DNA of 64,000 nt from Agrococcus terreus (GTDB lineage: Bacteria; Actinomycetota; Actinomycetes; Actinomycetales; Microbacteriaceae), in assembly GCF_014645235.1 (NCBI RefSeq), contig NZ_BMLM01000001.1, positions 744,001-808,000 of the forward strand. Reading direction: 5' to 3'. How positions within the stretch are numbered: the stretch's first letter is position 1; every line of letters begins with the position of its first letter. A program made the translations under genes and the position numbers. Of this stretch, positions 1-64,000 are shown piece after piece. The notes under the pieces were generated by a model. That model had not been told where the DNA came from. It saw nothing but the letters and a program-made list of their open reading frames with translations, and searched no databases.

Positions 1-2
1 TC

Positions 3-830
3 ACGACGACCAACCCGAAGCGCACGGCCACGTTCTCCATCGAGGAGCGTCTGGTGGCCGGTCTCCGGCAATGGGACGGCGACTTCGCACCCGGCAACCT
101 TCGAGCACCGATCGTACGGCCTCCGCGCAAGAGCGTCCTGACGATCGGGGGTGGCAACGGCGAGATCATGCATCCGATGTACTACGGCAACGAGCGGATC
201 TTGAGCCTCGTCCGTGCCATGGATCATCCTGTGCTCCGCATCTCCAAGGCCTTCGCCCCGCGATACAACGTCACACGCGTCGCGGAGAGCACGCAGGGCT
301 TCCTGGAAGACAGGGCGCAGTTCATGCGCGGCATCGGCCAGAATGATGCGACGGCGCTCAACGTGTTCCAGATGATGTCGAAGTATCGACGGTGGCTGAA
401 CTCGCAGCTGACCGGCACCTCCTTCGTGCTCTTGGCCAATCCTCTCTTCGTGCGGGCGGCGATGTCGCTCACACCGGAACAGAGGCTCGAGCGCTTCATG
501 CAGGGAGAGATGGCGAGGAGGCTGGTGCCGCAGTGGGAAGGGCATGCCTACTACAAGGCGTCTCCGGGTGACTTCAAGCAGTCCGACATCGTGCAGGACA
601 GCCGGATCTGGAAGACATCGCCAGGGTCGATGGAGCGGATGCTGCAGGACGACGAGGCGTGGAAGATGTGGTTCGACGAGTCACTGATGCTTGCGCTGCA
701 GGAGGAGGTTCGGTCGGGGAACGGTGCGACTGTCCACGAATCCACACTGTCGAAGGCTTTCGTGGTGAACGGTCTGCCTTCACACGTGGGCGCGCTCGAG
801 GGGGTCAGGCGCGGCCTCTGGGATCACTGA
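3..830 (+). CDS. 5'-truncated CDS, tentatively asparagine-synthase-like C-terminal part
   Basis: The reading frame is open from the window edge, so the gene starts upstream; a GTG at 54 is only an internal possibility. The visible 275 residues have no signal peptide or membrane segment. A glycine-rich stretch (LTIGGGNGEIMHPMYYGNE) and a later ANPLFVRAAMSLTPEQR stretch followed by a basic helix resemble the C-terminal synthetase half of AsnB-like amidotransferases, where a GGDE-type loop and a 'DPRLVEFALSLP'-type helix occur. The N-terminal half, with the ATP-binding motif, lies outside the window, so the assignment is weak. It sits at the head of a glycosyltransferase cluster and may modify a surface polymer (inference). 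Confidence 0.45.
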   Translation, partial: TTTNPKRTATFSIEERLVAGLRQWDGDFAPGNLRAPIVRPPRKSVLTIGGGNGEIMHPMYYGNERILSLVRAMDHPVLRISKAFAPRYNVTRVAESTQGFLEDRAQFMRGIGQNDATALNVFQMMSKYRRWLNSQLTGTSFVLLANPLFVRAAMSLTPEQRLERFMQGEMARRLVPQWEGHAYYKASPGDFKQSDIVQDSRIWKTSPGSMERMLQDDEAWKMWFDESLMLALQEEVRSGNGATVHESTLSKAFVVNGLPSHVGALEGVRRGLWDH

Positions 831-832
831 TC

Positions 833-861
833 CTGACGGCTTCCGGGTGCGGCTGTATGAT
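833..861 (+). promoter_or_regulatory. putative sigma-70-type promoter for the first glycosyltransferase
   Basis: CTGACG at 833-838 (4 of 6 bases match TTGACA) is followed after exactly 17 nt by TATGAT at 856-861 (5 of 6 match TATAAT). Transcription would start near 868, about 54 nt before the preferred start codon at 922. This is one of the clearer full promoters in the window. Confidence 0.5.
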
Positions 862-921
862 CGGAAGCGGTGACCAGGTCGGCCCCGATCTGCGTGCGCC
901 ATGACGAGAAGAGATCAGAAC

Positions 922-2271
922 ATGCGTATCGCGGCTGTCGTACACAACGAGGTTCGGCACGACGCGAGAGTACTCAAGAGTGCCTCGACGATGAAGGCCC
1001 GGGGGCACGACGTTCGCTTGTTCGGACTCACCGCGGGTGAATCGGAGAGCTTCTCGCTCCCCAATGGGATCCCCGTACGACTCGAGCATCGAGACCTCTC
1101 GGACCGGACCCCGAGAATCGTTCGTGAGCAGCTCCCGAGGGGGCGCGACAGCGCGATCTGGACATCGTTCCGGATCCAGGGCGAGACGGTGTTCCAGGCT
1201 GTGAAGGCCGAATTCGTTCCGGACATCGTGCACATCCATGATCACCTCGCTCTCGCGGCAGCAGGCCTCTACAAGGAGGCGTTCGACTGTCCGTTGATCT
1301 GGGATGCGCACGAGATCTACGAGGACCTCGCCAGCATCGAAGATGTTCGCGCTGTGGTGAACGCTCGGATCATCGAGCAGAACGCCGGCCATGTCGACGG
1401 CTTCGTCACGCTCAACCGGAGCATCGCTCAGTTCTACCGGGAGCAGTACGCCTCACTTCCGGAAGCAGTGCTGGTGCCGAACGCTGTCGAACGAGTCGCC
1501 CAGACGAGCTACGACGGCCGTCTGCACGCTGCGGCTGGAGTCGAGCCTGGTCAGAAGATCCTGCTGTTTCAGGGTGGGTTCTCGCCGCACCGAGGCATTC
1601 CAAACCTGCTGGAGGCAGCGGCGCTCCTCGACGAGCAGTGGACGGTCGTCTTCATGGGATGGGGCAAGCTCGAAGAGGAGATCCGCGCTGTCGCGGAGGA
1701 GACCTCGTCGCGCCCAGCCGGGCGGCCTCGGGTGGCGATCGTGCCTGGAGCTCCCCAAGACGAACTGCTGAGCTGGACTGCCGGCGCCGCTCTCGGCGCC
1801 ATCCCCTACGAGAACACCGGACTCAATCACCTCTACTGCTCACCGAACAAGCTCTGGGAGTACCCGGCAGCGGGAGTGCCGATCCTCGCCACCGACATGC
1901 CCGAGATGAAGCACAAAATCGAGACGCATGGGATTGGTTTCACGGTGGGCCGCGAGCTCGACCCGCGTGAGATCGCCGCCAAGGTCAACGCGCTCACGGA
2001 TGACGAACTCGCAACCCTTGCTCTCAACTGCGGGAGCTTCGCGGACGTCGACAACTGGCAGCGCTATGAGTCGCGCCTTGAGGGGCTGTACGCGAAGCTC
2101 GCCGGACCGCCGACCCTCGATGAACCGAGGCGCGCGCACGATGCTGCTGTCCCGACTGCCGGAGATGGCCGGGGCGCCCCGGAGGATCTCCCAGGCGATT
2201 CTCCGGCACGGGAAGAGGGGCTGCTGCAGAGGGTGTCGGCGGGCATCGCGCGACTCTTCACCGGGAAGTAG
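922..2271 (+). CDS. GT4-type glycosyltransferase
   Basis: A 449-residue GT-B glycosyltransferase, expected to act in the cytoplasm on a nucleotide sugar and a lipid-linked or polymer acceptor. The N-terminal Rossmann half begins MRIAAVVHNEV and contains DIVHIHDHLA. The C-terminal half has the donor-binding region VLFQGGFSPHRGI and an ENTGLNHLYCSPNKLWEY segment (about residues 295-313) in the E-x7-E position of the family. The ATG at 922 is preferred over an in-frame ATG at 901 because GAGAAGAGA lies 7 nt ahead of it and nothing like a ribosome site precedes 901. The C-terminal 50 residues are low-complexity. Codon use is clearly less GC-rich than in genes beyond 12 kb. Sugar specificity cannot be read from sequence. 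Confidence 0.82.
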   Translation: MRIAAVVHNEVRHDARVLKSASTMKARGHDVRLFGLTAGESESFSLPNGIPVRLEHRDLSDRTPRIVREQLPRGRDSAIWTSFRIQGETVFQAVKAEFVPDIVHIHDHLALAAAGLYKEAFDCPLIWDAHEIYEDLASIEDVRAVVNARIIEQNAGHVDGFVTLNRSIAQFYREQYASLPEAVLVPNAVERVAQTSYDGRLHAAAGVEPGQKILLFQGGFSPHRGIPNLLEAAALLDEQWTVVFMGWGKLEEEIRAVAEETSSRPAGRPRVAIVPGAPQDELLSWTAGAALGAIPYENTGLNHLYCSPNKLWEYPAAGVPILATDMPEMKHKIETHGIGFTVGRELDPREIAAKVNALTDDELATLALNCGSFADVDNWQRYESRLEGLYAKLAGPPTLDEPRRAHDAAVPTAGDGRGAPEDLPGDSPAREEGLLQRVSAGIARLFTGK

Positions 2272-2327
2272 GAGTCGATGTCGAACGTGGGAGTCCGCAT
2301 CTGCGGCGACGTCGCCGGAGGACGCGT

Positions 2328-3653
2328 GTGAACGACGAGAAGATCTACATCACCAACGAAGCCGAGGTCGGGTTGCCTCCGTTGCAGCTCGCTCGCAAGG
2401 CGGTGTGGGACTACTACCGCATCGAGTTCCTGCCGAGCGGGTATCCGGGGCGGCGGACCGATGACGTTCTCTACGCCCACCCGATCTACGGGCCGTACGT
2501 GATCGCCGACTACGTCGCGCAGTATCGTTCGACGGGCGATCAGGCATACCTGGACGCCGCATGCAGGGTCGCCGACGCGGCGGTCGCGCAGATGACCGAG
2601 ATCGGCGGGGGGCTCGCGTTCGTCTACAGCCCCGAGTCGACGAGGGTCTCCAGTCGCATGCGGCCGTTCTACAGCGGGTTGACGCAGGCCCGGTATGTGG
2701 ATGTGTTCACCAAGCTCCTCGCTCAGCCAGGCACCGATCGGTTCCACGAACCGCTCGCGAAGATCCTCGACAGCTTCCTCGTCTCGACCGAGGAGGGTGG
2801 CGTCGCGCGCTTCACGAAGGGTGGAGGTCTGATCATCGAGGAGTACCCGGGCGAGGCCCCGGATTGCACGCTGAACGGATGGACGACGGCGACGGTCATC
2901 CTGCGCGACTACGCCCGCGCGAACGATGACGAGCAGGCTTGGGACCTGTTCCGGCAGTCCGTGAAGGGCATCGAGGACCTTATCTCCCTGTTCGACGCGC
3001 CGGACTACGCGAGCTCGCGCTACAAGCTGAGCGGGCGGGCGACGTTCAAGCTCACCGCTCTCGACACCGACCTGGAGCTCACCGCTGCGGCCGTGGAGAT
3101 GCCGGGGAGCGGCACCTATGCGGGCAGCCGTGCTGGGGATGCCGCGGGCGAGGTCGTTAAGGATGGGCCGAAGCGTATCGGCTCAGGCCGATCCGTCTCG
3201 GTGAACCTCCTGCTCAGCCGAGTCACGTGGCCTGCGCCCAACAGAATCCACTTGAGCGTCCGCGCCGACGGCGCGGGCACTCTGCGGACCGAGATCGGGG
3301 ACGCCGTCTACGAGCCTCTGACGAGTGTGCTTCCGGTCCGCTTCCACCACCACATCGCTGATGTCGAGGTGGTCGACGGGGACAACGAGCTCGACATCGA
3401 GGTGCCCTGGGTGCACGCCGAGCATGTGGCGTACCCGACCAACTTCGGCAAGAAGATCGCCGGACGGCAGGTGAATCAGTACCACTGGATCCATGTCGAC
3501 ACCTTGGCGAAGATCGCCGAGGAGACCGGCAGCGACATCCTCCGCTACTACCGGGATCGCTGGGCGAAGGGCCCTTCGAGATGGGCAGACCTGCCCGGCT
3601 ACCAGGACGAGCGCATCATGCTCGAACGCTTCGATCCGAAGAAGCACAAGTAG
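2328..3653 (+). CDS. D-glucuronyl C5-epimerase family protein
   Basis: A 441-residue protein of the (alpha/alpha) toroid type. The stretch ending LNGWTTATVILRDYARA (about residues 180-196), followed by a duplicated helix pair and a segment ending YASSRYKLSG, matches the pattern of the C-terminal domain of heparosan/heparan glucuronyl C5-epimerases (LNGF...GLYDYYR...WSRYDL). Those enzymes convert D-glucuronate to L-iduronate inside a polysaccharide. The C-terminal 180 residues look like beta-sandwich sequence. The GTG start at 2328 is supported by GGAGG at 2317-2321, 6 nt upstream. No signal peptide is visible, so it should be cytoplasmic. Ugd at 15.2 kb could provide the UDP-glucuronate precursor. 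A lyase or glycan-binding role in the same fold cannot be excluded. Confidence 0.65.
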   Translation: MNDEKIYITNEAEVGLPPLQLARKAVWDYYRIEFLPSGYPGRRTDDVLYAHPIYGPYVIADYVAQYRSTGDQAYLDAACRVADAAVAQMTEIGGGLAFVYSPESTRVSSRMRPFYSGLTQARYVDVFTKLLAQPGTDRFHEPLAKILDSFLVSTEEGGVARFTKGGGLIIEEYPGEAPDCTLNGWTTATVILRDYARANDDEQAWDLFRQSVKGIEDLISLFDAPDYASSRYKLSGRATFKLTALDTDLELTAAAVEMPGSGTYAGSRAGDAAGEVVKDGPKRIGSGRSVSVNLLLSRVTWPAPNRIHLSVRADGAGTLRTEIGDAVYEPLTSVLPVRFHHHIADVEVVDGDNELDIEVPWVHAEHVAYPTNFGKKIAGRQVNQYHWIHVDTLAKIAEETGSDILRYYRDRWAKGPSRWADLPGYQDERIMLERFDPKKHK

Positions 3654-3882
3654 GGGTGCCCCGAGCCCGTGCAAGGACTTGAGTGGAGGATGCGGCCGCT
3701 GTTCAAGGGTCGCGAAACGACATCGGGATGGTGTGCCGATTCAGGGTTGGGGCGCGCGAGTCCGGACCCGGGCCTGCCGCCTGTGGTGCGCAGGACTATC
3801 GGATCCGGTTGAGCGTGGGTTCTGTCGGACGTGACAAGGAAAAGAAGATCCGTACTAGCAGCGATGAGGACGTGAGATTCGT

Positions 3883-6800
3883 TTGGTTGCCTCGCACGAC
3901 TCGGCCGACATGAGCAGCCACGGGCCCGCCCGGGATGACGCAGCCGACATCCCGTTCGATCACCACGGGGTGGCGCCGAAGGTCTCGGCTTCCAGCCACG
4001 GTTCCGGTGCCTTGGGATTGGTCGATCGTGACGCGGGGCCCGCGACCCGAGTGAGTGTGCTCGAGGAGCGGCTGCAACGGGCCGAGGGTCGGTTGCAGCG
4101 GTCCGCGGAACGCCTGCAGCGGTCCGAGGAGCGGTTGCAGCAGGCCAGGGCTGGCCTGGAGAGGATGCGCTCGTTGCGGGACGCGGCGGCGTCGCGGGGC
4201 GCCCAGGCGCGTGAACAGCTGACCGCGTTGCAGGCGTCGGCGCGGGAGACGGTCGCGCAGTTGAGGGCGGAAAAGGCCTCTCTGCGTGAACAGGTTCGGC
4301 AGCAGCACGCGTCCTCCTCGTCGTTGCTGGCGGAGAACAAGGCGCTGCGCAAAGAGGTCGCGGCGTCCGCGGCTGGGGTCGGTGCGCTCGAGGGGCGCCT
4401 GCAGCGGTCCGAGGAGCGGTTGCAGCAGGCCAGGGCTGGCCTGGAGAGGATGCGGTCGTTGCGGGACGCGGCGGCGTCGCGGGGCGCCCAGGCGCGTGAG
4501 CAGCTGACCGCGTTGCAGGCGTCGGCGCGGGAGACGGTCGCGCAGTTGAGGGCGGAAAAGGCCTCTCTGCGTGAACAGGTTCGGCAGCAGCACGCGTCCT
4601 CCTCGTCGTTGCTGGCGGAGAACAAGGCGCTGCGCAAAGAGGTCGCGGCGTCCGCGGCTGGGGTCGGTGCGCTCGAGGGGCGCCTGCAGCGGTCCGAGGA
4701 GCGGTTGCAGCAGGCCAGGGCTGGCCTGGAGAGGATGCGGTCGTTGCGGGACGCGGCGGCGTCGCGGGGCGCCCAGGCGCGTGAGCAGCTGAACGCGTTG
4801 CAGGCGTCGGCGCGGGAGACGGTCGCGCAGTTGAGGGCGGAGAAGGACTCTCTGCGTGAACAGGTTCGGCAGGAGCACGCGTCCTCCTCGTCGTTGCTGG
4901 CGGAGAACAAGGCGCTGCGCAAAGAGGTCGCGGCGTCCGCGGCTGGGGTCGGTGCGCTCGAGGGGCGCCTGCAGCGGTCCGAGGAGCGATTGCAGCAGGC
5001 CAGGGCTGGCCTGGAGAGGATGCGGTCGTCGCGGGACGCGGCGGCGTCGCGGGGCGCCCAGGCGCGTGAGCAGCTGACCGCGTTGCAGGCGTCGGCGCGG
5101 GAGACGGTCGCGCAGTTGAAGGCTGAACTGGTCGCTGTTCGAGAGCGCGCTCGCGCGGAGCAGGCCGAGATGCGCGAACAGGTCCAGGCTGCGAAGGCGT
5201 CCTCCTCGTCCCTCGCGGTGGAGCTCGTTGCGATGCGCAAGGAGATGGCCGCTCTGACGAAGCAGCGCTCCGCGCTCGAGGGTCGTGTGGAGCGCTCTGA
5301 GGGCCAGCGCGAGCAGGTCAGGGTTGCTCTGGAGAAGATGCGGGTGCAGCGCGATGCGGTGGCGTCGCGGCACGCGTTGGTTCGCGAGGAGCTGACCGCA
5401 CTGCAGACCTCGACTCGGGAGGCGGCGGCGAGGTGGAAGGCCGAAGCGGCAGAGCTTCGGGCGCAAGTGCGCGCCGAGAAGGCCTCCTCGTCGTCATTGT
5501 TGGCCGCGAACACGAAGCTGAAGAAGGGGGCGGCAGCGGCGGCGACCCGGATCGGTGCGCTCGAGACCAAGGTGCAGCATTCCGAGGAGCGGTCGCAGCA
5601 GACGAGGGATGCACTGAAGAAGTCCCGCGACGGTGCGGCCGAGAAGCAGGGAGTCCTGGTCGAGCGGCTCGCTGTGTCGAGGGAGCGGATCGCGTCGCTG
5701 GGTTCGCTCTGGACCAGCGCACGGAGATATGCCGCGCTGTACCGCCAGGGGCTTCTCTACGACGAGATCTCGAATGCAGACATCGATCTGAGCGCAGACA
5801 CCTATCTGTGCCTGTTGCCGAGCACCGTACCGGCAGCGATGACCCTGAACCGGATGCACGGAGGTGGCGCGAGGATCATCTGCGATGCCGTCGAGAACGT
5901 CGAGGTGCACAAGCACTCCCTCGCTCCGAACCTGCACCCGCCGACCTTGGACCTGGTGAACCTCGGCGCTTACGGCGCGCTCACGCAGGTGGACGGGATC
6001 ATGACGGTCAGCAACTCCGTGGCGAAGACCCTCTCCCGCTTCGGTCCGCCCGTCCGGCTCCAACCCAACTATCGTCGCTACGAAGAGCCGGCTCCCGCGG
6101 GCGGCCTGAGACGGCGGCTGGGCCTCGATGCGGAATCGACGCTCCTCGTGACGACCGGCAACGTCGTCAAGGGCTTCGACACCGTGATCGACGCTCTGGC
6201 GCTCCTCCCGCCGACCGTCCACCTGGTCGCGTTCGTGAAGATGAGCCCGCCGCCGTACGAAGCGAGCATGCGCGCCTACATCGAGAGCAGGGGTCTCTCG
6301 GGGCGTGTTCATGTCCTGGGCTTCGTGCCGTACGACGAGCTGGCGGGGGTGCTCTCGGAAGCCGACCTCGGCCTGATCACGTTGGATCCAGAGAACCCGA
6401 ACCACTCGGTGTCACTGCCGAACCGCGTCTTCGACTTCACGACTGCCGGCCTGCCGTTCGTAGTGCCGCCGCTCGCCGAGATCTCCGCCCTCGTGGAACA
6501 GCACCGCTGCGGTGCTGTCATACCGGAGGTCTCCGCGGAAGCATGGGCAACGACCATCCGGGAGGTGCTGTTGAACATCTCCGACTACCGGGATGCCATG
6601 CGCATCGCTCGGAAGAAGCTGACCTGGGAGAGTCACGACGACGGTCTCATCGAGTTCCTGGGGAATCCGAAGTCAGTGACGCTCCTCGGCTTCCGCGACC
6701 TGTCTCGATACCAACGCTTCCTCCGCGTCACCGACTCGCTCACACAGCGCGGCATCCACGTCAAGGCTGCCTTCTTCTCCGAAGATCCATTGCCGCTGAA

Positions 6801-6885
6801 GAACAAGGATGCTGAGTTCTACTACTTCTCAGATCGATACGGCAAGTCACCCGGGCTCAAGCGAGTCCCTTCGGTGGGTGCCTGA
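3883..6885 (+). CDS. coiled-coil glycosyltransferase with tandem internal repeats
   Basis: A 1000-residue protein. After a disordered N-terminus of about 50 residues comes a long alpha-helical coiled coil (about 50-600) rich in E, R, Q, A and L, built from near-identical 95-residue units. A GT-B glycosyltransferase domain follows (about 615-960): CDAVENVEVHKHSL, TVSNSVAKTLSRFG, VTTGNVVKGFDTVIDALALL (about 757-776) and an E-x7-E-type region DPENPNHSVSLPNRVFDF (about 832-849). The last 40 residues may be truncated relative to relatives. Starts at TTG 3883 or ATG 3910; neither has a strong ribosome site. Membrane segments are absent, so the coil probably oligomerises or spaces the enzyme, as coiled coils do in some chain-length regulators of polysaccharide synthesis (inference). 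Confidence 0.8.
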   Translation: MVASHDSADMSSHGPARDDAADIPFDHHGVAPKVSASSHGSGALGLVDRDAGPATRVSVLEERLQRAEGRLQRSAERLQRSEERLQQARAGLERMRSLRDAAASRGAQAREQLTALQASARETVAQLRAEKASLREQVRQQHASSSSLLAENKALRKEVAASAAGVGALEGRLQRSEERLQQARAGLERMRSLRDAAASRGAQAREQLTALQASARETVAQLRAEKASLREQVRQQHASSSSLLAENKALRKEVAASAAGVGALEGRLQRSEERLQQARAGLERMRSLRDAAASRGAQAREQLNALQASARETVAQLRAEKDSLREQVRQEHASSSSLLAENKALRKEVAASAAGVGALEGRLQRSEERLQQARAGLERMRSSRDAAASRGAQAREQLTALQASARETVAQLKAELVAVRERARAEQAEMREQVQAAKASSSSLAVELVAMRKEMAALTKQRSALEGRVERSEGQREQVRVALEKMRVQRDAVASRHALVREELTALQTSTREAAARWKAEAAELRAQVRAEKASSSSLLAANTKLKKGAAAAATRIGALETKVQHSEERSQQTRDALKKSRDGAAEKQGVLVERLAVSRERIASLGSLWTSARRYAALYRQGLLYDEISNADIDLSADTYLCLLPSTVPAAMTLNRMHGGGARIICDAVENVEVHKHSLAPNLHPPTLDLVNLGAYGALTQVDGIMTVSNSVAKTLSRFGPPVRLQPNYRRYEEPAPAGGLRRRLGLDAESTLLVTTGNVVKGFDTVIDALALLPPTVHLVAFVKMSPPPYEASMRAYIESRGLSGRVHVLGFVPYDELAGVLSEADLGLITLDPENPNHSVSLPNRVFDFTTAGLPFVVPPLAEISALVEQHRCGAVIPEVSAEAWATTIREVLLNISDYRDAMRIARKKLTWESHDDGLIEFLGNPKSVTLLGFRDLSRYQRFLRVTDSLTQRGIHVKAAFFSEDPLPLKNKDAEFYYFSDRYGKSPGLKRVPSVGA
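4111..5118 (+). repeat. 285-bp tandem repeats inside the coiled-coil glycosyltransferase gene
   Basis: Units start at 4111, 4396, 4681 and 4966, each opening with CGCCTGCAGCGGTCCGAGGA. The first three are full 285-bp (95-codon) copies differing by only a few substitutions; the fourth matches for about 153 bp to 5118 and then diverges. Two older, strongly diverged units continue to about 5640 (for example KASSSSL and ALEGRVERSE). The period is divisible by three, so copy-number change keeps the frame. Near-identity at synonymous positions indicates recent duplication or ongoing gene conversion. Confidence 0.95.
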
Positions 6886-7032
6886 AGCGTTGGAGCGACC
6901 GCTCTGTGACTCGGAGAGAGTCGCCGACCTCTGCAGGTCCTGTCTTCCGGCTCCGCAGGGTGCGACGTGGCCGCTGCCGCACTCCACCAGAACACGATGG
7001 TGTCGGACGCCCTTGCACGCCTTCGAGCGGCT

Positions 7033-8550
7033 TCAGCGGGGTCGATTCGTCCTGGGTCCCCGAACTGCGCGCCGCCCCCGCGTGTTCACGGCGGTGATCT
7101 CCGCGGCCGAGAGGATCGTCGCGCCGAATAGGCGCTCCGGCGGTCGGCGGGATGCCAGCGCGTTGACGATGCGCTTGACGGAGGGGTCCCATGGCGACAG
7201 CCTGGCCCAGGCTCCGGGGTAGGAATCGGCGTACCCGAGCCTCCAGCCTGCCGAGGCAGTGTCTGCATGCCGAGGGAGCCAACGCAGGCTGTAGGCATTG
7301 CGATCCTTCGTGATGAACTCCTGCCTGAGTGTCGCCGCGACGACTCCCAAGACTTCAGGTCCCACCAGTTCGGGATCAGCCGCATGCCAGTCGTGCAACG
7401 CACGAAGCCTCATCGTCGCGTGCGAACTGTCCTCAGCTCGAGGAACCCCGGGCACCTCGCGTTCCGCGATCGGAGCATCTCTGGACACCCCTATGAAGGA
7501 ATCGCTGCCTTCTGGATAGTAGAACCAAGGATGCGGAAGGTCGCCAGCCTGGTATCTGGAGATCTCCTTGAGCCAGGGACCGGTGAGAGACGCACCGCGC
7601 TTCCAAAGGCGCTCGTCCTCGTCGCGTCGCCCGATCAGCAGGAAGGACGTGGCCACGTCAGCCACGTGATTGTGAGGGAGTTCGACGGCGAGGCGCCTTC
7701 CTGGAAAGTCCGCGGGAGTGATATACCACTGATAGTCCTGCCCGCTTCGCAACTGATCATCATGATGAGTGAGCGCTTCACGTCCGGCGTCGTACAGCTC
7801 GTCGGGCGTCACGGCCGCGAGGATGTGCCCGCCGCCCGCTTCCTCGAGGGCGTCCGCTGTCTCGATGAGAGCCCGGACTATCAGTCCTGTGTGCACGAGG
7901 TGGGGCGCACGTTGCGCCTCGACCGCGAACTCGCCAGCCGGGAGGAAGCTCAGATCGATGGGCTCCTTGAGGCCCTGGATCCGGACGGAATACGCGGAAG
8001 CCCTGCGAGCGAGTACGTCGGGAAGGTAGTCGTTGGACGACGGGTCGAGCGACGCCTCGGGTGATGACCACGAGGTGCCATCGTCTCGGATCGCATGGAC
8101 GATGGCAGTGCCAGGCTTAGGCCTCTCGATCCTCACCGCTGCTGCCGCCGCCTGCAGCGTGACGGCCGGAACGGTGTTCTCTCCGAGACGGACGGTGCCC
8201 GCGGTGTAGCGCGAGCCGGCGGACCAGACTGCCCCACGCCGTCCTCGCCAGTCAGTGATGCCGCGAGCCGCGTCGGTGCGTTCGATGACGTGCTGAGACC
8301 AGTCCGCGGCCTGATGGAGGTGAGTAGCGCTCCCTGAGTACCGCCACGCAACGCAGGCGGCACGGATCATTAGTGAGACGTCCCACGCGAAATGCCCGGA
8401 TTCGTTTGACGAATACGTTGCATCCTGCGATACCTGCTCACCCAACGACCGCAGTCCTTCTGTGGTGAGGTTCTCATAGGTGGAACGTACGTCGGATGCT
8501 CGACGGGTCATGTCCGTGGGTAGACCGTGGGGGAGGGCGTCGTGGTCCAC
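7033..8550 (-). CDS. uncharacterised protein, possible (alpha/alpha) toroid carbohydrate-active protein
   Basis: About 505 residues with no family I can name. Tryptophan- and tyrosine-rich helices (HFAWDVSLMIRAACVAWRYS near the N-terminus, DWRGRRGAVWSAGSRY about residue 100, HPWFYYPEGSDSF in the second half) and repeated helix-loop pattern suggest an (alpha/alpha)-barrel of the type seen in polysaccharide epimerases, lyases and hydrolases. No signal peptide or membrane segment is visible. A GTG at 8550 is preferred because AGAGAGGGAGAC directly precedes it; a GTG at 8610 in the same frame would add 20 residues but lacks a ribosome site. It is convergent with the coiled-coil glycosyltransferase and lies between sugar-polymer genes, which suggests a role in that pathway (inference). 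Confidence 0.6.
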   Translation of the reverse strand: MDHDALPHGLPTDMTRRASDVRSTYENLTTEGLRSLGEQVSQDATYSSNESGHFAWDVSLMIRAACVAWRYSGSATHLHQAADWSQHVIERTDAARGITDWRGRRGAVWSAGSRYTAGTVRLGENTVPAVTLQAAAAAVRIERPKPGTAIVHAIRDDGTSWSSPEASLDPSSNDYLPDVLARRASAYSVRIQGLKEPIDLSFLPAGEFAVEAQRAPHLVHTGLIVRALIETADALEEAGGGHILAAVTPDELYDAGREALTHHDDQLRSGQDYQWYITPADFPGRRLAVELPHNHVADVATSFLLIGRRDEDERLWKRGASLTGPWLKEISRYQAGDLPHPWFYYPEGSDSFIGVSRDAPIAEREVPGVPRAEDSSHATMRLRALHDWHAADPELVGPEVLGVVAATLRQEFITKDRNAYSLRWLPRHADTASAGWRLGYADSYPGAWARLSPWDPSVKRIVNALASRRPPERLFGATILSAAEITAVNTRGRRAVRGPRTNRPR

Positions 8551-8861
8551 GTCTCCCTCTCTCGCCGGCCCTACTCGCGAGTCCTGGCGCTCCCATCGGT
8601 GAGCGTTCACCGCCGGTCAGTCTAGCCCTGCCTGGCGGGAACGGCTCCGGCACTCTCGCGAGTGGCTTCAACTGGCCCGGAACGGACTCCTAATGCGTTC
8701 GAAGTGACCGAGCCAAGTCGCTATTAGGGCCGCCGCCCCGGTTCCCCTGCACAACCGCTGCTGCGGATCACTCACGCTGGGGCAACGCCTGCGGCAACGC
8801 CGCATCGCATGAGACTGTGCCAGGGTCGCGCGAGTGTCGCGGCTTGGATGCGAGATGCGCC

Positions 8862-10013
8862 TTACTTGACGGCGAAATCTGGCTCACGCTCGCCGACGCC
8901 AAGCAACGCTGCGATCGCTGCAACTGACCGAGCCGACGCCTTGCCGTCGCCGTAGGGGTTTACGGCGTTCGCCATCGCGGCGTACGTCTCCTCGTCTTCG
9001 AGCAAGTGGTTCGCTTCGAAGACGATGCGGTCGTAGTCGGTGCCGACGAGGCGCACCGTGCCGGCGTCGACGGCCTCGGGACGCTCGGTGTTGTCGCGCA
9101 TGACGAGCACCGGCTTGCCGAGGCTCGGCGCCTCCTCCTGCACGCCGCCCGAATCGGTGAGGATGATGCGCGCAGCGGCCATGACCTTCGTGAACTCGGC
9201 GTAGGGCAGCGGCTCTGTCACGATCACGTTGTCCTTCCGCTCCAGGTGCGGCAGCACAGCCTCGCGCACTGCTGGATTGCGATGCATGGGGAGAATGACG
9301 ATGTGGTCTGGATGCTTCTTCGCGAGCTTCGCAAGGGCGCGGGCGACTGCGCCCATGCTGTCGCCGAGGTTCTCGCGCCGGTGCGTGGTGGCAAGGATGA
9401 TGGGCCTGCCGCTCGCTATCGCCTCGGCGACGGCGGGGTCGCTGGGAACGGTGTCCCACGAAGACGCCTCGAGCAGCGCGTCGATGACGGTGTTGCCCGT
9501 GACGACGATCGTCGACGGCTCCACCGATTCGTGGAAAAGGTTGTCGCGCGACCTCTTCGTCGGCGCGAGGTGAAGCGTAGCGACCTGACTGATGAGCTTG
9601 CGATTCGCCTCTTCGGGGAAGGGCGAATCGATATTCCCGGTGCGGAGGCCCGCCTCGAGGTGCACGACCGCCACCTGCCGGTTGAACGCGGCGATCGCCG
9701 CGGCCATGGCGGTCGACGTGTCGCCCTGCACGATCACGATCTCGGGCTGCTCCTCGACGAGCAGAGCATCGATGCCCGCTATCGCGCGGGACACGATGCC
9801 GTTGAGCGGCTGCCCGGGGATCATGAGATCGAGGTCGTGCTTCGGCGTGATGTCGAACATCGTGTTGACCTGGTCGAGCATCTCCCGGTGCTGACCGGTG
9901 ACCACCGGGATCGACTCGAAGCGCTCATCTCGCTTGAGCATTTCGATGACGGTGGCGACCTTGATCGCCTCCGGTCGAGTCCCGTAGATCGTCATGACCT
10001 TGGGTTTCACCAT
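8862..10013 (-). CDS. wecB: UDP-N-acetylglucosamine 2-epimerase (non-hydrolysing)
   Basis: Interconverts UDP-GlcNAc and UDP-ManNAc in the cytoplasm, the precursor for ManNAc- or ManNAcA-containing surface polymers. The 383-residue length is normal for the family. Visible family motifs include MTIYGTRPEAIKVATVI at the N-terminus, VQGDTSTAMAAA (about residue 90), HLEAGLRTGN, TTHRRENLG and LTDSGGVQEEAPSLGKPVLV (about residue 285). The ATG at 10013 is chosen because the family starts here; the open frame continues 66 codons upstream into the exporter gene without homology. It is 20 nt behind the ABC ATPase stop and probably co-transcribed with the exporter genes. Confidence 0.93.
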   Translation of the reverse strand: MVKPKVMTIYGTRPEAIKVATVIEMLKRDERFESIPVVTGQHREMLDQVNTMFDITPKHDLDLMIPGQPLNGIVSRAIAGIDALLVEEQPEIVIVQGDTSTAMAAAIAAFNRQVAVVHLEAGLRTGNIDSPFPEEANRKLISQVATLHLAPTKRSRDNLFHESVEPSTIVVTGNTVIDALLEASSWDTVPSDPAVAEAIASGRPIILATTHRRENLGDSMGAVARALAKLAKKHPDHIVILPMHRNPAVREAVLPHLERKDNVIVTEPLPYAEFTKVMAAARIILTDSGGVQEEAPSLGKPVLVMRDNTERPEAVDAGTVRLVGTDYDRIVFEANHLLEDEETYAAMANAVNPYGDGKASARSVAAIAALLGVGEREPDFAVK

Positions 10014-10033
10014 GATGGTCGTTCCGTGTCTTG

Positions 10034-10870
10034 TCAGGTTCCGGAGAAGAGGGGAGGGTGGGACTCGGTCGCGCTGACGAGCGCCTTCTTCGCAGCCCTG
10101 TCCTTGCCGAGCGCGATGCTGTGCGCGTAGTAGCGGTACATGTTGGCGACCTCTCCGGCAGGGCCGTCGGCGATCAAAGTTCCGGCGTCGAGCCACAGAG
10201 CTCGCGTGCACATGTCCTCGATCGTCTGGGCCGCGTGGCTCACGAGGAACACGGTGCCGGCGCGAGCGATCAGGCCATGCATGGCCTCCTTCGCACGTTC
10301 GGTAAACGAGGCGTCGCCAGTCGAGAGAGCCTCGTCGATCATCAGGATCTCCGGGTCCGCGGCCACCGAAATCGCGAAGCGCAGCCTTGCTGCCATGCCG
10401 GACGAGTATGTGCTCATGGGTTGCTTGATCGCTTCGCCGAGGTCGGCGAGCAGCTCGATGCGCTCCCGCGCGAAGTACGCCTCGTCAGGCGTCATGCCCA
10501 TCGCGAGGGTGCCGAGCCAGATGTTCTCCAGTCCCGACAGCTCGGGCACGAGGGCAGCGCTGACGCCGAGCAGTTGCGGTTGCGCGCTCGCGACCACGGT
10601 GCCCGATGTTGCGGGCTGCAGGCCGGCGAGCACGCGCAGCAGCGAGCTCTTGCCTGAGCCGTTCAGACCCACTAGCCCGACCATCTCGCCCTCGCGTGCG
10701 GCGAGCGAGACGCCGCGCAGCACTGGGCCACTCACCGGCCGCTTCCCGAGGATCGAGCGGAACGAGCGCGGGCCCGAGCGCTGCACGCGGTAGCGCAGGC
10801 GCACGTTGTCCGCCGCGATCGTCACCTTGGGGTCGCTGCTGAGGTGCCAGCCGGTCTGGAAGTCACTCAC
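10034..10870 (-). CDS. tagH: polysaccharide/teichoic-acid ABC exporter, ATP-binding subunit
   Basis: A 278-residue ATPase of the TagH/Wzt/RfbE class that powers export of a completed polymer across the cytoplasmic membrane. Walker A GLNGSGKSS (about residue 68), signature YSSGMAARL, Walker B ILMIDEALSTGD and H-loop SHAAQ are intact. There is no extended C-terminal carbohydrate-binding domain of the Wzt O9a type; only about 30 residues follow the ABC fold. Its start overlaps the permease gene by 8 bp, so the two are translated together. The preceding permease and following epimerase form one minus-strand unit. Confidence 0.9.
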   Translation of the reverse strand: MSDFQTGWHLSSDPKVTIAADNVRLRYRVQRSGPRSFRSILGKRPVSGPVLRGVSLAAREGEMVGLVGLNGSGKSSLLRVLAGLQPATSGTVVASAQPQLLGVSAALVPELSGLENIWLGTLAMGMTPDEAYFARERIELLADLGEAIKQPMSTYSSGMAARLRFAISVAADPEILMIDEALSTGDASFTERAKEAMHGLIARAGTVFLVSHAAQTIEDMCTRALWLDAGTLIADGPAGEVANMYRYYAHSIALGKDRAAKKALVSATESHPPLFSGT

Positions 10871-11825
10871 GGGTGTAGCGCTCCTCGTCGAGCCAGAACA
10901 CGGTAAAGCCGATCGTCAATGCACCAAGGGCCCACGCCGCGAGCATCGTCCATTCGGCGAGGGGGGGTACTGCGCCGTCGATGAGCACAGTGCGGTAGAG
11001 GTCTAGTACGACGTAGATCGGATTCGCCTCGATGACGGCCATGATCGTCGGGTGGTCGATGAAGCGGTCGATCGGAAAGATGACTGCAGACGCATACATG
11101 AGGAACCGGCTGACGAAGCTCATGGCCTGCGCCAGGTCAGGGAGGACGGCGCCAAGCCAGCCAAAGAGGAGCGAGAGCCCGAGGTTGAGCGTCGTGTGCA
11201 GCAGAAGGATGACGGGGAAGAGCGACCAGGTCACGCTCGGGATCTCGTGCGGCGGCACGAGCACGATGCCTCCGAGCATGACGATGATTGCAGGCATCGC
11301 CATCATGAGCTCACGCACCGTCAGGGATACTGCGACGGAAGCACGAGGGAAGGCGAACGCTCGGAGCATCGCCTTCGATCCTCGGATGAGGCCCACCCCG
11401 CCCGTGATGGCTCGACTCGTCAGCCGATACATGAATATGCCGACGACGATCCATGCGAGGAAGTTCTCCATGCCGCGAGACGCCTGGAGGATCAGCCCGA
11501 AGACGATGCCGTAGAACGCGGCGTCGAGGAGGGGGCGCAGGACGTACCAGAGCGCGCCGAGGCGTTCGTTCGAGTAGCGGGTGACCGCCGCGCCGCGGGC
11601 CCCTGCCCAGATGAAGTGGCGCCGATCCCACAGCTCGGTGAAGTACTCGCGCAGCGGCGGCCGGCTCCCGACGCGCCGGAGGTGGCTGAGGTCGCCGTAG
11701 CGGCTCTCGAGGTCGCGCCGGAGCGGCGTGGAGAGCAGCTGGGCGCCCGACTTCCGCGTTGACCACGCTCGTCGCCACTGCGTCCGGAGTCCCTGCGACT
11801 CGCGGCGCGGCGATGAGCGAGTCAT
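10863..11825 (-). CDS. tagG: polysaccharide/teichoic-acid ABC exporter, permease subunit (ABC-2 type)
   Basis: A 320-residue ABC-2 membrane protein, partner of the ATPase downstream. After a basic cytoplasmic N-terminus of about 90 residues there are six hydrophobic segments, beginning near LLDAAFYGIVFGLIL and ending WTMLAAWALGALTIGFTVFW, as in TagG/Wzm. The sequence LRELWDRRHFIWAGARG-like interface helix before the first membrane segment is typical of the class. A -10-like TAGCAT lies about 60 nt upstream on the minus strand. First gene of the tagG-tagH-wecB unit. Substrate is inferred only from the neighbourhood. Confidence 0.88.
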   Translation of the reverse strand: MTRSSPRRESQGLRTQWRRAWSTRKSGAQLLSTPLRRDLESRYGDLSHLRRVGSRPPLREYFTELWDRRHFIWAGARGAAVTRYSNERLGALWYVLRPLLDAAFYGIVFGLILQASRGMENFLAWIVVGIFMYRLTSRAITGGVGLIRGSKAMLRAFAFPRASVAVSLTVRELMMAMPAIIVMLGGIVLVPPHEIPSVTWSLFPVILLLHTTLNLGLSLLFGWLGAVLPDLAQAMSFVSRFLMYASAVIFPIDRFIDHPTIMAVIEANPIYVVLDLYRTVLIDGAVPPLAEWTMLAAWALGALTIGFTVFWLDEERYTRE

Positions 11826-11885
11826 GCGGATTCCTGTGCAATCTGTGCGAGTAGGGAGCGGAGCGCGGGCGACGCTCCGTGCACG

Positions 11886-11891
11886 ATGCTA
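11886..11891 (-). promoter_or_regulatory. putative -10 box of the tagG-tagH-wecB unit
   Basis: On the minus strand TAGCAT stands about 60 nt ahead of the tagG start, in the 75-nt gap after the glycosyltransferase gene. The leader between them contains a short GGAGCG/CGCTCC hairpin. No clear -35 was identified. Confidence 0.35.
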
Positions 11892-11900
11892 CCCGCCCGG

Positions 11901-13649
11901 TCAGACACCCAGGCGTCCGTAGGCGTCGCGATACGTCTGCGCGACCGAGCCCCAGGTGCGCTCGGCCGCTCGGCGCTTGCCCGCGTCGGCCAGCTCCTCG
12001 CGCGCGGGGGGCGTCCTCGCGATCTCGGCCAGGCGCTCGGCGAGCGCCCCCGCGTCCCCCGGAGGCACGGTCGCTCCGGCCGCGACCATGCCCGGTCCGA
12101 CGGACTCGACCAGCGGCGGCAGGTCGCTCACGAGCAGCGGCGCCCCCGCGGCCATCGCCTCGATCGGCTTGAGCGGTGCGACGGTGCGGGTGACCTCGCG
12201 GTCGACGCGCGGCACGACCACGACGTCGAGCGCGTCGAGCCACTGCGCCGCCGCCTCCCGTGGCACGCGACCCGGGAGCACCGCGGCGCCGTCGAGGCCG
12301 AGCTCGGTCGCGAGCGTGAGCAGCGCCGGCCGCGCTGTGCCGTCGCCGATCAGGAGCGCACGGATGTCGTGGCCGGCCGCGCGGGCCTGGGCGACCGCGC
12401 GGAGGAGCACGTCGAACCCCTCGTAGTCGACGATCGACGACGCGGCGCCCACCCAGAAGCCCTCGCGCGGCAGGCCGACGCCGAGGCGCGCGTCGGCCGG
12501 GGCGGGGCGCTCGCGCTCGAGCAGCGCCGCGTCGATGCCGTTGGGCACGAGCTCGATGCGCTCCCGCGGCACGCCCCGCTCGACGAGGTCGTCGCGCATC
12601 CGGTCGGCCAGCGTGAAGACCGCGTCGGCGGCGGCGGCGAGCTCGGCCTCGCGCGCCCGCACCAGCGCATAGCGCTCGCTCGAGCGAGCGCGTTCTCGCG
12701 CCTCGTCGCTGGCCAGCCCCGAGAGCCAGGTCTGCTCGAGCATGCCGCGCACCTCGTACGCCCAGGGCAGGCCGAGGGCCTCCGCCACCTCGCGGACGAC
12801 GACGGCATTCGGGTAGTGCGTCGTCGTCTGCAGCGCCGCGGGACCGATCCGGGCCGCGAGCGCCGCCAGCGCATCGGCCTGCTGTCGGAGCCGCCCGTCG
12901 GGCGTCGACGCGAGCGCGACGGGGAGCGCGCGGTGGTACGCGATGCCGTCGATGACGTCGATCGCGCGGGCGCCGAGCCCGCCGACCACGACCGGATAGC
13001 CGACCCGCGTCATCGCGACCGGCGCGAGCCCCGCGTCGCGCTGCGCGCGCAGCACCGCGTGCGATCGGATCGTGTAGCCCGACTGCGTGTGCGGCAGCGA
13101 GTTCGTCAGGAGGTGCAGCACGCCATGGCCGTCGACGGTCGGCGCTCCGGCGTGCGTCCAGCGCAGGCGCGTGCCCGGCGTCATGAGCGCCCGCTCCGCA
13201 CGCAGCACGCGCCGGAGCCTCGGAGCCCGAACGCCGTCGAGCAGCGCGATGGCGGTCGTCGCCTCTCCGAGCTGCCACGCGGCACGCGCTCGCGCGACCG
13301 GATGCGCGGTGGGGTCGTCGACGACCAGCTCGGGGCGGCCCGCCGCCTGCGCGACCTCGGCCGCGAGCCGCGAGAGCCCGGGGCCGGACGTCTCGTCGAG
13401 GATGCCGCGCACGGCATCCAGCTCGCCCCGCATCCACGCGCCGAGCAGCGCCGCGTCGGCGCCGCGCGCCGATGCCGCCGCCCGCACCAGGGCGCGCCGG
13501 GCGAGCGGGAAGCGGCGCGCCAGCTGGATGCCGAAGAGCGTCGGGTCCTCGCCGAGCGAGCGGGCCGCGGTCGCCGCCGCCATCGCCGCGTTGCCGACGA
13601 GCCGGAGCGGCAGCGCATCGCTGAGGATTCGACGCGATCGGGAGGCCAC
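11901..13649 (-). CDS. GT4-family glycosyltransferase with N-terminal helical extension
   Basis: A 582-residue protein. The first 170 residues are helical, alanine- and arginine-rich, and not part of a standard glycosyltransferase. The GT-B fold starts near GVLHLLTNSLPHTQSGYTIR and includes VPNGID (about residue 385), GFWVGAASSIVDYEGFDVL, the donor-site region REVTRTVAPLKPIEAMAAG (E-x7-E position) and a C-terminal Rossmann fold. GTG start at 13649 with GGGAGGA 8 nt upstream on the minus strand. It is divergent from galU with only 28 bp between the start codons, so their promoters must overlap. GC-rich codon use here is like the chromosome core, unlike the genes before 11.8 kb. Likely adds a hexose during polymer or glycolipid assembly. 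Confidence 0.8.
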   Translation of the reverse strand: MASRSRRILSDALPLRLVGNAAMAAATAARSLGEDPTLFGIQLARRFPLARRALVRAAASARGADAALLGAWMRGELDAVRGILDETSGPGLSRLAAEVAQAAGRPELVVDDPTAHPVARARAAWQLGEATTAIALLDGVRAPRLRRVLRAERALMTPGTRLRWTHAGAPTVDGHGVLHLLTNSLPHTQSGYTIRSHAVLRAQRDAGLAPVAMTRVGYPVVVGGLGARAIDVIDGIAYHRALPVALASTPDGRLRQQADALAALAARIGPAALQTTTHYPNAVVVREVAEALGLPWAYEVRGMLEQTWLSGLASDEARERARSSERYALVRAREAELAAAADAVFTLADRMRDDLVERGVPRERIELVPNGIDAALLERERPAPADARLGVGLPREGFWVGAASSIVDYEGFDVLLRAVAQARAAGHDIRALLIGDGTARPALLTLATELGLDGAAVLPGRVPREAAAQWLDALDVVVVPRVDREVTRTVAPLKPIEAMAAGAPLLVSDLPPLVESVGPGMVAAGATVPPGDAGALAERLAEIARTPPAREELADAGKRRAAERTWGSVAQTYRDAYGRLGV

Positions 13650-13665
13650 GGCACGATCCTCCCAT

Positions 13666-13671
13666 TAGCCT
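13666..13671 (+). promoter_or_regulatory. leaderless promoter -10 box of galU
   Basis: TAGCCT ends 6 nt before the galU ATG and no ribosome site can fit between them, so transcription probably begins at or next to the start codon. Confidence 0.55.
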
Positions 13672-13677
13672 GGCGGC

Positions 13678-14571
13678 ATGCCGCACTCTGTCACGAAGGC
13701 CGTCATCCCCGCCGCGGGCCTCGGCACACGATTCCTCCCCGCCACGAAGGCGCTCCCCAAGGAGATGCTCCCGGTCGTCGATCGCCCCGCGATCCAGTAC
13801 GTGGTGGAGGAGGCGGTGCACGCCGGGCTCAACGACGTGCTGTTCGTCACGGGGCGCAACAAGAACGCGCTCGAGAACCACTTCGACCGCGCGACGGAGC
13901 TCGAGGCGATCCTCATGCAGAAGGGCGACGCCGAGAAGCTCACCAAGGTGAACGAGTCGACAGCGATGGCCGACATCCACTACGTGCGGCAGGGGGATCC
14001 GAAGGGCCTGGGCCACGCCGTGCTGCGCTCGAGGGCCCACGTCGGGCAGGAGCCCTTCGCGGTGCTCCTGGGCGACGACATCATCGATGCGCGCGACCCG
14101 CTGCTCGAGCGCATGCTCGAGGTGCACGGCGCGCGCGAGACGACCGTGGTCGGCCTGATGGAGGTCGACCCCGCGCAGGCGCACCTCTACGGCATCGCCA
14201 CGGTCGAGCCGACCGACGAGCCCGACGTCGTGCGCGTCACCGGGCTCGTCGAGAAGCCGGCGCCCGGGACGGCGCCGTCGAACCTCGCGATCGTGGGCCG
14301 CTACGTGCTGCGCCCCGAGATATACCCGGTGCTGGAGCGCACCGAGCCGGGCAAGGGCGGGGAGATCCAGCTGACGGATGCGCTGCTGGCGCTCGCCGAC
14401 GACGACGCGGCGGGCGGCGTGCACGGCGTCGTGTTCCGCGGCCGCCGCTACGACACGGGCGACCGGCTCGACTACATCAAGGCGAACGTGCAGCTCGCCG
14501 TCGATCGCGACGACCTCGGGCCCGGCCTCAAGGAATGGCTCCGCGAATTCGTCGCCGATCTCGACGGCTGA
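13678..14571 (+). CDS. galU: UTP-glucose-1-phosphate uridylyltransferase
   Basis: Makes UDP-glucose from UTP and glucose 1-phosphate in the cytoplasm, supplying glycosyltransferases and the Ugd enzyme encoded 0.6 kb downstream. The 297-residue length is normal. Visible are the nucleotide-binding signature AAGLGTRFLPATKALPKEML (residues 12-31), RPAIQYVVEEAV, VRQGDPKGLGHAVL and VEKPAPGTAPSNLAIVGRY. ATG at 13678 is preceded by a TAGCCT -10 box only 6 nt upstream, which supports this start as leaderless. Divergent from a glycosyltransferase. Confidence 0.95.
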   Translation: MPHSVTKAVIPAAGLGTRFLPATKALPKEMLPVVDRPAIQYVVEEAVHAGLNDVLFVTGRNKNALENHFDRATELEAILMQKGDAEKLTKVNESTAMADIHYVRQGDPKGLGHAVLRSRAHVGQEPFAVLLGDDIIDARDPLLERMLEVHGARETTVVGLMEVDPAQAHLYGIATVEPTDEPDVVRVTGLVEKPAPGTAPSNLAIVGRYVLRPEIYPVLERTEPGKGGEIQLTDALLALADDDAAGGVHGVVFRGRRYDTGDRLDYIKANVQLAVDRDDLGPGLKEWLREFVADLDG

Positions 14572-14651
14572 ATTCCCCCGCATTCGTACCCCGTTCCGCG
14601 TCCGGGGGCAATTCCGGCGTGGGCCTGTGCATTCTCCTGAGGAATCGCCGC

Positions 14652-14657
14652 TACAGT
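14652..14657 (+). promoter_or_regulatory. leaderless promoter -10 box of lsr2
   Basis: TACAGT ends 7 nt before the lsr2 ATG, with no ribosome site between. The same geometry recurs at many starts in the window. Confidence 0.55.
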
Positions 14658-14664
14658 TCCTCGC

Positions 14665-15009
14665 ATGGCAAAGCAGACATTGGTGCAGCTCGTCGACGAC
14701 TTCTCGGGCGAGCCGATCGAGGACGGCGCGGGCCGCACGGTCCGCTTCGCGTTCGACGGCGCGGAGTACGAGATCGACCTCACGAACTCGCACATCGAGG
14801 AATTCTCGAACTCGCTCGAGAACTACATCCGCGCGTCTCGGCGCGTCTCCGGCCGGAAGGCCGCGACGCGCAATTCGGGTGGCGCGAAGAAGTCCGGCGG
14901 CGCGAACGACACCGCGGCGATCCGCGAATGGGCCGAGGCGAACGGCATCCCCGTCGCGACCCGCGGGCGCATCTCGGCGGAGATCGTCGAGCAGTACCGC
15001 AACCGCTGA
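14665..15009 (+). CDS. lsr2: Lsr2-family nucleoid-associated protein
   Basis: A 114-residue xenogeneic silencer of the Actinomycetota, functionally comparable to H-NS: it bridges DNA and represses AT-rich, horizontally acquired genes. The N-terminal dimerisation domain (MAKQTLVQLVDDFSGEPIED, then TVRFAFDGAEYEIDLTN) and the C-terminal DNA-binding domain (AAIREWAEANGIPVATRGRI, residues 88-107) are both complete. The usual RGR minor-groove motif appears as the TRGRI segment. The linker is rich in K, R and G. It lies next to a sugar-polymer locus of lower GC, which is a plausible silencing target, though Lsr2 acts genome-wide. Confidence 0.95.
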   Translation: MAKQTLVQLVDDFSGEPIEDGAGRTVRFAFDGAEYEIDLTNSHIEEFSNSLENYIRASRRVSGRKAATRNSGGAKKSGGANDTAAIREWAEANGIPVATRGRISAEIVEQYRNR

Positions 15010-15015
15010 GCTCTC

Positions 15016-15053
15016 CGGACGGGGCGCGGCGCCGAGGCGCGGCGCCCCGTCCG
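15016..15053 (+). terminator. GC-rich hairpin after lsr2
   Basis: A 12-bp perfect stem, CGGACGGGGCGC at 15016-15027 with its complement at 15042-15053, stands 6 nt behind the lsr2 stop. There is no T-tract, as is usual in high-GC Actinomycetota. Confidence 0.6.
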
Positions 15054-15154
15054 TCTGCGGGAATCCTCCGCCGCCGCGGGCCGTTAGCCTGGCCGGGGCG
15101 CCACCGCGCCCTCGGGATCATCGCCGGCGCCGCCGGTAGGAAGCAAGGTGCAAC

Positions 15155-16321
15155 GTGAAGATCGTCGTCGTCGGCACGGGCTACGTCGGCCTGTCGAATG
15201 CAGTCGTGCTCGCGAAGCACCACGACGTCGTCGCGGTCGACATCGACCAGCGCAAGGTCGACCTCGTGAACGAGCGGCGCTCTCCCATCGTCGATGCCGA
15301 GCTCGAGCAGCACCTGCGCGAGCAGCCGCTCAGCCTCACCGCCACGACCGACGCGGCCGCCGCCTTCGAGGGCGCGGAGCTCGTCGTCGTCGCGACCCCC
15401 ACCGACTACGACCCGGTCGAGAACTTCTTCAACACCCGCTCCGTCGAGGCTGTCATCGCGCAGGTGCTCGAGGTCACGCGCGACGCGACGATCGTCGTGA
15501 AGTCGACCGTGCCGGTCGGGTTCACCGAGCGGCTCCGCGGCGAGCACCCGGGCGCCCACATCGTGTTCTCGCCCGAGTTCCTGCGCGAGGGCCGCGCGCT
15601 CCACGACAACCTGCACCCCTCGCGCATCGTCGTCGGCGACACCGGCGAGCACGGCCGCCGCTTCGCGGAGCTCATGCTCGAGGGCGCCGACGAGGACGAC
15701 GTGCCCGTGCTGCTCACGCACGCCACCGAGGCGGAGGCGATCAAGCTCTTCGCCAACACGTACCTCGCGCTGCGCGTCGCGTACTTCAACGAGCTCGACA
15801 CCTACGCGGCCACGCACGGCCTCGACGCCGCGCAGATCATCGAGGGCGTCGGCCTCGACCCGCGCATCGGCGGCCACTACAACAACCCCTCCTTCGGCTA
15901 CGGCGGCTACTGCCTGCCCAAGGACACCAAGCAGCTGCTCGCCAACTACAGCGACGTCCCGCAGAACCTCATCGCGGCGGTCGTCGCGGCGAACACCACC
16001 CGCAAGGACTTCATCGCCGACGACATCCTGCGCCGCGGCCCGAAGGTCGTCGGCATCCACCGGCTCATCATGAAGTCCGGATCCGACAACTTCCGCGCCT
16101 CGTCGATCCAGGGCGTCATGAAGCGGATCCGCGCGAAGGGCGTCGAGATCGTCATCTACGAGCCCACGCTCGCCGAGGACGAGTTCTTCGGCTCGGAGGT
16201 GATGCGCGACCTCGACGCGTTCAAGGCGCGCGCCGACGTCATCGTCGCGAACCGGCAGTCGGCCGAGCTCGACGACGTCGCCGACAAGGTCTACACGCGC
16301 GACATCTACGGCCGCGACTGA
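15155..16321 (+). CDS. ugd: UDP-glucose 6-dehydrogenase
   Basis: Oxidises UDP-glucose to UDP-glucuronate with two NAD+ in the cytoplasm. The 388-residue length matches the short E. coli-type Ugd. The NAD-binding motif is [14 protein letters not shown] at the N-terminus; STVPVGFTE (about residue 118), [15 protein letters not shown] and the catalytic-cysteine motif [15 protein letters not shown] (about residues 249-263) are intact. GTG start at 15155 with AAGGTG a few nt upstream; TAGCCT at 15085-15090 is a possible -10. Its product would be the donor for glucuronosyl residues that the C5-epimerase-family protein at 2.3 kb could act on. Only 14 nt separate it from rmlA. Confidence 0.92.
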
Positions 16322-16335
16322 GGCCGGGAGCAGCG

Positions 16336-17211
16336 ATGAAGGGCATCGTCCTCGCCGGAGGCTCCGGCACCCGCCTGCACCCGATCACGCTCGGCGTCTC
16401 GAAGCAGCTCGTGCCGGTGTACGACAAGCCGATGGTCTACTACCCCCTCGCCACGCTCATGCTCGCCGGCGTGCGCGAGGTGCTCGTCATCACGACCCCG
16501 CACGACGCGCCGCAGTTCGAGCGGCTGCTCGGCGACGGCTCGCAGTTCGGCATCTCGATCGAGTACGCGGTGCAGCCCGAGCCGAACGGCCTCGCGCAGG
16601 CCTTCGTGATCGGCGCCGACTTCATCGGCGACGACAGCGTCTGCCTCGTGCTCGGCGACAACATCTTCTACGGGCCCGGCATGGGCTCGCGGCTCTCGCG
16701 CTTCGCCGACATCGAGGGCGGCGCCGTCTTCGCGTACTGGGTGGCGGACCCCACCGCCTACGGCGTCGTCGAGTTCGACGACGACGGCCGCGCCATCTCG
16801 ATCGAGGAGAAGCCGGCCGCGCCGCGCAGCAACTACGCGGTGCCCGGCATCTACTTCTACGACAGCAGCGTCGTGCAGATCGCCCGCGACCTCGAGCCCT
16901 CCGCCCGCGGCGAGTACGAGATCAGCGACGTCAACGCCGCCTACCTCGCCCAGGGCCGGCTGCGCGTCGAGGTGCTCCCGCGCGGCACCGCGTGGCTCGA
17001 CACCGGCACCTTCGACTCGATGTCCGAGGCGGGCGAGTTCGTGCGCACCATCGAGCGCCGGCAGGGCCTGAAGATCGGCGCGCCCGAGGAGGTCGCGTGG
17101 CGACGGGGCTGGCTCTCGGACGACGAGCTGCGCGAGCGCGGGGCCGCGCTCGCGAAGTCCGGCTACGGCCGGTACCTGCTCGAGGTGCTCGCGCGCGGCG
17201 ACCGCGGGTAG
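16336..17211 (+). CDS. rmlA: glucose-1-phosphate thymidylyltransferase
   Basis: Forms dTDP-glucose from dTTP and glucose 1-phosphate, the first step to dTDP-rhamnose and other deoxysugars. The 291-residue protein starts [18 protein letters not shown] and carries [32 protein letters not shown] (about residue 107), [19 protein letters not shown] and [14 protein letters not shown], all diagnostic for RmlA. The ATG at 16336 follows GGGAG 5 nt upstream and gives the family N-terminus; the longer open frame from 15148 reads through ugd and is not real. rmlB, rmlC and rmlD are not in the window, so they must be elsewhere. Likely in one transcript with ugd. Confidence 0.95.
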
Positions 17212-17216
17212 CGGCG

Positions 17217-17954
17217 CTAACCTGCGCCCAGCGCCTCGTCGATCCGCTCCGCGATGAGCCGGAGGCCGGCCGCGTTCGGGTGCAGGTCGTCCGGCGCGAT
17301 GAGCTCCGGCCGCCCCGCGAAGAGGTCGCCCAGATCGACGAGCTCGGCGCCCACGCGCCGCGACTCCCGCGCGACGGTCTCGCGCATCGCGACGAGCTCG
17401 GGCGGCGTCGCGGAGTCGTCCCACAGCGGCGAGGTCACGACGATCCGCGCCTCGGGCAGCGCGGCGCGCAGCTGCTGGAAGAAGTCGGCGACGGCCGCGT
17501 CGATGCCCTCGAGGCCGAGGTCGTTGCGGCCGCCGGAGACCACGACGACGTCCGGATCCGCGGCGACCGCGTCGTCGATCACGCCCGCGTAGGCCGGGCA
17601 GCCGCCCTCGGGGCAGTAGCCCGCCGCGTGCGCGCGCACGTAGCCCGTGCCGGACACGGCGAGGTTGACGACCTGCCAGCCGCGCGCCTGGCCGAGGATG
17701 GCGGGGAACCCGCTGCCGGCGATCTCGGATCCGGCGCCCACGGTGTACGAGTCGCCGATGAAGACCGCGACCGGCGCATCGGCGCCCGCCTCCGGCGACG
17801 CGGGCCCGCCGGACGGCGACGGCGCGGGAGCCGGGGCCGGTCCCGTGCGCAGCGTCGACAGCGCCAGCGAGGCGGCGATGGCGAGCGCCGCGACGGCCGC
17901 GACGACGAGCACGAGCCGCCGACGGCCCCCCGCGCTGCCTCGCACCAGGCTCAC
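17217..17954 (-). CDS. membrane-anchored SGNH/GDSL-family hydrolase
   Basis: A 245-residue esterase/lipase-type enzyme. A single N-terminal hydrophobic segment (LVLVVAAVAALAIAASLAL) makes it an anchored extracytoplasmic protein, followed by a Pro/Ala/Ser linker. Block I FIGDSYTVGAG carries the nucleophile serine, block III is SGGRNDLG, and block V DDLHPNAAG carries the catalytic Asp-His pair. Likely substrates are ester groups on cell-surface glycans or lipids, but this cannot be settled from sequence. The GTG start overlaps the maltokinase stop as GTGA, so it is translationally coupled to that gene. Convergent with rmlA across only 5 bp. Confidence 0.8.
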   Translation of the reverse strand: MSLVRGSAGGRRRLVLVVAAVAALAIAASLALSTLRTGPAPAPAPSPSGGPASPEAGADAPVAVFIGDSYTVGAGSEIAGSGFPAILGQARGWQVVNLAVSGTGYVRAHAAGYCPEGGCPAYAGVIDDAVAADPDVVVVSGGRNDLGLEGIDAAVADFFQQLRAALPEARIVVTSPLWDDSATPPELVAMRETVARESRRVGAELVDLGDLFAGRPELIAPDDLHPNAAGLRLIAERIDEALGAG

Positions 17955-19279
17955 CCCACCAGTGCGCGGACGGCGGCGAGCGGCACGGGCAGCCAGTCGG
18001 GGCGGTTGCGCAGCTCGTAGACGACCTCGTACAGCGCCTTGTCGAGCAGCAGGGCCCGCAGCACGGGGTCGTGCGGATCGACGGCGCCGAGCTCGATCCC
18101 GTAGCCCTCGAGGAACTCGGCCTGCCGGGCGACCACCCAGTCGCCGGCGGCCGACGGCTCGCCCTCGGGCGACTCCTGCAGCGCCGAGCCGGCGGCGTAG
18201 TCGAACGAGCGGAGCATCCCGACGACGTCGCGGAGCCTCGGCTCGCGCACCATGCGCTCGTGCAGCGGCCGCAGCGGCTCGCCCTCGAAGTCGAGGAGGA
18301 TCCAGCGGCCGTCGCGGTCGCGCAGCACCTGGCCGAGGTGGAGGTCGCCGTGGATCTGCTGCAGCGCTCCCAGGCCGTCGAGCGCGCGCAGCGCCTCGGC
18401 CGCGCGCGACAGCCCGACATCGAGCGGCTGCAGCACCTCCGCCGCCTCGTCGCGCGCCCAGGCGAGGCGCTGCTCGAGCCCCGCGACGAAGCGCGCCGTG
18501 TCGTCCGTCCCGGCCTCGGCGGTGCCCAGCGCCGAGGCGAGCTCGCGATGCACGGTCGCGACGGCGGTGCCGAGGGCGCGCGCATCGGGGGCGTCGCCGC
18601 GCTGCGCCTCGTGGCGCACGGTCGCGAGCGCGTGCGCTCGGAACAGCGCCCAGGCGTCCTCGCCGCCCTGCACGAACGCCGACACCGCGACCAGGTGCCC
18701 CGTCACCTCCGCCGCGCCCGCAGGCCAGGAGCCCGACAGCGACGCGAGCAGGTGGGGCACGGATGCCGTGCCCTGGCGGGTGAGCGCACCCGTGACGACG
18801 ACGTCGGGGTTGTCGCCCGGCGCGACCACGCGGAACACCTTCGCGATCCAGGTGCCGTCGCCGCCGATGATCGAGGTGTTCGACTGCTCGCCGGAGACCA
18901 CCCGGACGGCGCCGTCCGCCGGTCTGCGCGACGCCTGGCCGGTGAGCCCCGGCACCGTGCGACCGCCGGCTGCGACGTCGAGCAGCGCCGCCACCGCCGC
19001 AGGGTCGGCGCAGCCGTCGACGAGCCACCGTCCGTCGAGCTCGGCGATGGGGGCGGCCCCCGGCTCCGAGCGCCATGCCACGGGCACCTGCAGCAGCAGC
19101 TCGCCCGCGCGCAGCAGCAGGATCGCGGTCTCGTCGCCGAGGTGCCACGTCCGCTCGAGCGAGACGGCCGCCTCGACGCCCTTCAGCGGATACCAGCGGG
19201 TGCCCGGCATCCATCGCTCCACGGCGGCGATGACGGCCGGATCGTCGAGCGGCATGGGGGCGGTGTCGTCGGCGGGCAT
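17951..19279 (-). CDS. mak: maltokinase
   Basis: Phosphorylates maltose to maltose 1-phosphate with ATP, feeding the GlgE route of alpha-glucan synthesis in Actinomycetota. The 442-residue length fits. Motifs: RWYPLKG near the N-terminus, GEQSNTSII nucleotide loop, HGDLHLGQVL catalytic loop (about residue 305) and LLDFEGEPLRPLHER metal-binding segment. treS, glgE and glgB, the usual neighbours, are not in this window. ATG at 19279 has a CAGGAT 6 nt upstream on the minus strand, a near-consensus leaderless -10. It is the first gene of a two-gene unit with the SGNH hydrolase. Confidence 0.85.
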   Translation of the reverse strand: MPADDTAPMPLDDPAVIAAVERWMPGTRWYPLKGVEAAVSLERTWHLGDETAILLLRAGELLLQVPVAWRSEPGAAPIAELDGRWLVDGCADPAAVAALLDVAAGGRTVPGLTGQASRRPADGAVRVVSGEQSNTSIIGGDGTWIAKVFRVVAPGDNPDVVVTGALTRQGTASVPHLLASLSGSWPAGAAEVTGHLVAVSAFVQGGEDAWALFRAHALATVRHEAQRGDAPDARALGTAVATVHRELASALGTAEAGTDDTARFVAGLEQRLAWARDEAAEVLQPLDVGLSRAAEALRALDGLGALQQIHGDLHLGQVLRDRDGRWILLDFEGEPLRPLHERMVREPRLRDVVGMLRSFDYAAGSALQESPEGEPSAAGDWVVARQAEFLEGYGIELGAVDPHDPVLRALLLDKALYEVVYELRNRPDWLPVPLAAVRALVG

Positions 19280-19324
19280 GGCGACATCCTGCCCGCCGCA
19301 GGTGTGAGCGGGCGGAGGATCCGG

Positions 19325-21028
19325 TCAGCGGCGCGCGAAGTCGAGCACGTAGTACCAGGAGCCGTTGGAGCCCCGCTCGACGCCGATGCCGATGTGCGTG
19401 AACGTGGCGTTCAGGATGTTGTTGCGGTGTCCGGTCGACGCCATCCACGTGCGCATCATGCTCGTCGGATCCGGGTTCGTCGTCATCGTGCGGCCCACGT
19501 TCTCGCCCCAGCCGCGAGCGGCGCAGGCGCGCATGTCGGCATCCAGCGTGGGGTTGTGGGCGCTGCCCGCGAGCGAGTCGCGCGCCATCGTCGCGGCCCA
19601 GCGGCCGGCGACGCCCGAGAGGCACGTGTCGATCGCGAGCGGTGCCTGGCCGGCGGTGCGGCGCTCCGCGTTGATCGAGTCGAGCAGCGACCGCAGCACG
19701 GCAGGGTCGGGCGCGCCGCTCGTGGAGCCGATCGGCGTGGTGTGCAGCTGGGTGCCCCAGACGGTGCTGAAGAGGTCGGCGACCGGTGCGATCAGCCCGG
19801 TCGGGCCGCAGCCGTTGACGGGGGTGCCCCGGATGCCGGACACGACCGCGACCGCGGTCGCGCCCTCGCCGTTGGGGTGCGAGACCACGGGGCCGCCCGA
19901 GTCGCCCAGGCAGAAGGCGCGACCGGTGCTCGAGGTGACCAGCTGCACGTTCATGCACTCGGAGCCCGCGGAGGAGGAGTAGCACGCCACGTACGGCGCG
20001 CCCGCCCGCAGGTCGCACTTCCAGCCGGTGACCTGACCGGACGAGCACAGGTAGTAGCCCGAGGGCGGCGCGGTCGTCATCGCGGACGTGATGGGCACGG
20101 TGCCGGTCTGCGACTGGTAGATCCGCGGCAGCGTGCGCGCCTCGTAGTCGAGGGCGATGATGCCGAGGTCGGTCGCGCGCGCGCCGTCGTTGAGCTCGGC
20201 GACCAGGTCGGAGGTGCCGATGCCCGCGCCCGCGTAGTTGCGGACGGCGCGCGAGTCCATGTAGTCGCTGCAGTGGGCCGCGGTGAGGATGAACGGGCGG
20301 TGGCCCTGCACGCCGGTGAACCCGGAGGTGCACGAGACGAAGGCACCGCTGCGGAACTGCGTCAGGACGCGCATCCCGCCCGACAGCTCGGTGCGGTCGT
20401 CGGTGCGGCCGGTCTGGATCGGCGCTCGGCCCGCGGGGTCGACGCGCGCGGCGGAGAGGGGCACGTCGTCGGTGCGCTCGACCACGAGGTCGACGCCCAG
20501 GGCCGCCGCGTCGGACTCCGCGCGCTCCAGCACCCGCTGCACACCGGCGTCGTCGAGCGGGATCGCCACGTCGCCGGCCGCCTCGGCCGCCTCCTCGGTG
20601 GGCACCTCGACCGTGAGGCCCTCGTCGCCGATCTGCACGCCGAAGGCGCCCTCGACGGGGAGCGAGGCGGCGACGCCCTGGGCGACCTCGGTGAGCGCGG
20701 CGGCCGACGCCGCCTGGGGCACGAAGCGCACATCGATGCCGTCGATGGCCGCGTCGTCGGCGATCCGCTGCACGTCGCCCGGCACGTCGCCCACCCAGCC
20801 GACGTCGATCGTGCCGGCCTCCGGGTCTCCGGCGACGGTGCCCATCCGGTGCTCGGCGGCGAGCGCGTCGAGCTCGCTGATCTTCGCGATGATGTCGAAG
20901 TGCGCCTCCTGCACGGCCGGCAGGTCGCCCGCCGCTGGCGTGCTCGCGACGCTCGGCGCGGCGAAGGGGGCGAGCGTCGCGACGCCGACGCCGAGGGCGG
21001 CGACGGCGGCGAGGATGGAGCGGTGCAT
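19325..21028 (-). CDS. secreted trypsin-like serine protease fused to a CAP (SCP/PR1) domain
   Basis: A 567-residue exported protein. A signal peptide (residues 1-29, ending APSVAST) and a proregion of about 160 residues precede a chymotrypsin-fold domain with a full triad: His in LTAAHC (about 248), Asp in ATDLGIIALDY (about 288) and Ser in LGDSGGPVV (about 378), plus several cysteines for disulfides. From about residue 445 a complete CAP domain follows: INAERRTAGQAPL, SAHNP, GENVG and ASTGHRNNIL, with the two His and one Glu of the CAP cavity. Both domains are common alone; the fusion is unusual. The protease would mature outside the cell; proregion removal may be autocatalytic (inference). 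Confidence 0.88.
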   Translation of the reverse strand: MHRSILAAVAALGVGVATLAPFAAPSVASTPAAGDLPAVQEAHFDIIAKISELDALAAEHRMGTVAGDPEAGTIDVGWVGDVPGDVQRIADDAAIDGIDVRFVPQAASAAALTEVAQGVAASLPVEGAFGVQIGDEGLTVEVPTEEAAEAAGDVAIPLDDAGVQRVLERAESDAAALGVDLVVERTDDVPLSAARVDPAGRAPIQTGRTDDRTELSGGMRVLTQFRSGAFVSCTSGFTGVQGHRPFILTAAHCSDYMDSRAVRNYAGAGIGTSDLVAELNDGARATDLGIIALDYEARTLPRIYQSQTGTVPITSAMTTAPPSGYYLCSSGQVTGWKCDLRAGAPYVACYSSSAGSECMNVQLVTSSTGRAFCLGDSGGPVVSHPNGEGATAVAVVSGIRGTPVNGCGPTGLIAPVADLFSTVWGTQLHTTPIGSTSGAPDPAVLRSLLDSINAERRTAGQAPLAIDTCLSGVAGRWAATMARDSLAGSAHNPTLDADMRACAARGWGENVGRTMTTNPDPTSMMRTWMASTGHRNNILNATFTHIGIGVERGSNGSWYYVLDFARR

Positions 21029-21117
21029 GCGGGAACCTCGTGACCGGTGGGCAGAACCGGATTCCGATGCTAGCGGAGAGTCTCAACCTCACCTAGAGGG
21101 TCTTCGCACGCGAACGC

Positions 21118-22167
21118 TCAGTCGCGCGCGACCGGATCCCGCTCGTCGGTGGCGACGCCCTCGTCGGTGCGATCCTCGGCGAGCGCGGTGCCGTCGTCGG
21201 CCGCGGAGGCTCGCCCCGCGGGGTTGCCGATCGCGGGACCGGCGGTCGGGGACGTGGGACGCCGGCGCAGGATGCGACGCACCACCAGCCAGATCGCCAG
21301 GCCCAGCAGCACCAGCAGCACGAGCGCCGGCAGCGCCTCGCCGAAGCCGTAGAGGGCGGCCGCGCCCCAGGCGAGGAACGCCGCCCAGCCGGCCACGAGG
21401 CCGTCCCAGAAGGTCGGCGTGCCCGTGGGGCCCTGCACCGTCGTCGAGCGGATGTCCACCTGCAGGGTCGACATCGCCACCTGATCGGCGAGCGAACGCT
21501 GCTCCGAGAGCAGCTGCTCCAGCTCGCCCGTGCGCTGCGTCAGCTGCGCCTCCACCTCGAGCAGCGTCTCGGTGTCGGCGGCGCTCGCGAGCAGCTCGGT
21601 GAGCCGCTCGACCGAGGCGCGGGTCGCGTCGACGCGCACCTCGAGGTCGCGCACCTGGGCGGTGACGCGCTGCTCGCCGAGGTCGACCCGCGTCACGTCG
21701 CCGAGCGCGCGGAGCGCCGTGAGCATCGGCTCGACCTCCTCGGCCGGCACCCGCACGACGAGCGTCGACCACGCCGGCTCGAAGTCGGTGGAGGCGCCCT
21801 CGGAGCGCTGGTCGACGCCGCCGTCGCGCTGCTCCGCCTCGTCGGCGACCCGGTCGGCCGTCGCGATCGGATCCGCCACCCGCATGCTCAGCGCGCCCGA
21901 GACGATGACCGCCTCGTCCTCGCTCGGGGCGACACCCGGCATCCCCTCGCCGCCCATCCCGTCGCCGCCGGATGCGGCCTCCTCGGCGCCGGCGTCGAAG
22001 CCCGGGTCGACGCCGGGCATGCCGACGTCGGGTACGGCGACGTCGGGCACGGCGACGCCCGGCACCTCGCGCTCGGGTGCACTGGCGGCGCCGCCGAGGG
22101 CGCCGCATCCGGCGAGGAGAGTGCCGGCGAGCACGATGCCGGCGATCGCAGCGAGTCGTCTGGTCAT
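21118..22167 (-). CDS. DUF4349-family lipoprotein
   Basis: A 349-residue lipoprotein with lipobox LLAGC at the end of its signal peptide, a low-complexity stretch of VPDV/VPGV/MPGV repeats, the DUF4349 core (ALSMRVADPIATADRVADEA, then LVVRVPAEEVEPMLTALRAL), a coiled coil of about 60 residues, and a C-terminal membrane helix (ALVLLVLLGLAIWLVVRRIL) with a cytoplasmic tail. Such proteins are widespread in Actinomycetota and Firmicutes; their molecular role is not established. The ATG at 22167 is chosen over the upstream in-frame codon because GGGAGC lies directly ahead and the signal peptide then has normal length. Confidence 0.82.
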   Translation of the reverse strand: MTRRLAAIAGIVLAGTLLAGCGALGGAASAPEREVPGVAVPDVAVPDVGMPGVDPGFDAGAEEAASGGDGMGGEGMPGVAPSEDEAVIVSGALSMRVADPIATADRVADEAEQRDGGVDQRSEGASTDFEPAWSTLVVRVPAEEVEPMLTALRALGDVTRVDLGEQRVTAQVRDLEVRVDATRASVERLTELLASAADTETLLEVEAQLTQRTGELEQLLSEQRSLADQVAMSTLQVDIRSTTVQGPTGTPTFWDGLVAGWAAFLAWGAAALYGFGEALPALVLLVLLGLAIWLVVRRILRRRPTSPTAGPAIGNPAGRASAADDGTALAEDRTDEGVATDERDPVARD

Positions 22168-22263
22168 GCTCCCAGCGTGCGCCGCGGGCGGCAGAAGCAC
22201 AGCCCAACGTTCGCGACGACTCGCTCGTCAGCCGCGCCGCGGCCGCGGCCCGACGGCGATGCC

Positions 22264-23289
22264 TCAGCGGCTCGAGGGCTCCTTGCGGCGGGCGCGCTCG
22301 GCCTTCGCGTCGGCCTTCGCCTGCTCCTTCGCCTCCGCCTTCGCCCGCTGGTCGGCCTTCGCCTCCGCCTTCGCGGCCGCCTTCGCGTCGGCGGCCCGGT
22401 CCTTCGCCTCCACCGCCTCCAGCCGCTCGCTCGCGCGCGCCACGGCCTCGGCGGCCTTCGCCTCCGCCTGCCGCAGCCGCGCGCGCGCCTCGTCGACGAC
22501 CTTCGCCGCCTCGCGCACCTGCTTGTCGGCGACGATCGAGGCGGGGAGGCGCCCGATGTCGTCGCCGTCGGCGCCCGCGCGCTCGATCCAGCGTTCGATG
22601 CCGTCGAGCAGGCGCGACAGGCCGAAGCGGAAGCCGGACTCCGGCTCCGCCACCGGCTCCTCGAACAGGCCCGCGCGCACGGCGGGAGCGAGCGCGGGGA
22701 AGCGCTCGTCGGTGACGAGCTCGGGCAGCGCCGCGCGCACGGCGTCGTCGACGCCCGCGTCGCTCGACGCCCGCGCGTACAGGCCGATGTAGCCGAGCAG
22801 CAGCAGGAGCGTCGCGAGCTTCATGCGATCCGGGGCGTCGACCTCCTCGAGCGCGATGAAGCCGGCCTCGACGACCGCGAGGCGGTTCGGGGTCGTCGGC
22901 GTCGACGAGGGCGGGAGGTCGGCGAGCCACGGATGCGCGTCGTAGCTCGCGCGCACGAACACCGCCCAGTCGCGCAGCCGCTCGCGCCAGCCCTCGCCCG
23001 TCGACGGCATCGCGATCTCGCTCGCCGCGTCGTACATGAGCAGGAGCAGGTCGTCCTTGCCGGTGACGTAGCGGTAGAGCGACATGGGGGTGAACCCGAC
23101 GGCCGCGGCGACGCGGCCCATGCTCACCGCATCCAGCCCGTCGGCGTCGGCGATCTCGATGGCCGCCTCGACGATCCGCTCGGTGCTGAGCTCGCGCTTG
23201 GGGCCGCGGTGCGGCAGCGCCGCGACGCCCCACGTGACCGCGTGGGCGTGGGGGAGGGGCGGCGCCTGGCCGTCGGGCGCGTCGCTCAC
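22264..23289 (-). CDS. TetR-family transcriptional regulator with long basic/acidic C-terminal tail
   Basis: The N-terminal helix-turn-helix spans RIVEAAIEIADADGLDAVSM and AAVGFTPMSLYRYVTGKDD (about residues 40-85), followed by a TetR_C-type ligand domain to about 245. The last 70-80 residues are almost only A, K, E, R and D (AEAKADQRAKAEAKEQAKAD), a charged helix that ordinary TetR proteins of about 200 residues lack. The GTG start overlaps the aldo/keto reductase stop as GTGA, so the regulator is translated with the enzyme it may control. The longer open frame through that gene is spurious. Confidence 0.85.
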   Translation of the reverse strand: MSDAPDGQAPPLPHAHAVTWGVAALPHRGPKRELSTERIVEAAIEIADADGLDAVSMGRVAAAVGFTPMSLYRYVTGKDDLLLLMYDAASEIAMPSTGEGWRERLRDWAVFVRASYDAHPWLADLPPSSTPTTPNRLAVVEAGFIALEEVDAPDRMKLATLLLLLGYIGLYARASSDAGVDDAVRAALPELVTDERFPALAPAVRAGLFEEPVAEPESGFRFGLSRLLDGIERWIERAGADGDDIGRLPASIVADKQVREAAKVVDEARARLRQAEAKAAEAVARASERLEAVEAKDRAADAKAAAKAEAKADQRAKAEAKEQAKADAKAERARRKEPSSR

Positions 23290-24119
23290 TGGCGGTCGTC
23301 CGGGTGGGTGCCGGTGCGCTCGCCGGTCTCGAGCGCGGCGATGGCGACCAGGTCGTCGGCCGTGAGCTCGAGGTCGTCGACGTCGAGGTTCTCGCGCAGC
23401 CGCTCGGGCCGCGACGACTTCGGGATGGCGGCGCCGCCCAGCTGCAGGTGCCAGCGGATGATGACCTGCGCGGGGCTCGCGCCGTGCTCGCGCGCGATGC
23501 GCACGACCTCCGGATCCTCGAGCACGCGCGAGCGGCCCAGCGGGCTCCACGCCTGCGTGACGATGCCGTGGCGCTCGTGGAACGCGCGCAGGTCGTGCTG
23601 CGGGAGCCACGGGTGCGACTCCACCTGGTTCACGACCGGCACGACGCCCGTCTCGTCGACGATGCGGGCGAGGTGCTCCTCGGTGAAGTTCGAGACGCCG
23701 ATGGAGCGCACGCGGCCCTGCTGCTGCAGCTCGACGAGCGCGCGCCAGGCCTGCGGGTACTCGCCGCGGGCGGGGCGCGGCCAGTGGATCATGTAGAGGT
23801 CGATGCCGACGCCCGCGCCGAGCGCGTGCTCGCTCGCGTCGAAGGCGCGGAGGGTGGCGTCGCGAGACTGGTCGCCCTCGCCCCACGCCTTGCTCGTGAC
23901 CGTGATCGCGGTGCGCTCGAGGCCCGAGTCGAGCGCGCGGCGGATGCCGTGGCCCGCCTCCGTCTCGTTGCCGTACAGCTCGGCGCCGTCGACGAGCCGG
24001 TAGCCGGCCGCGAGCCCGGCCTCGACGACGCCCGCGGCGTCCTCCGGCGCGACCTTGTAGAGGCCGAAGCCGAGCGCGGGGAGCGCGTGTCCGTCGTGGA
24101 GCGTGAGGTTCTCGGGCAC
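23286..24119 (-). CDS. aldo/keto reductase
   Basis: A 277-residue NADPH-dependent carbonyl reductase of the AKR5-like bacterial group, cytoplasmic. The catalytic tetrad is present: Asp in YRLVDGAELYGNE, Tyr in the same segment, Lys in VTSKAWGEGD and His in YMIHWPRP. GVSNFTEEHLARI, VNQVESHPWLPQ and IPKSSRPERLREN are family cofactor and barrel motifs. The GTG at 24119 has CAGAAT ending 6 nt upstream on the minus strand, in keeping with a leaderless start. It is the first gene of a unit with the TetR regulator. Substrate unknown; a second aldo/keto reductase is at 45.2 kb. Confidence 0.88.
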   Translation of the reverse strand: MPENLTLHDGHALPALGFGLYKVAPEDAAGVVEAGLAAGYRLVDGAELYGNETEAGHGIRRALDSGLERTAITVTSKAWGEGDQSRDATLRAFDASEHALGAGVGIDLYMIHWPRPARGEYPQAWRALVELQQQGRVRSIGVSNFTEEHLARIVDETGVVPVVNQVESHPWLPQHDLRAFHERHGIVTQAWSPLGRSRVLEDPEVVRIAREHGASPAQVIIRWHLQLGGAAIPKSSRPERLRENLDVDDLELTADDLVAIAALETGERTGTHPDDRQ

Positions 24120-24212
24120 GGGTCGATTCTGCCAGCGCGGGGCGGCGGGGCGGATCCGTCGTGCGGGGGAGCGCGGTGCGGGTGCGGCGCTGCGGTCGTG
24201 GCGGCAGCATGG

Positions 24213-24303
24213 GTGGTCGCTTCGTGCATCGAGTGGTCACGATCTGCTGCACGGAGCGACCGATCCCAGCACGACGCGACCACCGATCGCGCGAAGTGAC
24301 CAC
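24213..24303. repeat. modular palindromic repeat between the aldo/keto reductase and MFS genes
   Basis: Two 28-nt arms, 24213-24240 and 24276-24303, are imperfect reverse complements (20 of 28 positions by my alignment). Each arm has a GTGGTC half-site at both ends around a CTTCGTGCATC-like core. The 35-nt loop holds a third, shorter inverted copy (GGTCGCTCCGTGCAG on the minus strand). The core resembles that of the palindromes at 30.2 and 31.3 kb, while the end module differs. Confidence 0.65.
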
Positions 24304-24354
24304 TCGGAGCGCCCGGCATCGAGCGGGCGGCGCCGTTCGGCGGCAGCCGCAGCC

Positions 24355-25560
24355 TCAGCGCGGCAGCTCGACCGGCGCGGTCTCCGGCGGCTCGCCGATG
24401 CCCTCGCGCAGGTCGGGCTGGTGGCGCCGGAAGACGGCAGCGACGAGCGCCGCGATCGCCACCATCACGACGGCCACGTACACGCCGCCCACGCCGCCGC
24501 CCGTGCCGTCGATCGCGACGCCCGCTGCCGCCGAGCCCACCGCTGCGCCCAGCAGCTGGCCCGTGCCGATCCAGCCGTACGCCTCCGGGGTGTCGGCGAA
24601 CTTCACGGTGCCGGCGATGATCGCCGAGAAGGCCGCCAGTGCGGGCGCCGTGCCGAGGCCGGCGACGAACAGCGCGGCCGAGAGGCCGATGACGTCCTGC
24701 AGCGGGATCGCGACGACGAAGCCGACGAGCACGATGGACAGCCGGACCGTGATCGACCACGGCCCGATCCCTCGATGCCCCACGGCGAAGCCGCCGACGA
24801 GCGAGCCGAGCGCGCAGATGCCGAGGATCAGCCCCGCCTCCAGCGCGCCCTCGCCGAAGCTCGCGATGATGCCCGCCTCGACCGCCGAGAAGCCGCCGAT
24901 GAACAGCGCCGAGACGACCACCGACAGCAGCACCGGGGGCTTCCGCAGCACCCGCCCGAGCTTGCGGGAGGTGGGCGGGATGCGCAGCTTGCGCACCTCG
25001 GGCGAGAGGATGAAGAAGGCGCCGCCGACCACCTGGATCGCGATCGTCACGAGCAGCGCCGGGCCGGTGCCGAGCGTGGCGACGAGCGTCACGAGCAGCA
25101 CGGGGCCGAAGACCCAGATGATCTCCTGCAGGGCCGCGTCGAACGAGAACAGCGGCTGCAGCATCCGCTGCTGCACCATGCGCGGGTAGAGCGTGCGCAC
25201 CGTCGGCGTCACCGGCGGCATCGCGGCACCCGCGACCGCGCCCGCGACGAGGTCGACCCACAGCGGCACGTGCTGCGTGGCGATGGAGAGGAGGGCGAGC
25301 ACGGCGACGATCGTGGTCACCGAGAGCACGGGCACCGTGCCGAAGCGGCTCATCAGCCGCGTGACGATGGGGCCGGCGACCGCCATGCCGATCGAGAACG
25401 CCGCCAGCACGAGGCCGGCTGGCGTGTAGGAGCCGTGCTCGTGCTCCATGTGCATGAGGATGCCGAGCGAGTACATGCCGGCGGGGAACCGGGCGACGAG
25501 CTGCGCCGCGATGATGCGCGCGAGCCCCGGGACCCTCAGCACCTCCGCATACGACCGCAC
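24355..25560 (-). CDS. MFS transporter
   Basis: A 401-residue integral membrane protein with twelve predicted hydrophobic segments in two halves. It starts MRSYAEVLRVPGLARIIAAQ, a common start for a group of actinobacterial MFS proteins, and has the loop 2-3 motif RLMSRFGTVPVL in place of the classic GxxxDRxGRR. Residues in the second half (GLGTAPALAAFSAIIAGTV) are glycine- and alanine-rich as usual. The substrate cannot be told from sequence; drug/metabolite efflux is most common in relatives. GTG start; no strong ribosome site is visible. The palindromic repeat at 24.2 kb separates it from the aldo/keto reductase. Confidence 0.85.
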   Translation of the reverse strand: MRSYAEVLRVPGLARIIAAQLVARFPAGMYSLGILMHMEHEHGSYTPAGLVLAAFSIGMAVAGPIVTRLMSRFGTVPVLSVTTIVAVLALLSIATQHVPLWVDLVAGAVAGAAMPPVTPTVRTLYPRMVQQRMLQPLFSFDAALQEIIWVFGPVLLVTLVATLGTGPALLVTIAIQVVGGAFFILSPEVRKLRIPPTSRKLGRVLRKPPVLLSVVVSALFIGGFSAVEAGIIASFGEGALEAGLILGICALGSLVGGFAVGHRGIGPWSITVRLSIVLVGFVVAIPLQDVIGLSAALFVAGLGTAPALAAFSAIIAGTVKFADTPEAYGWIGTGQLLGAAVGSAAAGVAIDGTGGGVGGVYVAVVMVAIAALVAAVFRRHQPDLREGIGEPPETAPVELPR

Positions 25561-25676
25561 CAGAGAACACTACGACTTCGGCGGACGGCGTCGGCGGAGG
25601 CCGAGGCCGATCACGGGTCTTCCGCGCTGCGTCCGCGCGGCGTAGCGTGCGCGCAGGCGCAGCACGAGGAGGTGCG

Positions 25677-26192
25677 ATGGCTCGATCGGTCCGATCCAGG
25701 CAGCTGGTGATCGCGGCGGCCGTCGTGGCGCTGTCGTCGCTCCTTGGCGGGTGCGCGTCGACGCAGCAGGCGCTGCGCGGACCGATCCGCTCGCTCGTGC
25801 AGTCCAACGCCGACGCGCTGGTGGCGCTCGACAGCGCGGCTGCACGGCAGGCCCGCGTCGCCGCCCTGCTGGCGGAGGCGCGGGCAGCGGCGGCAGCCGC
25901 CTACCGCGAGGCCGCCGATGCGCGTGCGCAGCTCGTCGCGACGCCCGAGGGGGCGGAGGCGCTCTCGGATGCGTGCGGTGTCCTCGTGGACGCGGCGACC
26001 GGCCAGGTGCCTGTCGGTGCCGAGGAGCGCGTCAGGTACCTCTTCGAGGTCGCCCGCGTGCGCAGCCCCGCGCAGAGCCTCCTCGATGACGTGGCTGCCG
26101 TCGAGGAGGTCATCATGGCCTATCGCGACGGTCGCGCCGATGCGGCCGCCCTGCAGCTCGCGACGCTCGGCTTCACGAGCGTCTACTGCTGA
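25677..26192 (+). CDS. small lipoprotein of unknown function
   Basis: A 171-residue lipoprotein: basic N-terminus, hydrophobic h-region (LVIAAAVVALSSLL) and lipobox LGGC. The mature part is helical and alanine-rich with one Cys pair candidate (SDACGV and the C-terminal residue). The ATG at 25677 is preferred over an earlier in-frame codon because GAGGAGG stands directly upstream and the signal peptide then fits. Its stop overlaps the HrpA stop from the other strand by 10 bp. No family recognised. Confidence 0.75.
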   Translation: MARSVRSRQLVIAAAVVALSSLLGGCASTQQALRGPIRSLVQSNADALVALDSAAARQARVAALLAEARAAAAAAYREAADARAQLVATPEGAEALSDACGVLVDAATGQVPVGAEERVRYLFEVARVRSPAQSLLDDVAAVEEVIMAYRDGRADAAALQLATLGFTSVYC

Positions 26193-29100
26193 GGCTCCGG
26201 CGCGAGCGCCTTCCGGATGCGCTGCAGCGACACCGGCCCGGCCGCACCGAGCGGCTGCGCGAAGAGCGACACACGCAGCTCCTCCAGCAGCCACCGCGCG
26301 GTCACGAGCCGCTCCGGCGCGTCCGCCGCGGGCGGCAGCTGCCCGCCCGCATCCCGGTACAGGGCCGTCGCCTGCTCGACCTCGCCCATCCACACCCGGT
26401 CGCGGTGCGCCGTCTCGGGCAGCCGCCGCACGCGGTGCTCGATGGCCTTGAGGTACACCTCGAGCCGCGGCAGCCGCTCGAGCCCCGTGCGCGAGACGAA
26501 CCCGTCGAAGACGAGCGCGTCGAGCTGCGCGCGCGCGTCGGCGAGCGCCGACATGTGCGCGAGCGACTGCCCCTCGCGGATCGCGCGGTCGGCCGCGCGG
26601 TGCGCCGCCAGGATCGCGGCCACCCGCGATGCCAGGGCGAACATCCGCTCCACGACGCCATCGGCCACCCGCGCACGCAGCGCCTCGAACTCGGCCACGC
26701 CCGTCACCGGCGCCAGCTCGGCGTCGATGAGCGCGAGCATCAGGTCGTCGAAGAGGCGGTTCGTCGACGGGTAGGGGCTCGAGCCGATCGCGAGCCGCTC
26801 GGCCTGCGTGAGGTTCGACTGCACGTACGGCGCCGGGCTCGGCACCTGCGCGAGCAGCAGCTGCCGCACGGCCTCGCGCTGCGCGGCGGCCTGCGCCTCC
26901 TGCGTCGCCGCGAGCCGGATGCCGATGCGGCCCTTGCCGGTCACCGCGTAGCCGGGGAACGCCCGCACCCGCGAGCGCCCCTGCTGCACGTCGATGTGGG
27001 CGGGCAGGTCGGTGTCGAAGCCGGCCACCTCGTCGCGCTCGAGGTCGCTCGTGACGCGCTCGGCGACCTTCGCGACCTGCTCGCGGCTGCGCTCGGCGAA
27101 GCGCCGCTGCAGCGCCTCGAGGTCCTTGCCGGCGCCGAGCCTGCGGCCGCGGCCGTCCTCGACCGCGAACGTCGGCTTGAGGTGGTCGGGCACGCGCAGC
27201 ATGTCGACGTCGGTGCCGGATGCCTGCACGTGCGCCGTGCGGGCGATGCGGGCCGCGAGCACCTCGGCGAGGCTGCGCTCGCCCGGCTCCGCGGGCAGGT
27301 CGGCGAGCATGCCGCGCGCCCAGTCGGCGGCCGGCACGACGTGCTTGCGGACGTGCTTCGGGAGCGCCTTGATCATCGCCGTCAGCAGCTCCTCGCGCAT
27401 GCCCGGCACGAGCCAGTCGAAGCCGGCGGGGCTGAGCCGTGGCAGCACCGCGACGGGCACGTGCACGGTGAGGCCGTCGTCGGCGGCGCCCGGCTCGAAG
27501 CGGTAGGTGAGGCGCAGCTGCTGCTCGCCCTGCCGCCACCGGCCGGGGAACGCGCGCTGGTCGATCGTCGCGTCCTCGCCGACGAGGTCGGCGCGCGTCA
27601 TCGTGAGGAGGTCGGGGCGCGCCTCCCGCTCCTTCCGCCACCACCCCTCGAACGAGCGCGTCGACGCGACGTCGGCCGGGATCCGCGCGTCGAAGAACGC
27701 GAACACGGCCTCGTCGCCGACGAGCAGGTCGCGGCGGCGCTGGCGGTCCTCGAGGCGCTCGAGCTCGCGGATGAGCTCGCGGTTGCGGCGCTCGAACTCC
27801 TGCGGCGAGTCCCACTCGCCCTCGACGAGCGCGTGCCGGATGAAGAGCTCCCGCGCGTGCTCCGGGTCGATGCGCTGGAACTGGATGCGGCGGCGCTCCA
27901 CGATCGGCACGCCGAACAGCGTCACCTTCTCGTAGGCGACGACGGCGCCCTGCTTGCGTTCCCAGTGCGGCTCCGACACCTGCCGCTTGGCGAGGTCGCC
28001 CGCGAGCGGCTCTGCCCAGGCGAGGTCGATGGATGCGGCGGTGCGGGCGAAGAGGCGGCTGGTCTCGACGAGCTCGGCCGCCATGACCGCGCGCGGCGGC
28101 TGCTTGGCGAGGCCGGAGCCCGGGAACAGCTGGAAGCGGGCGCCGCGGGCGCCGAGGTACTCGGCGCGCATCCGCTGGCGGCGCTTCGACTCCCCGGGGC
28201 GGGCCTGCTGCTGCTTGCCGCTCTCATCGACCACGCCGATCCGGCCGAGGAGGCCCGCGAGGAGCGCCTTGTGGACGGCATCGGCGTCGACGCTCGTGGC
28301 GAGCGAGCCGGGGGCGCCGTCGGCCGCTGCCGCGGCGCGCTCGGCGAGGGTGCCCCTCGCTGGTCGAGGAGGCCGCGCAGCGGCCGTCTCGAGACCATCC
28401 CCGACCCTGGTCTCGAGACGCGCCCCGCCTCCGGCGGCGCGCTCCTCGACCACCGGAGGAGCCTTCGGCAGCCGCAGCGCCCTGCTCAGCTGCCGCACCA
28501 CGTCCTGCCACTCCCGCACCCGCAGGAACGAGAGGTGCTCGGCCTTCAGCGTGCGCCGGAACTGGTTGCCCGAGAGCGTCGCCTGCCGCTCCTGCAGGTA
28601 GCGCCACAGCGCGAGCATCGTGATGAAGTCGCTCGTCGGGTCGACGAAGCGCGCGTGCTGCCGGTCCGCCTCCTCGCGGCGCTCGACGGGGCGCTCGCGC
28701 GGATCCTGGATCGTCAGGCCCGCGACGATCGCGACGACGTCGTGGGCGACCCCCGCATCCCGCCCGGCGATGGCCATGCGGCCGAAGCGGGGGTCGACGG
28801 GGAGGCGCGCGAGGTCGCGGCCGATGCGCGTCACGTCGCCCTTGGGCGAGAGCGCGCCGAGCTCGCGCAGCAGGTCGCGGCCGTCCTTGAGGCCGCGCGG
28901 GTCGGGCGGCTGGAGGAACGGGAACTCCTCGAGCGGCCCGAGCCCGAGCGTCGCCGCCTGCAGGATGACGGCGGCGAGGTTGGTGCGCAGGATCTCGGGG
29001 TCGGTGAAGGCGGGCCGCTTCTCGAAGTCGCTCTCCGCGTAGAGGCGGATCGCGATGCCGGGCGCGACGCGCCCCGCGCGGCCGGAGCGCTGGTCGGCGC

Positions 29101-30094
29101 TCGCCTGGCTGATCGCCTCGATCGGCAGCCGCTGCACCTTGGCGCGCGCCGAGTAGCGCGAGATGCGCGCCGTGCCGGTGTCGATGACGTGCCGGATGCC
29201 GGGCACCGTGAGGCTCGTCTCGGCCACGTTCGTGGCGAGCACGACGCGGCGCTGGATGCCCGCACGGCTCGAGCGCTCGAAGACGCGGTGCTGCTCGGCG
29301 GCGCTCAGGCGGCCGTAGAGCGGCAGCACCTCGGTGCGGTCGCCGAGCCTGCCCTCGAGCTGGCGCTGCGCCTCCCGGATCTCGGCCTCGCTGGGCAGGA
29401 ACACGAGCACGTCGCCGCTGTCGTCGCGCGCGATCTCGGCGAGCGCCTGCTGGATGCCGTCGATCGGGTCGAGATCGGCGGCCGGCCCGTCGCCCTCCTC
29501 GTCGTCCATCGCTTCCGCCACGAGCGGGCGGTAGCGCACGTCGACGGGGAACGTGCGGCCCGACACCTCGATGATCGGGGCGCCGCCGAAGTGCCGCGAG
29601 AACGACTCCGGGTCGATCGTCGCGGAGGTGACGATGACCTTGAGGTCGGGGCGGCGGGGGAGGAGTCGCTGCAGGTAGCCGATGAGGAAGTCGATGGTGA
29701 GGCTGCGCTCGTGCGCCTCGTCGATGATGATCGTGTCGTACGCCGCGAGGTCGCGGTCGCGGTGCATCTCGGCGAGCAGGATGCCGTCGGTCATCACCTT
29801 GACCTTGGTGTCCGCGCCCACGACGTCCGTGAACCGCACCTTGTAGCCGACGGTGCCGCCGAGCTCCTCGCCCAGCTCCTCGGCGATGCGTTCGGCGATG
29901 GTGCGCGCGGCGATGCGGCGCGGCTGCGTGTGGCCGATGCTCGTGCGGCCGAGCTCGAGGCACATCTTCGGCAGCTGCGTCGTCTTGCCCGAGCCGGTGG
30001 CGCCGGCGACGATCACTACCTGGTGGTCGCGGATCGCCGCCATGATCTCGTCGCGCCGAGCGGAGACCGGCAGGTCCGGGTACTCGATGCGCAT
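26183..30094 (-). CDS. hrpA: ATP-dependent RNA helicase HrpA
   Basis: A 1303-residue DEAH-box helicase, normal length for HrpA, which acts on structured or ribosome-bound mRNA. Walker A GATGSGKTTQLPK (about residue 31), QPRRIAARTIAERI, DEAH in IIIDEAHERSLT, SAT in VTSATIDP, TNVAETSLTVPGI and QRSGRAGRV are intact, followed by HA2, OB and the long HrpA C-terminus. The ATG at 30094 starts at the family N-terminus (MRIEYPDLPVSARRDEI); the open frame further upstream is antisense to the next gene. Near residues 545-580 a 90-bp palindrome is embedded in frame, expanding the linker between the HA2/OB region and SVDADAVHKALLAGLLG. Confidence 0.95.
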   Translation of the reverse strand: MRIEYPDLPVSARRDEIMAAIRDHQVVIVAGATGSGKTTQLPKMCLELGRTSIGHTQPRRIAARTIAERIAEELGEELGGTVGYKVRFTDVVGADTKVKVMTDGILLAEMHRDRDLAAYDTIIIDEAHERSLTIDFLIGYLQRLLPRRPDLKVIVTSATIDPESFSRHFGGAPIIEVSGRTFPVDVRYRPLVAEAMDDEEGDGPAADLDPIDGIQQALAEIARDDSGDVLVFLPSEAEIREAQRQLEGRLGDRTEVLPLYGRLSAAEQHRVFERSSRAGIQRRVVLATNVAETSLTVPGIRHVIDTGTARISRYSARAKVQRLPIEAISQASADQRSGRAGRVAPGIAIRLYAESDFEKRPAFTDPEILRTNLAAVILQAATLGLGPLEEFPFLQPPDPRGLKDGRDLLRELGALSPKGDVTRIGRDLARLPVDPRFGRMAIAGRDAGVAHDVVAIVAGLTIQDPRERPVERREEADRQHARFVDPTSDFITMLALWRYLQERQATLSGNQFRRTLKAEHLSFLRVREWQDVVRQLSRALRLPKAPPVVEERAAGGGARLETRVGDGLETAAARPPRPARGTLAERAAAAADGAPGSLATSVDADAVHKALLAGLLGRIGVVDESGKQQQARPGESKRRQRMRAEYLGARGARFQLFPGSGLAKQPPRAVMAAELVETSRLFARTAASIDLAWAEPLAGDLAKRQVSEPHWERKQGAVVAYEKVTLFGVPIVERRRIQFQRIDPEHARELFIRHALVEGEWDSPQEFERRNRELIRELERLEDRQRRRDLLVGDEAVFAFFDARIPADVASTRSFEGWWRKEREARPDLLTMTRADLVGEDATIDQRAFPGRWRQGEQQLRLTYRFEPGAADDGLTVHVPVAVLPRLSPAGFDWLVPGMREELLTAMIKALPKHVRKHVVPAADWARGMLADLPAEPGERSLAEVLAARIARTAHVQASGTDVDMLRVPDHLKPTFAVEDGRGRRLGAGKDLEALQRRFAERSREQVAKVAERVTSDLERDEVAGFDTDLPAHIDVQQGRSRVRAFPGYAVTGKGRIGIRLAATQEAQAAAQREAVRQLLLAQVPSPAPYVQSNLTQAERLAIGSSPYPSTNRLFDDLMLALIDAELAPVTGVAEFEALRARVADGVVERMFALASRVAAILAAHRAADRAIREGQSLAHMSALADARAQLDALVFDGFVSRTGLERLPRLEVYLKAIEHRVRRLPETAHRDRVWMGEVEQATALYRDAGGQLPPAADAPERLVTARWLLEELRVSLFAQPLGAAGPVSLQRIRKALAPEPQQ
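28362..28451. repeat. 90-bp palindromic repeat inside hrpA
   Basis: Two inverted modules: GGTCGAGGA (28362-28370), a GGCCGCGCAGCGGCC mini-hairpin, GTCTCGAGACC (28386-28396), a 12-nt spacer, GGTCTCGAGAC (28409-28419), a second GC-rich mini-hairpin, and TCCTCGACC ending at 28451. It is exactly 30 codons long and translated without a stop (reading VVEERAAGGGARLETRVGDG and onwards). The same GGTCGAGGAG...GTCTCGAGACC module recurs at 51.8 kb. Confidence 0.85.
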
Positions 30095-30170
30095 CCCGCC
30101 ATTCTCGCGCACGTGCGCGGGGCGCCGCTGCGCGCCGCGGTGGCCCTCTGACGCCGCCTCCGAGGTCCGC

Positions 30171-30228
30171 GGACCCTCTCGTGCATCCGGGACCCGCTCG
30201 TGGGGGTCTCGGATGCACGGAGGGGTCC
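30171..30228. repeat. palindromic repeat upstream of the AbiEi/DUF559-like gene
   Basis: Arms of 25 nt at 30171-30195 and 30204-30228 pair at 21 of 25 positions with an 8-nt loop. Each arm is GGACCC, a CGTGCATCC core, then GGGACCC. A perfect 12-bp palindrome GGTCCGCGGACC (30164-30175) overlaps its left end. Same family and loop size as the element at 31262-31319. Confidence 0.85.
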
Positions 30229-30307
30229 CGGATCGACGGCGGCGCGTGACGCCGGGCGCGTCCACAGGCGGGCGTCGAGCCACGACGCGCAAGCGGCGCC
30301 GGATGCG

Positions 30308-31294
30308 ATGCTCCGCTGCATGCAAGGGCCATGGGACGACCGCGTGCCGCTGCAACGAGCGCGGGACCTCCGAGCGGACGACCCGCGCAGAGCCCCGGCG
30401 CGGGAAGCCGCGCTCGAGCCGATCCGACGCGGCGTGTACGCGCCGTCGACGGCACTGGTCGGTGCCGGTCGAGAGGCCCGCTACCTCGCGCGGATCGAGG
30501 CGGTGTCGGTGGCCCGAAGCGCGCCCATGTTCGCCCGGGAGTCGGCGCTCGCGCTCCACGGCATCCCCTACGGCGCGGAGCCCGAGCGCGTCTTCACGAC
30601 CGGCGACCGCAGGACCGCCGGGCTGAAGGCCGGCGTGCAGCACGCGCGCGTCGACCTGGATCCGGAGGACGTGACCACGGTCCACGGCCTCCGGGCGTGC
30701 ACGCTGCCGTACGCGCTCGCGGACGTCGCCCGTCGTCGCGAGCCGCGCGTCGCGGTCGCCGCGATCGATGCGGCGCTGCACGCGGGCCTCGTGCAGCGCG
30801 GTGCGATCCTCACGGCGCTCGACCGCCAGGGACCGACCGGACGATCGAGAGCGGCGGCAGCCGTCGCGTTCGCGGACGCCGCGGCGGAGTCGGTCGGCGA
30901 GTCGTGGTCGCGCGTCACGATCCGGCTGCTCGGCTTCGAGGCGCCCGAGCTGCAGGCGGTCGTCGCCGGAGGGAGCGGACGGCTGTGGCGGGGCGACTTC
31001 CGCTGGCGTCGACCGGGGCGGCGTCCTCTGCTCGGCGAGTTCGACGGCATGCAGAAGTACGGGGAGCTCGCTGCGCGTGAGGGGCGCTCCGGAGCGTCGG
31101 CGCTCGCGGCCGAGAAGCACCGCGAGGACGACCTGCGCTTCGAGCACGATGTCGCCCGCTGGGTGTGGCTCGACGTGCTGCGCCCGGAGCGGCTGGAGGC
31201 GATCCTCGACAGGCACGAGGTGCCCCGCATAGCGCGTCGATCGCTCTGGCTCCCGGATCCGGGACCCCTTCGCGCATCCGGGACCCGCAGGTGA
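30308..31294 (+). CDS. AbiEi-like / DUF559-like protein (possible type IV antitoxin or VSR-type nuclease fold)
   Basis: About 328 residues. The N-terminal part (RARDLRADDPRR, then LEPIRRGVYAPS) resembles the winged-helix start of AbiEi-type antitoxin proteins. ARESALALHGIPYG and HGLRACTLPYALADVAR are also typical of that actinobacterial family. The C-terminal part (DFRWRRPGRRPLLGEFDGMQKYG, in pieces, around residues 220-245) has the spacing of acidic residues seen in VSR/DUF559 endonuclease-like folds. The start (ATG 30308, or 30320) is uncertain because no ribosome site is visible. The last ten codons and the stop lie inside a palindromic repeat, and another repeat of the same family stands 80 bp before the start. 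No partner toxin gene (AbiEii) is adjacent. Confidence 0.6.
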   Translation: MLRCMQGPWDDRVPLQRARDLRADDPRRAPAREAALEPIRRGVYAPSTALVGAGREARYLARIEAVSVARSAPMFARESALALHGIPYGAEPERVFTTGDRRTAGLKAGVQHARVDLDPEDVTTVHGLRACTLPYALADVARRREPRVAVAAIDAALHAGLVQRGAILTALDRQGPTGRSRAAAAVAFADAAAESVGESWSRVTIRLLGFEAPELQAVVAGGSGRLWRGDFRWRRPGRRPLLGEFDGMQKYGELAAREGRSGASALAAEKHREDDLRFEHDVARWVWLDVLRPERLEAILDRHEVPRIARRSLWLPDPGPLRASGTRR

Positions 31295-31319
31295 GGGTCC
31301 CCGATGCGCGAAGGGGTCC
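31262..31319. repeat. palindromic repeat overlapping the 3' end of the AbiEi/DUF559-like gene
   Basis: Arms of 25 nt at 31262-31286 and 31295-31319 pair at 24 of 25 positions with an 8-nt loop that contains the stop codon of the upstream gene (31292-31294). Arms have the GGACCC - CGCGCATCC core - GGGACCC design of the 30.2-kb copy. It may also act as a terminator. Confidence 0.88.
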
Positions 31320-31374
31320 GCGATCGCGGGCGGCGCTCGGGGGACGCTCAGCGCGCGGCGGCAGGATCGCCCGC

Positions 31375-31848
31375 ATGGACATCACGGACAACGGCCCGGA
31401 GCCGAACGCGTTCGACATCGAGGCCGCCACGAAGCAGAACGGCGCCTACCGCCGCGTCGCATGGACGGGCAAGCACCTCCAGGTGACGCTCATGTCGATC
31501 GAGCCCGGCGGCGCGATCGGCCTCGAGGTGCACTACGGCACCGACCAGTTCCTGCGCGTCGACGCCGGCCGCGGCGTCGTCGTCATGGGCCCCGACAAGG
31601 ACGACCTGAGCTTCGAGCAGGAGATCTCGGACGGCTGGTCGATCCAGGTGCCCGAGGGCACGTGGCACGACGTGCGCAACACCGGCGACGAGCCGCTGCG
31701 CCTCTACTCGATCTACGCGCCCACCCACCACGCGCAGGGCATCGTGCAGGAGACCGCCGACGACGCCGAGGCCGACGAGGACGCGGGCCGCGACGAGCCG
31801 CCGTCGTGGGTCGAGGAGGTCGACGAGAAGGGCGAGGACTCGGCCTAG
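31375..31848 (+). CDS. cupin-domain protein
   Basis: A 157-residue single-domain cupin, the small cytoplasmic beta-barrel fold used by metal-dependent isomerases and oxygenases. Motif 1 is GLEVHYGTDQFLRVDAG (about residues 48-64) and motif 2 PEGTWHDVRNTGDEPLRL (about 100-117), giving His and Glu/Gln metal ligands. The best-known relatives are annotated as mannose-6-phosphate isomerase-like cupins, but no activity is shown. The C-terminal 30 residues are acidic and disordered. ATG at 31375 has CAGGAT 7 nt upstream, a near-consensus leaderless -10; the longer frame from 31165 overlaps the preceding gene and palindrome. Confidence 0.85.
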   Translation: MDITDNGPEPNAFDIEAATKQNGAYRRVAWTGKHLQVTLMSIEPGGAIGLEVHYGTDQFLRVDAGRGVVVMGPDKDDLSFEQEISDGWSIQVPEGTWHDVRNTGDEPLRLYSIYAPTHHAQGIVQETADDAEADEDAGRDEPPSWVEEVDEKGEDSA

Positions 31849-31882
31849 GCCGGGTGCCGCCCGGAGCGGCAGCCCGGAACGC

Positions 31883-31918
31883 CAGAGCGCCCGGCCCCTC
31901 GAGGGGTCGGGCGCTCTG
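31883..31918. terminator. bidirectional hairpin terminator
   Basis: Nearly perfect stem CAGAGCGCCCG...CGGGCGCTCTG with CCCC/GGGG around a TCGA loop, between the convergent cupin and His-rich membrane protein genes. Confidence 0.75.
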
Positions 31919-31957
31919 CTGCGTACGGTCCCGCGGATCGCGGCGACGCGGATGCGG

Positions 31958-32917
31958 TCAGTGCCTGCCGTCGTCGGCCGGTCGGTGGTCGTCCTCGGCG
32001 CCGGCGGGGCCGTCGATGCGGTCCTCCTCGGCCTCGGCGCGGATGGCCTCGTCGCCGTCGGGCGTGGCGATGTCGGGGTCGGCGCCGACGACGACCGTGC
32101 CGTCGACCGGCTCCGGGCCGCCCGTGTCGCCGCCCGCGGGCGCGGTGCCGCCGTGGCCGTCGTGCTCGTCGTGGTGCATGTGCGCTCCTCCGTCGGTCGG
32201 GTGCGGGTGCCCCTCGTGGTGGCCGTGGTGGTCGTCGAGGCCGTGGCGCGCCTCGTGGGCGTGCTGCTCCCCGTGTCCGTCCACCGCGATCGGCGGGAGC
32301 CCCTCGTCGCTCGTGCGCGGCAACGCCGCGCCGCCGACCTGGCCCGGCACGGCGCCGAGGCGCGCATCCGGCACCGGGTCGCCGTCGTGGGGGAGGGGCG
32401 CGGCGGTGGAGTCGCCCGCGCGCGGGCCGGCCACCTCGACGTGCGGGGTCGTGCCGCGCTCGGCGGCCGCGGCGCCGGCGGCGCCCGCCGCGCCAGCGGC
32501 GCCGACCAGCCCGGCAGCGCCGACCGGCCCGGCGGCAGCGGCGGCCCCGGGGCCCGGACCCGCCGGAGCACCCGCCGGCGCCGTCCCCGGCGCGGGGTCG
32601 TCGCTGTCGTCGGTGTCGCCGTCGAGCGGGTTGTCGCCGATGAGCGGGGGCAGCTCCTCGCCGCGCGGGCCGCGCCGCTCGAGCACGAACACGGCCGAGA
32701 GCATCGTGATGAGCGCGAGGCCCACGTAGATCCAGCCGATGACGTTGAGCGTCACGATGCCGAGGCCGTCGGTGACGCGCGCGAAGCTCAGGATCGCGAA
32801 GAGCGCACCGAGGCCGACGAGCACGCTCGTGACGATCACGAACCATCCGGGCCGCGTGCGGCGGGTCGCGATCACGGCGCCCAGCACGAGGGCGGTGAGG
32901 CCGAGCAGGAAGTGCAT
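31958..32917 (-). CDS. membrane protein with His-rich cytoplasmic or external tail
   Basis: A 319-residue protein with three N-terminal membrane segments (FLLGLTALVLGAVIA; GWFVIVTSVLVGLGALFAIL; IVTLNVIGWIYVGLALITM), then about 230 residues of low-complexity sequence. The tail is first Gly/Ala/Pro-rich, then has a His-rich stretch (about residues 220-265, with DDHHGHHEGHPHP and HMHHDEHDGHGG), then Asp/Glu-rich. His clusters of this type often bind Zn, Ni, Co or Cu, but no transporter domain is present. A minus-strand TAGGCT ends 6 nt before the ATG at 32917, supporting that start. Function unknown. Confidence 0.7.
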   Translation of the reverse strand: MHFLLGLTALVLGAVIATRRTRPGWFVIVTSVLVGLGALFAILSFARVTDGLGIVTLNVIGWIYVGLALITMLSAVFVLERRGPRGEELPPLIGDNPLDGDTDDSDDPAPGTAPAGAPAGPGPGAAAAAGPVGAAGLVGAAGAAGAAGAAAAERGTTPHVEVAGPRAGDSTAAPLPHDGDPVPDARLGAVPGQVGGAALPRTSDEGLPPIAVDGHGEQHAHEARHGLDDHHGHHEGHPHPTDGGAHMHHDEHDGHGGTAPAGGDTGGPEPVDGTVVVGADPDIATPDGDEAIRAEAEEDRIDGPAGAEDDHRPADDGRH

Positions 32918-32923
32918 GCGGTC

Positions 32924-32929
32924 AGCCTA
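32924..32929 (-). promoter_or_regulatory. leaderless promoter -10 box of the His-rich membrane protein gene
   Basis: On the minus strand TAGGCT ends 6 nt before the ATG at 32917. Confidence 0.5.
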
Positions 32930-33054
32930 GGCGCGGACCCTGGATGCTGGGCCTCCCGGATCCGAGAGGCCGCCGGGCGCGGATCCGCGCGGCGGCCGCC
33001 CGCGTCCGGAGCCCCGAGCGCGGATCCCCGGCGAGTCGGGTGGGCGCCCTCGCC

Positions 33055-33060
33055 TATCCT
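33055..33060 (+). promoter_or_regulatory. leaderless promoter -10 box of the DEAD/DEAH helicase gene
   Basis: TATCCT ends 8 nt before the ATG at 33069; no ribosome site is visible between. Confidence 0.5.
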
Positions 33061-33068
33061 CGACAGCG

Positions 33069-34859
33069 ATGACCCAGGAAGCCATGGCGACGCACGCGAG
33101 CGGCGACGCCCACTACGGATCCTGGGCCGCCGACCACCTGTCGCCGACCTACCCGGAGCGCGCCGCGTGGGGCACTGCGCAGCCGTTGCGCGCCTGGCAG
33201 CAGGAGGCGCTCGAGCAGTACTTCCGCACCGAGCCGCGGGACTTCCTCGCGGCCGCGACGCCCGGCGCCGGCAAGACGACCTTCGCGCTCCGCCTCGCCT
33301 CCGAGCTGCTCCGCCGCGGCGCGGTCTCGCGCATCACGGTCGTCGCGCCGACCGAGCACCTCAAGCAGCAGTGGGCCGACGCCGCGCACCGCGCGGGCAT
33401 CCGCCTCGACCCCGACTTCGCGAACGCGCACGGCGACTACTCGCGGCAGTTCCACGGCGTCGCGGTCACGTACGCCCAGGTCGCGGCGCGCCCCGCCGTG
33501 CATGCGCGCATCACGACCTCAGCCCCGAGCCTCGTCATCCTCGACGAGGTGCACCACGCGGGCGACGCGCTCTCGTGGGGCGACGCGGTGCTCGAGGCCT
33601 TCGGCCCGGCCACGCGCCGGCTCTCGCTCACCGGCACGCCCTTCCGCAGCGACACCGCGCCCATCCCGTTCGTCGAGTACGTGCGCAACGAGCAGGGCGT
33701 GCGCATCTCGAGCACCGACTACGCCTACGGCTACGACGCGGCGCTCCGCGACGGCGTCGTCCGGCCGGTGCTGTTCATGGCCTACGCGGGCACGATGCAG
33801 TGGCGCACCTCGATGGGCGACGAGATGAAGGCGACGCTCGGCCAGGAGGACACGAAGGACATCACCTCGGCCGCCTGGCGCACCGCCCTCGACCCGGGCG
33901 GCGCCTGGATCCAGCAGGTGCTGCAGAGCGCCGACGTGCGGCTGACGCACGTGCGGCAGGCGGTGCCGGATGCGGGCGGCCTCGTGATCGCGACCGACCA
34001 GGCGCAGGCGCGGCAGTACGCGCAGATCCTCCGCTCGGTCTCGGGCGAGGAGCCGACGATCGTGCTCTCGGACGACACCGGCGCCTCCGACCGCATCGAC
34101 GCCTTCTCGAAGGGCGACTCCCGCTGGATGGTGGCGGTGCGGATGGTGTCGGAGGGCGTCGACGTGCCGCGGCTGTCGGTGGGCGTCTACGCCACGAGCT
34201 CGTCGACGCCGCTGTTCTTCGCGCAGGTGATCGGCCGCTTCGTGCGGTCGCGGCGCCGCGGCGAGGTCGCCACCGTGTTCCTGCCGTCGGTGCCGCCGCT
34301 CATGGGCCTCGCGGCCGAGCTCGAGCGGCAGCGCGACCACGCGCTCGACCGCGAGCACGACGACGACCAGCTGCTCGACGACGACCTCATGGACGCGGCG
34401 GCGAAGGGCGACAAGGACGACCCGGAGGCGGCCCCGTTCACGTGGGAGCCGCTCGAGTCGAGCGCGACCTTCGACCGCGTGCTCTTCGGGGATGCGGAGT
34501 TCGGCCAGCTGGTCGAGCCGGCGACCGAGGAGGAGATGGACTTCATCGGCATCCCGGGCCTCCTCGACCCGGAGGAGGTCTCCGACCTCCTGAAGCGCCG
34601 CCACGCGCGGCAGGCGGCGCGCATCCGCGACCGGCCGCCGAACCAGGAGGCGCCCGAGCCGCTGTACCGCTCGATGCGCGAGGAGCGGCAGCTGCTCAAC
34701 TCGCTCGTGGCGATCGTCGCGAAGCGGCGCGGCGAGGCGCACGCGCTCGTGCACGCGGAGGCGCGACGCGTGTGCGGCGGGCCGCCCGTGGCGCAGGCGT
34801 CGATGCAGCAGATGCGCGACCGCATCCACTACCTGCGGCGCGTCGTCGACCGCCGGTAG
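33069..34859 (+). CDS. DEAD/DEAH-box superfamily 2 helicase
   Basis: A 596-residue SF2 helicase of a conserved actinobacterial group (SSL2/RadD-like). Q-like LRAWQQEALEQYF (about residue 42) is followed by Walker A AATPGAGKTTFALR (about 60), VVAPTEHLKQQW, DEVHH box VILDEVHHAGDAL (about 155), SLTGTPFRSD, and in the second RecA domain MVSEGVDVPRLSVGVYAT and QVIGRFVRSRRRGE (arginine fingers). The C-terminal 200 residues are family-specific and charged. Nucleic-acid substrate is unknown. Start codon ATG 33069 is supported by a -10 box 8 nt upstream. It is convergent with a lipoprotein gene, 3 bp apart. Confidence 0.9.
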   Translation: MTQEAMATHASGDAHYGSWAADHLSPTYPERAAWGTAQPLRAWQQEALEQYFRTEPRDFLAAATPGAGKTTFALRLASELLRRGAVSRITVVAPTEHLKQQWADAAHRAGIRLDPDFANAHGDYSRQFHGVAVTYAQVAARPAVHARITTSAPSLVILDEVHHAGDALSWGDAVLEAFGPATRRLSLTGTPFRSDTAPIPFVEYVRNEQGVRISSTDYAYGYDAALRDGVVRPVLFMAYAGTMQWRTSMGDEMKATLGQEDTKDITSAAWRTALDPGGAWIQQVLQSADVRLTHVRQAVPDAGGLVIATDQAQARQYAQILRSVSGEEPTIVLSDDTGASDRIDAFSKGDSRWMVAVRMVSEGVDVPRLSVGVYATSSSTPLFFAQVIGRFVRSRRRGEVATVFLPSVPPLMGLAAELERQRDHALDREHDDDQLLDDDLMDAAAKGDKDDPEAAPFTWEPLESSATFDRVLFGDAEFGQLVEPATEEEMDFIGIPGLLDPEEVSDLLKRRHARQAARIRDRPPNQEAPEPLYRSMREERQLLNSLVAIVAKRRGEAHALVHAEARRVCGGPPVAQASMQQMRDRIHYLRRVVDRR

Positions 34860-34862
34860 GGG

Positions 34863-35510
34863 TCAGCCGCCGACCACGACCCAGTCGGTCGGTGCGAGGT
34901 CGAGCCCGGTGATGCCGCGGTGCCAGTCGACGTCGTTCTCGCCGAGCGCCGGCCAGTCGAGCGGGTACGCCAGCACCGCGGTCTCGGGATCCGCGGGGTC
35001 GCCGATGCTGAGCAGGAGCGGCTCGTCACCCGTCTGCACGGCGCCGGCCGACACGGCCCACGCCCGCAGTGCGCCCTCGACGTCGTCGCCGCGCACGTAG
35101 GCCTGCGATGTCAGGGCCATCTCCTGGGCGCCGTCGGGCTGGGTCAGGAACGTCAGCGAGCAGAGCACACCGAGACCGTCGAGCGCCGCGGCGGGAGCGA
35201 ACCCGGCCTCCGCCTCGCCGGCCTCGAGCCAGTCCTCGCCTCCGGGCGTCTCGGGAGGCACCATCGCCGCGGCGAGCACGACCCCGTCGCCGCAGGGCGG
35301 CGCGTCGGCGAGCGGCATGGGCAGGGCGGGCGAGAGGCTCGGCGCCGGGCTCGCCGAGGGCGTGGCCGACGTGCTCGTCCCGGCGGGCGCGGCGCTCGGC
35401 GCCTGCGAGCCGTCCGTCACGACGGGCTCCGGCGGCACGCTCGCGGTCGGCCCGCAGCCGGTCAGCGCGAGGATCGCGAGGGGCAGGGCGAGCAGGGCGC
35501 GAGCGCGCAT
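34863..35510 (-). CDS. lipoprotein of unknown function
   Basis: A 215-residue lipoprotein with signal peptide MRARALLALPLAILALTGC (lipobox LTGC), a Ser/Pro/Ala/Thr linker of about 50 residues and a globular domain with a likely disulfide (ADAPPCGDGVVLAA and GVLCSLTFLT). The ATG at 35510 has GGAG upstream and gives a normal signal peptide; the frame extends upstream without one. It is in tandem with the next lipoprotein gene and both lie near the CHRD/sortase pair. No family recognised. Confidence 0.75.
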   Translation of the reverse strand: MRARALLALPLAILALTGCGPTASVPPEPVVTDGSQAPSAAPAGTSTSATPSASPAPSLSPALPMPLADAPPCGDGVVLAAAMVPPETPGGEDWLEAGEAEAGFAPAAALDGLGVLCSLTFLTQPDGAQEMALTSQAYVRGDDVEGALRAWAVSAGAVQTGDEPLLLSIGDPADPETAVLAYPLDWPALGENDVDWHRGITGLDLAPTDWVVVGG

Positions 35511-35624
35511 GGCGACTCCGATCCGGGGACTCCGTCGTCTGCTCGCAGTCCAGGTCACGCCGCTGGGAGCGTGCCGAGGATCCGATCACGGCTCGGTCAC
35601 GATCGCGCGGATGGCGCCGCCGGG

Positions 35625-36245
35625 TCAGTCGTGAGCGACCCAGCAGGTGAGCACCGCGGAGGCGACGGCGTAGGCGACGCCGTCGAGGGTGCGGTCGCCG
35701 CCGACGTCGGCCGGCAGCGCCGTCGCGTCGACGAGCAGCGTCTTGCCGTCGCGGAGGAACGCGACGACGCCCTCGTGCGTCGAGAAGGACGGGAGGCCGA
35801 GCCCCTGCAGGCCCTCGATCGTGTCCGCGCCGAGCTCGGACTGCAGCGCGTCGAAGTGCGCCTGGCCCTCGGCGGGGTCGGTCGCATCGTGCACCTCGAG
35901 CACGAGCGGCGCGCCGTCGACGTCGAACGTGCACGTGAACTCGGGCGCGGTCCAGGCGGTCGACGGCTCCGGCATGTCGGGGGCACCGACGATGAGCTTG
36001 ACGGCGGTGTCGACCTGCCCGCCGCACACCATCTCGGCCGCGGCGCTCGGGCCGCTGCCGTCGCCCTCCTGCGCGTGGTGGTCGCCGTGCTCGGCGCCCT
36101 CCATCGTGGAGCCGTCGGGCATCGTGTGGCTCGCGTCCGGCGTCGCGATCGGCGTCACGCCGGGGTCGGCAGCCGTCGTCGTGCAGCCCGCGACGACGAG
36201 CGCGCCGATCGCGATCGCGGCGATGCGGATGCTGCTGCGTGGCAT
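35625..36245 (-). CDS. lipoprotein of unknown function with His/Asp-rich linker
   Basis: A 206-residue lipoprotein: signal peptide with lipobox VVAGC, then a linker containing MEGAEHGDHHAQEGDG, then a domain with two cysteines near its ends (MVCGGQVDTAV, FTCTFDVDGA) and a third at VLTCWVAHD. The domain sequence (PLVLEVHDATDPAEGQAHFD) resembles small extracellular proteins that bind sugars or metals, without a firm match. ATG at 36245. Divergent from the CHRD-domain gene with a 211-bp shared upstream region. Confidence 0.72.
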   Translation of the reverse strand: MPRSSIRIAAIAIGALVVAGCTTTAADPGVTPIATPDASHTMPDGSTMEGAEHGDHHAQEGDGSGPSAAAEMVCGGQVDTAVKLIVGAPDMPEPSTAWTAPEFTCTFDVDGAPLVLEVHDATDPAEGQAHFDALQSELGADTIEGLQGLGLPSFSTHEGVVAFLRDGKTLLVDATALPADVGGDRTLDGVAYAVASAVLTCWVAHD

Positions 36246-36456
36246 GGGATACGTCCGTCCTCCGGGGCGCACGGGACCCGGGCGGCCTCCGTGCCTGCAC
36301 CGATGCTTCGGAACGGTCGCCCGCGCGGATTGTGCCGCGACCCTGCGACACGCCGGGAGCGGATCCGTCCAATCCGGACGCCATCACCGCGCCGAAGCAA
36401 CCATCACGAGGGCGCAAGACCCCTTGCTCCCGTGAACCTCCGGAAGAGGCCCACTC

Positions 36457-37227
36457 ATGAAGAACAAGGCAGTTCTGCTCGCCGCCCCCGCGATGGGGCT
36501 CGGGCTGGTGCTCGCCGGCGCAGCGCCGGCGATGGCTCACGACGCTTCGGGCTCGTACATGACGACGCTCGACGAGATCAACAACAGCGGCGCCTCGGGC
36601 GAGGCGTGGATCGAGCTCGACGGCTCGACCGCGACGGTGACGATCAACGCGAGCGGCCTGGCCGCCGAGTTCGACGGCGCCCCCTACCCGCACGTGCAGC
36701 ACATCCACATCGGCGCGCAGGGCCTGTGCCCGAGCGACGAGGCGGACGAGAACGGCGACGGCATCATCTCGACCACCGAGGGCGGCCCGTCGTACGGCGA
36801 CATCGGCACCACGCTCTCCGTCGGCGACGCCGACAAGAGCCCGGAGGCGGGCCTCGACCTGACCGTGGCGCCCGCGGGCGACACGATCTCCTACGAGGAG
36901 ACCTTCGAGATGGACCACGCCACGATCGACGCGATCGCCGACGGCACGGCCGTCGTGGTCGTGCACGGCCTCGACCCGGCCACCCAGCCTGAGGCCGGCA
37001 CGAGCCCGAGCGACCTCATGCCCGAGCTCCCGCTCGCGGCGACCTCGCCCGCCCTGTGCGGTGCCGTGATGGCCGCTCCGGCCGGCGGTGTCGACACGGG
37101 CGTCGGCGGCGGCGCCGAGGACGGCTCGGCTGCTGCGCTCGGCATCACGGCCATCGGCGGCCTGCTCGCCACGGCCACGGTCGCCGGCGTGTACATGCTG
37201 CGTCGCCGCGCCACCATCGAGGGCTGA
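36457..37227 (+). CDS. secreted CHRD-domain protein with C-terminal membrane anchor
   Basis: A 256-residue exported protein: signal peptide ending AGAAPAMAHDA, a CHRD domain (about 35-205) with the family-type PYPHVQHIHIGAQG and CP/ALCG cysteine pair, a Gly-rich linker and a C-terminal hydrophobic helix (LGITAIGGLLATATVAGVYM) followed by RRRATIEG. That tail looks like a cell-wall sorting signal but has no LPXTG; PAGGVDTGVGG stands in its place. CHRD domains in bacteria are of uncertain role. SD-like GGAAGAGG precedes ATG 36457. Only 14 nt separate it from the class F sortase, which may anchor or process it. Confidence 0.82.
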   Translation: MKNKAVLLAAPAMGLGLVLAGAAPAMAHDASGSYMTTLDEINNSGASGEAWIELDGSTATVTINASGLAAEFDGAPYPHVQHIHIGAQGLCPSDEADENGDGIISTTEGGPSYGDIGTTLSVGDADKSPEAGLDLTVAPAGDTISYEETFEMDHATIDAIADGTAVVVVHGLDPATQPEAGTSPSDLMPELPLAATSPALCGAVMAAPAGGVDTGVGGGAEDGSAAALGITAIGGLLATATVAGVYMLRRRATIEG

Positions 37228-37241
37228 GACCAGCTCGACCG

Positions 37242-37907
37242 ATGATGCAGCGCATCCAGGGCCGTCGTCACCGCTCCGCGGTGGCGGCGGCCCTCGTGCT
37301 CGCCGCCGGCGTGGGCCTCTCGGCCTGCGCCGGCGGCTCCGGCACGCCCGCCTCGTCCGGCGAGGCGCAGCCGCCCGCCGCGACGTCCCCGGCGCCGACG
37401 CCCTCGGCCGCCGAGAGCGCCGAGCCGACCGCCGCGGCGCCCGAACCGCTCGCCGCCTCCCGCCCCGTCCGGGTCACCATCGGCGACGTCGGCCTCGACA
37501 CCCCGCTCATCGAGACGGGGATGCGGGGCGACGGCACGCTCGAGGTGCCGCCCGGCGAGGAGGGCTCGCCGGCCAGCTGGTACGACGGCTCGCCGACCCC
37601 CGGCGAGCGCGGCGCCTCGATCCTGCTCGGCCACGTCGATTCGCTCTCGGACGCGAGCGGCGCCTTCTTCGAGCTCCACGACGCGCAGGTCGGGCAGCGC
37701 GTGCAGGTCGAGCGCGAGGACGGCTCGACCGCGACCTTCGAGATCTACCGCCTCGACACCTTCGCGAAGGACGACTTCCCGACCCGCGAGGTCTACTACC
37801 CGGTGCGCGACGCCGAGCTGCGGCTCATCACCTGCGACGACCTCGGGCAGGGCAACGGCTCGTTCCCGAACAATTTCATCGCCTTCGCGCGCCTCGTCGA
37901 CGCCTGA
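37242..37907 (+). CDS. class F sortase
   Basis: A 221-residue transpeptidase-type protein. A basic N-terminus and hydrophobic segment end in LSAC, a possible lipobox, so the enzyme may be lipid-anchored. A Pro/Ser/Ala linker (about 35-75) leads to the sortase barrel with the catalytic His in LLGHVDSLSDASGAFF (about residue 130), the catalytic Cys in LRLITCDD (about 202) and a late FNAF-like segment; the usual Arg is not clearly identifiable in FPNNFIAFAR. Downstream of the CHRD gene in the same direction, as in many Actinomycetota. Starts at the first of two ATG codons. Confidence 0.83.
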   Translation: MMQRIQGRRHRSAVAAALVLAAGVGLSACAGGSGTPASSGEAQPPAATSPAPTPSAAESAEPTAAAPEPLAASRPVRVTIGDVGLDTPLIETGMRGDGTLEVPPGEEGSPASWYDGSPTPGERGASILLGHVDSLSDASGAFFELHDAQVGQRVQVEREDGSTATFEIYRLDTFAKDDFPTREVYYPVRDAELRLITCDDLGQGNGSFPNNFIAFARLVDA

Positions 37908-37910
37908 CCC

Positions 37911-37945
37911 CGGCCGGTCCGCGGCTCCCGGGCGCGGACCGGCCG
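37911..37945 (+). terminator. hairpin terminator after the sortase gene
   Basis: Perfect 13-bp stem CGGCCGGTCCGCG with its complement around a 9-nt loop, 4 nt behind the stop codon. Confidence 0.7.
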
Positions 37946-37960
37946 CGGAGCCGCGCTCGA

Positions 37961-37966
37961 TAGGGT
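37961..37966 (+). promoter_or_regulatory. leaderless promoter -10 box of prpD
   Basis: TAGGGT ends 7 nt before the prpD ATG at 37974. Confidence 0.5.
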
Positions 37967-37973
37967 CGGGACC

Positions 37974-39479
37974 ATGCAGAACCACGAGGTCCGAGCACAC
38001 CGGAGTGCCGAATCCCTGCCCCGCGAGGAGCAGCTCGCCTGGAAGATCGCGCAGGTCGCCGTCGACCCGGTCGAGGTCGACGCCGACGTCGTCGAGATGA
38101 TCGGCAACCGCATCATCGACAACGCGGCCGTCGCGATCGCGAGCCTCAACCGGCCGCCGGTCGTCTCGGCGCGCGAGCAGGCGCAGCGGCATCCCTACGA
38201 GCCGGGCGCAGCGGTCTTCGGCATCGACGACCGGGTGAGCCCCGAGTGGGCCGCCTGGGCGAACGGGGTGGCCGTGCGCGAGCTCGACTTCCACGACACC
38301 TTCCTCGCCGCCGACTACTCGCACCCGGGCGACAACATCCCGCCCATCCTCGCGGTCGCCCAGCACGTCGGCCGCGACGGCCGCGCGCTCGTGCGCGGCC
38401 TCGCCACCGGCTACGAGGTGCAGGTCGACCTCGTGCGCGCCATCAGCCTCCACAAGCACAAGATCGACCACGTCGCCCACCTCGGCCCGTCGGCCGCGGC
38501 GGGCATCGGCACGCTGCTCGACCTCGACGCCGAGACGATCTTCCAGGCCGTCGGCCAGGCGCTGCACACGACCACCGCCACGCGCCAGTCCCGCAAGGGC
38601 GAGATCTCCACCTGGAAGGCGCACGCGCCCGCCTTCGCCGGGAAGATGGCGGTGGAGGCCGTCGACCGCGCCATGCGCGGCCAGACGAGCCCCGTGCCCA
38701 TCTACGAGGGCGAGGACGGGTTCATCGCCTGGCTGCTCGACGGCTTCGAGGGCCGCTACACCGTGCCGCTGCCCGGCCCGGGCGAGGCGAAGCGCGGCAT
38801 CCTCGACACGTACACGAAGGAGCACTCGGCCGAGTACCAGGCGCAGGCCTGGATCGACCTCGCCCGCAAGCTCTCGGCCGAGCGGCCCGAGCTGCGCGAC
38901 CCCGAGAACGTCGCCTCGATCGTGCTGCACACGAGCCACCACACGCACTACGTGATCGGCTCGGGCGCCAACGACCCGCAGAAGTACGACCCGACCGCCT
39001 CGCGCGAGACGCTCGACCACTCGATCCCGTACATCGTCGCGGTCGCGCTGCAGGACGGCGGCTGGCACCACGTCGACTCCTACGCGCCCGAGCGAGCGGG
39101 CCGGCCCGACACCGTCGAGCTCTGGAACCGCATCACGACCGTCGAGGACCCGGTGTGGACCGAGCGGTACCACGACCCCGACCCCGACCGGAAGGCGTTC
39201 GGCGGCCGCATCGTCGTCACGCTCGCGAGCGGCGAGACGATCGAGGACGAGATCGCCGTCGCCGACGCGCACCCCGCCGGCGCGCGCCCCTTCGGCCGCG
39301 AGCAGTACGTGCAGAAGCTGCGCACGCTCGCGCAGGGCATCGTCGACGACGCCGAGATCGACCGCTTCCTCGGCCTCGTCGAGCGCCTGCCGGAGCTGAC
39401 GGCCGACGAGGTGCGCGAGCTCACGGTGCGCGCGCCCGAGGGCACGGTCGACCAGGGCACGACGCGGGGGCTCTTCTGA
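37974..39479 (+). CDS. prpD: 2-methylcitrate dehydratase (MmgE/PrpD family)
   Basis: Dehydrates 2-methylcitrate to 2-methyl-cis-aconitate in the methylcitrate cycle that clears propionyl-CoA. The 501-residue length is normal. Family features: [20 protein letters not shown] near the N-terminus, [20 protein letters not shown] (about residue 104), [20 protein letters not shown] (about 160), [18 protein letters not shown] and a C-terminal [14 protein letters not shown] region. ATG at 37974 is 7 nt from a TAGGGT -10 box. prpB follows after 49 nt. Confidence 0.92.
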
Positions 39480-39528
39480 TGGCGGGGGCTCTTGTGATGG
39501 CCGCGCCCGCGAGCGCTGGGGCGCGCTG

Positions 39529-40434
39529 ATGCTCTCCACGACCCGCACGCCGGCCGAGAAGCGGCAGGCGTTCCGCGAGGGGCTCGCCTCCGGCACGCTC
39601 CAGCGCTTCCCGGGCGCGTTCACGCCGCTGTCGGCGCCGCTCATCCAGGAGCTGGGCTTCGAGGGCGCCTACATCTCGGGCGCCGTCATGGCGGCCGAGC
39701 TGGGCCTGCCCGACATCGGCCTGACGACCCTCACCGAGGTCGCGCAGCGCGGCCGCGAGATCTCGCGGATGACCGACCTGCCGACCCTCATCGACGCCGA
39801 CACCGGCTTCGGCGAGGCGATGAACGTCGCCCGCACGGTGCAGGAGCTCGAGGACGCCGGCGTCTCCGGCCTCCACCTCGAGGACCAGGTCAATCCCAAG
39901 CGCTGCGGCCACCTCGACGGCAAGGAGGTCGTCGGCCTCGACACGGCGGTGCAGCGCATCGCCGCCGCCGTGGCCGCGCGCCGCGACCCGGGCCTCGTCA
40001 TCATGGCGCGCACCGACATCCGCGGCGTCGAGGGACTGGCTGCCGCGGCCGACCGCGCGAAGGCGCTCGAGGCCGCCGGCGCGGACGCGATCTTCCCGGA
40101 GGCGATGGCCTCGCTCGAGGAGTTCGCGGCGATCCGGGCGGCGGTCGACGTGCCGATCCTCGCCAACATGACGGAGTTCGGCAAGAGCGCGCTGTTCACG
40201 CACCAGCAGCTGCGCGACGTCGGCGTGGACCTCGTCATCCACCCGGTGTCGCTGCTGCGCATCGCGATGGGCGCGATCGAGCGGGAGCTCCTCGAGCTGC
40301 GCGAGACCGGCACGCTCGACGGCGCGGTGCCGCGCATGCAGACGCGCGCCCGGCTCTACGAGCTCAACGACTACGCCGCCTACGGCGCCTTCGACGAGCG
40401 CGTCTTCGACTTCGAGGTGCCCGGCGCGCCCTGA
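39529..40434 (+). CDS. prpB: 2-methylisocitrate lyase
   Basis: Cleaves 2-methylisocitrate to pyruvate and succinate. The 301-residue protein is a phosphoenolpyruvate-mutase/isocitrate-lyase barrel with DADTGFGEAMNVARTV (metal ligands), LHLEDQVNPKRCGHLDGKEV (catalytic KRCGH, about residues 117-136), IMARTDIRGVEGL and NMTEFGKSALFT. The 'PKRCGH' version is diagnostic for PrpB against true isocitrate lyase. Coupled by position to prpD; the third enzyme of the pathway, prpC, is 3.6 kb away across unrelated genes. A cruciform-like repeat follows 31 nt behind the stop. Confidence 0.93.
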   Translation: MLSTTRTPAEKRQAFREGLASGTLQRFPGAFTPLSAPLIQELGFEGAYISGAVMAAELGLPDIGLTTLTEVAQRGREISRMTDLPTLIDADTGFGEAMNVARTVQELEDAGVSGLHLEDQVNPKRCGHLDGKEVVGLDTAVQRIAAAVAARRDPGLVIMARTDIRGVEGLAAAADRAKALEAAGADAIFPEAMASLEEFAAIRAAVDVPILANMTEFGKSALFTHQQLRDVGVDLVIHPVSLLRIAMGAIERELLELRETGTLDGAVPRMQTRARLYELNDYAAYGAFDERVFDFEVPGAP

Positions 40435-40465
40435 CCGCCCCGCCCCGTCCGCCCCCGCCACCTGG

Positions 40466-40530
40466 TCTCAACCGGCTCAGTGGTAGCGCGAGGGGATCAT
40501 CCCTTCGGCCTACCAACAGCCCGGTTGAGA
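40466..40530. repeat. 65-nt cruciform-like inverted repeat after prpB
   Basis: Perfect 10-bp outer stem TCTCAACCGG (40466-40475) / CCGGTTGAGA (40521-40530), inner GGTAG/CTACC at 40482-40486 / 40510-40514 and an apical GGGAT-C-ATCCC at 40493-40503. No T-tract. It could terminate prpDB transcripts or be a mobile palindrome; the bulges between stem blocks are symmetrical, 6 nt each side. Confidence 0.75.
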
Positions 40531-40622
40531 ACGGGGGATGCGGGAGGCCGGGAAGCCCGCGGCGGCGCCGCGCGTTGGCCCTCGCGGCGGCCCCGCCGCC
40601 GACCACGTCACGAGAGGAACCC

Positions 40623-41711
40623 ATGAGCCTGCTCTTCAGCCCCGTCCGGATCGGCCAGCACGAGGCCCGCAACCGCGTCTGGCTCGCCCCGATGTGCCAG
40701 TACTCGTGCGAGGCGCAGGACGGCATGCCCACCGAGTGGCACCACGAGCACCTCGCCTCGTTCGCGCGCGGCGGCGTCGGCGTGGCGATGACGGAGGCCG
40801 CGGCGGTCAGCCCCGAGGGCCGCATCTCGCCGTGGGACGCCGGCATCTGGTCGGACGAGCAGGCCGAGGCGTGGGCGCCCATCGCGGCCCGCATCGCCGC
40901 GCACGGCGCGCTGCCCGCCATCCAGCTCGCGCACGCCGGCCGCAAGGGCTCGACGTACCGCGAGTGGTCGGGGCAGGGGAGCGTGCCGGTCGCCGAGGGC
41001 GGCTGGGAGGCGGTCGGTGCGACCGACGCGGCGTTCGGCCCGTACGCGCCGCCGCGCGCGCTCACCACCGAGGAGGTCGAGCAGGTCGTCGCCGACTTCG
41101 CGGCCGCCGCCAAGCGCGCCTGGGACGCCGGCTTCGTCGTGCTCGAGGTGCACGCCGCGCACGGCTACCTCATCCACCAGTTCCTCTCGCCGCTCGTCAA
41201 CGACCGCGACGACATCTGGGGCGAGCGCACGCTGCTGCTGCGCCGCACCGTCGAGGCCGTGCGCGCCGCCGCCCCGGAGGCCGGCATCGTCGTGCGCTTC
41301 TCGGCGCACGACTGGGTCGCGGGCGGCATCGACGAGACCATGACCGCCGAGCACGCCCGCGTCGCCCTCGCCGCCGGCGCCGACTGGCTCGACATCTCCT
41401 CCGGCGGGCTCGACCCGCGCCAGCAGATCCAGGTGGGCCCCGGCTACCAGGTGCCGCTCGCGGCGAGCGTGCGCGAGGCCACCGGCGCGCCGGTCGCCGC
41501 CGTCGGCATGCTCGACGACGCCGAGCTCGCCGAGGCGACCCTCGCCGAGGGGAGCGCCGACGCGATCATGATCGCCCGCGGCCTGCTGCGGAACCCCCAC
41601 TGGGCGCTGCTCGCCGAGGCCGAGCTCGACGGCGCGCCCGAGGGCTCCGCCTGGCCGGTGCAGTACACGCGCGCCCGGCCGCGCCCGGTCTCGGTGGCCG
41701 CCGGCCGCTGA
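40623..41711 (+). CDS. NADH:flavin oxidoreductase (Old Yellow Enzyme family, YqjM-like)
   Basis: A 362-residue FMN-dependent ene-reductase, cytoplasmic. N-terminal NRVWLAPMCQYSCEAQDGMP has the Cys of the YqjM class that modulates FMN potential; LAHAGRKGSTYREW, VLEVHAAHGYLIHQFLSP (substrate His pair) and DDIWG...LLLRRTVEAVRAA, and LDISSGG and GLLRNPHW are class motifs. Reduces alpha,beta-unsaturated carbonyls, often in oxidative stress. ATG at 40623 follows GAGAGGAACCC; the frame extends upstream without homology. Separated from prpB by the palindrome and 88 bp of gene-free sequence. Confidence 0.9.
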   Translation: MSLLFSPVRIGQHEARNRVWLAPMCQYSCEAQDGMPTEWHHEHLASFARGGVGVAMTEAAAVSPEGRISPWDAGIWSDEQAEAWAPIAARIAAHGALPAIQLAHAGRKGSTYREWSGQGSVPVAEGGWEAVGATDAAFGPYAPPRALTTEEVEQVVADFAAAAKRAWDAGFVVLEVHAAHGYLIHQFLSPLVNDRDDIWGERTLLLRRTVEAVRAAAPEAGIVVRFSAHDWVAGGIDETMTAEHARVALAAGADWLDISSGGLDPRQQIQVGPGYQVPLAASVREATGAPVAAVGMLDDAELAEATLAEGSADAIMIARGLLRNPHWALLAEAELDGAPEGSAWPVQYTRARPRPVSVAAGR

Positions 41712-41728
41712 GCCGGATCAGCACCTGA

Positions 41729-41765
41729 GCGAGGGGCCGACGCGCATCTGCGCCCGGCCCCTCGC
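41729..41765. terminator. bidirectional hairpin terminator
   Basis: Stem GCGAGGGGCC / GGCCCCTCGC (41729-41738 / 41756-41765) with an inner GCGC/GCGC stem, between the convergent oxidoreductase and BCCT transporter genes. Confidence 0.72.
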
Positions 41766-41830
41766 CCACGTGCGGATGCGGACGGCTGCATGCGGACGGC
41801 TGCGCGCCGCCCGCCCCCGGCGCTGGCCCG

Positions 41831-46012
<4,182 letters not shown>

Positions 46013-46025
46013 CCTTCGCTCCGCT

Positions 46026-46055
46026 CGACGCCCCCGCCCCTCGGCGGGGGCGTCG
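46026..46055. terminator. bidirectional hairpin terminator
   Basis: Perfect 13-bp stem CGACGCCCCCGCC / GGCGGGGGCGTCG with a CCTC loop, between convergent genes. Confidence 0.82.
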
Positions 46056-46078
46056 TCGTGTCGGCGTCGCCAGCGGGC

Positions 46079-46717
46079 TCAGCGGAGGCGGTCGGCGAGC
46101 ACCGGCACACCGTCGCCGGTGAGCGACGGCAGAGCGGCGGCGCGGCCCGCGAGCGCGGTCGCGACGGCGACGGCCGGGCCGCGCACGAGCGGGCCGTCAC
46201 CGAGCGCGAGATCGGCGTCGTCGGCCTCCATGCGCAGGCCCGCCGCGGCGCTGCGGCTCGAGACGGCGAAGTCTCGGGCGACGAAGAACGCGAGCACCTG
46301 CGCCGCGGCGTCCGAGGGCGTGGGCGTCGGCAGGCCGAGCGGCATCCGGATGTCCTGGCCGTGCACCACGACCTCGCCGAGCCACGCGGGCCAGTGCCCG
46401 GAGGCGGCGGTACGCCGGCCCGCGGCGCTCCGGAAGCGGGCGAGGGTCGCGGCGGGCGTGGGCCCGCGGCGCTCCTCGAGCCGCCGCCGGTTGTGCACTG
46501 CGTCGTCGAACCTGGCGGCGAGCATCGACGCGATCCAGCGCGCCGGGCCGACGGTCGCGCCGGCGGTCAGGTGGGCCACGACGTCCTCGACGGTCCAGCC
46601 ATCGCACAGCGATTCCGCCGACCACTGCGCCTCGTCGAGCTCCTCCAGTTGTTCGGCGAGCGCCGTCCGCTCGGCGACGATCGCGTCCTGCAGCCGCTGC
46701 TTCCCCCAGGTCTCCAT
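46079..46717 (-). CDS. DinB-like / maleylpyruvate isomerase N-terminal domain protein
   Basis: A 212-residue four-helix-bundle protein of the TIGR03083 group. The first helix (RLQDAIVAERTALAEQLEEL) is followed by SLCDGWTVEDVVAHLTAGAT (about residues 36-55) with the first metal-binding His, and VVVHGQDIRMPLG (about 118) with the second and third ligands (HGxD). Relatives include mycothiol-dependent enzymes such as maleylpyruvate isomerase; Microbacteriaceae make mycothiol, so a mycothiol-linked role is possible but unproven. It is convergent with the aldo/keto reductase. Confidence 0.8.
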   Translation of the reverse strand: METWGKQRLQDAIVAERTALAEQLEELDEAQWSAESLCDGWTVEDVVAHLTAGATVGPARWIASMLAARFDDAVHNRRRLEERRGPTPAATLARFRSAAGRRTAASGHWPAWLGEVVVHGQDIRMPLGLPTPTPSDAAAQVLAFFVARDFAVSSRSAAAGLRMEADDADLALGDGPLVRGPAVAVATALAGRAAALPSLTGDGVPVLADRLR

Positions 46718-46751
46718 GCGGTCGAGCCAAGCAGCAGGGGCTGAGCGTCCG

Positions 46752-48488
46752 CTACGGCCAGGTGGGCGGCCAGTACCGGAAGCGGACCTCCGCCGCCGGC
46801 AGCTCGATCCCGTATGCGACGGGCGCGTACCAGGCGAGCGCGACGACGCTCAGCAGGACGATCGCCGAGATCGCGACCCAGCCGGCCGCGCGCCGCTGCA
46901 GCGCCTCGCGCTCGGCCGTCCAGCAGTCCGCCTCGCCCATCGAGCGCGCGAGGTCGAGCTCGAGCGCCGTCGGCACGTCGTCGGCCCGCCGCGAGCGCGG
47001 CCCCACGAGCGCCTGCAGCGCGATCGCGAGCCCGATCACGAGGAACGGCAGGAAGACGATCGCGTAGAAGAAGAAGATCGTGCGGTCGGGGAACGCGAGC
47101 CACGGCGCGTAGCCCGCGAGCACGCCGACCACGACGAAGCCGGCCCGCCGGTCCAGGTGCCTGCCGAGGCGGTAGATGAGGTACGCGAGCGCCACGACGG
47201 CCGCGTACCAGACGACGAGGTTGGGGAGGGCGGTGATCCACCAGGTGCCCTCGGAGCCCGTCCCCATCTCGAACGCCGTCGGCCGGCCGAGCCACAGCCA
47301 CTGGTACGCCGGCGACTCGTAGGCGTGCTCGCTGGTGAGCCCCACGTGGAAGCCCAGCTGCTGCGCGTGGTACCGCCAGAGCGCCTGCAGGCCGAGCGGC
47401 ACCCACGCGAGCATGCCGGTCCAGCGCAGCGCCGGATCCTCGAGCACGGCCTGCGAGCCCCAGCCGCCGTCGAACCAGCCGGCGTAGCTCGCCACGTAGA
47501 CGACGATCGCGGGCAGCACGAGCAGCACGAAGCTCGTGGGTGCCTGCGTGAGCAGGGTGCCGATCCACGGATGCCGGAAGCCTGCCCGGCGCCGGTCGAG
47601 CGCGTCCATGATGACGGTCCAGAGGCCGAAGGCGGCGATGAACGCCGCGCCCGACCACTTCGTCGCGCAGGCGGCGCCCAGCAGCACGCCCGCAACGACG
47701 ATCCACGGCCGCGACCACATTGCCGCCCCGAACCTGCGACGGCGGGCCGCGATCGCCCGCACGGTGCGCGTCGGCGACCCGCGCCGGTCGAGCAGCAGCG
47801 CCCCGGCCCCCGCGAGCACGAACATCGCGAGGATCGTGTCGAGCAGCGCCGTGCGGCTCATCACGATCGCGAAGCCGTCGATGGCGAGCCACAGCCCCGC
47901 GAGCGTCCCGAACGCGATCGAGCGGGTGAGGCCGCGCGAGATCGCGTAGGTGAGGCCGACGATCACGATGCCCGCGAGCGCCGTCGGCAGGCGCCACAGC
48001 ACAGGGTCGACGACGCCGAACGCGCCCATGAACATGCCGATGATCCACTTGCCGAGCGGCGGGTGCACGACGTAGTCGGCCACCTCCGTGAGCCCGCCGG
48101 CGTCCCCTGCCTCGAAGCGCTCGTCCGAGCCCTCGGCCCACTCGCCCTCGTAGCCGAGCTGCCAGGTCGACCAGGCGTCCTTGGCGTAGTACGTCTCGTC
48201 GAAGACGAGGATGTGGGGATGCCCGAGCGCGGTGAGCCGCAGCAGCGCGGCGATCGCGAGGATCGCGACGGGCGCCCCGACCTCGAGCCGCCGGCGCACA
48301 TGCGGGCGGGTGAGGGCCCGCTCGAGCCGGCCGAAGCGGTCGGCGGCGACGTCGAGGCGCGCGAGCAGCGCTGAGCCGCGGGGGAGCGGCCGGGGCGCGT
48401 CCGCCACCGACACCGCGGTGCCGTCGTGCGCGCCGGCGGCGGCGCGGTCTCGGGCGTCCTCGGGGTCGGGCGCGCCGGAGATCGTCAC
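46752..48488 (-). CDS. pmt: dolichyl-phosphate-mannose-protein mannosyltransferase (PMT)
   Basis: A 578-residue GT39/GT-C integral membrane enzyme that transfers mannose from polyprenyl-phosphomannose to Ser/Thr of secreted proteins. About eleven membrane segments. The first extracytoplasmic loop has HPHILVFDETYYAKDAWSTW (the DE pair) and then HPPLGKWIIGMFMGAFG; KWSGAAFIAAFGLW is the second conserved loop. The C-terminal cytoplasm-facing part is charged and ends with a long loop and a last helix (AISAIVLLSVVALAWYAPVA). GTG start; a GATGAT sits 6 nt upstream on the minus strand. Divergent from rsmI, the usual actinobacterial arrangement. Confidence 0.93.
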   Translation of the reverse strand: MTISGAPDPEDARDRAAAGAHDGTAVSVADAPRPLPRGSALLARLDVAADRFGRLERALTRPHVRRRLEVGAPVAILAIAALLRLTALGHPHILVFDETYYAKDAWSTWQLGYEGEWAEGSDERFEAGDAGGLTEVADYVVHPPLGKWIIGMFMGAFGVVDPVLWRLPTALAGIVIVGLTYAISRGLTRSIAFGTLAGLWLAIDGFAIVMSRTALLDTILAMFVLAGAGALLLDRRGSPTRTVRAIAARRRRFGAAMWSRPWIVVAGVLLGAACATKWSGAAFIAAFGLWTVIMDALDRRRAGFRHPWIGTLLTQAPTSFVLLVLPAIVVYVASYAGWFDGGWGSQAVLEDPALRWTGMLAWVPLGLQALWRYHAQQLGFHVGLTSEHAYESPAYQWLWLGRPTAFEMGTGSEGTWWITALPNLVVWYAAVVALAYLIYRLGRHLDRRAGFVVVGVLAGYAPWLAFPDRTIFFFYAIVFLPFLVIGLAIALQALVGPRSRRADDVPTALELDLARSMGEADCWTAEREALQRRAAGWVAISAIVLLSVVALAWYAPVAYGIELPAAEVRFRYWPPTWP

Positions 48489-48555
48489 GCCCGAATCATC
48501 GCACCTCGGCCGGTGCCTGGCCCGCGAACCCGCCGTCGGCAGCGGGCCGCCTCGG

Positions 48556-48561
48556 TACGAT
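48556..48561 (+). promoter_or_regulatory. leaderless promoter -10 box of rsmI
   Basis: TACGAT ends 7 nt before the rsmI GTG start. Confidence 0.55.
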
Positions 48562-48568
48562 CGGCGGC

Positions 48569-49387
48569 GTGATCATCCTCGGCGCGACGCCCATCGGCAA
48601 CCTGGGCGACGCGAGCGGCAGGCTCCGCGAGGCGCTCCAGGCCGCGCCCGTGATCGCGGCGGAGGACACCCGCACCGCCCGCCAGCTGCTCCGCGCGCTC
48701 GGCATCGAGGCGCAGCCGCAGCTCGTCGCGCTGCACGAGCACAACGAGGCCGCCGCCGCCGAGGGGCTCGTCGCCCGCGCGCACGACGAGGACGTGCTCG
48801 TGCTCACCGACGCCGGCATGCCCACGGTCTCCGATCCCGGCTACCGCCTCGTGCAGGCCGCCGTCGCCGCCGACGTCCCCGTCACGTGCCTCCCCGGCCC
48901 CTCCGCCGTGCTCACCGCGCTCGCGCTCTCGGGCCTCCCCACCGACCGGTTCGCGTTCGACGGCTTCCTGCCGCGGAAGGCCGGCGACCGCGACCGGATG
49001 CTCGCCTCCGTCGCCCGCGAGGAGCGCACGCTCGTGCTCTTCGAGGCGCCGCACCGGCTGGCGGAGTCGGTCGAGGCGATCGGCCGCGCGATGCCGGGCC
49101 GCGCCATGGCGGTGTGCCGCGAGCTGACGAAGCGCTTCGAGGAGGTGCGGCGCGGCACCCCTGAGGAGCTGCTGCCGTGGGCGCGGGCGGGCGTGAAGGG
49201 CGAGATCGTGCTCGTCATCGCGGGCGCCGAGCCGGTGCTCGCCGACGAGGCAGCGGCGGTCGAGCAGGTGCTCGCGCTGCGCGCCGGCGGGATGCGGCTG
49301 AAGGACGCCGCGGCGGAGGTCGCGGAGGCCACCGGGCACGCCCGCAACGCCCTCTACCAGGCCGCGCTCGCCGCCGGCCGGGGCTGA
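48569..49387 (+). CDS. rsmI: 16S rRNA (cytidine1402-2'-O)-methyltransferase
   Basis: Methylates the ribose of C1402 in the ribosomal decoding centre, using S-adenosylmethionine. The 272-residue protein starts MIILGATPIGNLGDASGRLR and carries AAEDTRTARQLLRALGI, VLTDAGMPTVSDPGYRLV (about residue 75-92) and LPGPSAVLTALALSGLPTD, the tetrapyrrole-methylase signatures of RsmI. GTG start at 48569 sits 7 nt from a TACGAT box. Divergent from pmt; metG follows after 50 bp. Confidence 0.95.
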   Translation: MIILGATPIGNLGDASGRLREALQAAPVIAAEDTRTARQLLRALGIEAQPQLVALHEHNEAAAAEGLVARAHDEDVLVLTDAGMPTVSDPGYRLVQAAVAADVPVTCLPGPSAVLTALALSGLPTDRFAFDGFLPRKAGDRDRMLASVAREERTLVLFEAPHRLAESVEAIGRAMPGRAMAVCRELTKRFEEVRRGTPEELLPWARAGVKGEIVLVIAGAEPVLADEAAAVEQVLALRAGGMRLKDAAAEVAEATGHARNALYQAALAAGRG

Positions 49388-49424
49388 GGCCGGACGCGCG
49401 GCGTCACACGCGCGCGACCCTCCG

Positions 49425-49430
49425 TAGGAT
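49425..49430 (+). promoter_or_regulatory. leaderless promoter -10 box of metG
   Basis: TAGGAT ends 7 nt before the metG ATG. Confidence 0.55.
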
Positions 49431-49437
49431 TGGAGGC

Positions 49438-50988
49438 ATGCCTGCCCGCTTCACGGTGACGACGCCGATCTACTACGTCAACGACGTGCCCCACATCGGC
49501 CACGCCTACAACGAGGTCGCCACCGACGTGCTGGCCCGCTGGCACCGGATGCGCGGCGACGACACGTGGATGCTGACGGGCACCGACGAGCACGGCCAGA
49601 AGATCATGCGCACCGCCGTCGCGAACGGCACGACGCCGCAGGAGTGGACCGACCGGCTCGTCGAGAGCGCCTGGAAGCCGCAGCTCGAGCTGCTCGACAT
49701 CCAGAACGACGACTTCATCCGCACCACGAGCGAGCGGCACAAGGCGGGCGTGCGCATCTTCCTCGAGCGCCTGAAGGAGACCGGGTACATCTACCACGGC
49801 GAGTTCGAGGGCCAGTACTGCGTCGGCTGCGAGGAGTACAAGACGCCGAACGACCTCGTGCCCGGCACGGGCGAGTTCGAGGGCCAGCAGGTCTGCGCCA
49901 TCCACTCGCGCCCCACCGAGACGGTGCGCGAGGCGAACTACTTCTTCAAGCTCTCGGAGTTCGGCGACCGCCTGCTCGCGCTCTACGACGAGCGTCCCGA
50001 CTACGTGCAGCCCGAGCACGTGCGCAACGAGGTGCGGCAGTTCGTCAAGCAGGGCCTCACCGACCTGTCGATCAGCCGCAACACCTTCGACTGGGGCATC
50101 AAGGTGCCGTGGGACGAGTCGCACGTCGTCTACGTGTGGTTCGAGGCGCTCCTGAACTACATCACCGCGATCGGCTACGGCGTCGACGACGAGCAGTTCG
50201 AGCGCCGCTGGCCGGCCACGCACATCGTCGGCAAGGACATCGCCCGCTTCCACGCGGTCATCTGGCCCGCGATGCAGATGGCGGCGGGCCTGCCGATCTC
50301 CGACCACGTGTTCGGGCACGGGTGGCTGCTCGTGGGCGGCGAGAAGATGTCGAAGTCGAAGGCGACGGGCATCGAGCCGCGGCAGATCACCGACGTGTTC
50401 GGCGTCGACGCGTTCCGCTACTACTTCATGTCGGCGATCGCGTTCGGCTCCGACGGCTCGTTCTCGTGGGAGGACCTCGACGCCCGCTACCACTCGGAGC
50501 TCGCGAACGGCCTCGGCAACCTCGCCAGCCGCGTGATCGCCATGGTGCACAAGTACTTCGGCGGCACGGTGCCCGAGGCCGCGCCCGACGCCGAGATCGC
50601 CGAGCTCGCCGAGCGCGCGGTCGCGACCGCCGAGGCTGCGATCGACCGCTTCGCGATCGACGAGGCGGTGGATGCGGCGATGGGCATCGTCGAGCGCCTC
50701 AACGGCTACATCACCGAGCAGGCGCCGTGGGTGCTCGCGAAGGACGAGGCGCAGCAGGAGCGGCTCGCCGCGGTGCTCGCGTCGAACGTGCACGGCATCG
50801 GCACGGCGGCGATCCTGCTCGCGCCGGTCATGCCGACGACCGCGCAGGCGCTCTGGGCCGCGATCGGCGGCGAGGGCGAGGTCACGGCGCAGCCGATCCA
50901 CGAGGCGCACCGCTGGCAGGGCACCCGCACGGTCACGACGGTGCCGCCGCTGTTCCCGCGCATCGAGCAGGCGCAGCCCGCCACCTGA
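49438..50988 (+). CDS. metG: methionyl-tRNA synthetase
   Basis: Charges tRNA-Met and initiator tRNA; class I aminoacyl-tRNA synthetase. The 516-residue protein has HIGH-type PHIGHAYNEVATDVL (about residue 19), KMSKS in GGEKMSKSKATGIEP (about 300) and CVGC with one later cysteine (CAIH) in the connective peptide. The C-terminal anticodon-binding helices end at the stop; the extra tRNA-binding domain of longer MetRS is absent, as in many Actinomycetota. ATG at 49438 has TAGGAT 7 nt upstream. The longer frame from 49177 overlaps rsmI and is not used. Confidence 0.96.
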   Translation: MPARFTVTTPIYYVNDVPHIGHAYNEVATDVLARWHRMRGDDTWMLTGTDEHGQKIMRTAVANGTTPQEWTDRLVESAWKPQLELLDIQNDDFIRTTSERHKAGVRIFLERLKETGYIYHGEFEGQYCVGCEEYKTPNDLVPGTGEFEGQQVCAIHSRPTETVREANYFFKLSEFGDRLLALYDERPDYVQPEHVRNEVRQFVKQGLTDLSISRNTFDWGIKVPWDESHVVYVWFEALLNYITAIGYGVDDEQFERRWPATHIVGKDIARFHAVIWPAMQMAAGLPISDHVFGHGWLLVGGEKMSKSKATGIEPRQITDVFGVDAFRYYFMSAIAFGSDGSFSWEDLDARYHSELANGLGNLASRVIAMVHKYFGGTVPEAAPDAEIAELAERAVATAEAAIDRFAIDEAVDAAMGIVERLNGYITEQAPWVLAKDEAQQERLAAVLASNVHGIGTAAILLAPVMPTTAQALWAAIGGEGEVTAQPIHEAHRWQGTRTVTTVPPLFPRIEQAQPAT

Positions 50989-51904
50989 TCGGCTCCCTCC
51001 GCCGGTCGAGCCGGTCCTTCGCCCTCCGCCGGCCGAGCCGGTCCGCGCGCGCAGCGCGCCGACCGTGTCGAGACCACAGCGCGGCGGGCCGCTCGCCATG
51101 CTGCGGCTTCGCCGCGCTCAGCGGCCTGCGGCCGCGGAGCGGCTCAGCCAGCGGGTGATTCCGGAGGAATCGGCTCTCAGCGGTGCGCTGGCTGGACTAT
51201 CCACTCGGCGGCGCGCTGAGCCTTGCATCCTCCGGGCTGGCAGTGCGCCACCAGCCGCTGGTCGTGACGGCCGCGCCCGGAGGGCGCAGCCGTCACGAGA
51301 CCCCCTGCGCCGGGCGGCTCTCGTAACGCGTGCGGCTGCGCCGCGCGCTCCTCCATCAGCGGTGCAACCACCCGGGGATCGGATCCGGCGCACCCCTCCG
51401 CCGGTCGAGCCGGTCCGCGCGCGCAGCGCGCCGACCGTGTCGAGACCACAGCGCGGCGGACCGTTTGCCATGCTGCGGCTTCGACACGCTCGGCGGCCTC
51501 CGGCCGCGGAGCGGCCAGCCAGCGGTGGGGCGGCCGCAGAGCGGCTCAGCGGGTCATCGGCTCCGGAGGAATCGGCTCAGAGCGGCCGCTTGGTCGCACT
51601 ATGCAGCCATGCGCGCGCTCAGAGCTGATTCCTCCGGGCGGTCCGCCACCCCCGCCGGTCGAGCCGGTCCGAGCGCGGAGCGCGCCGACCGTGTCGAGAC
51701 GACAGCGCGGCGGACCGCTCGCCATGCTGCGGCTTCGACACGCTCGGCGGCCTGCGGCCGCGGAGCGGCTCAGCCAGCGGGGGAGCGGCCTGCGGCCGCG
51801 GAGCGGCTCGCCCCTCCCGCTGGTCGAGGAGCGCGCGGCCGGAGGCCGCTCGCGTCTCGAGACCACCGCGCGGCGAGCAGCTCGGCAGGCGTAGGGTCGC
51901 CCGC
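50989..51904. repeat. 916-bp gene-free repeat array between metG and the SRPBCC gene
   Basis: Three near-copies of a 130-bp unit start at 51026, 51398 and 51652, each opening CCGCCGG(T/C)CGAGCCGGTCC, then a GC hairpin, then CCGACCGTGTCGAGAC, GCCATGCTGCGGCTTCG and a tail ending GCCAGCGG. A partial start precedes copy 1 at about 50998. A fourth, shorter module GGTCGAGGAG...GTCTCGAGACC lies at 51821-51865 and matches the palindrome inside hrpA. Between copies, CCGGAGGAATCGGCTC occurs at about 51164 and 51561 and inverted at about 51627-51645. No supported reading frame, ribosome site or RNA gene was seen. Confidence 0.85.
51892..51897 (+). promoter_or_regulatory. leaderless promoter -10 box of the SRPBCC gene
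   Basis: TAGGGT ends 7 nt before the ATG at 51905, immediately after the repeat array. Confidence 0.5.
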
Positions 51905-52372
51905 ATGACGACCACGACCCACGAGCGCGTCGGCGAGCAGTCGGTCGTGCACCGGCGCGAGTTCGCGGCGCCCCTCGCCGCCGTCCACCGCGCGCACACC
52001 ACCGCCGTCCTCTTCGCGCAGTGGATGGGCCCGCGCGGCTCGCGCATCCGCATCGACCGCTTCGACGCGCACACCGGCGGCGGCTTCGACTACACGGTGG
52101 AGGCGGGCGGCGACTGGAGGTTCTGGGGCTCGTACCACGAGGTCACCGACCACCGGATCGTGCACACGTGGGAGTTCGAGTCCGAGCCGGGCCGGCCGAC
52201 GCTCGAGGTGCTCGAGCTGCAGCAGCTCGCCCCCGACCGCTGCCGCCTCACGATCACCTCGACGTACGGATCCCGCCAGGCGTGCGACGCGATGGTCGCC
52301 TCCGGCATCGACGGCGGCATGGACGAGGACTTCGAGCGGCTCGACGAGCTCCTCGCCCGCATGGCGCACTGA
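51905..52372 (+). CDS. SRPBCC-family (AHSA1-like) protein
   Basis: A 155-residue START/Bet v1-fold protein of the Aha1-C-terminal/YndB type. VHRREFAAPLAAVHRAHTTA, WMGPRGSRIRIDRFDAHTGG and WGSYHEVTDHRIVHTWEFE are the usual helix-grip segments around a hydrophobic pocket. Many relatives bind lipophilic ligands; bacterial functions are mostly unknown, and such genes often stand next to ArsR-type regulators, which is not the case here. Leaderless start. Convergent with a lipoprotein gene. Confidence 0.87.
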   Translation: MTTTTHERVGEQSVVHRREFAAPLAAVHRAHTTAVLFAQWMGPRGSRIRIDRFDAHTGGGFDYTVEAGGDWRFWGSYHEVTDHRIVHTWEFESEPGRPTLEVLELQQLAPDRCRLTITSTYGSRQACDAMVASGIDGGMDEDFERLDELLARMAH

Positions 52373-52400
52373 CGCGCGGGGCCGGCCGGGCGAGCCGGCT

Positions 52401-52943
52401 TCAGGGCACGTCGAGCGTCGAGCGCACCCCGGCGATCTCGACGACGACCCGCTCGGGCCGCTCCCCGCCGGGCAGCGGGTAGGCGGCGCCGTAGCGCTCG
52501 CCCGAGCACTCCGGTTGGGCGATGAGCTGCACGGTCCACGTGGTGGGCTCCTGCACGATCCGCCCGAGCAGCGGCTCGCAGCCGCGGCGGGCGTCGAGCG
52601 CGAGCACGAGCCCCCCGCCCTGCTCCACGATCGTCGGGCCGTCGGCGACCTGGCCGACCGGCACCTCGGGCCCCTCCGGCGCGAGCTCGCTCGGCTGCGG
52701 GTCGGCCGCGCCGCCGGCATCCGAGCCGTCGCCCGAGCCACCGCCCGTCGAGCCGCCGTCGCCCGGCGCGCCGTCCCCGGGGACGGGCGAGGCGCCGCCG
52801 TCGGGGGAGGGGCTCGCCGACGAGCTCGGGCCGGATGCGTCGGGCATCGGCCCGTCGGGGTCGAACAGTCCCGGCGCGCAGCCCGCGAGGCCGGCGACGA
52901 GCGCGATCGCGGCGAGCGCGGCCGCGGCGCGGCGCGCGCTCAC
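52401..52943 (-). CDS. lipoprotein of unknown function
   Basis: A 180-residue lipoprotein: h-region AAAALAAIALVAGL, lipobox LAGC, then a Pro/Ser/Gly/Asp linker of about 70 residues and a small domain with a Cys pair (RRGCEPLLG and QPECSGERYG). Starts at a GTG that overlaps the stop of the preceding lipoprotein gene as GTGA, so both are made together. The long frame running further upstream is out of phase with that gene and spurious. No family recognised. Confidence 0.72.
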   Translation of the reverse strand: MSARRAAAALAAIALVAGLAGCAPGLFDPDGPMPDASGPSSSASPSPDGGASPVPGDGAPGDGGSTGGGSGDGSDAGGAADPQPSELAPEGPEVPVGQVADGPTIVEQGGGLVLALDARRGCEPLLGRIVQEPTTWTVQLIAQPECSGERYGAAYPLPGGERPERVVVEIAGVRSTLDVP

Positions 52944-53491
52944 GGCGCCGGCAGGGCGGCCGTGCCGGTGCCCGCCTCGAGCCCGCTGATCACGACGTCG
53001 ACGCCGTCGCCGACCTCGACGCCGTCGGGCACGTCGAACGAGAAGGTCCGCACCGCGTCGCCGACGGCGCAGCCCTCCGCGGCGATCAGGTCGACGCCGA
53101 TCGCGCCGCCGGCCGCGTAGGCGGGCAGCGCGGTCGGCCAGCACTCCTCGGCGGCCGGCACCGAGAGCGAGAACGTGCCGGGCGGATCCGCCCAGAGCAC
53201 GACCGCGCCGAGCCGCAGCACGTCGTCCACGGACGCGCCGCTGCCCGCAGGCACGCCCGCCTCGCCCAGCAGCACCGGCAGCCGCTGCGCCTCGAGCGCG
53301 CCCGTGCTGTCGGCCGCCGCGCCCGACGACGCGTCGGCCGCCGACGACGGCGTCGGCGCGAACGTCGGCGCGGTCAGCGGCGTCTCGGAGCCCGAGGGCG
53401 CGGATCCGGCGGCCGAGCAGCCGCCCACCGCGAGCACGACGGCGGTCGCGGCGGGGAGCACGAGCCGGCTGAGCACGGGGCGGCGGAGCAT
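52940..53491 (-). CDS. lipoprotein of unknown function
   Basis: A 183-residue lipoprotein with lipobox VGGC, a Ser/Ala/Pro/Thr linker of about 50 residues and a beta-rich domain with a Cys pair (EECWPTALP and AEGCAVGDAV). First gene of a coupled pair with the lipoprotein downstream; the two share layout (lipobox, low-complexity linker, one disulfide-capable domain) but little residue identity that I can see. No enzyme motif recognised. Confidence 0.72.
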   Translation of the reverse strand: MLRRPVLSRLVLPAATAVVLAVGGCSAAGSAPSGSETPLTAPTFAPTPSSAADASSGAAADSTGALEAQRLPVLLGEAGVPAGSGASVDDVLRLGAVVLWADPPGTFSLSVPAAEECWPTALPAYAAGGAIGVDLIAAEGCAVGDAVRTFSFDVPDGVEVGDGVDVVISGLEAGTGTAALPAP

Positions 53492-53590
53492 GCCGAGAAG
53501 ACCTCCTGGGTGGTGGTTGCCACCATCGTGGCACCGGTTCCATGGCGGATGCTGGACGACGCCTCACCTTCCGCTCATCGTCGTCGATCC

Positions 53591-53596
53591 TAGGCT
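53591..53596 (+). promoter_or_regulatory. leaderless promoter -10 box of the TatD-family gene
   Basis: TAGGCT ends 6 nt before the ATG at 53603. Confidence 0.5.
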
Positions 53597-53602
53597 GGGA
53601 GC

Positions 53603-54586
53603 ATGCCTGCCACCCACGACGGCACGGCGCCGATCGACTCGGCCGCCGTGCCCGCGCGCACCCCCGACGCGCTCGCCGACCACCCCACCGACGTCGTCCT
53701 GCCGGGCGGCGAGTACATCCGCGAGCGGCACGACGACGGGAGGCGCGACCGCAGCAGGCCGCCGCTGCCGGAGCCGCTCGGGGTCGCCACCTACGACAAC
53801 CACGCGCACCTCGAGATCCGCGACGGCGAGGCGCCCGCGTACGCCGAGGCGCTCGACCTCGCCGCGTCGGTCGGCATCGCCGGCGTCATCCAGGTGGGCG
53901 GCGACGTCGAGTCGTCGGTGTGGTCGGCGGCGCTCGCCGCGCAGGAGCCGCGCGTGCTCGCCGCCGTCGCGATCCACCCGAACGAGGCGCCCGGCTACGC
54001 CGAGGCGCGCACGCTCTTCGACGCCCTCGCGACCATCGACGAGCTCGCCGCGCAGCCGCGCGTGCGCGCGGTGGGCGAGACGGGACTCGACTTCTTCCGC
54101 ACCGGCGACGACGGCCGGCGCGCGCAGTTCGAGTCGTTCGAGGCGCACATCGACATCGCGAAGCGGCACGGCATCGCGCTGCAGATCCACGACCGCGACG
54201 CGCACGACGAGGTCGTCGAGACCCTCCTGCGCGTCGGCGCGCCCGAGACCACCGTCTTCCACTGCTTCTCGGGCGACGAGCACCTCGCCCGCACGGCCGC
54301 CGAGCACGGCTGGTACCTGTCGTTCTCGGGCACCGCGACCTTCTCGAACGCCCGGAACCTGCACCGCGCGCTCGAGGTGGCCGACCGCAGCCGCATCCTC
54401 GTCGAGACCGACGCGCCGTTCCTCACGCCCACCCCGTACCGAGGCCGGCCCAACAGCCCGTACCTCGTGCCGGTCACGGTGCGGTCGATCGCCGAGCGGC
54501 TGGGCCTCGGCGCCGACGAGCTCGCCGGCATCACCGCCGAGAACACGGTGCGCGCCTACGGCAGCTGGGAGGCTGACGCGGCCTGA
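53603..54586 (+). CDS. tatD: TatD-family metal-dependent DNase
   Basis: A 327-residue TIM-barrel metallohydrolase that relatives use as 3'-5' DNase in DNA repair and turnover. Metal ligands are in YDNHAHLEI (about residue 60, here NHAH for DxH), VGETGLDFF (about 155), LQIHDRDAHDE (about 192), FHCFSGDEHLA (about 217) and ETDAPFLTP (about 270). About 55 N-terminal residues before the barrel are not part of the family core and are acidic/Pro-rich. metG lies 2.6 kb upstream; metG-tatD linkage is common in Actinomycetota and here is interrupted by the repeat array, the SRPBCC gene and two lipoproteins. Confidence 0.92.
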   Translation: MPATHDGTAPIDSAAVPARTPDALADHPTDVVLPGGEYIRERHDDGRRDRSRPPLPEPLGVATYDNHAHLEIRDGEAPAYAEALDLAASVGIAGVIQVGGDVESSVWSAALAAQEPRVLAAVAIHPNEAPGYAEARTLFDALATIDELAAQPRVRAVGETGLDFFRTGDDGRRAQFESFEAHIDIAKRHGIALQIHDRDAHDEVVETLLRVGAPETTVFHCFSGDEHLARTAAEHGWYLSFSGTATFSNARNLHRALEVADRSRILVETDAPFLTPTPYRGRPNSPYLVPVTVRSIAERLGLGADELAGITAENTVRAYGSWEADAA

Positions 54587-54639
54587 CGGCGCGGGCGGCG
54601 CCCCGCAGATCCATAAGCGCGCTGGCAGACGGCTGGCCG

Positions 54640-54645
54640 TATCCT
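54640..54645 (+). promoter_or_regulatory. putative -10 box of the first BMP-family gene
   Basis: TATCCT stands 27 nt before the GTG start at 54673, leaving room for the GAAGGAG ribosome site. Confidence 0.45.
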
Positions 54646-54672
54646 GAGCGCACGCTCGTCGAAGGAGTCACC

Positions 54673-55749
54673 GTGCGTCGCATCGCCGCCACCGCCGTCC
54701 CCGCGCTCGCCGCGCTCGCCATGCTCGCGGGCTGCGCCGCGGCGCCGCCCGTCGCGACCACCGGCCCTGACGCCGAGCCGACCGAGGCGGCGCTCGAGTG
54801 CGCGCAGATGGTCACCAACTCCGGCGGCCTCAACGACCGCTCGTTCAACGAGACCAGCTGGGCGGGCATGCAGCGCGCCCAGGAGGAGCTCGGGGTCACC
54901 GCCAACGTGCTCGTCTCGACCTCCGAGACCGACCTCGCGCCGAACGTCCAGGCCGCCGTCGACACCGGGTGCGGCTTCGTGCTCACCGTCGGCTACGAGC
55001 TGGCCGCCGCGACCGCGGAGCAGGCGGAGGCGAACCCCGACGTGCAGTTCGCGATCGTCGACGAGATCGTCGAGGCGCCGAACGTGCGCCCGATCGTGTT
55101 CGACACGGCGCAGGCCGCGTTCCTCGCGGGCTACACGGCCGCCTCCGTGAGCGAGACCGGCATCGTCGCCACCTTCGGCGGCGGCAACCAGCCGCCCGTC
55201 ACGCTCTTCATGGACGGCTTCGCCGCCGGCATCGATGCCTACAACCAGGCGAAGGGCGCCGATGTGCGGCTGCTCGGCTGGGACCCGGAGGCGCAGGACG
55301 GCACCTTCACGGGCGACTTCGAGAACGTGCAGCTCGGCCAGTCGCAGACGCAGGCCTTCCTCGAGCAGGGCGCCGACGTCATCCTCCCCGTGGCCGGTCA
55401 GGTGGGCGAGGGCGCCTTCCGCGCCTCGCTCGACGCGGGCGGCGACGCGCTCGTCATCTGGGTCGACAACGACGGCTACGACACCCTCCCGGCCGAGTTC
55501 CGCCCGCTGCTGCTCACGAGCGTGCTGAAGAACACGGAGGACGCGGTCGTGGGCGCGATCGAGGACGCCGTCGGCGGCGGCATCTCGGACGAGCCCGTCA
55601 TCGGCACGCTCGAGGACGGCGGTGTCGACATCGCGCCGTTCCACGACCTCGAGCCGCGCGTCAGCGACGGGACGAAGGCCGAGCTCGAGGCGCTGCGCGA
55701 GCAGATCATCGCGGGGGAGATCGTCGTGGAGTCGCCCTCCAGCCCCTGA
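54673..55749 (+). CDS. BMP-family nucleoside-binding lipoprotein
   Basis: A 358-residue substrate-binding lipoprotein (PnrA/BmpA family) for an ABC importer. Lipobox LAGC follows a short signal peptide; the mature part begins with an acidic/Thr-rich linker. Family features: MVTNSGGLNDRSFNETSWAG (about residues 47-66), VLTVGYELA, NPDVQFAIVDEIV, ATFGGGNQPPVTLFMDGF and LGWDPEAQDGTFTGDFENVQ (sub-segments). Members bind purine nucleosides such as inosine and guanosine. GTG start with GAAGGAG 7-8 nt upstream. A second copy follows after 145 bp. Confidence 0.92.
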   Translation: MRRIAATAVPALAALAMLAGCAAAPPVATTGPDAEPTEAALECAQMVTNSGGLNDRSFNETSWAGMQRAQEELGVTANVLVSTSETDLAPNVQAAVDTGCGFVLTVGYELAAATAEQAEANPDVQFAIVDEIVEAPNVRPIVFDTAQAAFLAGYTAASVSETGIVATFGGGNQPPVTLFMDGFAAGIDAYNQAKGADVRLLGWDPEAQDGTFTGDFENVQLGQSQTQAFLEQGADVILPVAGQVGEGAFRASLDAGGDALVIWVDNDGYDTLPAEFRPLLLTSVLKNTEDAVVGAIEDAVGGGISDEPVIGTLEDGGVDIAPFHDLEPRVSDGTKAELEALREQIIAGEIVVESPSSP

Positions 55750-55768
55750 TCCGTTGCGCCGATCCTCA

Positions 55769-55788
55769 ACGGAATGCAACGATTCCGT
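55769..55788. promoter_or_regulatory. candidate operator between the two BMP genes
   Basis: Perfect 7-bp inverted repeat ACGGAAT - 6 nt - ATTCCGT, about 60 nt upstream of a TATGCT -10 box (55831-55836) for the second BMP gene. It is too short and G/C-poor for a terminator, and fits a repressor site for nucleoside uptake (inference). Confidence 0.4.
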
Positions 55789-55830
55789 CTCGGATCCGTT
55801 ACAGCGGCATGGCGGGCGCGAGCACGACCC

Positions 55831-55836
55831 TATGCT
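55831..55836 (+). promoter_or_regulatory. putative -10 box of the second BMP gene
   Basis: TATGCT lies 58 nt before the TTG start at 55895, which itself follows TGGAGGA. Confidence 0.4.
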
Positions 55837-55894
55837 CGTGCGTATCTAGCGCCCTGCCGCGTGTCGGCGGGCATCCTTTGCACTGGAGGATCCC

Positions 55895-56989
55895 TTGAGG
55901 AAGTTCACCCGTACTGCCGTGCGCGGCGGCGCCGTCGCCATCGGCGCGGTCCTGCTGCTCGCCGGCTGCGCAGCGGCCCCGGAGGCCCCGGCCGAGACGT
56001 CGGGCGGCGCGGCCGAGCCGACCGTCGACATCCAGCCCTGCATCATCTCCGACTCGGGCGGCTTCGACGACCGCTCGTTCAACCAGCTGGGCGCCGAGGG
56101 CCTGCGCGCCGCCGCCGAGACGCTCGGCGTCGAGGCCGTCGAGGTCGAGTCGCAGTCGGAGGCGGACTACGCCCCGAACCTGTCGACCGTCATCGACAAC
56201 GGCTGCAACATGGTCGTCTCGGTCGGCTTCGCCCTCTCGGAGGCCACCGCGGCCGCCGCCGAGGCGAACCCCGACGTGCAGTTCACGATCATCGACGACA
56301 ACGCCATCGAGCTCGACAACGTCAAGCCGATCATCTACGACACGTCGCAGGCGGCGTTCCTCGCGGGCTACGCCGCGGCGTCCTACTCGGAGAGCGGCAA
56401 GGTCGCCACGTGGGGCGGCATGCAGTTCCCGACGGTGACGATCTTCATGGACGGCTTCTACGACGGCGTCATGTACTACAACGAGCAGACGGGCGAGGAC
56501 GTCCAGGTGCTCGGCTGGGACCGCGAGGCGCAGACCGGCTCGTTCACCGGCGGCTTCGAGGCGGGCCCCACGGCCAAGTCGATGGCGGAGACGTTCATCG
56601 GCCAGGGCGCCGACGTGCTCCTGCCGGTCGGCGGCCCGATCTTCCTCTCGGCCGCGGAGGCGATCCGCGACCAGGGCGACGACGCCGGCATCACGATGAT
56701 CGGCGTCGACGCCGACCTCTACGAGACGTCGCCGGACTACGCCGACCTCTTCCTCACGTCCATCCTCAAGGGCATGGCCGAGGGCGTCCAGACGGTCGTC
56801 GAGGAGGCCGGTGCCGGCGAGTTCTCGAACGAGCCGTACATCGGCACGCTCGAGAACGACGGCGTGGGCCTGGCCCCGTTCCACGACTTCGAGGGCTCGG
56901 TCGACCCGGAGCTGCAGTCGCAGCTCGACGAGATCCGCGAGGGCATCATCAACGGCGACATCGTCGTCGAGTCGCCGTCGTCGCCGTAG
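55895..56989 (+). CDS. BMP-family nucleoside-binding lipoprotein
   Basis: A 364-residue paralogue of the preceding gene product. Lipobox LAGC, then CIISDSGGFDDRSFNQLGAEG (in two parts), NMVVSVGFALSEATAAAAEA, NPDVQFTIIDDNAIE, ATWGGMQFPTVTIFMDGFYD and LGWDREAQTGSFTGGFEAG. The two proteins share ligand-pocket motifs and both end in VVESPSSP. TTG start at 55895 is fixed by the GGAGGA ribosome site 4 nt upstream. It lies 135 bp before the ATPase gene and has its own promoter and a terminator behind it, so binding protein may be made in excess over the rest of the importer. Confidence 0.92.
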   Translation: MRKFTRTAVRGGAVAIGAVLLLAGCAAAPEAPAETSGGAAEPTVDIQPCIISDSGGFDDRSFNQLGAEGLRAAAETLGVEAVEVESQSEADYAPNLSTVIDNGCNMVVSVGFALSEATAAAAEANPDVQFTIIDDNAIELDNVKPIIYDTSQAAFLAGYAAASYSESGKVATWGGMQFPTVTIFMDGFYDGVMYYNEQTGEDVQVLGWDREAQTGSFTGGFEAGPTAKSMAETFIGQGADVLLPVGGPIFLSAAEAIRDQGDDAGITMIGVDADLYETSPDYADLFLTSILKGMAEGVQTVVEEAGAGEFSNEPYIGTLENDGVGLAPFHDFEGSVDPELQSQLDEIREGIINGDIVVESPSSP

Positions 56990-57005
56990 TCGACTGACGG
57001 TCACA

Positions 57006-57039
57006 GGCGTGGGGGTCGGCGCAGTCCGGCCCCCACGCC
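57006..57039 (+). terminator. hairpin terminator or attenuator after the second BMP gene
   Basis: Perfect 10-bp stem GGCGTGGGGG / CCCCCACGCC with a 14-nt loop, 16 nt behind the stop. It separates the abundant binding protein from the ATPase/permease genes. Confidence 0.65.
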
Positions 57040-57083
57040 CGTGCGCGGCCCCGGGTCCGTGAGCGCGCAGCGCGCAACCCGGG

Positions 57084-57089
57084 TAGGTT
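57084..57089 (+). promoter_or_regulatory. putative -10 box of the nucleoside importer ATPase gene
   Basis: TAGGTT lies 35 nt before ATG 57125, leaving room for the GGAGGAAAGG ribosome site. Confidence 0.4.
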
Positions 57090-57124
57090 CACTCACGTCC
57101 ACAGCGTCGTCGGAGGAAAGGCCC

Positions 57125-58650
<1,526 letters not shown>

Positions 58651-58654
<4 letters not shown>

Positions 58655-60102
58655 GCGACCGCACGCCCGACGCCGACGACCCGATCGAGGCCGGCCACCG
58701 CCACCGCGACGGGGCGCCCGACTCCGACATCAACCCGACCGTCGTCCACGCCCCCGAGGTGGCCGAGGTCGCCGTCGCGGCGCCCGTCGCCACCACCGAC
58801 GACCGGATCGTCGAGCAGGAGGACGTCTGGGGGAGCGCGTTCCGGCGCATCATGGGCGGCAACCTCGTCATGTCGGTGCTCGCGGTGCTCGCCTCCCTCG
58901 TGGTGGGCGGCATCCTCATCGCCGCGACCGACGAGCGCGTGCAGGAGACGAGCGGCTACTTCTTCGCCCGTCCCACCGACATGCTCAGCGCCGTGTGGGA
59001 GGCCGTCTTCGGCGCCTACTCCGCGCTCTTCCAGGGCTCGATCCTCAACGTCGCGCGCGCCGACGCCGGCTTCGCGCAGCTCATCAAGCCGCTCACCGAC
59101 ACGCTGAACTTCGCCACCCCCCTCATCGCCGCGGGCCTCGGCGTCGCGATCGCGTTCCGCGTGGGCCTGTTCAACATCGGCGGCCGCGGCCAGATGCTCT
59201 GGGCCGCCGCCGCGGCCGGGTGGGTGGGCTTCTCGTTCGAGCTCCCGCCCGTGCTGCACCTGCTCGTCGCGATCGCCGTCGGCATCCTCGCCGGCGCGAT
59301 CTGGGGTGGCATCGCCGGCGCGCTCAAGGCGTTCACCGGCGCGCACGAGGTGATCGTCACGATCATGCTCAACTTCGTCGCGCTCTGGTTCATCACCTGG
59401 ATGCTGCGCACGCCCGGCCTGCTGCAGGCGCCCGGCGGCAACAACCCGATCTCGCCGCGCATGCTCGACACGGCGGTGCTGCCGCCGATCTTCGGGCCGC
59501 CGTTCGTGCTGCACTGGGGCTTCGTGCTCTCGATCGCGGCCGTCGTCTTCGCCTGGTGGCTCATCGAGCGCTCGAGCCTCGGCTTCCAGTTCCGCGCCGT
59601 CGGCCTCAACCCGAACGCGGCGCTCAACGCCGGCATGGACGTCAAGCGCATCACGGTGCTCGCGATGCTCTTCGCGGGCGGCTTCATGGGCCTCGCCGGC
59701 GCGCAGCAGGTGACGGGCGCCGTCACCACCGGCTTCACCGCCGGCATCGACGCGGGCATCGGCTTCGACGCGATCACGGTCGCGCTGCTCGGCGGCTCGA
59801 CGCCGTGGGGCACGCTCGCGGCCGGCCTGCTCTTCGGCGCGTTCAAGGCCGGCGGCTTCCGCATGCAGGCCGCCGAGGGCGTGCCGATCGACATCGTGCT
59901 CGTCGTGCAGTCCTTCATCGTGCTGTTCATCGCCGCGCCGCCGCTCGTGCGGGCCATGTTCGGCCTGCCGCAGCCCGGCAGGAAGTCGCGCCGCCAGCGC
60001 CGCGACGAGGCTGCGCTCGCGGCCCTCGAGGCCAAGGGCGCCGCGGCGAAGGCCGGCACGGCGCAGGATGCGCGCACCGAGCGGAAGGGGACGGGCGCAT
60101 GA
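58651..60102 (+). CDS. nucleoside ABC importer, permease
   Basis: A 483-residue BPD_transp_2 permease (NupB/YufP type). A hydrophilic N-terminal extension of about 65 residues precedes the first helix (NLVMSVLAVLASLVVGGILI). Family features include FNIGGRGQMLWAAAAAGWVG (about residue 170-190), AFTGAHEVIVTIMLNFVALW and GFDAITVALLGGSTPWGTLA (about 370). The tail ends with a Lys/Arg/Ala-rich stretch. GTG start overlaps the ATPase stop; its own stop overlaps the next permease start, so the three are co-translated. Confidence 0.94.
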
Positions 60103-61394
60103 CCACCCAGCAGCCCATCGACGCGCACACCCCTGCGCCGTCCGAGCCGGCCGCCCTCGAGCGCGCCGTCGTCAAGCACTGGAAGGCGCCGATCTCGTAC
60201 GCGGTGATCACCGTCGTCGCGGCGATCCTCATGGTCGGCCTCGCGCGCGAGGGCGACGCCACGCTGCGCCTCGCGACCGCGAGCGACTTCATCCAGCTGC
60301 CGGACGCCGTCATGCCCGTGCGGGCCACGGGCGGCGTCGTCGTCCTGCTGCTCGCCGCGCTCACGGCGCTCTCGTTCTGGGCGACGGGCACGGCCCGCCG
60401 CCTCGGCGCGTGGCTGCCGATCGCGTTCGGCGTGCTCTTCGTCGTCGGCTTCCTCGTGTGGGCCGGCGCGGGCGCGATGATCCCGATCCCGGGCCTCCTC
60501 TTCGCGACGGTCGGTCTCTCGGTGCCGCTCATCTTCGGCGCCATGGGCGGCGTCATCTCGGAGCGCGCGGGCGTCGTCAACATCGCCATCGAGGCGCAGC
60601 TGCTCGGCGGCGCCTTCACCGGTGCGGTCGTCGCCTCGGCCACCGGCTCGACGATCGTCGGGGTGCTCGCGGCGATGGTCGCCTCGGTGCTCGTCTCGAT
60701 GGTGCTCGCGGTGTTCGCGATCCGCTACTTGGTCGAGCAGGTCATCGTCGGCGTCGTGCTCAACGTGCTCGTCGCCGGCCTGACGAACTTCCTGTACTCG
60801 TCGGTGCTCACGGCCAACCCGGCGCTGAACTCGCCGACGAGACTGCCGCGCATCCGCATCCCCGGCCTCGCGGACATCCCGATCATCGGCCCGGCGATGT
60901 TCAACCAGACGATCATCGTCTACGCGATGTACCTCGTGGTGCCGCTCATCGCCTGGGGCCTGTTCAAGACGACGTGGGGCCTGCGCCTGCGCGCGATCGG
61001 CGAGCACCCGCTCGCCGCCGACACCGTCGGCATCCGCGTGAACCCGCTGCGCTTCTGGAACGTCTCGCTCGCGGGCGCGATCGCCGGCCTCGGCGGCGCG
61101 TACTTCACGCTCGACTCGAACGGCGCGTTCACGCGCGAGATGACGGCGGGCCTCGGCTACATCGCCCTCGCGGCCGTGATCTTCGGCCAGTGGCATCCGA
61201 TCAAGGCGACGGCGGCGGCGCTGCTGTTCGGCTTCGCGTCGGCGCTGCAGCAGACGCTCGGCGCCATCGGCTCGCCCGTGCCGAGCGAGTTCATGCTCAT
61301 GCTCCCGTACGTCATCACCATCCTCGCCGTGGCCGGCTTCATCGGCCAGTCGAGGCCGCCTGCCGCGAGCGGCAAGGCGTACATCAAGCAGTAG
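60099..61394 (+). CDS. nucleoside ABC importer, permease
   Basis: A 431-residue second permease (NupC/YufQ type) that pairs with the preceding one. The ATG at 60099 (ATGA overlap) begins MTTQQPIDAHTPAPSEPAAL; an earlier long open frame is spurious. FGAMGGVISERAGVVNIAIE (about 145-164) and GLGYIALAAVIFGQWHPIKA (about 350-369) are diagnostic. Ten or more membrane segments. 11 nt separate it from cdd, so import and salvage are transcribed together. Confidence 0.94.
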   Translation: MTTQQPIDAHTPAPSEPAALERAVVKHWKAPISYAVITVVAAILMVGLAREGDATLRLATASDFIQLPDAVMPVRATGGVVVLLLAALTALSFWATGTARRLGAWLPIAFGVLFVVGFLVWAGAGAMIPIPGLLFATVGLSVPLIFGAMGGVISERAGVVNIAIEAQLLGGAFTGAVVASATGSTIVGVLAAMVASVLVSMVLAVFAIRYLVEQVIVGVVLNVLVAGLTNFLYSSVLTANPALNSPTRLPRIRIPGLADIPIIGPAMFNQTIIVYAMYLVVPLIAWGLFKTTWGLRLRAIGEHPLAADTVGIRVNPLRFWNVSLAGAIAGLGGAYFTLDSNGAFTREMTAGLGYIALAAVIFGQWHPIKATAAALLFGFASALQQTLGAIGSPVPSEFMLMLPYVITILAVAGFIGQSRPPAASGKAYIKQ

Positions 61395-61405
61395 GGGAGG
61401 GCACC

Positions 61406-61819
61406 ATGGCGGAGATCGACTGGGAGACCCTCCACGAGGCTGCGGTCGGCGCGGCCGCGAAGGCGTACGCGCCCTACTCGCGGTTCGCGGTCGGCGCCGC
61501 CGCGCTCGTCGACGACGGGCGCGTGGTGACGGGCGCGAACATCGAGAACGCCGCGTACGGCGTCACGCTGTGCGCGGAGTGCTCGCTCGTCTCCGAGCTC
61601 GTCATGGGCGGCGGCGGGAAGCTGGTCGCGTTCGCGTGCGTCGACGGCAACGGCGACCGGCTCATGCCGTGCGGCCGCTGCCGCCAGCTGCTGTTCGAGC
61701 ACGCCGCCGAGGGCTGCCTGCTCGACACCGTGAGCGGCATCCGCACCATCGACGAGGTGCTGCCCGACGCGTTCGGGCCGCGCACGCTCGCGGCCTACGC
61801 CGAGACGCAGCGCCCGTAG
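61406..61819 (+). CDS. cdd: cytidine deaminase
   Basis: Deaminates cytidine and deoxycytidine to uridine and deoxyuridine in pyrimidine salvage. The 137-residue tetrameric type, with YSRFAVGAAALVDDGRV, the Zn/catalytic NIENAAYGVTLCAECSLVSE (Cys 53 region and Glu) and LMPCGRCRQLLFEH (second Cys pair). ATG at 61406 follows GGGGAGGGC, a clear ribosome site. Confidence 0.96.
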   Translation: MAEIDWETLHEAAVGAAAKAYAPYSRFAVGAAALVDDGRVVTGANIENAAYGVTLCAECSLVSELVMGGGGKLVAFACVDGNGDRLMPCGRCRQLLFEHAAEGCLLDTVSGIRTIDEVLPDAFGPRTLAAYAETQRP

Positions 61820-61949
61820 CCCGCGCCCCGCACGCCCCATCCGCCGATCCGGCACCTGTGGTTGGGTCGAGGGGCCGGCGCACCACCACGAGTGCCGGAT
61901 GGATCCCGCGGCCGATCGCGGCGGGGCAGCAGCAGAGAGGCAGGCGACC

Positions 61950-63239
<1,290 letters not shown>

Positions 63240-63320
63240 TGCGGCTGGCTGGGCGCTGCGGCGCGCCCGGCGGCCGCCGGGGCGCCGGGCGCCGGCAACC
63301 TCCCCGCAACCTGCGGCTTG

Positions 63321-63326
63321 TACGAT
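63321..63326 (+). promoter_or_regulatory. putative -10 box of add
   Basis: TACGAT, preceded by a GGCTTG stretch, lies 38 nt before the add ATG, leaving room for its GGAGACGAG ribosome site. Confidence 0.4.
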
Positions 63327-63364
63327 CGACCCGCACCACTTCGCGATCGGACGATGGAGACGAG

Positions 63365-64000
63365 ATGAGCCGCTACGAGGTCGACGGCGTCGACATCCAG
63401 AGCCTGCCCAAGGTCAGCCTCCACGACCACCTCGACGGCGGGCTGCGGCCCCAGACGATCGTCGAGCTGGCCGACGAGGTGGGCCTCGAGCTGCCGGCCG
63501 CCGACGGCCCCTCGCTCGGCGCGTGGTTCGCGCAGCGGTCGAACTCCGGCTCGCTGCCCGAGTACCTCACGACCTTCGACATCACGACCGCGGTGATGCA
63601 GACCGAGCACGGCCTGCACCGCGTCGCGAAGGAGTTCGTGCTCGACCTCGCCGAGGACGGCGTCATCTACGGCGAGATCCGCTGGGCGCCCGAGCAGCAC
63701 CTGCAGCGCGGCCTCTCGCTCGACGCGGCCGTCGAGGCCGTCCAGGCGGGCATCGACGAGGCGATCGGGCTCGTCGAGACGCACGGCGGCAGCATCCGCG
63801 TGGGCCAGCTCATCAGCGCCATGCGCCACCTCGACCGCGGCGACGAGATCGCCGAGCTCGCGCTCCGGCACCGCGACGCGGGCGCCGTCGGCTTCGACAT
63901 CGCAGGCCCCGAGGCGGGCTTCCCGGCCTCGCGCCTCGCCTCCGCCTTCGACATCCTCGCCAAGGCGCACTTCCCGGCGACGGTGCACGCGGGCGAGGGC
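63365..64000 (+). CDS. add: adenosine deaminase, 3'-truncated at the window edge
   Basis: Deaminates adenosine to inosine in purine salvage. The visible 212 residues start MSRYEVDGVDIQSLPKVSLH and carry LHDHLDGGLRPQT (metal ligands, about residue 20), a family-type AEDGVIYGEIRWAPEQH (about 98) and end at VHAGEG (about 207-212), the third metal-ligand/catalytic region. The gene continues beyond 64,000, so no stop is seen. The LHDHLDG form (D for T/I) marks the actinobacterial subgroup. ATG at 63365 follows GGAGACGAG. It follows deoA after 125 nt containing a GC-rich stem. Confidence 0.92.
   Translation, partial: MSRYEVDGVDIQSLPKVSLHDHLDGGLRPQTIVELADEVGLELPAADGPSLGAWFAQRSNSGSLPEYLTTFDITTAVMQTEHGLHRVAKEFVLDLAEDGVIYGEIRWAPEQHLQRGLSLDAAVEAVQAGIDEAIGLVETHGGSIRVGQLISAMRHLDRGDEIAELALRHRDAGAVGFDIAGPEAGFPASRLASAFDILAKAHFPATVHAGEG

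Follow-up and report, generated by a model that had tools for sequence, protein, structure and literature searches.

A coil lengthened by recent in-frame tandem repeats precedes an apparently permuted GT-B glycosyltransferase domain in Agrococcus terreus

Recent amplification of the coil

The open reading frame at 3883–6885 (+) of the window, by which we mean the whole 64,000-nucleotide stretch of Agrococcus terreus DNA that was analysed, encodes a protein of 1000 amino acids (the coil-GT protein) in which a long coil, recently extended by in-frame duplication of a 285-bp unit, stands in front of a glycosyltransferase (GT) domain. The likeliest role of this coil, judged by analogy with described coiled-coil rulers, is that of a spacer or ruler, to which we assign a probability of about 0.45. 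The start codon is TTG 3883 or the in-frame ATG 3910. The C-terminal ~400 residues matched the Pfam families Glyco_trans_1_4 (E 2.1e-11) and Glycos_transf_1 (E 1.7e-8), both above cut-off, while the sub-cut-off matches to CortBP2 and several SMC/Rad50 entries in Pfam and NCBIfam reflect the coil. The same two collections gave no second catalytic domain at the opposite end of the coil.

The repeat array is genuine and far exceeds what chance would produce. Tandem Repeats Finder placed it at 4111–5127, with a period of 285 bp, 3.6 copies, 98% matches and a score of 1964, compared with 103 for the second-best of the 39 rows obtained for the window. Both this program and the codon comparison resolved unit 1 (4111–4395), unit 2 (4396–4680), unit 3 (4681–4965) and the recent part of unit 4 (4966–5127, 162 nt), all on the + strand. 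Beyond them lie an older, diverged copy at 5284–5568 (+), at a spacing of 318 nt (285 + 33), and a fragment of a further old copy at 5573–5620 (+; 81% over 48 nt). A repeat search likewise returned 300-nt copies at 4104 (100%), 4389 (98%), 4674 (97%), 4959 (71%) and 5277 (66%). The first-pass annotation had set the array at 4111–5118; its start holds, but the end lies at about 5127 and the diverged copies carry the repeat pattern further on.

Comparison codon by codon showed that unit 1 differed from unit 2 by 2 synonymous and 0 non-synonymous changes, from unit 3 by 3 and 3, and from the first 162 nt of unit 4 by 4 and 2, respectively. The old copy at 5284–5568 differed from unit 1 by 25 synonymous and 69 non-synonymous changes. 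All units are in frame within the ORF. These comparisons establish a recent, in-frame amplification of the 285-bp unit, and they bear out three earlier claims: that three nearly identical 95-codon units are followed by a partial fourth, that the identity reaches into synonymous positions as expected of recent copies, and that the unit is a whole number of codons and keeps the frame. The fresh copies form the end of the coil distal to the catalytic domain, and the older, diverged copies extend to the end of the coil. Since fresh and old copies derive from one block, the coil grew by its duplication more than once. The assembly is in 8 contigs, and the real unit count could differ from 3.6.

The rest of the genome yielded no strong copy of the unit, the next best match being 47 nt long (E 0.0013; 40 of the 255 candidates scored). 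The unit was also considered as a dispersed repeat and rejected: its pattern occurred four times in the Agrococcus terreus genome and not at all in 59 other relatives. An origin from a mobile plasmid or phage was discarded as well, the region 4000–5700 having no blastn match in plasmid or phage collections. Directly 5' of the 285-bp units, Tandem Repeats Finder reported a short array of 21-bp (7-residue) repeats at 4062–4146, as if single heptads had been duplicated too.

Properties of the arm

The proline-free arm spans 552 residues (4042–5697, +), corresponding to at most 82 nm as one continuous helix, and is presumably an oligomeric coiled coil. Heptad-like periodicity, with a hydrophobicity peak at a period of 3.46–3.60 residues, was observed in 13 of 18 arm windows (63 residues each; no shuffled control). 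The whole arm taken together gave no peak at 3.5. With peaks in the single windows and none over the whole arm, the heptad register must slip; the missing whole-arm peak is expected if breaks shift the register, and equally if the coil is imperfect. The repeat lengths of 95, 106 (95 + 11) and 39 residues would accommodate heptads plus one hendecad, and units of such lengths could keep the coil in register.

The contribution of each unit had been put at 14 nm. The arithmetic is sound (95 residues × 0.1485 nm = 14.1 nm), but the value is an upper bound. Each 95-residue unit contains the Gly-bearing stretch AAGVGALEG, which may break the helix, and a unit may in reality be shorter than 14 nm.

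Orthologues and their distribution

Six orthologous loci were found in a scan of 84,980 species (one genome each), giving seven members with the window. They belong to Brevibacterium renqingii (L058, NZ_JADBHF010000013.1), Brachybacterium timonense (L059), Brevibacterium sp. ZH18 (L060), a Brevibacterium MAG (L061), Tersicoccus solisilvae (L062) and a Rhizobacter MAG (L063), with domains 64%, 63%, 58%, 53%, 53% and 45% identical to that of the window, respectively. A search at the level of the order (396 genomes) gave three prominent orthologues (E 8e-173, 2.4e-155 and 1.4e-141), and all three recur among the six loci.

Closer to the window species, only Agrococcus terreus itself matched at E <= 1e-30 among 398 genomes of the same family, the other 397 being without an orthologue. 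Within the genus, GT matches at E <= 0.001 occurred in 16 of 24 genomes; none was close, the best outside the species' own genome having E 7.8e-9 and 26% identity over 126 residues. Seven of these same-genus loci were read, and no comparable coil preceded the match, some frames entering non-coding sequence. The coil-GT family is rare and patchy, which suggests transfer together with polysaccharide clusters. The coil-to-domain junction was alike in the five loci that could be read in one frame (L058–L062), with the consensus ARRY..LYRQGLL..EI.

The Rhizobacter MAG locus (L063:9372–11157) is a member of an otherwise actinobacterial family. Its coil lies directly upstream in another frame, with one frame break before the domain and another within it, near 10700. 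This locus is partial in the domain alignment and is described here as it stands, frame breaks included; it represents either a transfer, a mis-binned contig or a decayed gene.

Coil length and repeat units across members

The coil precedes the catalytic domain in all seven members, and its length differs several-fold between orthologues. Over the six members for which it was determined (the window and L058–L062), the proline-free stretch measured 552 residues in the window, 232 in L062, 175 in L059, 130 in L061 and 79 in L060; in L058, whose contig stops partway through the coil, it was at least 130.

The Tersicoccus coil has a tandem of its own, composed of four 39-residue units at 9470, 9587, 9704 and 9821 of L062. 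Units 1–3 share 91–97% DNA identity, whereas unit 4, which adjoins the catalytic domain, is only 62–66% identical to them. Thus, both species with repeats carry their fresh copies at the end far from the catalytic domain, although the amplified unit differs (95 residues in the window species, 39 in Tersicoccus). The L061 coil, whose domain is 75% identical to that of L062, contains two diverged copies of the Tersicoccus 39-residue unit. Four units in one and two in the other indicate that units were gained or lost between these relatives.

Short-read assemblies tend to end at repeats. The L058 contig ends inside the coil, at its position 1, which is suggestive of a repeat there; the sequence at the edge occurs at a single place in that genome.

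Probable circular permutation of the GT-B domain

The GT-B domain is probably, though not provably, circularly permuted, as judged from a structure model and the placement of its tail. The front part of the domain (5779–6657, +), defined by the model and by structural comparison, corresponds to the later part of the N-domain and the C-domain. It is followed by a conserved C-terminal tail with a strand-helix-strand-strand arrangement (6658–6882, +), in which we see the first N-domain strands, moved from their usual place.

An AlphaFold2 model of 5650–6882 (pLDDT 80, pTM 0.75, 7 sequences) contained the GT-B fold over model residues of about 26–341. The best 18 rows of the structural comparison were all glycosyltransferases, in which model residues from 22–38 to 339–343 were paired with chains beginning only at residues 59–104; the usual GT4 strand order with strand 1 at the N-terminus is apparently absent. 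GlgM (6tvp) was aligned over 301 residues with Z 22.7 and rmsd 3.2. The N-terminal piece of the normal enzymes remained unpaired in front of the domain, and the last 70 residues remained unpaired behind theirs. In the model, the tail formed a strand at 342–348, a helix at 351–366, and strands at 370–376 and 388–393. It is strongly conserved, with a mean column identity of 71% and the pattern GFRDL..YQR.LR.

In a profile of ordinary GT4 enzymes (23 of 26 loci, with L040, L053 and L055 dropped), the best place for the tail was residues 34–70, that is, strand 1-helix 1-strand 2, with 27% identity. The seven tails together scored 24.4 against this profile; among 300 column shuffles, 2 reached the score, 18 the place and 0 both. 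The corresponding numbers were 7, 26 and 0 of 300 for a profile of the orthologues of window 901–2271, and 73, 28 and 11 of 300 for a third profile (L002), and no shuffle reached the N-terminal position in all three profiles at once. These controls concern three profiles chosen for already placing the tail at the N-terminus; in three of the six GT4 profiles, the tail was not placed there.

The alternative that the tail is an unrelated C-terminal addition to a merely truncated N-domain appears unlikely. It draws on those three profiles, on both rotation scans, and on the lack of a significant sequence match for the tail alone. The window tail had no Pfam match, and two of the seven members matched Thioesterase weakly (best E 0.19); PDB sequences gave no sensible match, the four hits at E 0.56–1.5 being implausible; Foldseek returned none at E <= 0.001; and the stretch of WaaG at the place expected for the tail scored -0.8 bits, a value of no weight on its own. 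In the rotation scans against ordinary GT4 profiles (six of seven members, L063 left out), several arbitrary cuts scored best, and the permuted and natural orders were not separated, the signal of the tail being smaller than the gap cost over the profile inserts; at most, these scans speak mildly against a permutation. On the other hand, the strand-helix-strand-strand arrangement of the tail agrees in size with the missing piece, and its best match in the GT4 set falls on that piece, with 0 of 300 shuffles equalling it in score and place. Folded alone (pLDDT 81), the tail had weak structure matches (Z <= 5.2), yet 15 of the 50 rows, which we take to be GT-B proteins, were matched N-terminally (chain start <= 27), with low Z.

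A search for the tail in 57 Brevibacterium genomes gave three matches, all at known loci, and no tail-bearing unpermuted ancestor. The same profile returned the own match and three weak ones (E 0.003–0.007), chance-like on reading, from 396 genomes of the phylum. A true permutation would mean that the GT-B fold has been rearranged in nature. In the literature searched, mostly at the level of titles and abstracts, no naturally permuted GT-B glycosyltransferase was recognised; the circular permutation treated in PMC11046441 concerns the GH70 barrel. More tentatively, and with more doubt than trust on our side, the permutation may have freed the N-terminus, where a ruler coil grows by in-frame duplication, lineages tuning its reach and perhaps the length of the polymer.

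Residues of the donor loop

In addition to the strand order, the members depart from ordinary GT4 enzymes at catalytic residues. The residue before the C-domain loop glycine was R in 23 of 23 ordinary GT4 sequences, while the same position was occupied by K in the window and by N, N, G, V, V and V in the other six members. The basic donor-loop residue was therefore absent in six of seven members, and the C-domain loop aligned two residues shorter. The E of the (N/K/R)xFE motif was replaced by D in all six readable members. In GT4 enzymes, the basic residue of this loop is the donor-phosphate residue. With the basic residue mostly lost, the loop shortened and E changed to D, the catalytic activity of the domain is uncertain. 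The earlier premise of an ordinary polymer-building GT4 holds as to the glycosyltransferase match and the GT-B fold, but is doubtful as to the ordinary form of the enzyme.

Gene cluster

Upstream of the coil-GT gene are an ordinary GT4-type glycosyltransferase (901–2271, +), with an orthologue (55–63%) in five of the six other loci, and a D-glucuronyl C5-epimerase-like protein (2328–3653, +), whose Tersicoccus orthologue is 59% identical. The frame at 54–830 (+) is the end of a 581-aa frame (upstream L057:3085–4830), presumably asparagine-synthetase-like by inspection; its portion in the window had no Pfam match. Downstream lies a 525-aa protein (7033–8610, -) without a Pfam, NCBIfam or PDB sequence match, whose orthologues in L059 and L060 (43% and 47%) lie close to the coil-GT gene. 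It is followed by a UDP-GlcNAc 2-epimerase (8862–10211), an exporter ATPase of the Wzt/TagH-like type (10034–10870, -; NCBIfam matches below curated cut-offs), a Wzm-like exporter permease (10863–11825, -; Pfam ABC2_membrane above cut-off, NCBIfam below) and another GT4 (11901–13649).

Both Wzm/Wzt-like exporter subunits were present in the cluster of four of the seven members (window, L059, L060 and L061). No exporter genes were seen near L058 and L062 in the flanking DNA examined, and L063 had an ATPase-like match only (30%). Genes for a UDP-sugar dehydrogenase, an oxidoreductase, an aminotransferase and a second 2-epimerase, named partly by inspection, were found upstream and in relatives. 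This set of genes suggests an aminouronic-acid polymer.

Role of the coil

Coiled-coil rulers are established setters of glycan length, known from engineered changes of coil length (PMC5082667). In ABC-dependent O-polysaccharide systems, as these sources describe them, a coiled coil keeps the terminating enzyme apart from the polymerase (PMC11231755, PMC5082667); the WbdD coil places the catalytic domains some 20 nm away (PMC5082667, PMC11231755), and insertions or deletions in it raise or lower the modal chain length (PMC5082667). The coil-GT protein resembles the WbdD/WbbB rulers of E. coli O9a and K. pneumoniae O3, O12, O4 and O7 in its long coil joined to a glycan-modifying module and in the Wzm/Wzt-like exporter genes of its cluster (PMC11231755, PMC5082667). 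It differs from them in that the GT-like module is C-terminal to the coil, the coil carries recent tandem repeats, the hosts are mostly actinobacterial, and no known terminator was recognised in Pfam and NCBIfam. The methyltransferase/kinase domain of WbdD was not found in the 1000 residues by the same searches, which excludes WbdD itself but not the wider class of rulers, whose terminators differ. The first-pass annotation had a coil in front of a polymer-building enzyme; the order of coil and enzyme agrees with what we observed, but in the rulers described in PMC11231755 the coil bears a chain terminator, held away from the polymerase.

Compared with the GT4 enzymes GlgM, HepE, PimB', BshA and WaaG, the coil-GT protein shares the GT-B fold and both Pfam families, but it lacks the first N-domain strands at the front, the C-terminal tail apparently taking their place, and the donor-loop basic residue is mostly lost. 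Coil rulers as such are already known; the novelty lies in a coil that long in-frame tandem units have recently extended and that precedes a GT-B domain of apparently permuted order. No repeat-grown coil of such a kind was recognised in the literature searched, again mostly titles and abstracts.

As a spacer or ruler, the coil would hold a GT-type module at its C-terminal end, in a cluster that would make a surface polysaccharide and export it through an ABC transporter. It would set the distance of the module from whatever holds the other end, whether the membrane, the polymerase or the exporter, and this distance would limit which chain ends are reachable, as in WbdD-type rulers. Coil length would evolve in large in-frame steps through unequal recombination of tandem units, fresh ones being added distal to the GT domain. 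The coil may affect chain length, and the module would act as chain extender or terminator.

Passive scaffolding ranks second to this spacer or ruler role, and we consider it doubtful. The coil would then be an oligomerisation or scaffold device only, its length weakly constrained and drifting by tandem duplication with no graded effect on the polymer. This fits coils that range from 79 to 552 residues among members whose GT domains keep about 45–66% identity to that of the window, and repeat units that differ between the window species and Tersicoccus, where a tight metric element might be more constant; a ruler adapted to different polymers, however, would also vary in length, and the coil has been retained in seven of seven members. 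The changes in the donor loop raise another reading, in which the GT-like domain is dead or uses an unusual donor and the protein serves the cluster enzymes as a glycan-binding tether or length sensor. Although K, N, N, G, V, V and V in place of an otherwise invariant R, the loop two residues shorter and the six E to D changes all point that way, the domain is well conserved (45–64%) over long distances, the tail and the LPN(K/R)xF(D/E) region are conserved too, and E to D is a conservative change, so that a pseudoenzyme seems improbable to us.

Phase-like variation of polymer size had also been proposed, with the array as a contingency locus whose unit number often changes within a population. 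Units 1 and 2, near-identical over 285 bp, would be a good recombination substrate, and a precedent exists in the polysialate O-acetyltransferase NeuO, in which a variable heptad tract tunes a polysaccharide enzyme in a graded fashion, as reported in PMC3046976. Both proteins have an N-terminal tandem-repeat extension of variable length (between species, in the case of coil-GT) on a polysaccharide enzyme. But the NeuO units are of 7 nt, slipping and frame-shifting, whereas those of coil-GT are of 285 nt and in frame, and the NeuO extension is disordered in the crystal while that of coil-GT is a predicted coil (PMC3046976). The coil-GT units are long and few, and since adding or dropping one always preserves the frame, no on/off switch arises; we regard frequent variation within a population as very improbable.

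The members look like a natural counterpart of the engineered coil changes: coil length in the orthologues spans 79 to 552 residues, and two of the coils carry tandem repeats, each of its own unit. Across such natural variants, it can be tested whether polymer length is linked to coil length.

A further observation concerns the cluster of Brachybacterium timonense, where two glycosyltransferase modules share a single open frame of 1734 codons (L059 ~5249–7720). One of them is the orthologue of window 901–2271, and the arrangement appears to be a tandem fusion.
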